From Magnetococcales bacterium (GTDB lineage Bacteria; Pseudomonadota; Magnetococcia; Magnetococcales; Magnetaquicoccaceae), in contig JADFYM010000011.1 in NCBI GenBank assembly GCA_015233035.1, forward strand, positions 1-34,141: a stretch of DNA of 34,141 nt. Reading direction: 5' to 3'. Of the stretch, positions 1-34,141 are shown piece after piece. The position numbers and the translations under genes were made by a program. The notes under the pieces were generated by a model. It saw nothing but the letters and a program-made list of their open reading frames with translations. It searched no databases and had not been told where the DNA came from. Position 1 is the first letter of the stretch. Each line of letters begins with the position of its first letter.

Positions 1-82
1 CGGCATGAGCGTGTTGTCGTGCCCAGGTGCCTATGTGGGCCAACCCTTCGAAGGGTACATGCAGCAGGGCATGAATACGCAT
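1..82 (-). CDS. Class I glutamine amidotransferase, second copy (partial, N-terminus only)
   Basis: The minus strand from 82 toward the window edge encodes an N-terminus starting [16 protein letters not shown], identical to the plus-strand amidotransferase starting at 555 except for one visible change, Ala for Gly at residue 26 (RQHAHA against RQHGHA). Only 27 codons are in the window, so the catalytic Cys and His-Glu cannot be checked. As in the other copy, ATG codons at 97 and 94 are alternative starts. It is the 5' end of an inverted duplicate, and whether the full gene survives beyond the edge is unknown. An assembly fold-back is possible, but the different flanking sequence and the base difference argue against a simple artefact. 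Confidence 0.6.
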   Translation of the reverse strand, partial: MRIHALLHVPFEGLAHIGTWARQHAHA

Positions 83-104
83 TTTCAACCCCATCATCCG
101 GTTG
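1..104. repeat. Inverted repeat, left arm (pairs with 533-636)
   Basis: Positions 1-104 are the reverse complement of 533-636 with one mismatch seen (near position 9). The match begins a few bases upstream of the amidotransferase start codons and continues to the window edge. Outside the arms the sequences differ, so the spacer of 428 bp is not part of the palindrome. Confidence 0.9.
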
Positions 105-153
105 AATTTGAGATGTATTACAGTGCCTGATCGCCATGCGTGGCTGAGGTCTT

Positions 154-300
154 CACCAGGGGCTTTGCCCCTGGACCCCACCAGGGGCTTTGCCCCTGGA
201 CCCCACCGGGGGGGATAATCCCCCCCAGACCCCCTTGAGAATGATTAAAAAAAAGGGTGGGGGAGGGTCTGGGGGGGGCGGTTCACCGCCCTCCCCCAGA
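154..300 (-). repeat. GC-rich triple-hairpin dispersed repeat, copy 1, plus adjoining G-rich hairpin
   Basis: From 154 to about 235 there are two successive copies of the CCAGGGGCTTTGCCCCTGG palindrome, then the CCGGGGGGGATAATCCCCCCC palindrome region, separated by ACCCCA linkers. It is the reverse orientation of the copies at 4271 and 18397. It is followed by a run of A residues (about 244-254) and another hairpin, GGGCGGTTCACCGCCC, near 276-292. Open frames through this block are repeat translation and no gene is supported. Confidence 0.85.
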
Positions 301-411
301 AATGGCCACCAGGATGATCCCGTCCATGTTGGAGCGCAACTTGCAGTAAGGGTGAACCAACATGGTGTTGCGCATGTTGTTATACTGCGCACGGTTACAG
401 TTGACGAATAT

Positions 412-484
412 CGTCATTCCCGCGCAGGCGGGAATCCAAGAGGTCCAACAGGCCAAATAGATTCCCGCTTTCGCGGGAATGACG
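412..484. repeat. GTCATTCCCGC-type dispersed inverted repeat, copy 1
   Basis: CGTCATTCCCGCGCAGGCGG at 412-431 begins the left arm and its inverted counterpart ends in GGGAATGACG at 484. Each arm holds a smaller palindrome of ATTCCCGC and GCGGGAAT. The flank downstream (GGAAGTATCACTTATGACCA, 490-509) resembles the flank of the copy at 24408-24480, so the two share more than the palindrome. This kind of intergenic repeat is widespread in Pseudomonadota. Confidence 0.85.
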
Positions 485-532
485 GAACAGGAAGTATCAC
501 TTATGACCATGTGCAGCATATAAATAATCTCC

Positions 533-636
533 CAACCGGATGATGGGGTTGAAAATGCGTATTCATGCCCTGCTGCATGTACCCTTCGAAGGGTTGGCCC
601 ACATAGGCACCTGGGCACGACAACACGGTCATGCCG
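533..636. repeat. Inverted repeat, right arm (pairs with 1-104)
   Basis: This arm covers the start-codon region and first 27 codons of the amidotransferase gene at 555 and is the reverse complement of 1-104 with one mismatch. See the left arm. Confidence 0.9.
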
Positions 637-1274
637 TTTCATCGACCCGTTTTTTCCAGTGTGACCGGCTGCCTGCCTTAGACCAGGTCGACTTTTTAAT
701 CATCATGGGCGGTCCCATGAGCATTCATGATGAAGACTTTTTCCCCTGGCTCATAGAGGAAAAACAGTGGATAGCACAGGCCATTCAGGCCGGAAAACCC
801 GTGCTGGGCATTTGCCTGGGTGCCCAGTTGATCGCATCCGTCCTGGGTGCCAAAGTATACCGGAACCGCTGTAAAGAGATCGGCTGGTTTCCGGTGCGTA
901 AAATGCCGCTGGTGTCAGAAACTCCCCTGACCGATTGGTTGCCGACGGCATTGGAGACATTTCATTGGCATGGAGAAACTTTTGATCTCCCCGCCGGTGC
1001 CGTGCATCTGGCCGCCAGCGCGGCTTGTCACAACCAGGCATTTTTGTATGACCAACGGGTGATGGGTCTCCAGTTTCATCTGGAGACCACCCCTGAGTCG
1101 GCCAGCCTGTTGCTGACCCATTGTGCCGATGATCTGCAACCGGGAGGCGAGTATGTGCAAACCGGGCGCGAGATCCAGGAAAAGGCGGAACATTTTTCCA
1201 GAATCAATCATGTCATGGAAAATCTGCTCGCCCGCTTTGCTGCCGCAGTCATCCCTGCCATGAGGTACCATTGA
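555..1274 (+). CDS. Class I glutamine amidotransferase (GuaA-type glutaminase domain protein)
   Basis: A stand-alone glutaminase-type amidotransferase of 239 residues. The nucleophile elbow [10 protein letters not shown] contains the catalytic Cys, and [11 protein letters not shown] near the C-terminal third supplies the His and Glu of the triad. An upstream [10 protein letters not shown] strand-turn is typical of the GMP-synthase-like family (COG0518). No synthetase domain is present, so the acceptor substrate is unknown. ATG codons at 540 and 543 are alternative starts; 555 is preferred because MRIHALLHV begins like the family. The stop overlaps the pntA start (TGATG), so the two are probably translationally coupled. 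The first 27 codons lie in a 104-bp inverted duplication with the window's left end. Function beyond glutamine hydrolysis is not inferable. Confidence 0.88.
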
Positions 1275-2842
1275 TGAAAATCGGTGTTCCAAGAGAGATT
1301 TATCCAGAAGAAAAACGGGTCGCAGCCAGTCCCGATTCGGTCAAGCAAATGCTGAAGCTGGGCTATCAGGTGGTGGTGGAGAGCCAAGCCGGTATGGGTG
1401 CCCAGTTCAGTGACGAGAGCTATCGGGCAGCGGGTGCCGAAATTGCCCCCGACGCCAAAAGCTTGTGGGATGTGGCCGATATTGTGATCAAGGTGCGCCC
1501 CCCCATGCAAAACCCGGATCTGGGGGTGCATGAGGCCGAACTTCTGGGCGAGGGCAAAACCCTGATCAGTTTTTTGTGGCCAGCCCAGAACAAGGAGCTG
1601 ATGGCCCAACTGGCGGCCCGCAAGGCGACCGTGTTGGCCATGGACTCGGTGCCCCGCATCTCCCGGTCCCAAAAACTGGACGCGCTCTCCTCCATGGCCA
1701 ATATTGCCGGTTATCGGGCTGTCCTGGAAGCGGCGCACAATTTTGGCCGCTTTTTTACCGGGCAAATCACGGCTGCTGGCCGGGTGCCACCCGCCAAAAT
1801 TTTGGTGATTGGGGCCGGTGTGGCCGGACTGTCCGCGATTGGCACGGCCGTCAGCATGGGAGCCATCGTCCGCGCGTTTGATACCCGGCCCGAGGTGGCC
1901 GATCAGATCACCAGCCTGGGCGCGGAATTTTTGCTGCTGACTTTCAAGGAAGACGGCACCGGTGAGGGCGGCTACGCCAAAACCATGAGTGCCGAGTTTA
2001 TCGCCGCCGAGATGGCCCTGTTTGCCGAACAGGCCAAAGAGGTGGATGTCATCATCACCACCGCCCTGATTCCGGGGGTCAAGGCACCCATCCTGATCAC
2101 GGAAGAGATGGTCAAATCGATGAAGCAGGGCAGCGTGGTCGTTGACCTGGCGGCGGAGCAGGGGGGCAACTGCGAAGGGACCGAAGCGGGCAAGGTGGTC
2201 GTCAAGCATGGCGTCAAATTGATCGGCTATACCGACCTGCCGTCCCGCCTGCCCACCCAGGCCTCCAATCTGTATGCACAAAACATCTGCCATCTGCTCA
2301 AGGATATGACCAAGGATGGAGTCTTCACGGTCAACCTGGAGGATGTGGTGCAGCGTGGCACCACGGTCGTCCATCAGGGCGAGATTATCTGGCCGCCACC
2401 GAAGCTGCCACCGCCGCCCCCCAAAAAGCCGGTGGCCGCGCCACCGCCCGCTGGCCATGGCAAGCCGGGGACACCCACGGCGGAAGATTCCCGCGCGACC
2501 CAGAAAAAGAGCCTGACCATTCTGGCGATTGGCGGTGCGCTGCTGGGTCTGATCGGACTGGCGGCTCCGCCCGCTTTTCTCGGCCATTTGACGGTCTTTG
2601 TGCTGGCCTGTTTTGTGGGTTACCGGATTATCTGGGACGTGACACCCTCCTTGCATACCCCGCTGATGAGTGTCACCAATGCGATCAGCGGTATCATTAT
2701 CATCGGTGCCATGTTGCAGATTGGCAGTTCCTCTGGCATTGTGGTCGTCCTGTCCACCCTGGCTGCCCTGTTGGCTGTGGTCAATATTGCGGGCGGTTTT
2801 CTGGTGACGCAGCGTATGCTCAAAATGTTCAGGAAGGAGTAA
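1274..2842 (+). CDS. pntA: NAD(P) transhydrogenase subunit alpha
   Basis: The alpha subunit of the proton-translocating transhydrogenase, which couples hydride transfer between NADH and NADP+ to proton movement across the inner membrane. The protein is 522 residues, close to the E. coli type. It starts [20 protein letters not shown], carries the NAD-binding fold with [15 protein letters not shown], and ends in several membrane segments (from about residue 415). Domain I and the membrane part are fused, unlike the split PntAA/PntAB of many Alphaproteobacteria, and are joined by a proline-rich linker ([13 protein letters not shown]). The ATG at 1274 overlaps the upstream stop. The pntB ribosome-binding site AGGAAGGAG lies in its last codons. 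Identification is firm. Confidence 0.97.
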
Positions 2843-2847
2843 AATTT

Positions 2848-4257
2848 ATGAATGCAGGCGTCGTTACGGTATCTTATATTGCCGCCAGTGTGCTCTTCAT
2901 CTTGAGCCTGGGCGGTTTGGCCCATCAGGAGTCCGCCCGGCGGGGCAATTTGTACGGCATGATGGGCATGGCCATCGCCGTTCTGTTCACCTTTGCCAAC
3001 CCGAAATTGGGCAGTGTTGGCCTGTTGATTCCCGTCATGCTGGTGGGGGGTGGCCTGGGTGCTTTCGTGGCTGCGCGGGTGAAAATGACCGCCATGCCCC
3101 AGTTGGTGGCGGGTTTTCACAGTTTTGTCGGTCTGGCTGCCGTGTTGGAGGGGATTGCCAACTATCTGGATCCCTCCGTCCAGCACGCCAGTCGGGCCGA
3201 GATGTTTATTCACGAGACGGAAATTGCGGTGGGTGTCTTTATCGGGGCCATCACCTTTACCGGTTCTCTGGTCGCCTTTGGCAAGTTGCAGGGGCTGATC
3301 AAGAGCAAACCGCTCGCTCTGCCGGGTCGGCATGGCATGAATTTCACGGCGGCGTTGCTCTGCATCTATCTGAGCAGTCTGTTTGTGGGGCATCCGGGGG
3401 CGCATACGCACCTGATGCCTTTGTTGTTGATGACGGTGATCGCCTGCGGCTTGGGTGCGCATCTGGTGCTGTCCATTGGCGGGGCCGACATGCCGGTGGT
3501 GGTCTCCATGTTGAACAGCTATTCCGGTTGGGCGGCGGCCGCCACCGGTTTTATGCTCTCCAACGATGTGTTGATCGTGGTGGGTGCCCTGGTGGGCAGT
3601 TCGGGAGCCATTCTCTCGTACATCATGTGTCGCGCCATGGGTCGTTCTTTTATCAGCGTCATCCTGGGTGGATTTGGCGTGGAGGCGGGCACGGCGGTGG
3701 CCGCCAGTGGTCCGACGGAACAGGGTTCTGTCACCAGCATCACGGTTGAAGAGACGGCGGTTTTGTTGCGGGAGGCCAAGAGTGTCATCATTGTGCCCGG
3801 TTTTGGGATGGCGGTGGCTCACGCCCAACATCCGGTCTATGAGTTGACCCGCTTTTTGCGGGAGCGGGGGTGCAAGGTGCGTTTTGCCATTCATCCCGTG
3901 GCGGGCCGGATGCCGGGCCATATGAATGTGTTGCTGGCCGAGGCCAAGGTGCCGTATGACATTGTGTTGGAGATGGATGAAATCAACCCGGATTTTCCGT
4001 CAACCGATGTGGCCATTGTCCTGGGAGCCAACGATACGGTCAATTCCGGTGCCCAGGATGATCCGTCGAGTCCCATCTATGGGATGCCGGTGGTGGAATG
4101 CTGGAAGGCGGGTACGGTCATTGTCTCCAAGCGCAGCATGGCCACCGGTTATTCGGGCGTGGATAATCCGCTGTTTTACAAGGATAATGCCCGGATGCTG
4201 TTCGGCGATGCCCGGAAGACGGTTGAGGCGGTGTTTGTAGCCATTTCCGCGCTGTAG
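2848..4257 (+). CDS. pntB: NAD(P) transhydrogenase subunit beta
   Basis: The beta subunit of the proton-translocating transhydrogenase, 469 residues (E. coli about 462). The N-terminal half is a series of hydrophobic membrane spans forming part of the proton channel (domain II). The C-terminal part is the NADP(H)-binding domain III, recognisable by [18 protein letters not shown], by [14 protein letters not shown], by VLGANDTVN, and by [17 protein letters not shown]. It begins 5 bp after pntA with a strong ribosome-binding site and forms the working enzyme with it. It is followed by a hairpin-repeat block rather than an obvious simple terminator. Confidence 0.97.
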
Positions 4258-4270
4258 CGGGGCATTATCA

Positions 4271-4348
4271 AGGGGGTCCGGGGGGGATTATCCCCCCCGG
4301 TGGGGTCCAGGGGCAAAGCCCCTGGTGGGGTTGGGGGCGAAGCCCCAT
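4271..4348 (+). repeat. GC-rich triple-hairpin dispersed repeat, copy 2
   Basis: Three consecutive palindromes lie just after pntB: one around GGGGGGGATTATCCCCCCC, then CCAGGGGCAAAGCCCCTGG, then GGGGGCGAAGCCCC. They are joined by GGTGGGGTT-type linkers. Same orientation as the copy at 18397. The RNA could fold into three stable stems at the 3' end of the pnt transcript. Confidence 0.85.
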
Positions 4349-4579
4349 ATGCGCTAACATACCGCAATCGATTGATTTTGTTATGTTCATATTATGGCTC
4401 CTGCGGGGCGGTATTGGGTGGGCAGCACCAGCTTCCTGCGGAAATGGGCTTCTGGTGAATCGCACACTGCGGCAGGGGCTCTGCCCCTGCACCCCGCCAG
4501 GGGGGATGATCCCCCCTGGACCCCGCAATAATATTATAAAAACTGCGGACAGACGGCTATGTTAGCGCATATGGGGCGA
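4340..4579. repeat. Compound element bounded by 19-bp inverted repeats
   Basis: GCCCCATATGCGCTAACAT at 4342-4360 is the exact reverse complement of ATGTTAGCGCATATGGGGC at 4559-4577. The roughly 200 bp between contain a further hairpin repeat (4473-4525). No convincing gene lies in 4258-4611: the short open frames there mostly translate repeat sequence. It may be a miniature non-autonomous element or a pair of oppositely oriented repeat units. Confidence 0.6.
4473..4525 (-). repeat. GC-rich hairpin dispersed repeat, copy 3 (two hairpins)
   Basis: GCAGGGGCTCTGCCCCTGC followed by CCAGGGGGGATGATCCCCCC and TGGACCCC. It is the reverse orientation of copy 2 and lies downstream of modC when read on modC's strand. 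The third hairpin is represented only by GGGGCGAAGCCCC at 4574-4586. Confidence 0.8.
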
Positions 4580-4611
4580 AGCCCCCACCGGCCAGCATGA
4601 GACGCGCGACC

Positions 4612-5703
4612 TCACTCCATCAGTGCCACCGATTTGACCTGCACCCACACCGATTGGCCCGGTGTCAGTCCCAACGCGGCGGCGGACCGTTGGGTGACCC
4701 GGGCGACGATGGGCGAATCGCCCACCTGTACCCGTACCAAAGCCAGACCCGGATGGGCATCCTGGGCAATCGCCATGACCTGGCCGGGAAACTGGTTGAG
4801 AATACTGGTGTGGTGCGGTTGCTCCAGAGCCAAACTGACATCCCTGGCCAGGATGCGCACCCGTATGGTCTGCCTAAGCGGCAGGTCATGTTCCCGCACC
4901 CACAAACTGCCGCCCGCAAAATCAGCCCGAAACAGATGCCATGCGGCATCGTGTATTCCCACGACCGCATTCAGCACCACGCCGGTCTCCTCACCAAGTG
5001 GAATGGGGAGATCGATACGCGCCAAGGTCTCATGCAGCGGACCGTTGGCCAGCACGCGGCCCTTTTGCAGGACGACCAAATGGTCGGCCAGGCGCGCCAC
5101 CTCATCCGGGTCATGACTGACATACAGAATGGGGATCGCCAACTCCCGGTGGAGGCGTTCCAGATAGGGCAGGATCTCTTGCTTGCGGGTCAAATCCAGG
5201 GAGGCGAGGGGTTCGTCCAACAACAGAATGGTGGGACTGACGGCCAGTGCCCGGGCGATGGCGACACGCTGCCGTTCGCCACCGGACAAGGTGGCTGGTT
5301 TGCGGGTCAGGAGATGTTCGATACCCAGCAGGGCAATGGCATCCTCCAGGGAAACGTGACGCTTGGCCTGTGGCACGCGCTGCATCCCATAGGCCAGGTT
5401 ATGGTATACATCCAGATGAACGAAAAGACTCGATTCCTGGAAGACATACCCGATGGGTCGGCGGTGGGTGGGCAGGAAGAAGCCCCTGGCTGCGTCCTGC
5501 CAGACGGTGCCGTTGACACACAGGAAACCGCTGGAGGAACGTTCCAAACCGGCCACGATGCGCAACACGGTCGTCTTGCCGGAACCGGACGGGCCAAAAA
5601 GAGCCGTGACACCGCGTCCCGGTATGTCCAGATCAATATCCAGGGCAAAGCCCGGATGGGCAAGTTGGCTGCGGAGGTGAATGGTTTGGGTGGGTGGGGT
5701 CAT
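4612..5703 (-). CDS. modC: Molybdate ABC transporter, ATP-binding protein
   Basis: The ATPase of the molybdate importer, 363 residues (E. coli ModC 352). It shows the Walker A FGPSGSGKTT, the Q-loop YVFQESSLFVHL, the ABC signature LSGGERQRVAIARAL, the Walker B ILLLDEPLASLD and the switch His in VSHDPDEV. The C-terminal third is a TOBE/MOP-type domain (IRVRILARDVSLAL, then GQVMAIAQDAHPGLALVRV). The start is placed at 5703 (MTPPTQTIHL); the open frame runs further upstream, but only through hairpin-repeat sequence. It lies downstream of modB, separated by 115 bp that hold a repeat, so ModC could be produced at a different level from ModAB. Confidence 0.95.
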   Translation of the reverse strand: MTPPTQTIHLRSQLAHPGFALDIDLDIPGRGVTALFGPSGSGKTTVLRIVAGLERSSSGFLCVNGTVWQDAARGFFLPTHRRPIGYVFQESSLFVHLDVYHNLAYGMQRVPQAKRHVSLEDAIALLGIEHLLTRKPATLSGGERQRVAIARALAVSPTILLLDEPLASLDLTRKQEILPYLERLHRELAIPILYVSHDPDEVARLADHLVVLQKGRVLANGPLHETLARIDLPIPLGEETGVVLNAVVGIHDAAWHLFRADFAGGSLWVREHDLPLRQTIRVRILARDVSLALEQPHHTSILNQFPGQVMAIAQDAHPGLALVRVQVGDSPIVARVTQRSAAALGLTPGQSVWVQVKSVALME

Positions 5704-5713
5704 CGTTTCGGCC

Positions 5714-5788
5714 AGAGGGGGCTTTGCCCCCAACCCCACCAGGGGCGTTGCCCCTGGACCCCACCAGGGGGATGATCCCCCTGGACCC
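5714..5788 (-). repeat. GC-rich triple-hairpin dispersed repeat, copy 4 (inside mod operon)
   Basis: Palindromes GGGGGCTTTGCCCCC, CCAGGGGCGTTGCCCCTGG and CCAGGGGGATGATCCCCCTGG fill the modB-modC gap. Read on the minus strand, the same strand as the mod genes, the unit has the same order as copies 2 and 6. One arm has a compensated-looking change (GCAACGCCC), which keeps the stem. Confidence 0.85.
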
Positions 5789-5818
5789 GCGAAACTGTTA
5801 GGAAAAAAATGAGGGCAT

Positions 5819-6493
5819 TCATGGCCGCCGCCCGGTCGGGTTGAGCGTGTAGAGCACCAGCAACACCAGAAAGGCAAAGACTACCATGCTGGCTGCCAGA
5901 CCGTGTGCCTGGGGATAGGCCATGGACTCGACATGGTCAAAAATCTGCACCGAGACGACACGGGTCTGGCCCGGTATGTTGCCGCCGATCATCAAGACCA
6001 CGCCAAACTCGCCAATGGTGTGGGCAAAGCCCATGACGGTGGCCGTGAGATAGCCAGGCCTGGCCAGCGGCACCACCACACTGAAGAAGGTGTCCAGCGG
6101 TGAGGCGCGCAACGTCGCGGCAGCCTCCAGCGGACGTTCACCAATGGCCTCAAAGGCGTTCTGGATGGGCTGCACCACGAAAGGGAGGGAGTAGAACGAG
6201 GAGGCAACCACCAACCCCCAGAAGGTGAAGGGCAACAAACCCAACCCCAGAAACCGGGTCAATTGCCCAAGCGGTCCCTCAGGCCCCATAAAAAGCAGCA
6301 GATAAAATCCCAGCACAGTGGGCGGCAACACGATGGGCAGGGCCACCAGTGCGACCAGTGGCCCTTTCCAACGGGAACGGGTGCGCGCCAACCACCAGGC
6401 GACCGGAGTACCGAGCAGCAGCAAAATCAAGGTGGTAATTGTCGCCAGTCGCAACGTCAGCCAGATCGCAGTCCAATCGGCAGGTTCCAGCAC
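5819..6493 (-). CDS. modB: Molybdate ABC transporter, permease
   Basis: The inner-membrane channel of the molybdate importer, 224 residues (E. coli 229). It has about five hydrophobic segments and the cytoplasmic EAA loop AAATLRASPLDTFFSVVVPLARPG, in sections EAAATLRASP and VPLARPGYL, which contacts ModC. The GTG at 6493 is chosen because the following LEPADWTAIWLTL aligns with the usual ModB N-terminus and AAGGGG lies just upstream; a TTG at 6523 is an alternative that would overlap modA. It starts 10 bp after modA ends and is clearly co-transcribed. Confidence 0.93.
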   Translation of the reverse strand: MLEPADWTAIWLTLRLATITTLILLLLGTPVAWWLARTRSRWKGPLVALVALPIVLPPTVLGFYLLLFMGPEGPLGQLTRFLGLGLLPFTFWGLVVASSFYSLPFVVQPIQNAFEAIGERPLEAAATLRASPLDTFFSVVVPLARPGYLTATVMGFAHTIGEFGVVLMIGGNIPGQTRVVSVQIFDHVESMAYPQAHGLAASMVVFAFLVLLVLYTLNPTGRRP

Positions 6494-6503
6494 ACTGGGC
6501 CCC

Positions 6504-7583
<1,080 letters not shown>

Positions 7584-7618
7584 TGGAGCCATAGCAACCG
7601 CCCAAAGGAGACCATACC

Positions 7619-7891
7619 ATGACCAGCAGCTTGCATGTGAGTTTACCCGATGAAATGCGGGCTTATGTCGATCTTCGTACCAATGGCAAAAAAGCCTTTG
7701 CCACCCCCAGCGAATATGTTCGCGCTTTGATTCGCCTCGACATGGAAAGAGAAGCAGAACGGCTTTATATTTTTGGTGAACTCTTGAAATCTGCGGAAGA
7801 GATCAAGAACGGTCGCACTTATTCCGCTGAAGAAGTCGAAGCCCGCTCAAAGGCTTTTTTGGATGAGCTTGGCAAAGAAGATCAAAAATGA
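7619..7891 (+). CDS. ParD-type antitoxin (ribbon-helix-helix)
   Basis: A 90-residue antitoxin of a type II toxin-antitoxin pair. The N-terminal part, SLHVSLPDEMRAYVDLRT followed by TPSEYVRALIRLDME, fits the ParD/CopG ribbon-helix-helix DNA-binding fold: one short strand and two helices. The charged C-terminal helix (residues about 60-90) is the usual toxin-wrapping part. It has a strong ribosome-binding site, AAAGGAG, ending about 9 bases before the ATG. The stop overlaps the toxin start (ATGA), giving coupled synthesis. It would neutralise the downstream ParE-like protein and repress the pair's own promoter. Confidence 0.85.
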   Translation: MTSSLHVSLPDEMRAYVDLRTNGKKAFATPSEYVRALIRLDMEREAERLYIFGELLKSAEEIKNGRTYSAEEVEARSKAFLDELGKEDQK

Positions 7892-8277
7892 CACGCAAAA
7901 TGTACCGCATGACTGCGACCGCCGAAGGTCACTTTTGGAAGGCTTTGCGTGAGAGCAGACAAAAGTGGGGGCATAAGCGGGCGGAAAAATACCGAGTCGA
8001 TTTTTTGCAGGGATTGCAGCGCATCGCCGACAACCACCCAGTTTTTAACGCGCCGCACCGTGACGAGTTGGCCGCAGACACGGCCTTTTTAATTCACCTT
8101 GTAGAGCACCGCTACGTTGCTTTTCAGGAGCATGACAAAGAGACAATCATCATTGCTGGCATCTTTCACGAGAGCATGGACATTCCAACCAGACTACGGG
8201 AATTGCAAGGCTTGGTACGGCACGAGATCGACGCTCTCAAGCGCGAGATCGACCACGTATCACGCCATGCGACGTGA
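7888..8277 (+). CDS. ParE-like toxin (RelE/ParE superfamily)
   Basis: A 129-residue protein directly overlapping the antitoxin gene by 4 bp. Features of the ParE/RelE toxin fold are the N-terminal strand and helix pair (KMYRMTATAEGHFWKALRES, then RAEKYRVDFLQGLQRIADN), the FLIHLVEHRYVAFQEHDKE strands and the IIIAGIFHESMDIPTRL end, where ParE proteins usually have a conserved IL.V.H..RD-like segment. Known ParE toxins act on DNA gyrase and RelE toxins on ribosomal mRNA; which target applies here cannot be told. The C-terminus is about 25 residues longer than typical. Confidence 0.82.
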   Translation: MTRKMYRMTATAEGHFWKALRESRQKWGHKRAEKYRVDFLQGLQRIADNHPVFNAPHRDELAADTAFLIHLVEHRYVAFQEHDKETIIIAGIFHESMDIPTRLRELQGLVRHEIDALKREIDHVSRHAT

Positions 8278-8336
8278 ACATTGAACGTGCTGCTCTACCG
8301 CGCGTTCCGCAAAATCTTTTCTGCTGACGGAAAGCC

Positions 8337-11300
8337 CTACATGGCCCAGGCCCGCCAACCGGTGTGCATGGGAAAATACAACCCCAGCCGGATCGGATGG
8401 GCCGACACCCGCTGCATCAACATCCCATAGCGCGCCATCTGTTCCTGATACCGCAACCGCTCATTGTCCAGAAACGCCTCCAAATCACTCCCGTGATGCC
8501 AACTGCTCTTGAAGTCGATGACCCAGCGCACCCCCTCCCGATCAATAAAGGTGCGATCCAACACCAGCCGCTGCGGTCGACCCCGCACCACCCCCGTCAA
8601 GGCCAATTCGGAAAACGGCTCCTCATGCCGCGTATTGTCCAAAATCCATCGTCCCCGTTCATCGTTGACCGTGTTCAACAAGGCATTTTTGACCATCCCG
8701 ACAGCCCGCTGCAACTGCGCCAGCGGCACCCCCAGCCGCTCCAGATGGGCGGCATAGGCCAGACGGCGGGCCTCCAGCCGTTGCGGCGTCCATTGGAGCA
8801 ATCCCTCCTGGGCAATGGTGTGCAAAAAGCGATGCACAACAATGCCCACCAGACGCACCGTCTCCCCCGCCCATTCAAATTCCACCGGTTCTTCGTCCAC
8901 CGCCCGCAGGGCAGCCTGCTCCCGCAACGCGGGCGGGGGCGGCGGAGGCGACCAGTCGGTCACCAGACGCCGCAAGGGAACCCCCACCGTCTTGGCCACA
9001 AACTCCCCGGCAGATTCATCCGGCGGTGGCCGATCCTCGGCAAACCAGGTCGCCACCTGCGGCCACAACAGATGCAGAAAAGATCCCGTCGCCGGGGGAT
9101 CCCCGGCAGCCCGAACATGACCCAGCAGATGCAACCGCTCCCGGGCGCGGGTGGTCGCCACATAGAGCAACCGCCCGGCCTCAAAGGCCCCCTTGCTCTT
9201 TTCTGTGTGGCGAATAAAGGCGTGAATCGGATCATCCTGCTCCTGGTCCACCCGCTTGAGCGGTCCCAGCACCAGGCCAGCCGGATGCTCCATCCAGGCC
9301 AGGAGCGATTTTTCCTCGCTGCGGGGCGAACGTCCCAGACCGGGCAAAATGACCGTGTCAAACTCCAACCCCTTGGCCTTGTGAATGGTCATTACCTGCA
9401 AACCTGCCTCCGCCTCCGGGTCCACCCCTGCATAGAGCGCGGCCACCTTTTGGCTGAAGCCCGGCAAATCGGGCAACTCGCCGCCCCGTTCGGTCGTTGC
9501 CAGCAAGGCAAAAAATTGCCGGGCCGCCGCCAACCCTTGCGCATCGGGAACCGTGGCCGGTCCACCCAGAGCCTGCCAGGTGTGCTCGATCCAGAAACAG
9601 AGCCCACTGACACCCGGAAAGGCCTGACAGCGACGCCGCTGCTGCAAGGCCTCGGTCAATACAGCCACCAGCCGTGCCAGTCGCCATTGGCCATCCTCGC
9701 TCAAGCCCGGCCAGGCTGCGGGTGCCGCAATCCGCTCCCACAGGGTGGGGGGCGCGCTGGCCTCCCCGGCGGTCACCGGCGATTTTTGGGCCAGATGGGT
9801 CAAATCGGCCAACGACAACCCACACCAGGGGGCGCGCAAAATAGCCAGCCAGGCAATGCGATCCGCCGGACAGGTCAGGGCGCGGGTCAAGGAGAGCAGA
9901 TCCTGAATCACCATCGATTGGGCCAGCGATGCCAGATCAATCCCCTGGTAACGCAGACCGGCTTGGCTCAACGCGGGCAGAATATGCTGCAAGTGCGACC
10001 GGGCCCGGACCAGAATGGCCGTCTTGTGGTTGGCCTGGCGGGCTTGCCGGACCAGAGCGACCACCTGGGCGGCCTCCGCTGGCGGGTCATCGGTGGCAAA
10101 TGGATGGACCGTGACGGCCACCCCGGCCTGGGTAGTGCGAAAAGGGACCGAGGCATGAAAATGGACCGCACCCGCCGCCATGTCGTCCACCGGGGGCATG
10201 ATCGAGGGAAAGGAGGCATTGACCCAGGCAACCAGATCGGCCTGGGAACGAAAATTGGCCGTCAGGGTCAAGGGCCGCAGGCGAATCTGCCCCAGCCCCA
10301 TCTGCTGGGCGCGCAAAAACAGCCCCACCTCCGCCTCGCGAAAACGATAGATGGATTGCATGGGATCGCCCACCACAAACAGCGTGCGCCCATCCTGACC
10401 GCTCCAACCGGCGGTCAACCGCTCCAGCAGCCGATATTGTCCCTGCGAGGTATCCTGAAACTCATCCACCAATAGATGCTTGATTTGATAATCCACCTTC
10501 ATGGCCAGATTGGTCGGGGTTTCCGGTTCGCCCAGGGCCGTTTCAGCCCGCATGGCAATCTCGGCAAAATCCACCTGGCCCAACTCCTGAAACCGGATGC
10601 TCAGTTGGGCCACCGCCATGGGCAACAGGTGCAGCAGGGCTTGCAATATTTCCCACTGGGCCTCGGTATAGTGGGGCGGCGGCAGCAGGCGCACCCTGGC
10701 CAGTGCCTCCCGCAGGCCCGGTCGCTCGGCAAGCAATTGACCGAGGGCGATGGTACACCCCTTCATCTCCGTAAACAGAGCCTTTTCCGTCGCCGACCGC
10801 CCCTGACTGGCGGGTGGAAAGCCGTTGCTGACATTGACCTGCTTGCGCCAAGTGTCGCCCTTGGTCAGCAGACACTCCACGATGCCCAGCCATTGGGCAT
10901 AATGGTCCGGCGTGGCCGCCGGAAAGGGGGCCTGACTGTGGCAAAGGGTCACCGGGGAGGCGGACTGGGCCAAACGGAGATTTTCTCCGGCAAAGCCCGC
11001 CAGATGCCAGATTTCCTCTTTTTCCAGTTCCGAGAGCGATTGTTCGACGGCCAGCAGTCCGTCACAGACCACCTGGTGCAGGACTGTTTCCAGCAGGCGT
11101 CTGGCCTCTGCGCCCTGGGCCTGCTGGCCACCGATATGGCGCAACCATTGCTCGCGGCGCGCCAACAGGTTGGCCAACAGGGCTTCCACCTTGGCCAGAT
11201 GGTTGTCCAGATGGTCGAGCAGGGTGGCAATGGCGGGGGACCAGCGGTTTTTTTCCTTGCCCAGCAGCAAAGTGGCCCGCGCGGCGGCCTGATAGTGCTC

Positions 11301-11747
11301 CGCCGGATCCTCGACAATGCCGAAATGACCGCCCAGACGGGACAAGATGGGCAGTTGCCGGGTCAGATTGGCACACAGGGCATCCAGGGTTAAAATGCGC
11401 AGGCGGCCCGGATTGTCCAGCAATTGCCACCCGAGTTCCTGGTCGCGGCGCAATGCCAGTTCGCCCAGGTGCCGGGTATGCCGGGCAAAGGAGTCGGCCT
11501 CGGCGGGTAGCTCGCGCTGGGCGGCGTGCAACGCCTCCACAATACGATTTTTCATCTCGGCCGCCGCCTTGCGGGTGAAGGTGATGGCCACCAGTTCTTC
11601 GGGTTGCTGAACCAGGGTCAACAGGCGCAAAAAACGTTGTGTCAGAAGACCCGTCTTGCCGGAACCGGCGGGGGCCTGGACAATAAAAGAGGCTGTGGGG
11701 TTGAGCGCGTCGGCGCGGGCCAGGGCGTCGGCCAGGGGGCGGGTCAT
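8337..11747 (-). CDS. addA: AddA-like double-strand-break repair helicase/nuclease (UvrD/RecB family)
   Basis: A superfamily 1 helicase with a C-terminal nuclease, 1136 residues, as in AddA. Motif I is APAGSGKTGLLTQ (about residues 25-37), followed by AITFTRKAAAEM (Ia), LLVDEFQDTSQGQ (II), VVGDPMQSIYRFREAE (III), LTANFRSQ (IV), VMTIHKAKGLEFDTVILPG (V) and LYVATTRARERL (VI). The C-terminal VRWVIDFKSSW is the PD-(D/E)xK nuclease core. It would unwind and resect broken DNA ends to feed RecA. The start at 11747 overlaps the stop of the upstream AddB-like gene (ATGA), and that partner supports an AddAB-type complex. The frame extends further upstream only within the neighbouring gene. Confidence 0.93.
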   Translation of the reverse strand: MTRPLADALARADALNPTASFIVQAPAGSGKTGLLTQRFLRLLTLVQQPEELVAITFTRKAAAEMKNRIVEALHAAQRELPAEADSFARHTRHLGELALRRDQELGWQLLDNPGRLRILTLDALCANLTRQLPILSRLGGHFGIVEDPAEHYQAAARATLLLGKEKNRWSPAIATLLDHLDNHLAKVEALLANLLARREQWLRHIGGQQAQGAEARRLLETVLHQVVCDGLLAVEQSLSELEKEEIWHLAGFAGENLRLAQSASPVTLCHSQAPFPAATPDHYAQWLGIVECLLTKGDTWRKQVNVSNGFPPASQGRSATEKALFTEMKGCTIALGQLLAERPGLREALARVRLLPPPHYTEAQWEILQALLHLLPMAVAQLSIRFQELGQVDFAEIAMRAETALGEPETPTNLAMKVDYQIKHLLVDEFQDTSQGQYRLLERLTAGWSGQDGRTLFVVGDPMQSIYRFREAEVGLFLRAQQMGLGQIRLRPLTLTANFRSQADLVAWVNASFPSIMPPVDDMAAGAVHFHASVPFRTTQAGVAVTVHPFATDDPPAEAAQVVALVRQARQANHKTAILVRARSHLQHILPALSQAGLRYQGIDLASLAQSMVIQDLLSLTRALTCPADRIAWLAILRAPWCGLSLADLTHLAQKSPVTAGEASAPPTLWERIAAPAAWPGLSEDGQWRLARLVAVLTEALQQRRRCQAFPGVSGLCFWIEHTWQALGGPATVPDAQGLAAARQFFALLATTERGGELPDLPGFSQKVAALYAGVDPEAEAGLQVMTIHKAKGLEFDTVILPGLGRSPRSEEKSLLAWMEHPAGLVLGPLKRVDQEQDDPIHAFIRHTEKSKGAFEAGRLLYVATTRARERLHLLGHVRAAGDPPATGSFLHLLWPQVATWFAEDRPPPDESAGEFVAKTVGVPLRRLVTDWSPPPPPPALREQAALRAVDEEPVEFEWAGETVRLVGIVVHRFLHTIAQEGLLQWTPQRLEARRLAYAAHLERLGVPLAQLQRAVGMVKNALLNTVNDERGRWILDNTRHEEPFSELALTGVVRGRPQRLVLDRTFIDREGVRWVIDFKSSWHHGSDLEAFLDNERLRYQEQMARYGMLMQRVSAHPIRLGLYFPMHTGWRAWAM

Positions 11748-14647
11748 GCCAGTTGCTCCTCTTCGGTCGGAATGGGACCCTGTTCCGGGTAGCGGCACAG
11801 GGGAGTCAGGTCGCAATAAAGGCAACTCTGGGGCAAGGGATCCACCCGCGCCTCGCCCCGGATGAATTGTTCCCCCAGGTTGGTGAGAACCGCCCGCCAG
11901 GAGCCGATCATCTCCTGCCAATCGGCCATCTCCGGTGCCTGTTTTTGAAAATGTTCCACGCGGGGCAACAAGCCTTCCTGATCGGCCAGGCCGTTGAAGC
12001 GGCACTCGCCTGCCCGTACCTGACAAAAAGCCAGAGCGGCCACCCGCTCGTCAACCGATTGGGCCCAGGCCAGGAGATACAGGGGCAACTGCGGATCCGC
12101 CGGTCGGTCGCCAAACCAGTCGGCGGTGCGGGTTTGTCCCGTCTTGTAATCCAGAACCACCAGGGAACCATCGGGCAGCCGGTCGATCCGATCCAGACGG
12201 ACCCGCACAGTCAAGGCCCCCAGGGTCAAGGTACGCTCCATCTCCTGTCCGACCACGGTGAAGGCCACGTCGCGCCCCTGTTCCAACTGCAAAAAGGTGT
12301 GGAGCAGGCGGGTCAGACGGGCATCCTCCAGTTGGCGGAAAAAGGGGTGCAGCGGTTCCGGCCATTGCCGGGTGGCCTTTTCCAGGGTCTCCTGGACGGC
12401 CATCTGGACCAGGGGATTGTCGGTCGTGGCCACGGTCTTGATGTCGGTCTGCTCGGCACCGAGATGCTGCCAGAGTTGAGTCAAGGCACCATGGACAATC
12501 TGGCCACGCTGGGAGGCATCCAGGCCGATGTCTGGTTCCGGTCGTGCGGTCGCTCCCAGGCGGAAGCGGGCAAAGGCCTGAAACGGGCAGACCGCCTGGG
12601 CTTTCAACACCGCCGTGCTGACCGGTGGGGCATCCTGGGTGGGATACGGGGGGCCACAGTCGTCGAGCAGGGTGGCGCATTCCGCTGCCTCAAACAGCAT
12701 TTGGTGATAGTCCGGGAGGGGTTCCATAGGGGGTTCGCTGGCACGCTGTTCGGGCAGGTGGGCAATCATGGGGGTCGGGCGCAAGGGCTGGTCGTCATTC
12801 CAGAGGGGATAACTGCAAACAATCTCCTCGGCGGATTGCAAAAAAGTCTGGAAGAGGGCCTGATGGTAGGCCGCCTCCTGGGCAAACGCGGCGTGGGGCA
12901 TCCCATGGTGGCGTTGCAGGGCGATGGGCAAAAAGGGATTGGGGGCCAACGGGGGGGGCCAGGCATCCTCCGCGAGTCCCGTGATCCAGAGGTGGGTACA
13001 GGTTTCGCCCACGGCCTCCAGCATACCCATGATCTGGATCGGCGCGTCGTCTGCCTCGGGTTGAAAGGGGCGTTCCGCCAGCAGACGTTCCAGCAGGGCC
13101 AGGGCATCGGTCAGAGAGAGGCGTCCGGCCATTTTGTCCAGGGTGGCAAACAGGGCGAGTCCCTCCCGCCAGGCGACCACATTCTGATATTCGCCGCTGG
13201 TCAGACCGCGCTCGCCCGGCCAACCCAGCACGGTCAGCCAGCGGGAAAACCGCTCTATCCACACCGAGGGACGGGCCGGGGCGAGGGGCGAAGTGGCGGT
13301 GGGCGAAGCGGAATCTGGCCCGATTTCTGCGTGTTCGATTGTTGCCCGGTTGTCTTTTTGATCGGAATCGGCTAGAAAGGTTGCGAAGGTGGCCAGCGTG
13401 GCGGCCAGTATTGGGCATGGTGGTGCCTCGGTATCGCCACGGGCCGCCTCCCGCCGCAACTGGCTGGTCTGGATCTGCAAAAAACCTTTGTGCCGCAACC
13501 GGCTATCCAGCAAACTGCGGGCCGACCATTCGGTTTGGCCACCCTGCCAGAAGGGCGAATGAAGCAGACGGGTATACTGGATCAGGGCGAGGTTGCCTTT
13601 GCCCAAGCCCAGCAACAGCAGGGCGTCCCGCACCAGTGGGGTTTCGGTCAGGCGGGCTCCGAGGGAAATGTTGAACAGTTTGCTGCGCGGATCCAGGGTG
13701 GTCGGGTTTGTGCCGGGATAAAAGGTGCGGGAAAAAATCGCGACCACTTGCGGCAACAGATTTTCCAGGGTCGGGATGATGATGCCGATTTTTTGCTCCG
13801 GGGTCTGGGTGAGTATCGCCCTGGACCAGTGGGCGGCGGCCACCAGTTCGGCCTCGGTGGAGGGGTGGCCCACGCGCACGGCGCGGCCCGCCGGGCGGGA
13901 TAGCGTCCATTCCTCGATCTGAATACCCGCCTGGGTCAAGGTGGCCCAGAGTGCGCCCAGGTTGGGGGGGATGGGTGGCTGGAATCCGGCCAGCAGGATC
14001 TGTTTGGGCAAGATGGCGGGTCCAGGGGGATCATCCCCCTGGTGGGATCCAGGGGCAAAGCCCCTGGTGGGGGTCCGGGGCGAAGCCCCGCAAGAGGGGT
14101 CCACCGGTCCGCCTGTTTCTGCCGCAGGGTCATGGTGTGCCAAGTGAGGGAGCAGGTAGGCAATCAGGCTGGCCCGATCCAGCCAGCCCCGTTGACGACA
14201 AAGGGTTGCAAATCGGGTAGACCAGGCGTAAAAAGCCTGAGCGTCTTCGTGATCATAGAGATCGGCTTCGGTCGGGGTGACCTGCCACTCCTGGAGCAGG
14301 TTCCAGGCTTTCTGGGCATTTTTGGCGGCCTCGTCCACCCGCAGCAGTCGTTCGCCCTCGGGGGAGGCGGTGATGATGCTTTCCCAAAGCAACCGCTCCT
14401 GCCAGGGAGTGAGCAGGGTTGGGGCATGGTTGCGGGCGCGGCCGGGATCGGTCTCCCGTTGGTCCAGGAGGTGTTCCCAGCACTGTTCCAGCCAGGTGGC
14501 GAGGGGCATGATGCGCGGGGTGGGCCAGACGGTTGCCCCGGCTGCGAGTTGTTCCTGATCCATTTGCTGGATCAGGGTGCGCGCCAGACGGCGGTTGACC
14601 GTCAGGATGAGACGGTCCGAATCCGGGGTGGGCAGGGTGTTTTGCAT
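11744..14647 (-). CDS. AddB-like PD-(D/E)xK nuclease / probable DNA repair protein
   Basis: A 967-residue partner of the downstream AddA-like helicase, of the family once named only probable DNA repair protein (TIGR03623) in Beta- and Gammaproteobacteria. The N-terminal part (LILTVNRRLARTLIQQ) and middle resemble an inactivated helicase fold with no intact Walker A seen. The C-terminal nuclease has VRVRLDRIDRLPDG and LVVLDYKTGQ. A Cys before the nuclease (AVCPFQAFARFRLGA) and three after it (SCLYCDLTPLC) match the arrangement of the AddB 4Fe-4S cluster. Residues about 182-211 are encoded by an in-frame dispersed hairpin repeat (14017-14103) lying just before ILLAGFQPPIP. It diverges from fabG, 64 bp away. 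Confidence 0.88.
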   Translation of the reverse strand: MQNTLPTPDSDRLILTVNRRLARTLIQQMDQEQLAAGATVWPTPRIMPLATWLEQCWEHLLDQRETDPGRARNHAPTLLTPWQERLLWESIITASPEGERLLRVDEAAKNAQKAWNLLQEWQVTPTEADLYDHEDAQAFYAWSTRFATLCRQRGWLDRASLIAYLLPHLAHHDPAAETGGPVDPSCGASPRTPTRGFAPGSHQGDDPPGPAILPKQILLAGFQPPIPPNLGALWATLTQAGIQIEEWTLSRPAGRAVRVGHPSTEAELVAAAHWSRAILTQTPEQKIGIIIPTLENLLPQVVAIFSRTFYPGTNPTTLDPRSKLFNISLGARLTETPLVRDALLLLGLGKGNLALIQYTRLLHSPFWQGGQTEWSARSLLDSRLRHKGFLQIQTSQLRREAARGDTEAPPCPILAATLATFATFLADSDQKDNRATIEHAEIGPDSASPTATSPLAPARPSVWIERFSRWLTVLGWPGERGLTSGEYQNVVAWREGLALFATLDKMAGRLSLTDALALLERLLAERPFQPEADDAPIQIMGMLEAVGETCTHLWITGLAEDAWPPPLAPNPFLPIALQRHHGMPHAAFAQEAAYHQALFQTFLQSAEEIVCSYPLWNDDQPLRPTPMIAHLPEQRASEPPMEPLPDYHQMLFEAAECATLLDDCGPPYPTQDAPPVSTAVLKAQAVCPFQAFARFRLGATARPEPDIGLDASQRGQIVHGALTQLWQHLGAEQTDIKTVATTDNPLVQMAVQETLEKATRQWPEPLHPFFRQLEDARLTRLLHTFLQLEQGRDVAFTVVGQEMERTLTLGALTVRVRLDRIDRLPDGSLVVLDYKTGQTRTADWFGDRPADPQLPLYLLAWAQSVDERVAALAFCQVRAGECRFNGLADQEGLLPRVEHFQKQAPEMADWQEMIGSWRAVLTNLGEQFIRGEARVDPLPQSCLYCDLTPLCRYPEQGPIPTEEEQLA
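14017..14103 (+). repeat. GC-rich triple-hairpin dispersed repeat, copy 5, inside a coding region
   Basis: CGGGTCCAGGGGGATCATCC begins the same three-palindrome unit as at 18397, here within the AddB-like gene and antisense to it. About 87 bp, a multiple of three, so the frame stays open and adds roughly 29 residues rich in Gly, Pro and Ser (GASPRTPTRGFAPGSHQGDD). Confidence 0.9.
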
Positions 14648-14711
14648 TGTTTTGACCAGTCCAGCGATGGGGTTTGGATGGGATCACTTCCAAAAAAGAG
14701 GAAACCGGGTT

Positions 14712-15452
14712 ATGTTGAAGGATCGCGTCGCCATTGTCACCGGATCCAGCGGTGGAATCGGTCGAGTGGTTGCACAGCAGTTGGCGCGGCGGGGGGCCAA
14801 GGTGGTGTTGCTCAGTCGGGCGTCCGACCGTTTGGCGGCGGCTCTGGCGGAGGTGCGGGCATTTTCCCCGGCATCGGAGGCTTTTGCGGCGGATGTGTCG
14901 GTGCCGTCCGAGGTGGCCGAGGCGGTGAACAAAACCATGGCCCAGTTTGGCCAGATTGATATTCTGGTCAACAATGCCGGGATCACCAAGGATGGGTTGA
15001 TCATGCGGATGAAGGAAGAGGATTGGCAGCAGGTCATGGAGGTCAATCTGACCAGTATTTTCCGTCTGACCCAATTGGTGTTGCGGCCCATGGTGAAGGC
15101 GCGTTATGGTCGGATCATCCAGATCTCTTCTGTCGTGGGCAGCACGGGCAATGCGGGGCAGGCCAATTATGTCGCCGCCAAGGCCGGGCTGGAGGGGTTC
15201 GCCAAGACGGTGGCTTTGGAGGTGGCCTCGCGGAATATTACGGTCAATTGCGTTGCCCCCGGATTTATTCGGTCGGCCATGACCGATCAGTTGAATTCCA
15301 AGACCAGGGAGGCTATCCTGGCCCGCATTCCTTTGGGGGTGGCGGGTGAACCGGAAGACGTGGCCCATGCGGTGGCCTTTTTGGCGTCGGCGGAGGCGCG
15401 GTATATTACGGGTCAGACCATCCATGTCAATGGTGGGATGTATATGCGGTAG
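14712..15452 (+). CDS. fabG: 3-oxoacyl-[acyl-carrier-protein] reductase
   Basis: NADPH-dependent reduction of 3-oxoacyl-ACP in the fatty-acid elongation cycle. It is a 246-residue short-chain dehydrogenase/reductase with the cofactor motif VTGSSGGIGR, the DILVNNAGITKDGLIMRM segment, the catalytic Ser in QISSVVGSTGN, the YVAAKAG Tyr-x-x-x-Lys pair, and the C-terminal ITGQTIHVNGGMYM. ATG 14712 is chosen, with AGAGG about 10 bases upstream; longer frames run into the divergent neighbour. Genes for the usual upstream partners (fabD, fabH, plsX) are not here, so the fab cluster starts at fabG. Confidence 0.96.
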   Translation: MLKDRVAIVTGSSGGIGRVVAQQLARRGAKVVLLSRASDRLAAALAEVRAFSPASEAFAADVSVPSEVAEAVNKTMAQFGQIDILVNNAGITKDGLIMRMKEEDWQQVMEVNLTSIFRLTQLVLRPMVKARYGRIIQISSVVGSTGNAGQANYVAAKAGLEGFAKTVALEVASRNITVNCVAPGFIRSAMTDQLNSKTREAILARIPLGVAGEPEDVAHAVAFLASAEARYITGQTIHVNGGMYMR

Positions 15453-15539
15453 GATGGGCTACGTTTGCAACGCCGAAGGCGCGGGAACGATAGAGGGTGC
15501 AGGATGACGGGGGCGTAAATTGTGCGGTTGCCCAACAGG

Positions 15540-15572
15540 AGAATTCTCCTCAAACCGGAGAATTCTATTTTT
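15540..15572 (+). terminator. Rho-independent terminator-like hairpin between fabG and acpP
   Basis: AGAATTCTCC (15540-15549) and GGAGAATTCT (15557-15566) form a perfect 10-bp stem with a 7-base loop, followed by ATTTTT. It may end a share of fabG transcripts or act as an attenuator, with acpP using its own promoter downstream of or within this region. Confidence 0.7.
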
Positions 15573-15602
15573 GATGCTGTACTTTAAAGGAAATACCTTG
15601 CT

Positions 15603-15842
15603 ATGAGCGATATCGCGGCACGAGTCAAAAAGATTGTGATTGAGCAGTTGGGCGTGGATGCCGGTCAGGTGACAGAGGATGCCAATTTTGTCGATGATCT
15701 GGGAGCCGATTCCCTGGATACGGTGGAGTTGGTCATGGCTCTGGAAGAAGAATTCGGCTGTGAAATTCCCGATGAGGCGGCAGAAAAGATTGTAACAGTC
15801 AAACAGGCCATCGCCTACATCGAGGAGCATACCGCCTCCTGA
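15603..15842 (+). CDS. acpP: Acyl carrier protein
   Basis: The small acidic carrier of growing acyl chains, 79 residues, the usual length. The phosphopantetheine attachment Ser is in [20 protein letters not shown], an essentially canonical site. The ATG at 15603 follows an AAAGGA about 10 bases upstream. It lies between fabG and fabF as in most Pseudomonadota, with a terminator-like stem before it that fits the high, separately set expression known for acpP. Confidence 0.98.
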
Positions 15843-15877
15843 TTTTATCTTTAGCATTGCCATCGGGAGAAAATACC

Positions 15878-17119
15878 GTGGATCGTCGCGTGGTGATTAC
15901 CGGTTTGGGTCTGGTGACCCCGTTGGGTCTGGGGACCGAAACCACCTGGTCTGGACTTGTGGCTGGGCGGTCGGGTATTGGACCGATCACCCGGTTTGAT
16001 GCAACCGACTATGATTCCCGTATTGCCGGTGAATGCCAGGATTTTCAGGCCGAGGCCTGGATTCCGAAAAAAGAGATCAAGAAGATGGATCTCTTTATGC
16101 AATTCGGCATCGCTGCGGCGCAAATGGCCTGGGACGATGCGGGATTCCAGCGGACGGACGAGAATGCCCATCGGGTGGGGGTGGTGATCGGGTCGGGCAT
16201 TGGTGGCCTGTCTGCCATTCAAAACCAGGCCATGCTGCTGCAATCCCGTGGTCCGAGCCGGATTTCGCCGTTTTTTATCCCCATGTCGCTGATCAATCTG
16301 GTCTCCGGTCATGTGGCCATCCGTTTTGGTCTCAAGGGACCGAACCATGCGGTGGTGACGGCGTGTGCCACAGGCACCCATGCCATTGGCGATGCCGTCC
16401 GCATGATCCAACGCGGGGAGGCCGATGCCATGCTGGCCGGGGGGGCCGAGGCGGCCACGTGTGAATTGGCTGTCGGCGGTTTTTCCGCTGCCCGTGCCCT
16501 GACCACGCGCAACAATGCACCGCAACAAGCCTCCCGGCCCTGGGACCGGGACCGGGATGGCTTTGTCATTGCCGAAGGGGCGGGTGTGGTCTTTCTGGAA
16601 GAGATGGAGTCGGCCAAACGACGGGGAGCCACCCTGTATGCCGAGGTGGTGGGCTATGGCATGTCGGGGGATGCCTACCATATCACCTCCCCGGATCCCC
16701 ATGGTGATGGGGCGGTCCGCTGCATGTTGGCGGCGTTGCGGGACGGCCAGGTGGATCCCGCTGCGGTCGGCTATATCAATGCCCATGGCACCTCCACCCC
16801 CCAGGGGGATGCCGTGGAGACCGAGGCAATCAAGACCGTTTTTGGCCTGGAGCAGGCCAAAAAAATAATGGTCTCTTCCACCAAGTCCATGACGGGCCAT
16901 CTCCTGGGCGCGGCGGGCGGGGTGGAAGCCATTTTTACCGCCTTGGCCTTGCATCATCAGGTCATTCCGCCCACCATCAACCTGGACAATCCCGATCCGC
17001 TCTGCGACCTGGACTATGTCCCCCACACGGCCCGTGACTGTCAGGTGACCTATGCCCTGTCCAACTCGTTTGGTTTTGGCGGCACCAATGCCTCTCTGCT
17101 GCTCAAGCGTTCCCCTTGA
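15878..17119 (+). CDS. fabF: 3-oxoacyl-[acyl-carrier-protein] synthase II
   Basis: Condenses acyl-ACP with malonyl-ACP to lengthen fatty acids. The protein is 413 residues, the E. coli length. The catalytic Cys sits in VVTACATGTHAIGDA; the two His are in INAHGTSTPQGD and KSMTGHLLGAAGG; the C-terminal NSFGFGGTNASLL is typical. The GTG at 15878 is chosen, giving VDRRVVITGLG at the family start, with GGGAGA upstream; a TTG at 15857 would add seven residues. Its stop overlaps the mltG start. The pabC gene that often follows fabF is absent. Confidence 0.97.
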   Translation: MDRRVVITGLGLVTPLGLGTETTWSGLVAGRSGIGPITRFDATDYDSRIAGECQDFQAEAWIPKKEIKKMDLFMQFGIAAAQMAWDDAGFQRTDENAHRVGVVIGSGIGGLSAIQNQAMLLQSRGPSRISPFFIPMSLINLVSGHVAIRFGLKGPNHAVVTACATGTHAIGDAVRMIQRGEADAMLAGGAEAATCELAVGGFSAARALTTRNNAPQQASRPWDRDRDGFVIAEGAGVVFLEEMESAKRRGATLYAEVVGYGMSGDAYHITSPDPHGDGAVRCMLAALRDGQVDPAAVGYINAHGTSTPQGDAVETEAIKTVFGLEQAKKIMVSSTKSMTGHLLGAAGGVEAIFTALALHHQVIPPTINLDNPDPLCDLDYVPHTARDCQVTYALSNSFGFGGTNASLLLKRSP

Positions 17120-18336
17120 TTCCTTCATCTGTCACCCCTGACGCGGCGCAGCCACCCACTTCTCCAGAGTCCGCGTTGGCTCCGGCGGGCTCGATCCCGC
17201 CCGAGTCGGCGTCGGGCGGGGAGGGGGGAGCGGTTGCGCCATCGCCCAAGAGAGGTAGACGGGGCTTGGTTTGGCTGGGTGTGCTCCTCCTCCTGGGGAT
17301 GGCGGGTGGTTGGGGATGGATGGATTTTTATCGGTTTCTCCATCAGCCCTTGGCGGCCCCTGTCCTGTTGGAGATTGAGAAGGGCTGGCCCCTGGCGCGG
17401 ATTGCCGAGACGCTGGAACAACGGGGTGTCGTCACTTCCGCCAATTGGTTTATGCTCCTGGCGCGCTGGGACCGCCTCCATTTTTCTCTCGAAGGGATTG
17501 AGCAGGGGGCTGGCATTCAGGCAGGCGAGTATGAGTGTGCCCTGGGCGAGACCCCGGACCTGGTCCTGGCCCGTTTGACGACGGGTAATCAGGTTGTGCA
17601 TCGCCTGGTGATTCCCGAGGGAATGACGGTCGCCGAAATCGGAGCCAGAATGCGTTCCCTGGGTTGGGAGCAGGTGGAGACCCTGTTGACCGATTCGGAG
17701 TTGCCCAAACGGCTGGGTCTGGAGGGGATCACCCTGGAAGGCTGGCTCTTTCCGAGTACCTATCATTACCGCAAACATGATGCTGCGCTGGATCTGCTGG
17801 TCCGCATGGTCAAGCAGTCCCAACAGGTGCTGCATGAACAATGGCACAACGCGGCACAAACAGAGCGTGCGCCAACCGCTCCGCGTGGGGCACGTGCCAT
17901 GCATCTTTCGCTGGCCGAGGTGTTGATTCTGGCCTCCATGATCGAAAAAGAGACCGGACAGGCGACGGAGCGGGCCCGAATTTCTGCGGTATTTCATAAT
18001 CGTTTGCATAAAAAAATGCGTTTGCAGAGCGATCCCACGGTCATTTATGGCTTGCAGCGTGCGGTGGGCGGGCCGGGTTATGAGGGTGTGCTGACCCGGC
18101 AACATTTGAAAGAACCCACCCCTTATAATACCTATACCCAATTTGGCCTGCCGCCCACCCCCATCTGCAATCCGGGCAAGGCCTCCATTCAGGCCGCACT
18201 GCATCCAGAGGATGTGGACGATCTTTATTTTGTGGCGCGGGGGGATGGGTCGCATGTGTTTGCCAAAACTCTGGCGGAACATGAGGCCAATGTGGATCAA
18301 TATCTGCACCATCACCCACCGCCCAAGAAGAGGTAG
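17116..18336 (+). CDS. mltG: Endolytic murein transglycosylase MltG
   Basis: A membrane-anchored lytic transglycosylase that cuts nascent glycan strands and sets their length. It is 406 residues: a Pro/Ala-rich cytoplasmic N-terminus of about 50 residues, one membrane segment (LVWLGVLLLLGMAGGWGW), a LysM-like region (VLLEIEKGWPLARIAETLEQ) and the YceG domain with the catalytic Glu in LASMIEKETGQ and LQSDPTVIYGL. The start is the TTG at 17116, which overlaps the fabF stop and has no clear ribosome-binding site; a later in-frame TTG just before the membrane segment is possible. The order fabF-mltG-tmk-holB matches other Pseudomonadota. Confidence 0.93.
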   Translation: MIPSSVTPDAAQPPTSPESALAPAGSIPPESASGGEGGAVAPSPKRGRRGLVWLGVLLLLGMAGGWGWMDFYRFLHQPLAAPVLLEIEKGWPLARIAETLEQRGVVTSANWFMLLARWDRLHFSLEGIEQGAGIQAGEYECALGETPDLVLARLTTGNQVVHRLVIPEGMTVAEIGARMRSLGWEQVETLLTDSELPKRLGLEGITLEGWLFPSTYHYRKHDAALDLLVRMVKQSQQVLHEQWHNAAQTERAPTAPRGARAMHLSLAEVLILASMIEKETGQATERARISAVFHNRLHKKMRLQSDPTVIYGLQRAVGGPGYEGVLTRQHLKEPTPYNTYTQFGLPPTPICNPGKASIQAALHPEDVDDLYFVARGDGSHVFAKTLAEHEANVDQYLHHHPPPKKR

Positions 18337-18396
18337 CGGCGCATGTCATCTCCTGATTCGGGGCGTCTTGTGGTGCTTGCTTTTTCAATCGTTTTG

Positions 18397-18470
18397 CGGG
18401 TCCAGGGGGATCATCCCCCTGGTGGGGTCCAGGGGCAAAGCCCCTGGTGGGGTGGGGGGCAAAGCCCCCG
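18397..18470 (+). repeat. GC-rich triple-hairpin dispersed repeat, copy 6 (mltG-tmk gap)
   Basis: CCAGGGGGATCATCCCCCTGG region, then CCAGGGGCAAAGCCCCTGG, then GGGGGGCAAAGCCCCC. It is almost identical to copy 5 inside the AddB-like gene and ends about 12 bp before the tmk start. It leaves tmk without a recognisable ribosome-binding site. Confidence 0.88.
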
Positions 18471-18482
18471 TCGGTTGCAACC

Positions 18483-19136
18483 ATGATCAAAGTTCCCTAT
18501 TCCGGTCGCCTGATCACCTTTGAAGGGGGAGAGGGGGCGGGCAAAAGCACCCAGCAGGGATTGCTGGCGCACCGCTTGCGGGCGCGTGGCCTGGAGGTGG
18601 TGACCACCCGTGAACCAGGGGGTTGCCCGTTGGCGGAAGAGATACGCCGTTGGGTGGTCCACGGGCAGGCTGGCACCATTACGGCCAGGACCGAACTGTT
18701 GCTGCTGCTGGCCGCCCGGGTGGAACATGTGCATCAGGTCATCTGGCCTGCCTTGCAGCGTGGGGCGTGGGTCTTGTGTGACCGGTTTCTGGACAGCACG
18801 TTGGCCTATCAAGGCTATGGGCGCGGGTTGGATCTGGTGCTGGTGCAGCAGTGGCATACCTGGGCGGTGGGATCTTTGCTGCCGGATCGGACCCTGTGGC
18901 TGGATGTGGCTCCCGCCATTGGGCTGGCCCGCGTCGGGTTGGTGCGCCCGGCCGGTTGGGCCCAGGATCGGTTTGAACAGGAGACGCTGGCCTTTCATCA
19001 GCGGGTGCAGGACGGTTTTCAGACATTGGCCCAGGCTTCGCCCGACCGCATCCGCCGGGTGGATGCCGCGTTGGCACCGGAGCAGGTGGCAAACCAGATT
19101 GGGATGGCTCTCCATGACCTCTTTTCCGACACTTGA
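18483..19136 (+). CDS. tmk: Thymidylate kinase
   Basis: Phosphorylates dTMP to dTDP for DNA synthesis. The protein is 217 residues. The P-loop is FEGGEGAGKSTQ near the N-terminus, TTREPGG contributes to substrate binding, and DRFLDSTLAYQGYGRG is the DR(Y/F) motif. The LID region (RPAGWAQDRFEQE) differs from the E. coli Arg-rich one. The ATG at 18483 is chosen because MIKVPYSGRLITFEG fits the family; the frame upstream is hairpin repeat. It overlaps holB by 23 bp. Confidence 0.95.
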   Translation: MIKVPYSGRLITFEGGEGAGKSTQQGLLAHRLRARGLEVVTTREPGGCPLAEEIRRWVVHGQAGTITARTELLLLLAARVEHVHQVIWPALQRGAWVLCDRFLDSTLAYQGYGRGLDLVLVQQWHTWAVGSLLPDRTLWLDVAPAIGLARVGLVRPAGWAQDRFEQETLAFHQRVQDGFQTLAQASPDRIRRVDAALAPEQVANQIGMALHDLFSDT

Positions 19137-20100
19137 GCAGATCATTGGCCACACGGCGGTGCTGGCCAATTTGCAGCGCGCCATGGCCGACCACCATCCC
19201 GGTCATGCCCATCTTTTTTTTGGTCCGCCCGGCGTCGGCAAGGCGACGGTGGCGGCGGCCTTTGTCCAGGCCCTGTTCTGCCCGGCCAAGGGCACGGCCG
19301 GGGGTTCCGGTTGTGGCCAATGTCCCTCCTGTCGCAAGGTGGCGCAAGGCAATCATGGCGATCTGGTGCGGGTGGTCATGGCAGAGGGCAAGACCCGCAT
19401 CGGGGTGGACCAGGTGCGGCAACTGGCCGGTTTTTTTGCCTTGACGCCCATGGAAGCCCCCTGGAAAGTGGCGATTGTGGATGATGCCGCCACCATGAAC
19501 GAAGCGGCGGCCAACGCCCTGCTGAAAACCCTGGAAGAGCCGCCAGCCCGCTCACTCCTGATTCTGGTCACCCGCCAACCGGGCAAATTATTGCCGACCA
19601 TCCGTTCCCGTTGTCTGAAAACCCGCTTTTCCCTGTTGGCACCGGGTGAGGTGCAGCGTATCCTGTCCGGGCTTACCCAGTTGGATGACGAGACCCTGCG
19701 GGAGGTGGTGGCAGCCGGGGGGGGCAATGTGGGCCAAGCCTTGGCCTTCAGTCAGGGCGAACTGCCCGCGTTGCGCCAAAAATTTTGTCAGGAGATGGTC
19801 GATTTGCCAACGGTCACCCTGGGTTGCCTGTTTACCATGGCCGAACAGTGGAGTCCGCCAGAAAAATTTGCCCTCGTCTCGTCGTTGTTGAGAAAATGGT
19901 TACAGGAACGCATCCGTGCGGTGGTCTGTCATCCCGACACCCAGGAGAAGGGCAATGCAATCACCCAGGAAGATTGGTTGAAGGCTATTGTATTTATTGA
20001 ACAGCTTTTGCGGCAAGCGGTCGTCGTCAATTTAAACCGCCGCCTGGTACTGGAGGCCGCGTTTATTCGTTTGGCGCGTCTCCAGGGAGCCGCCTATTGA
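19114..20100 (+). CDS. holB: DNA polymerase III subunit delta'
   Basis: Clamp-loader subunit delta', 328 residues. The N-terminal AAA+ part has FGPPGVGKATVAAAFVQAL, a zinc-binding Cys cluster (ALFC, then CGQCPSCRK), the sensor region VDDAATMNEAAANALLKTLE and the SRC motif in LPTIRSRCLKTRF, which is shared by delta' and tau/gamma. Ala follows the P-loop Lys where Thr or Ser would be expected, in keeping with delta' usually not hydrolysing ATP. The ATG at 19114 lies inside the end of tmk, a 23-bp overlap in another frame. Confidence 0.94.
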   Translation: MTSFPTLEQIIGHTAVLANLQRAMADHHPGHAHLFFGPPGVGKATVAAAFVQALFCPAKGTAGGSGCGQCPSCRKVAQGNHGDLVRVVMAEGKTRIGVDQVRQLAGFFALTPMEAPWKVAIVDDAATMNEAAANALLKTLEEPPARSLLILVTRQPGKLLPTIRSRCLKTRFSLLAPGEVQRILSGLTQLDDETLREVVAAGGGNVGQALAFSQGELPALRQKFCQEMVDLPTVTLGCLFTMAEQWSPPEKFALVSSLLRKWLQERIRAVVCHPDTQEKGNAITQEDWLKAIVFIEQLLRQAVVVNLNRRLVLEAAFIRLARLQGAAY

Positions 20101-20127
20101 TACTCGGTTGTCTGAATGGAAAAAAAT

Positions 20128-21486
20128 ATGAGTGATGCCGTCATACCGGAACGGAATGAACCACCGTCAGAGCAGACAGGCGCGGAGGGGGGTATTCCTG
20201 CGGGCGACACCCCGAATGCGTTGCGCAAATCGGTGGCTGCCGTCAAGGTCCATCCTGCCAAGGAGGCCAGCGGGGCCAAAAAGGTGAACAAGCTGGTCGG
20301 GGTCCGGGTTCCTTCTGCCGGGATGGTATACCGTTTTGTCTCCACGCTGCGAGAGATCCAGGTGGGGGATGCGGTCCTCCTGCAAGACCAGGAAGAGGAA
20401 ACGGTGGGCTGGGTGGTGTTTGTGGTGGAGGGACAGGCGGGCGAATTGTTTCAGGATCGTCTCTTTCCGGGCGGATTTGAAAAAATCATCCGGGTACTGT
20501 CCGAGAACGAACGCGATTTTTTGCACGCCCGCGAGGGCTTGGAACACCAGGCCAGAAAGGTGTGTCGGGAAAAAATTCGCGAATTGCAACTGCCCATGCG
20601 CTTGTCCAAGGTCCATTATCTGCCGGGTGGCGGCAAGGTGGTGGTCTATTTTACCGCCGAAAGTCGAGTGGATTTTCGTGAGTTGGTCCGCCTGTTGGGT
20701 AGCCAGCTCAAGGTGCGGGTGGAGATGCGCCATATTGGCGTGCGGGATGAGACCAAGCTGCTGGGTGGCATCGGTTTGTGCGGCCATGAATTTTGTTGCC
20801 GCTCCTATTTGGAAAGATTTCACCCGGTGTCGGTACGCATGGCAAAAAATCAGGAATTGTCCCTCAACCCGGAGGGGATTTCCGGTACGTGTGGTCGGTT
20901 GTTGTGTTGTCTGGAGTATGAGAATGCCACCTATCAGGCCCTGCGGGAGGGGCTGCCCAGGCTCAAACAGTCGGTGCAGGCCCTGGACGGACGCGAAGGG
21001 GTGGTACAGGCGGTCCATCCCCTGATGGGCACGGTGGATGTGCAGTTGGGCGATGGCAGTCGTGCCTGTTTTGGCCAGTGCGATCTGTGTGGGGGGGGTG
21101 AGAAGGGGGGGGTGGTCCCGGAAGAGGGGTTGCCGGAGGAGGGGGCAGCGGGAACGGAAGAAGCGGCGCGTGGGGCCGTGAGTGCGGCCAAAAAACGACC
21201 AGCCGAGCCGTCTGCGCCGACCAGGGGGGCGGCGACCACAGGCCGCCGGGCTCCACCCAGACGGGAGGCCCCGGAACAGCGGACCCGTCCGGGCGCGGGG
21301 GGGGTGCCGGTGGTGGTTGATGCGGGTGTCACGCCGGTACCCAAGGGGGGGACACCACTCCTGGAGGTTCCTGCGGTGGGGGCCCCCGTTCCGGGTATTG
21401 CCGATGGTCAGGCTCCGGCGAAGAAAAGACGCCGTCGGCGTCGGTCAGCGACCGGGGCCGCTACTGAGAAAAAGGAGACCCCATGA
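20128..21486 (+). CDS. PSP1/RicT (YaaT)-family protein
   Basis: About 452 residues. The central PSP1 domain begins near VGVRVPSAGMVYRF and contains two Cys-rich motifs, LCGHEFCCRSYLERFHPVS and GTCGRLLCCLEYE, as in RicT/YaaT of Bacillus, where they take part in Fe-S binding in a complex with RicA and RicF. Family KMAKNQ-like and LSLNPEGISG segments are intact. The first 50 residues and the last 120 (basic, Ala/Pro/Gly-rich, ending KKRRRRRRSA) are low complexity and probably disordered. As in Bacillus it directly follows holB, here in the place where many Gammaproteobacteria have pilZ. ATG 20116 is an alternative start. Its role in Gram-negatives is not settled. Confidence 0.85.
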   Translation: MSDAVIPERNEPPSEQTGAEGGIPAGDTPNALRKSVAAVKVHPAKEASGAKKVNKLVGVRVPSAGMVYRFVSTLREIQVGDAVLLQDQEEETVGWVVFVVEGQAGELFQDRLFPGGFEKIIRVLSENERDFLHAREGLEHQARKVCREKIRELQLPMRLSKVHYLPGGGKVVVYFTAESRVDFRELVRLLGSQLKVRVEMRHIGVRDETKLLGGIGLCGHEFCCRSYLERFHPVSVRMAKNQELSLNPEGISGTCGRLLCCLEYENATYQALREGLPRLKQSVQALDGREGVVQAVHPLMGTVDVQLGDGSRACFGQCDLCGGGEKGGVVPEEGLPEEGAAGTEEAARGAVSAAKKRPAEPSAPTRGAATTGRRAPPRREAPEQRTRPGAGGVPVVVDAGVTPVPKGGTPLLEVPAVGAPVPGIADGQAPAKKRRRRRRSATGAATEKKETP

Positions 21487-22934
21487 ATACCACGCCGACG
21501 CACACGCCGCTGGTCGAACCGTCCGCCATGATCCTGGCAGACAGCCATGCGCATCTGGATTTTCCCGATTTTATCCAGGATCAGGAGGCGGTCATGCAAC
21601 GCGCCCGGGCGGCGGGGGTGACCCGGATCAACACGATTGCCACCCGACTGACCGGGGTACCTGCCCTGATTAAAATAATGGACCGCTTTCCGGGGGTTTC
21701 GGCCAGCGTGGGCATTCATCCTCATTATGCGGGGGAGGCGGTGGATACGTCCGTTGCGGCCATTGTGGCGGCGGTCAGTCAGGATGACCGGATGGTGGCG
21801 GTGGGAGAGACCGGGTTGGATTTTCACTATCATCACAGTGCCGCGAGTCAGCAGGAAGTTGTGTTTCGGAACCATATTCAGGCGGCCAAGGTATTGGATT
21901 TGCCGTTGATTATTCATACCCGCGAGGCGGAGGCGGCCACGCGGCGCATTGTGGAGGAGGAGGGGGTGCCGCCACGGGGTGGGGTGGTCCACTGTTTTAC
22001 CGGTTCCGCCGGGATGGCGGAGTGGGCGGTTGCGCAGGGATTGCACATCTCCTTTTCCGGGGTGCTGACCTTTAAAAATGGGGAAAATTTACGACAAGTG
22101 GCGCGGCAGGTGCCGTTGGACCGTCTCTTGATCGAGACCGATGCCCCCTATCTGGCCCCGATGCCGCACCGGGGTCAACGCAACGAACCGGCTTATGTGG
22201 TGCGGGTGGCGGAGACCCTGGCGCAGCAGCACGGGTTGTCGTTGGCGCAGATGGCGACCATTACCACGGACAACTATGTGCGTCTGTTTCGTCCGCTGGA
22301 CCGGGGGGCGGGATCGCCGTCGGTGGCGGTCTCCCGTCCGCCCATTCTGGCTTATGCCATTGGCACCGGGTTGTATCTCAATATCAGCAAAGGGTGTACT
22401 CTGCGTTGTCATTTTTGTCCCAAATGGGTGGCCCCCATTGTCCACGAGTATGATCTCACCCTGGCCCGCAACCCCTCGGCGGAGGCGGTCTTGGCGGCCA
22501 TGGGCGATTTTTCCCATTATCAAGAGGTGGTCTTTTGTGGCTATGGTGAGCCGACCTTGCGCCTGCCGACTTTGCTGGCGGTGGCGCGGGAGATCAAAAA
22601 GCGGTGTGACATCCCCATTCGCATCAACACCGACGGGTTGGCCAACCGGGTCTATCGAACGGATGTGACGCCGCAATTCCGGGGGTTGATCGATGCCGTT
22701 TCGGTTTCGTTGAATGCCCAGAATGAAGCGGTTTACAACCGCAACAGCCGACCGACCCTGTCGGGGGCCTATGCGGCGGTGTTGGACTTTTTGCGCATGG
22801 TGCAGGCGCATGTCCCCAGTGTGACGGCAACCGCCATCGAGGGGTTGGAAGGGGTGGATATGGCCGCCTGTGCGCAGATTGCCGAACAGTTGGGGGTGCG
22901 GTTTCGGCGGCGGTTTTTGAATCGGATGGGGTGA
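21483..22934 (+). CDS. TatD-family metal hydrolase fused to radical SAM domain
   Basis: A 483-residue fusion. Residues about 17-280 are TatD: metal ligands in DSHAHLDF, VGETGLDFHYHH, LIIHTREA, VHCFTGS and ETDAPYLAPMPHRG. Residues about 300-480 are a radical SAM domain with GCTLRCHFCPKW (Cys-x3-Cys-x2-Cys), FCGYGEPTLR and INTDGLANR, like the TatD-linked radical SAM family usually encoded next to tatD. TatD proteins are Mg-dependent DNases or D-aminoacyl-tRNA deacylase-like enzymes; the radical SAM substrate is unknown. The start overlaps the previous stop (ATGA) and has AAGGAG upstream. It is the last gene of the holB operon. The joining linker reads GAGSPSVAVSRPPILAYAIG, so no frame break is seen. 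Confidence 0.9.
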   Translation: MNTTPTHTPLVEPSAMILADSHAHLDFPDFIQDQEAVMQRARAAGVTRINTIATRLTGVPALIKIMDRFPGVSASVGIHPHYAGEAVDTSVAAIVAAVSQDDRMVAVGETGLDFHYHHSAASQQEVVFRNHIQAAKVLDLPLIIHTREAEAATRRIVEEEGVPPRGGVVHCFTGSAGMAEWAVAQGLHISFSGVLTFKNGENLRQVARQVPLDRLLIETDAPYLAPMPHRGQRNEPAYVVRVAETLAQQHGLSLAQMATITTDNYVRLFRPLDRGAGSPSVAVSRPPILAYAIGTGLYLNISKGCTLRCHFCPKWVAPIVHEYDLTLARNPSAEAVLAAMGDFSHYQEVVFCGYGEPTLRLPTLLAVAREIKKRCDIPIRINTDGLANRVYRTDVTPQFRGLIDAVSVSLNAQNEAVYNRNSRPTLSGAYAAVLDFLRMVQAHVPSVTATAIEGLEGVDMAACAQIAEQLGVRFRRRFLNRMG

Positions 22935-22979
22935 TCATGGTGGGTGTCTGTCCCTTCGAGGCATGGCCGTAACTGGAAT

Positions 22980-23002
22980 TTGTGCAGCAGTCTGCTGCAC
23001 AA
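22980..23002 (+). terminator. Perfect hairpin downstream of the tatD-radical SAM gene
   Basis: TTGTGCAGCAG (22980-22990) and CTGCTGCACAA (22992-23002) form an 11-bp inverted repeat around a single T; sterically the loop would open to 3-5 bases. No T-tract follows, so it may be a transcript-stabilising stem or a factor-dependent stop rather than a classic terminator. Confidence 0.45.
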
Positions 23003-23037
23003 TTGCCGTGGTTTCACCTGTGTATCTTGATTGACTG

Positions 23038-23151
23038 ATGGACCGGGAACAGGCAAATGTCGACCAGGCGTTGCGGTTGCTCGCCGCAACCCGGCACCCG
23101 GTTTTTCCTCTGGAGGCCGAACTGCGGGATTGGGAAACCCAACATGCTTGA
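23038..23151 (+). CDS. Candidate small protein of 37 residues
   Basis: An open frame starting ATG at 23038 and ending TGA at 23151 reads MDREQANVDQALRLLAATRH followed by PVFPLEAELRDWETQHA. The composition looks like a normal soluble alpha-helical peptide rather than random sequence. It ends 18 bp before the next gene in the same direction. No strong ribosome-binding site was found (GATTGACTG precedes the ATG). It could be a real leader or small gene, or chance. Confidence 0.3.
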   Translation: MDREQANVDQALRLLAATRHPVFPLEAELRDWETQHA

Positions 23152-23169
23152 TGCCAGCAAAGACCTCTG

Positions 23170-24354
23170 ATGCAAAAGACCCACTGGGACGTGATCATTC
23201 TGGGGGCCGGGGCGGCGGGCTTGCTGTGTGCCGGTGAGGCCAGTCGGCGGGGACGCCGGGTGCTGGTGGTGGATCATGCCGCCCAACCGGGAGCCAAGAT
23301 TCGTGTCTCCGGGGGGGGGCACTGCAACGTCACCAACCGCAACCTGGGCAAGGAACACTATCTCTCCGCACATCCCGGTTTTTGTGTGGCCGCTTTGCGC
23401 CAGTTTGGAGCCGACGCCATGCTGGAGCGATTGGCACAGGCTGGCATTGCGGTGGAAGAACGGGATGGCGGGCAATATTTTTGCCAAGGGTCCGCCCAGC
23501 AGGTGGTGGCCCTGCTCCTGGCGGCCTGCGCGGCGGGTCGGGTGACCTTCAGCCTGGGTAATGCCGTGCAGCACGCCGAGCGGACGGCCAACGGTTTTAC
23601 CGTGCAAACCAGGGCCGGGCCAGTACACGGATCCGCCCTGGTGGTGGCCACCGGTGGACTCTCGTTTCCCAAACTGGGAGCCAGCGATCTGGGCTATCGT
23701 CTCGCCCGCCACTGGGGGTTACCCGTGGTGCCAACGCGACCCGCCCTGGTGCCGTTGCGGGTTGCCCATACCGGTTTTCTGGCGGCGGAAAGCCTGGCCG
23801 GGGTGGCGGTGGACGCTTGCGTCCGATATCAAAAGACTCGCTTTTCCGGTCCCCTGCTCTTTACCCATCGCGGCTTGAGCGGGCCGGTGGTATTGCAGAT
23901 TTCTTCGTACTGGCAAATCGGGGAGAGCCTCCAGATTGATCTGGCTCCAGGGGTGGAGTTGGGACAACTGTTTCGTCAGGCCCGGTTGGACCATCCCCGG
24001 CAGGAGGTGGCCACCGTGCTGGCCGGGGTGTTGCCCAAACGCCTGACGCAAGCACTGGTAACCCATCTGGGCGTGACGGGCCGCATGGCCGAGGTGGCCG
24101 ATACCCGCCTGCGACAGTTGGTTGATGCGGTGCACCGTTGGGTGGTGACCCCGGAAGGCAGCGAGGGCTATCGTACCGCCGAGGTAACGGCGGGCGGGGT
24201 GGATACTGGCATTCTTTCCCCCAAAACCATGGAATGCCGGACCATGCCGGGCCTCTATTTTATCGGCGAGGTGGTGGATGTGACCGGTCAGTTGGGAGGA
24301 TATAATTTGCAGTGGGCCTGGTCGTCTGGCTATGCGGCTGGCCAGTGGGTCTGA
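23170..24354 (+). CDS. BaiN/YhiN (HI0933)-family NAD(P)/FAD-dependent oxidoreductase
   Basis: A flavoprotein of 394 residues. The N-terminal FAD-binding motif is IILGAGAAGLLCAGEASRRG; the family signature RVSGGGHCNVTN follows; LVVATGGLSFPKLGASDLGY and the C-terminal GLYFIGEVVDVTGQLGGYN are the other FAD contacts. Members of the HI0933 family are common and mostly of unknown substrate; BaiN from gut clostridia acts on bile-acid intermediates, which should not be transferred to this protein. The ATG at 23170 gives the expected short N-terminus. The gene ends exactly at the edge of a miniature inverted-repeat element. Confidence 0.9.
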   Translation: MQKTHWDVIILGAGAAGLLCAGEASRRGRRVLVVDHAAQPGAKIRVSGGGHCNVTNRNLGKEHYLSAHPGFCVAALRQFGADAMLERLAQAGIAVEERDGGQYFCQGSAQQVVALLLAACAAGRVTFSLGNAVQHAERTANGFTVQTRAGPVHGSALVVATGGLSFPKLGASDLGYRLARHWGLPVVPTRPALVPLRVAHTGFLAAESLAGVAVDACVRYQKTRFSGPLLFTHRGLSGPVVLQISSYWQIGESLQIDLAPGVELGQLFRQARLDHPRQEVATVLAGVLPKRLTQALVTHLGVTGRMAEVADTRLRQLVDAVHRWVVTPEGSEGYRTAEVTAGGVDTGILSPKTMECRTMPGLYFIGEVVDVTGQLGGYNLQWAWSSGYAAGQWV

Positions 24355-24559
24355 TACCAAATTGCAATCGAACGGGGAACAAGGCGACAGGCACGGGCAC
24401 CCGTTATCGTCATTCCCGCGCAGGCGGGAATCCAGGAGTTCTGCGGGGCTGGCTGGATTCCCGCCTGCGCGGGAATGACGGAATAAGGAAGCGTCACTCA
24501 CAACCACGTGCAGTAACGACGCAGCCAACGCCGTTACCCGTCTGATTGCAATTTGGTAT
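24354..24559. repeat. 206-bp miniature inverted-repeat element
   Basis: ATACCAAATTGCAATC at 24354-24369 is perfectly inverted at 24544-24559 (GATTGCAATTTGGTAT). The termini fit a TA target duplication flanking CCAAATTGCAATC, as for IS630/Tc1-type miniature elements. It contains no gene, but holds the GTCATTCCCGC repeat pair. Its left TA follows directly after the TGA stop of the flavoprotein gene, and removing the element and one TA would leave that stop intact. Confidence 0.65.
24408..24480. repeat. GTCATTCCCGC-type dispersed inverted repeat, copy 2
   Basis: Two 28-bp arms (24408-24435 and 24453-24480) are inverted copies around a 17-base loop; each arm contains the ATTCCCGC/GCGGGAAT palindrome. 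It is related to 412-484, including the flank GGAATAAGGAAGCGTCACTC. Confidence 0.88.
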
Positions 24560-24569
24560 GAGGCGTTAC

Positions 24570-24660
24570 CCCAGTCCCACCGGGGGGGGGTAATCCCTTA
24601 CAGGTGTCAGGTGTAGGTTTTTTCTCCCGCTCCCTCCGGGAGAGGGTTGGGGTGCGGGAA
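24570..24660. repeat. Degenerate hairpin-repeat fragment and CTCCCTCCGGGAG repeat
   Basis: CCCCAGTCCCACCGGGGGGG (near 24570-24590) looks like a decayed part of the triple-hairpin family. CGCTCCCTCCGGGAGAGGG (near 24630-24648) is a separate short palindromic sequence of a kind widely dispersed in Pseudomonadota. Read on the minus strand its stem is followed by GAGAAAAAA, so it is not a T-tract terminator for purL. Apart from the repeats, nothing coding is seen in 24355-24769. Confidence 0.5.
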
Positions 24661-24769
24661 AGAGGCAGGAACACCTATTGTCCGAATTTCGCCGCAATGC
24701 TCTCACAGATACGGAACAGCATTGGCTTGATTCTGCATCGTTCCCAACGGACTCTGTTCCAACCAAGAT

Positions 24770-27700
24770 TCAGGCGGCATGGCCGTCATCCAGCCATTTT
24801 CGGGCATTGCGGAACAACTGCAACCACGGACCTTCTTCCGGCCAGCCATCGGGGTGCCAACTGTTTTGCGCCGTCCGAAACACCCGCTCCGGGTGGGGCA
24901 TCAGAATGGTGGCGCGCCCGTCGGTGGTGGTCATCCCCGTGATCCCCAATGGCGAACCATTGGGATTGGCCGGATAGTTTTCGGTGACCTGGCCCCGATT
25001 GTCCACAAACTGCACTGCCACCAGCCCATCCTGCACCAACTGTGCTGCCCGTTCTGGCTGGTCAAAGACCGCCCGACCCTCCCCATGCGAACACGGTATC
25101 GCCAATTGCCAGCCCGCCATGGGCGACAGCAACACCGAACGGTTGGCGGGAATGGTGACCAGCGTCAACCGGGCCTCAAAGCGACCACTCCGGTTGGGCA
25201 GAAACCGGGGCCACTGCTCGGCCCCAGGAATCAAGGTGCGCAAATGGCTCAACATTTGACAACCGTTGCACACCCCCAGCGTAAACGTATCAGAACGTTT
25301 AAAAAAGTCGGCAAAGGTTCGGCGCAGGGCATCCTGGAACAAAATGGACTTGGCCCATCCCGCCCCCGCTCCCAGGACATCCCCGTAGGAAAATCCCCCA
25401 CAGACGGCCATACCCTGGAAAGTCTCCAACCCGCGCCGACCCGCCAATAGGTCACTCATGGGCAGATCCACCGGATCAAAACCGGCCCGCTGAAACGCAG
25501 CCGCCATCTCCATCTGTCCGTTGGTACCCTGTTCCCGCAGGATGGCCACCTTGGGCCGCTGGTCGGTGTTGATCATCGGGGCTGGCGGCCTGGGCCAGCG
25601 TATGGTCAAACCGGGATCCGCCGCATCCAACAGGGCATCATACTCCTGCCGGGCGGTCTCCGGGTGATCCCGCAGGGTGCGGATCCGCCAACTGGTCTCC
25701 GACCAGTGCCGCTGCCACGTCACCCGATCGGCCTGGAGGAGGGGAGCACCGTGCCAGAGAAAGGCCATCTGATCCGTATCGTTCAAGGTACCCATCGCCT
25801 GGACATGGCCAATCCCTTGCAACCGGGCCAACACCGCCGCCCGTTCTGTGCGGGCCACCTGGAGCACCGCACCCGGTTCTTCGCTGAACAAAATGGCCAG
25901 CGGATCCGTCCCCAACCCGGCCAATTCCACCGTCAACCCGGTATGTCCCGCAAAAGCCATCTCGCAAAGGGTGACCAGCAATCCCCCGTCGCTGCGATCA
26001 TGGTAGGCCACAATCCTGTTTTCACGGTTCAAGGTCTGTATGGCGGCAAAAAATTGTTTCAGCAGTTCCGGTTCGTCCAGATCCGCCGGTTCGTTGCCCA
26101 ACTGCGCATACACCTGGGCCAGGGCCGAGCCGCCCAGACGATTTTTTTGCCGACTGAGATCGATCAGGATCAACTCGGTCTCGCCCACATCCCGGCGCAG
26201 TTGGGGCGTGAGCGTCCGGCACACATCCGCCACCGGCGCGAAGGCGGAAATAATGAGCGAAACCGGTGCAATCACCTGTTGCACCCCCTCTGCCGTCTGC
26301 CAGACCGTCTTCATGGAGAGAGAATCCTTGCCCACCGGAATGCCAATCCCCAACTGCGGGCAAAGTTCCAGCCCGACGGCCCGCACCGTGTCAAACAACC
26401 GGGCATCCTCGCCGGGATGACCGGCAGCGGCCATCCAGTTGGCCGACAGCTTGACCTGATCCAGACGGTCAATGGCGGCGGCGGCCAGATTGGTGATGGC
26501 CTCCGCAATGGCCAACCGGGCCGAGGCGGGGCCGTTGATCAAGGCCACCGGGGTGCGCTCGCCCATGGCCATGGCCTCGCCGAGACGCTCCTGTGGTGCA
26601 TAGCCGCGACTGGTCACGGCGACATCGGCCACCGGCACCTGCCACGGTCCCACCATCTGATCGCGACAGACCAGACCGGTCACCGACCGGTCGCCGATGG
26701 TGATCAAAAAGCCCTTGTCCGCCACGGTGGGCAACCGCAAGACACGACTGGCGGCCTCGGCCAGGTCGATCCCCTGGGTGTCCAGAGGCGGGAGGAGGGG
26801 AGTGCGACGCTCGACCAACCGCTCCATGGTCGGCGGTTTGCCCAGCAAGACCTCCAGGGGCATGTCGAGCAAGGGACGGCCTGTCAACGTGCCATCATCG
26901 GTCAGCAGCAGACGCAAGGCGGCGGTCGCCGTGCCCAGGATGGCAAACGGACACTGTTCCCGGGCGCACAGCGCGGCAAAGCGGTCCCGGTCGGACGGGG
27001 CAATGGCCAGCACATATCGTTCCTGGGCCTCATTGCACCAGATTTCCATGGGCGACATGCCGGGATCGGCATTGGGAATGGCGGCTTGGCGCAAGCAACC
27101 GCCCACGCCGCCCCCATGCAACAACTCCGGCACCGCATTGGACAACCCCCCCGCCCCCACATCGTGGATGGAGAGGATCGGGTTGTTCGCGCCCCATTGA
27201 CAACAGCCGTTGATCACCTCCTGACAACGGCGTTGCATCTCGGCATTTTCCCTCTGGACACTCTTGAAATCCAATTCTGCCTGGGAGGCCCCACTGGTTT
27301 GCGAGGAGGCCGCCCCGCCGCCCAGACCGATGAGCATGGCGGGACCACCCAACTGCACAATCAGAGAACCGGGTGGCAACGGCTGTTTTTCAACCAGTTC
27401 AGCGGCGATGGTGCCCATGCCGCCAGCAATCATGATAGGCTTGTGATAGCCCCTGATCTCCTGATCAACCGTTTGCTCAAAGGTCCGAAAATAACCGGTC
27501 AGATTGGGCCGGCCAAATTCATTGTTGAAAGCGGCGGCTCCCAGTGGACCCTCAATCATGATCTCCAGGGCGGAGACAATATGCGCCGGTTTGCCGTGGT
27601 CGATCTCCCAGGGTTGTTCGGCACCGGGCAGGCGCAGGTTGCCGACCGAAAACCCGGTCAACCCCGCCTTGGGCTGGGAGCCCTGGCCGGTCGCCCCCTC

Positions 27701-28705
27701 GTCGCGAATCTCGCCCCCCGAACCCGTGGCCGCCCCCGGATAGGGAGAGATGGCGGTCGGATGGTTGTGGGTCTCCACCTTCATCAGCAGATGGGTGATG
27801 CCGGGTTGAAAACCGTAGACCTGGCTCTCCTGGTGCGGGAAAAAGCGTTGTCCATGGCCACCTTGCATGATGGCCGCATTGTCACGATAGGCCAGGATGG
27901 TCCCCTGGGGCGAGACGGCTTCCGTGTGGCGAATCATGCCAAACAGGGTTTCGGTCTGGGGAATGCCGTCGATCAGCCAACGGGCATTAAAAATTTTATG
28001 CCGACAATGTTCGGAGTTGGCCTGGGCAAACATCATCAGTTCGGCATCGGTCGGATCACGCCGCAGAGGGGCAAAAAAGTCCAACAAATAATCCAATTCC
28101 GGCTCGGAGAGGGCCAGGCCCAGTTGTCGGTTGGCTGCGGCCAGTGCGGCACGTCCCTCTTGCTGCAAGGGAATGGTGACCAGAGGCCGTGGGCTGGCGG
28201 TTTGGAACAATGCCCGCGCCTCCGCCTCGGTGGCCACGCAGTGCTGCGTCATCCGATCATGCAGCAGGGGGAGCCAGCGCGCCCGATCCGCAGGGGTCAA
28301 TGTTTGCCCGAACCCGCACCAAAGTCCCCGTTCCAGGCGATGCACCGGAGTCAGACCGCAGCGATGGGCAATCTCGGTGGCCTTGGTGGACCAGGGGGAG
28401 ATGGAGCCCAGACGTGGAATGATCCATAACGACTCCTGCACCGAGGCGGTGGCGGGGGTCTCCTGGTTATGCTCCGTGGTGGCGGAGAGCAAAGCCTCCA
28501 GAATGGCTCTGGTCGTCGGCGCAAGCGGTTCCGTCAGGGCAACAAAGTGGACATACCGGGCCATGACGAGGGGCACCCCCGCGTCACGCAGCCGTTCCAC
28601 CCGGAACGGCGAGAGGGTTTCGGTGCTCGGCAGCACCAAAAAATAATACGGATCCAGGCCGTTGGGGGGCAAAACAGGGGAAAGGTTGGCGGCGGTGACA
28701 TTCAT
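24770..28705 (-). CDS. purL: Phosphoribosylformylglycinamidine synthase (single-chain, large)
   Basis: Step 4 of purine synthesis: FGAR plus glutamine and ATP to FGAM. The protein is 1311 residues, the large type of Beta/Gammaproteobacteria with PurS-, PurL- and PurQ-like parts in one chain. Visible are [40 protein letters not shown], the second half with [17 protein letters not shown], and the glutaminase part with the nucleophile in [13 protein letters not shown] and His-Glu in [10 protein letters not shown]. Most Alphaproteobacteria split this enzyme. It starts 3 bp after the stop of the PurC-like gene, so the two are certainly co-transcribed. Long open frames on the opposite strand are shadows of its biased codons. 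Confidence 0.97.
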
Positions 28706-28708
28706 GGG

Positions 28709-30049
28709 TCAACGCCGCAGACCGTTGATGGCCAGCAAGGCGGGCAGCAGGCCAGCAAGGCGGTAAAAGGCGACCTCCTCCTGGGCGATGGCGCGGACCT
28801 CTGCTCCACAGGTATTGCGCAGGGTTGTGGCATCCTCCGAACGGGAGCGTCCCAGCAGATGGGCCAACAACACGGCAAACTTTTTCTCCTGGATGGCCAG
28901 AAAGGCATCCTGGATGACGGGCGTACTGGGATATTGGCCCGTTTTTTGGCCAGCCTCCAGCAGTTCGTGGAAGGTGACCCCCTGCACGGCGGCCGCCGCC
29001 TTGGCGGCCTGGATGGCCTCAATCCAGTCGGGGTGCATGAGCTTGTAATAGTCCCGTATGGCCTGCTTGTTGAAATGGACAAAGAGGGTGTGCTCCTGCT
29101 CGGTCACGGTGCAGGTCACCCGGAGAGAGTCCGTATCGATGGTATCGACAAAGAGCAATTGATCGCCCTTTTTGGCCATTTCCCACTTGATATCCCAGAG
29201 GGTCAGGGACATTTCCTGGAACAGGCCTTTGACCAGTTCGGTTCCCAGGAGGGCCATGCGAATGATATCCAAAAATTGTGTGCCGGTGCATCCAGAGATA
29301 TGCAAGGCCTCCTGGAAAGTCAGGGCACGATCTTCGGGTTCATATTTGCTGGTAAAATCGGCGATGGGGACCGGGAAAAACCGCCACAACGGCAGGCCGT
29401 CCATCCCCCATTCCTGCAAACGGAGCCGTTGGGCCTCGGTGCCCAGGCGCAGAAATTTCTGGTAGAGGGATGAACCGGGGGTCAACCCCAAACGGACAAT
29501 ATTTTCCAGGGGAACGACATGGCGGGTTTGGTTTTTATACGGGGAATAATCCCAAAAATGGTGGGATCGATAGGAAACCGGCAGGGGTTTGATGACCGCG
29601 AACCGTTCCACCAGGACAAAGGGGCTGACCTGCGGCGGGAAAGCATCCTGGAAGACCGCACCCGTTGTCCGATCGATCATGCCCAGGTGGTGGGTGGCGG
29701 CTCCGTGGGTCTGGAAATGGTCCAGCAAACTTTGGCCATCCGTTCGTTTGGCATGGATAAAATCCAGAAAGGGTTGCTGATTGCCATAATCACGCTGGAT
29801 CTGCTGGCCAACGGTCTGCCAAGCTGCCGGGGTGTGCAGGCGAGAATAGATAAAATGGCGAAAGGCCGCCCGGCAAAGATCGCTGCCCGCAATGGCAAAG
29901 ATGGATCCCACATCAAAGACCGACCCGGAAGAGGTGGTTTCACACACCATGCACGCGCTGCCCTCTTCCAGATGATACAGATTTTGCACCGATCCTTGGT
30001 AATCGGGGGTCGTCAATCGAGAGAGATCCACCTGTTTCCGGTTTGTCAT
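28709..30049 (-). CDS. SAICAR-synthetase-like (PurC superfamily) protein
   Basis: A 446-residue protein with the outline of PurC: an N-terminal YQGSVQNLYHL strand-turn, SGSVFDVGSIFAIAGSDL, then VVPLENIVRLGLTPGSSLYQ (PurC: VPLEVVVRN.AAGS) and SLTLWDIKWEMA (PurC: LIDFKLEFG). It is not ordinary: the usual Gly-Lys of the first motif is Gly-Ser, the Arg-Asn is Arg-Leu, and there is a C-terminal extension of about 110 residues absent from the 237-residue E. coli enzyme. The start at 30049 has GGAG seven bases upstream, better than the longer ATG at 30073. Immediate coupling to purL suggests a purine-pathway role; it could be the actual SAICAR synthetase or a paralog with another ligand. Confidence 0.72.
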   Translation of the reverse strand: MTNRKQVDLSRLTTPDYQGSVQNLYHLEEGSACMVCETTSSGSVFDVGSIFAIAGSDLCRAAFRHFIYSRLHTPAAWQTVGQQIQRDYGNQQPFLDFIHAKRTDGQSLLDHFQTHGAATHHLGMIDRTTGAVFQDAFPPQVSPFVLVERFAVIKPLPVSYRSHHFWDYSPYKNQTRHVVPLENIVRLGLTPGSSLYQKFLRLGTEAQRLRLQEWGMDGLPLWRFFPVPIADFTSKYEPEDRALTFQEALHISGCTGTQFLDIIRMALLGTELVKGLFQEMSLTLWDIKWEMAKKGDQLLFVDTIDTDSLRVTCTVTEQEHTLFVHFNKQAIRDYYKLMHPDWIEAIQAAKAAAAVQGVTFHELLEAGQKTGQYPSTPVIQDAFLAIQEKKFAVLLAHLLGRSRSEDATTLRNTCGAEVRAIAQEEVAFYRLAGLLPALLAINGLRR

Positions 30050-30383
30050 TGTCGTCTCCACAGAAAGTGGCATGGATCATCCGGGCGACCAGTGCCGGGG
30101 CGGCGGGGACTCCCTGCACCCTTTTTTAAATCATGGAAGGGGATCGGGGGAGGCATTCCCGCCTGTGGCGTCTGGGGACAACGCCTCTGGTGGCCGAAAC
30201 GATGATCGAGGCCCAAAAAATTCAAGAACCTAACGGGAGGAGTGCGGGAATTTGGGTGCCCAGCCCTCCACCGTGGCCCATTTATACCACGAATCACCCG
30301 CCACAAAACAGGGACATCGAGTGTATCGAGGATGGTCCGCACTTAGGCTGTGGCCAATTGAATGGGGGGCTGTGCAAAAAACC
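30050..30383. other. Gene-free region between purine operon and tRNA genes
   Basis: No gene with a credible start and composition was seen on either strand in these 334 bp. It must hold the purine operon promoter (minus strand), but no clear -35/-10 pair or PurR-type palindrome was recognised. A TTTAAA with a run of A residues lies near 30125 on the minus strand. Confidence 0.5.
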
Positions 30384-30412
30384 TTGACTGGCCGCCGTGC
30401 CGTTTGTATATT
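30384..30412 (+). promoter_or_regulatory. Sigma70-type promoter for tRNA-Asn
   Basis: TTGACT (30384-30389), a 17-base spacer, then TATATT (30407-30412). Transcription would begin near 30420, about 11 bases before the mature tRNA end. Confidence 0.78.
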
Positions 30413-30430
30413 GACCCCTGTTTCGCGCAT

Positions 30431-30506
30431 TCCTCGGTAGCTCAGTTGGCAGAGCAGGTGACTGTTAATCACCTTGTCCGTGGTTCGAGTCCACGCCGAG
30501 GAGCCA
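30431..30506 (+). tRNA. tRNA-Asn (anticodon GTT)
   Basis: A complete 76-base cloverleaf: acceptor arm TCCTCGG with CCGAGGA, D arm GCTCAGTTGGCAGAGC, anticodon stem GGTGA/TCACC with loop CTGTTAA, T arm with GGTTCGAGTCC, discriminator G and an encoded CCA. Confidence 0.97.
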
Positions 30507-30524
30507 AATTTTTCAAGCATTCAA

Positions 30525-30551
30525 GGCCACTTTCCAGGTGGCCGTTTTTTT
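30525..30551 (+). terminator. Rho-independent terminator after tRNA-Asn
   Basis: GGCCAC (30525-30530) pairs with GTGGCC (30538-30543), with a 7-base loop, then G and seven T residues. Confidence 0.8.
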
Positions 30552-30576
30552 ACAGATCTCGTTGGCAGAGGATGTG

Positions 30577-30652
30577 GGGGGTGTAGCTCAGTTGGGAGAG
30601 CGCCTGCTTTGCAAGCAGGAGGTCATCGGTTCGATCCCGTTCACCTCCACCA
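30577..30652 (+). tRNA. tRNA-Ala (anticodon TGC)
   Basis: 76 bases: acceptor GGGGGTG with CACCTCC, which gives the G3-U70 pair that identifies tRNA-Ala; D arm GCTCAGTTGGGAGAGC; anticodon stem CCTGC/GCAGG with loop TTTGCAA; T arm GGTTCGATCCC; discriminator A and an encoded CCA. No separate strong promoter is seen between the two tRNAs; readthrough of the upstream terminator or a weak promoter must serve it. Confidence 0.97.
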
Positions 30653-30681
30653 ATTTAAAATCCGAGAACGCTATCTGTACC

Positions 30682-30708
30682 AAGGCCGCCCATCCAGGCG
30701 GCCTTTTC
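30682..30708 (+). terminator. Rho-independent terminator after tRNA-Ala
   Basis: AAGGCCGCC (30682-30690) pairs with GGCGGCCTT (30697-30705) over a 6-base loop, ending in TTTT. Confidence 0.78.
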
Positions 30709-31336
30709 TGTGGGAAATTCACCAATAATTCCAATGGTTACGGAAGCGATCAAAAGCGAAACCCTCCCCCCGTGAGGTCGGCACCCCACCGGGTTTGGCC
30801 CAAATATGCCCAAAACCCTCTCTCTGTATCTGTGGCCGAGGACGGATGCCAATCCGACCTCAAGTCCGATTTTGGCCGACCTCGCCATAATAAATCAATC
30901 ACTTACGCGACACGCTCAAAACGGTCCATTTCGACCCCGGTTCGCACCAAATTGGGGTCGAGTGTACCCATCGGCGAACCGGCGACCCCAGATGGAGGAG
31001 TTGGAAATCGGGTAATGCGCGTCGTCCGAACCATCAGATAACCTGATCATTCTCAGATGCACCAAGTCTCCTCGTCAGGTGTTCAATCAAATTTTCTCGA
31101 TCTTTTGAGTAAAGATAGGCCACCGTGACGCCACGACCTGAAAAAAGGTTAATTTTGACACCCACATTTTCCATTCGCTGAAACTTGACCGCTCCGGGAG
31201 GATAATGATGCCGGCAATGAATGGATGGACCAAGCACAACTTTGTAGACGAAGGGCTGTTCTGCCTCAGTTGGAATCGGACAGTTGCCTTCGTTTTATAA
31301 GCTACATACAATGGCTACCAAACGGAGGAACGATCC
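30709..31336. other. Non-coding or degraded region before the IS3 remnant
   Basis: No supported gene. It contains an inverted repeat TCGACCCC (30931-30938) / GGGGTCGA (30954-30961). Between 31152 and 31200 there are TTTTGACACCC and AACTTGACCGC in direct order, a spacing that recalls the repeated TTGAC-type ends of IS21-like elements, so part may be an IS end remnant. The left end of the IS3-family element must lie in its last part, but I could not fix it because the right end is lost. Confidence 0.4.
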
Positions 31337-31645
31337 ATGGAAAAAAAGCGCAGAAGATATTCCCCTCAGGAAAAGACGGCCATCCTGCGGGAACACCTGA
31401 TCAACAAGGTACCGGTCTCAGACATTTGTGACCGACATGGGCTGCATCCTACACTTTTCTACCAGTGGCAGAAAGTGGCATTTGAGGGTATGCCAGTGCT
31501 TTTTGAGTCGAGACAAGACGCTGAAACCTCCAGGCTTCGGAGGCAGAATGAGATGTTACAAGAAAAATTGGCCAACAAAGACGCCGTGATCGCCCAAATT
31601 ACCGAGGAGTACGTTGCCGCAAAAAAAAGTCTTGGGGAAATCTGA
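31337..31645 (+). CDS. IS3-family transposase OrfA
   Basis: A 102-residue helix-turn-helix protein of an IS3-type element. It begins with KKRRRYSPQEKTAILREHLI, followed by the recognition helix (VSDICDRHGLHPTLFYQWQK) and a C-terminal leucine-rich coiled segment (SRLRRQNEMLQEKLANKDAV) used for dimerisation. It is followed in the -1 frame by OrfB. OrfA itself looks intact, but its element is broken, so mobility in place is unlikely. Confidence 0.88.
   Translation: MEKKRRRYSPQEKTAILREHLINKVPVSDICDRHGLHPTLFYQWQKVAFEGMPVLFESRQDAETSRLRRQNEMLQEKLANKDAVIAQITEEYVAAKKSLGEI
31621..31629 (+). promoter_or_regulatory. Programmed -1 frameshift site of the IS3 element
   Basis: Eight A residues then G, at the end of orfA. 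Slipping back one base joins orfA to an open frame that runs KKSWGNLRHSWISPKIRDD and on into the OrfB body. Such A-rich slippery runs are the norm in IS3 elements. Confidence 0.65.
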
Positions 31646-32151
31646 GGCACTCTTGGATTTCCCCAAAAATCCGAGATGATGTGATCGCCTTTATCCGGGG
31701 TTACGCTGACCTGTCTGGACTGCCCGTTGTACGTCTTGTTGGTTGGATTGGCATCAGTCGAGGCAGGTTCTACGATTGGTGTGACCGTTACGGACAGGCC
31801 AATGACCACAACGGCACCGTTCCCAGAGATTTTTGGTTGGAAGATTGGGAAAAGCGAGCAATAATAGCATTCTATCTCGAACATCAGAAAGACGGCTATC
31901 GGAGATTGACGTTCATGATGCTGGACCGTGACATTGTTGCTGTCAGTCCGGCCTCAACGTACCGTGTTTTGAAAGAGGCGGGACTCATGCGCAAGTGGAA
32001 TGGAAAGGAGTCCAAGAAGGGGACCGGCTTTGTTCAGCCGATTGGCCCCCACGAGCACTGGCATGTAGACGTAAGCTATCTAAATATTTCCGGCACGTTC
32101 TACTATTTTTGCGGGCTTCTTGATGGCTACAGTCGGTATATTGTGCAACTA
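31630..32151 (+). pseudogene. IS3-family transposase OrfB, truncated by an IS1595-type element
   Basis: The integrase-type OrfB, readable after the frameshift or from a GTG at 31681. It shows the HTH-like region (GWIGISRGRFYDWCDRYG), YRRLTFMML and the HWHVDVSYLNISG segment with the first catalytic Asp, up to LLDGYSRYIV. There the IS1595-type left end begins, and the second Asp and the Glu of the DDE triad are missing. The lost part does not resume on the far side of the insertion, so a deletion accompanied or followed it. The open frame ends at 32169 within the inserted element. Confidence 0.85.
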
Positions 32152-33226
32152 GGTATCCACTTCGGTTAAGCCCTATCCACTTCGATCAAGCGTCTTTGTC
32201 TTGTGAATCTTCCCTCTTGGGTTCGCAACAAGTGATCGATACGGTGCTGGTTTCGTGACTACAGCTTGCTGGATCAGCCTGTGAAACAACAAGCCCCGGG
32301 CTTTGGATGTCCGACGATTGAAGCGGAAGGTGAACTCATCCAGGTAATACTCAAGCTGATCATTTTGGACACCCCCCTGCAGGGTTCCAATCAGCCACCG
32401 TTTCAGATGCGTCGCCACCAAATGCACGTGAGGCAGTACCTCATGGGCTTTTTTTTCACTCTTCGTTATGTTGACGATTTGATGATCAAAACCAAGTTCT
32501 TTCAAGCCGGAATACCCACTCCACCCATCAGTATGTGTGGTTGCTCCAGGTTCTACGACTTCCGTTACGAACGGAAGGAGGCTGGCGGAACTGGCATTTT
32601 CGACTCGGCGGAGACGTACCCGTCCAAGCTTTTTACCGTCCAACTCGACGGCAATGACGACAAGTACTTTCTTCTCTGCTCCTCTGCCAAAATGTCCCTC
32701 TTCAGGACCGCCGACATAGGTTTCGTCTATCTCGACGGGTCCATGAAGACAATCTCGTCCAGGACGGATCATCGCACGGCGCATCTTGTGGAGCCATGCC
32801 CATGCGGTCTGATAGCTCCCAAGGCCCAGCACACGTTTGATGTTCATGGCACTGGCTCCATTTTTTTGGCTGGTAATCAGCCACATTGCGTGAAACCAGG
32901 AACGGAGGGGCTTTCTTGTGCCTTCGAAGATCGTTCCAGCCGTTATGGATGTCTGGCCATTGCAGGCACGGCAGTAAAACAGGTCACGGGACGTATCAAG
33001 TGGAATATCAGTACTTTGGCATTTTGGACAGACAAAACCATCTGGCCAACGCAACCGCAAAATATACTCCTGGCACGCATCCTCGTTTGGAAAGCGGTCG
33101 TCAAATTCCTGCATGGTCCGTGGGTAGTCAACCCCTGGGATTGGGTGTCTGGTGGTCTCCATGCAGGGATGGTACAAGCATCACTGACTTGAGTCAAGTG
33201 GATAGCACTTAAACGAAGTGGATACC
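32152..33226 (-). mobile_element. IS1595-family insertion sequence (ISXO2-like)
   Basis: About 1075 bp. Both ends read GGTATCCACTTCG and about 39 bp of each end match imperfectly in inverted orientation, including an internal second TATCCACTT. It contains one transposase gene on the minus strand. The flanks (GCAACTA left, TAGTTTTT right) show no 8-bp direct repeat, although this family normally makes one. Left of it is IS3 OrfB, right of it an unrelated AT-rich gene. Confidence 0.85.
32173..33162 (-). CDS. IS1595-family transposase
   Basis: About 329 residues (334 from a TTG at 33177). The N-terminal zinc-binding part has FVCPKCQSTD and FYCRACNGQ. The catalytic domain shows EIDETYVGGPEEGH (first Asp), HTDGWSGYSGL (second Asp) and the C-terminal region NDQLEYYLDEFTFRFNRR. 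It is characteristic of ISXO2-like transposases. The gene runs from one inverted repeat almost to the other and looks complete, so the element may still be active. Confidence 0.92.
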   Translation of the reverse strand: METTRHPIPGVDYPRTMQEFDDRFPNEDACQEYILRLRWPDGFVCPKCQSTDIPLDTSRDLFYCRACNGQTSITAGTIFEGTRKPLRSWFHAMWLITSQKNGASAMNIKRVLGLGSYQTAWAWLHKMRRAMIRPGRDCLHGPVEIDETYVGGPEEGHFGRGAEKKVLVVIAVELDGKKLGRVRLRRVENASSASLLPFVTEVVEPGATTHTDGWSGYSGLKELGFDHQIVNITKSEKKAHEVLPHVHLVATHLKRWLIGTLQGGVQNDQLEYYLDEFTFRFNRRTSKARGLLFHRLIQQAVVTKPAPYRSLVANPRGKIHKTKTLDRSG

Positions 33227-33244
33227 TAGTTTTTCGAATATGAC

Positions 33245-33787
33245 TTGAACAGAAAACAGACCCATATGTTTGCCGGGCCGTTTAAGTTTGCGAGCGGAAG
33301 AATGTCATGCTACATTGCGGAAGACGAAATATTGTTGCAAACCTATGCAACTGGAGATCCGTTAACGGTCCACGGCAACAATAAAAAATTTCATTATAGT
33401 GAAGTGTTCAAGTTGAAGCGTGGCAGTGGAAAGTTCCCTGATCCTTCTTTTTCGTATATAGAATTTGCACAGGATCCATCGGTAGACAAAATAGGCAATA
33501 CATATTTGAGTGGTCAGGAATCAAAATATGGATCTTCTTTCTTTATGGTGACCCCTGTTGGAGAAAAAACTTTTTGGAAAGAACCGTATAATATTAGCAA
33601 TATAAGAACATTGGTTGCATCACCAAGAGGGTCAAAAATAATTTTCCTTTATCCTGCCGATGGCACCAAATACAACGACGGGAAAAGTGCTTTTGGTTGT
33701 TTTGATATTGAAACTTCTACATGGATTCCCGTCGATATACCACCAATTAAATCAAGTACACCAATAGTTATCGAATCCGTTAAATAA
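33245..33787 (+). CDS. Hypothetical protein, probably 5'-truncated by the IS1595 element
   Basis: Not recognised. The open frame of about 180 codons extends upstream as FFEYDLNRKQTHMFAG right to the IS end (33230), which suggests the true start was cut off; TTG 33245 or ATG 33266 could serve now. The sequence is beta-rich, and ASPRGSKIIFLYPADG followed by GCFDIETSTW resembles one blade of a TolB/PD40-type propeller. There is no signal peptide in what remains. Codon use is much more AT-rich than in the rest of the window, a sign of foreign origin. It may be followed in an operon by the gene at 33821. Confidence 0.55.
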   Translation: MNRKQTHMFAGPFKFASGRMSCYIAEDEILLQTYATGDPLTVHGNNKKFHYSEVFKLKRGSGKFPDPSFSYIEFAQDPSVDKIGNTYLSGQESKYGSSFFMVTPVGEKTFWKEPYNISNIRTLVASPRGSKIIFLYPADGTKYNDGKSAFGCFDIETSTWIPVDIPPIKSSTPIVIESVK

Positions 33788-33820
33788 ATATTTAACGCCT
33801 GTTAAGAAAGGAGATGTAAG

Positions 33821-34114
33821 ATGGCCGGAGAATATGGCAGTATCAGTTACCAGGGTTTTAGTGCGCTTGATTTGACCACTTGGCTTCCGACTTTTGGCCT
33901 GTGGGGTGGTCCAAATTGGTCTGCGGGAATGAGAGGTAACGCAATGTCCGCAGCAGAACTTGAAAAGCAACCAGTGGCAAAAACTCCTGGCCCTGATGGG
34001 GAAGAGCGACCAAGTCTGGGGTGTCCAAATCGGGCCTTGGCTGTTGACCGGTTTTTGGATAGGATTCCCTGGAACCGTCGTTCGCGTGTTTACGCTGCGG
34101 CATCTTCAGGGTAG
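33821..34114 (+). CDS. Hypothetical protein of 97 residues (possibly frameshifted)
   Basis: Not recognised. It has a strong ribosome-binding site, AAAGGAG, about 7 bases before the ATG. The N-terminus, GEYGSISYQGFSALDLTTW followed by LPTFGLWGGPNWSAG, is aromatic- and Gly-rich. After residue about 38 the reading becomes less protein-like (PGPDGEERPSLGCPNRALAV). The +1 frame is open from 33933 to the window end and reads LLALMGKSDQVWGVQIG followed by PWLLTGFWIGFPGTVV, hydrophobic and plausible. Either the gene is frameshifted, or a second gene overlaps it and continues past the edge. Confidence 0.5.
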   Translation: MAGEYGSISYQGFSALDLTTWLPTFGLWGGPNWSAGMRGNAMSAAELEKQPVAKTPGPDGEERPSLGCPNRALAVDRFLDRIPWNRRSRVYAAASSG

Positions 34115-34141
34115 TATGGCCGCTTTTGGTGCTCTATTTGA

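Follow-up and report, generated by a model that had tools for sequence, protein, structure and literature searches.

Palindromic repeats that lie inside proteins are best known from Rickettsia. Palindromic elements were reportedly described there by Ogata and co-workers in 2000 and 2002, in frame and translated inside unrelated housekeeping proteins and apparently compatible with their folds. These Rickettsia palindromic elements (RPEs) are approximately 150 bp long and nearly half of them are located in genes, according to the accessible part of PMC10969869. For REPs tagged with GTAG or CGTC, the sections available of Di Nocera et al. 2013 (PMC3733652) state that most copies are intergenic and a few lie in frame in genes, that in-gene copies often code for 20–30 residues and often occur in repair genes, including recBCD, and that repair genes are often the sole REP-tagged genes of a species. 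Loops and linkers are proposed in these sections as harmless sites, with a mutator effect as the alternative. The name Magnetococcus has no occurrence in that paper. REPs linked to RAYTs have a GT[AG]G guide 0–2 nt from the hairpin foot, as given in an excerpt of PMC6006769.

Here we describe a dispersed hairpin repeat in an AddB-like gene of a Magnetococcales bacterium (assembly GCA_015233035.1, contig JADFYM010000011.1). The window, i.e. the whole stretch of DNA analysed, comprised positions 1 to 34,141 of this contig (34,141 nt). It provides a new and clean example of a phenomenon that is known but has received little study, a hairpin repeat lying in frame inside a gene. The observation came from a first-pass annotation made from the sequence letters. 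It was partly confirmed, and its interpretation was partly supported, with the checks proposed there mostly turning out in its favour. No published account of this Magnetococcales repeat was found, which is weak evidence of absence since most subscription journals were outside the coverage of the search.

Host gene and encoded protein

The draft genome (4.53 Mb, 434 contigs) is probably a MAG, as are its named relatives. Those closest by the AddB-like protein were the Magnetococcales MAGs Umea_bin-01869, HCHbin5 and nWRX1bin1. The AddB-like protein scored 806.2 bits with TIGR03623 (cut-off 299.6), which places it in this family, and 65 with the alphaproteobacterial addB equivalog model, far under the cut-off of 486.5. 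Its PDDEXK_1 nuclease domain was intact (residues 676–952). The top Foldseek match of the protein model was AddB (4ceh_B; E 3e-27, TM 0.60 by query), followed by RecC. The protein thus shares the AddB fold and the PDDEXK_1 domain with AddB of AddAB (PDB 4ceh chain B), but unlike it falls in the TIGR03623 subfamily of 'probable DNA repair protein'. For three protein segments that flank the insert on either side, NG86 dN/dS values against the homologues L103, L104 and L105 were 0.23–0.37, indicating that the gene has been under constraint. As these values reflect the history before insertion, they are no proof that the present protein functions.

Table 1. Positions of the host gene, the inserted repeat and related copies in the window.
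Feature	Position	Strand	Basis or remark
AddB-like repair protein gene (host)	11744..14647	-	TIGR03623; 967 residues, open frame
AddA-like UvrD-type helicase ORF, adjoining the AddB-like gene	8337..12026	-	start codon mechanical
Repeat-derived part, 87 bp, oriented by the GATCATC hairpin, antisense to the gene	14017..14103	+	sequence matches in window and genome
Hairpin 1 (stem 9 bp, loop 3 nt)	14022..14042	+	ssDNA folding
Hairpin 2 (stem 8 bp, loop 3 nt)	14049..14067	+	ssDNA folding
Hairpin 3 (stem 6 bp, loop 3 nt)	14076..14090	+	ssDNA folding
Non-repeated part of the insertion, ~30 bp	14104..14134	+	genome search: short chance matches only
Entire insertion with respect to homologues (117 bp; 39 codons; residues 172-210, read on minus strand)	14018..14134	+	protein alignment
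Copy between MltG-like and thymidylate-kinase-like ORFs (gene names by reading)	18405..18468	+	
Copy upstream of an ABC-transporter ATPase gene; mechanical ORF runs through the copy	5717..5780	-	
Copy with three hairpins	4280..4346	+	
Two-hairpin relative of the repeat	4475..4514	-	
Copy near the contig start	159..223	-	

Extent and predicted structure of the insertion

The repeat was located inside the AddB-like gene and antisense to it, as first annotated, and all 967 codons of the gene were open. The claim that its approximately 87 bp keep the frame was borne out, 87 being a multiple of three. As single-stranded DNA, the copy folded into exactly three hairpins (z −3.8 for one strand and −5.0 for the other). 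Searched against the genome, an 87-bp query gave 46 scored matches, with identities of 94–97% over 74–87 bp for the best ones. The nearly perfect likeness to 18397-18470 claimed at first held only for hairpins 1 and 2 (98% over 57 nt). The third hairpin belonged to another subtype and the second linker had one extra G, and copies closer to the one in the gene were present elsewhere in the genome. The adjoining non-repeated segment (14104-14134) had matches of only 14–22 bp elsewhere in the genome, which were taken as chance.

In the protein, the interval from Trp155 to Leu219 (of the LAGF motif) spanned 64 residues, compared with 21–35 in all 78 usable GTDB homologues (80 fetched; L160, with a stop, and L177, with an X, were left out). 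It was 27 residues long in 55 of these and 25 in 13, the longest being 35 (L137). The excess over the 25-residue interval was 39 residues (172–210), with borders placed by the protein alignment to the nearest codon. In a second set, aligned with MAFFT, the segment was absent from all 26 readable homologues, among them 5/5 congeneric ones (29 sequences; L022 and L029 end short of the site and L027 was masked). The two sets overlap in genomes. The clean gap of approximately 29 residues at 182–211 that had been predicted was therefore found as a clean gap of 39 residues at 172–210; the estimate of 29 added residues matches the repeat-derived part. An equal-length segment without repeat, which would have spoken against insertion, was found in none of the homologues, as the longest interval was 35 residues versus 64. 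With an open frame on the gene strand and a length divisible by three, the insertion lengthened the protein by 39 residues.

An AlphaFold2 model of the AddB-like protein (67 sequences) had a mean pLDDT of 88.5 and a pTM of 0.86. The pLDDT fell below 50 only at residues 180–209, the sole long stretch, and 446–450. The insert was placed between helices ending at 170–178 and the strand 216–220. Its 39 residues are rich in Gly, Pro and Asp and, judging from the model, probably form a floppy, disordered loop, in agreement with the loop anticipated in the first-pass annotation. By reading, the LAGF strand occupies the place where the neighbouring AddA ORF has LLVDEFQD, which we take to be helicase motif II, so the loop would sit on AddB's degenerate motor domain.

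The repeat family and its distribution

Oriented copies of the repeat share a 5' GGGTCC. Next come the first hairpin, whose core reads GATCATC or GATTATC, the linker TGGTGGGGTCC, the second hairpin, built around CAAAG, and the third hairpin, which is more variable. The core was 69–76 bp long in 158 of 218 oriented copies. A further 25 had two hairpins (45–48 bp) and 21 read as one hairpin (21–24 bp). The 5' flanks of the copies were AT-rich (44.9% GC, compared with 58.1% for the loci). At least five of the six reading frames were stop-free in 138 of 190 arrays. The window held five further repeat places, namely four three-hairpin copies and one two-hairpin relative (Table 1).

The spaced palindrome CAGGGGSNNNSCCCCTG occurred 584 times in the genome. 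This is far beyond chance: with one more spacer base the count was 5, and with the reversed pattern it was 0. Two-hairpin elements with up to two mismatches numbered 275, and the linker CCCCTGGTGGGGTCCAGGGG had 528 matches on both strands with up to one mismatch. Matches to this linker numbered 6, 45, 0, 0, 60 and 2 in six congeners and up to 135 in the sister genus, and 18 of 61 genomes were positive. In a phylum sample of 398 genomes, 18 were positive, every one in the same order. The repeat is thus restricted to Magnetococcales in the samples examined. The first-pass proposal that it is mobile gains indirect support from the high copy number and the patchy spread among close relatives.

A horizontal source was rejected, as the copy at 18390-18475 had no match in plasmid and phage collections at E 1e-5. 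A known RNA family was likewise rejected, the Rfam matches in the window being two tRNAs only. Nor was a classical MITE supported: no duplication was seen by eye at the AddB site, and no general terminal inverted repeat was found, the flanks of 148 elements pairing no better with each other (duplex energy −11.2 kcal/mol) than in shuffled pairings with the flanks of other elements (−10.9 to −11.4 kcal/mol). Separately, the element at position 2445 of locus L213 represents a subfamily in which GTTCTGCG precedes the array. In some of its copies the 5' and 3' flanks paired strongly (−37.9 kcal/mol), as if these copies were embedded in a longer palindrome.

Repeat copies within genes

A census covered 222 arrays in 98 loci of the genome (907,857 bases, roughly one fifth of the total), picked for holding the repeat. 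Arrays with 200 bp on both sides were considered testable (188; 167 + 21), and an array was counted as in-gene if a stop-free ORF ran through it and codon use to its left and right was coding-like. By this measure, 3 of the 188 lay in frame in genes: the AddB copy of the window, which was the starting finding and is therefore ascertained, L197:4667-4729 and L211:1700-1763. In the relatives, no in-gene array was found among 12 testable ones of 16 (23 loci). With an estimated coding fraction of ~0.77 for the census loci, arrays inserted at random would mostly fall in genes. Genes are either avoided at insertion or cleared of inserted arrays afterwards.

The gene at L197 encodes a hybrid histidine kinase with the repeat at about residue 1037, between the receiver (905–1017) and Hpt (1114–1169) domains. 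As the length of this linker varies among homologues, no clean empty site is demonstrable there. The gene at L211 encodes a glutamate-synthase-like large subunit, whose one close orthologue (genome G037; 52% identity, 1104 columns) is without exactly 39 residues around the repeat; more distant paralogues align poorly at this place. An empty-site comparison is thus available for two of the three in-gene copies (AddB and L211), the L211 case resting on a single orthologue. Both insertions comprise 39 residues in the same strand and frame of the repeat. Since the borders of the element differ by reading (no 5' flank in AddB, ~18 nt in L211), the equal length may be a coincidence. The three sites correspond to a loop (AddB), an inter-domain linker (histidine kinase) and an unconserved segment (glutamate-synthase-like protein). 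They are consistent with the earlier suggestion that the repeat is tolerated only at protein surfaces, with a sample of three.

Three other candidates were not counted. L057:5620-5653 passed the coding test and is without the GATNATC hairpin and the standard linker. L060:7863-7926 was marginal (0.23/0.11) and had no Pfam or NCBIfam match. L052:9573, seemingly a frame-shifted in-gene case, lies between two genes. A count by ORF masking (28 of 222 arrays in predicted coding sequence) was discarded as unreliable because the ORFs had merely been trimmed to the first M or V and the window copy had been missed, we think owing to the overlap with AddA. As an observation apart, the glutamate-synthase-like gene of L211:1-4452 (G000 contig C132) is a second, divergent one beside the usual large subunit (G000 contig C110). 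Among the matches listed for 249 genomes, the sole close orthologue of its product was that of G037 (74% over 220 residues).

Relation to REPs and RPEs

In a broad sense the repeat is REP-like, consisting of high-copy short palindromes that are mostly intergenic and patchily distributed among close relatives. As far as the available sections of PMC3733652 describe them, the GTAG/CGTC REPs are likewise short palindromes, mostly intergenic, with a few copies in frame in genes. Unlike them, the present repeat is a tandem of usually three hairpins in the same orientation, and only 1/3 in-gene cases concerns a repair gene. A GTAG or CGTC tag was not found by eye at the hairpin feet, which are preceded by GGGT or GGGGT, and the missing tag led us to reject membership of these REP superfamilies. 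REPs and BIMEs with RAYTs, as portrayed in the excerpt of PMC6006769, also comprise hundreds of short hairpins per genome that are intergenic and patchy between species; here, in contrast, no RAYT-like gene was found beside the array in the loci tested. A RAYT-borne REP was rejected, as a GT[AG]G guide was not found within 0–2 nt of the foot in a consensus read by eye and the array was absent from the flanks (up to ~1.5 kb) of all 12 Y1_Tnp loci fetched (of 41 matches listed).

The likeness to RPEs noted in the first-pass annotation holds as an analogy. Both are in-frame insertions in otherwise conserved proteins, the present one presumably translated given its open frame. In contrast to RPEs, as characterized in the accessible part of PMC10969869, in-gene copies make up only 3/188 testable arrays here, and the present sequence is a GC-rich array of three hairpins. 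In this sense the element works like intragenic REPs and RPEs. More doubtful is a wider reading, in which Magnetococcales would have translatable palindromic elements of their own, unrelated to RPEs and to GTAG/CGTC REPs, that enter proteins as a cassette of ~39 residues. We regard this as possible and rather unlikely; if true, selfish hairpin DNA would be supplying working proteins with new loops in yet another lineage.

Origin of the insertion

The explanation we consider highly probable is that a dispersed hairpin array that multiplied in the genome was inserted in frame in the AddB-like gene and is tolerated as a loop. A directional array of three short GC-rich hairpins (units of ~25 bp) would have multiplied to hundreds of palindromes, and one array with ~30 bp of unique DNA would have entered the gene as 117 bp. 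The site would correspond to a tight turn in homologues, between a helix and the strand with the LAGF motif, and the disordered loop would leave the fold and the nuclease domain intact. The open frame, the length in multiples of three and the position in a turn would account for the tolerance of the insert, which we infer to be neutral. The array would be a non-autonomous, REP-like hairpin element, presumably mobile by means of a mobilising enzyme and tolerated within genes only at sites where an insert in frame does no harm. Several points weigh against this explanation: no target duplication was seen by eye at the 117-bp spacing, ~30 bp of the insert are not repeat, the array was absent from the flanks of the 12 Y1_Tnp loci fetched, no general terminal inverted repeat was found, and the genome is a draft.

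As to the mode of movement, the array might be a non-autonomous passenger of an IS200/IS605-type (HUH, Y1) transposase, inserted without target duplication. This is compatible with the main explanation, and we judge it improbable, if somewhat less so than the readings discussed below. Four Y1_Tnp genes of identical score and length are present in the genome, and the one that was classified is an IS200-family TnpA (139.9 bits, cut-off 55). Such enzymes act on single-stranded DNA hairpins, as the excerpt of PMC6006769 states, and the element consists of hairpins. A target duplication at the 117-bp spacing of the AddB site was not seen when the sequence was read by eye. However, the array was near none of the 12 Y1_Tnp loci, GTAG or GTGG was absent by reading within 0–2 nt of the hairpin feet, and the copy number does not track Y1_Tnp, since genome G005 had 60 linker matches and no Y1_Tnp match.

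That the insertion was selected, with the loop or the in-gene hairpins altering AddAB activity, e.g. towards a mutator or recombination-prone state, appears quite unlikely. The host is AddB-like, and many intragenic REPs occur in repair genes including recBCD (Di Nocera et al. 2013, PMC3733652, in the sections available). Against this, just 1/3 in-gene copies of the sample is in a repair gene, the insert is predicted to be disordered and far in sequence from the nuclease domain, and the case is a single one from a single genome. The two non-repair cases argue against a strict repair-gene bias here.

The repeat disturbs the assembly, as shown by the 16 of 54 contig ends (27 whole contigs) that lay less than 400 bp from an array, compared with ~4.8 expected by density. 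An assembly chimera through the repeat, which the first-pass annotation had listed as a reason for doubt, is nevertheless very improbable: the sequences flanking the insert both align in register with one and the same gene of G005 (contig C411), at 72% and 70% identity, and the frame is open, whereas a chimera would join unrelated sequence. Equally hard to credit is an ancestral loop lost in all relatives that came to resemble the repeat by later conversion, for although the interval varies somewhat (21–35 residues, with 35 in L137) and the ~30 bp that are not repeat might be older local sequence, it exceeds 35 residues in 0/78 homologues.

In-frame insertion of the multiplied array extends the published puzzle of REPs in recombination-repair genes by one AddB case. 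As a recent case in a distant lineage, it raises the question of whether hairpin elements generally seed protein loops, and of what moves them. In the annotation of these repeat-rich genomes, inserts that split domain matches and inflate ORFs should be expected.

Additional features of the window

Two copies (82% identity) of a paired palindrome starting with CGTCATTCCCGCG were located at 409-487 and 24405-24483. By eye they resemble the CGTC-tagged REP dimers described in the available sections of PMC3733652. At the contig start, an inverted repeat (1-104 versus 533-636, 103/104 bases matching) is a genuine inverted duplication or else arose in assembly. Two overlapping small ORFs at 7619-8277, the second with a weak ParE-toxin match under the cut-off, possibly form a toxin-antitoxin pair. 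A single ORF at 21483-22934 fuses a TatD DNase domain (20–270) and a radical SAM domain (300–460). At 31337-33231, what is left of an IS3-like pair (HTH_Tnp_1; HTH_21 and rve under the cut-off) precedes an IS1595-family transposase. Inverted repeats of 44 bp (86%) flank this transposase, and the IS1595 element may have landed within the IS3-like one.
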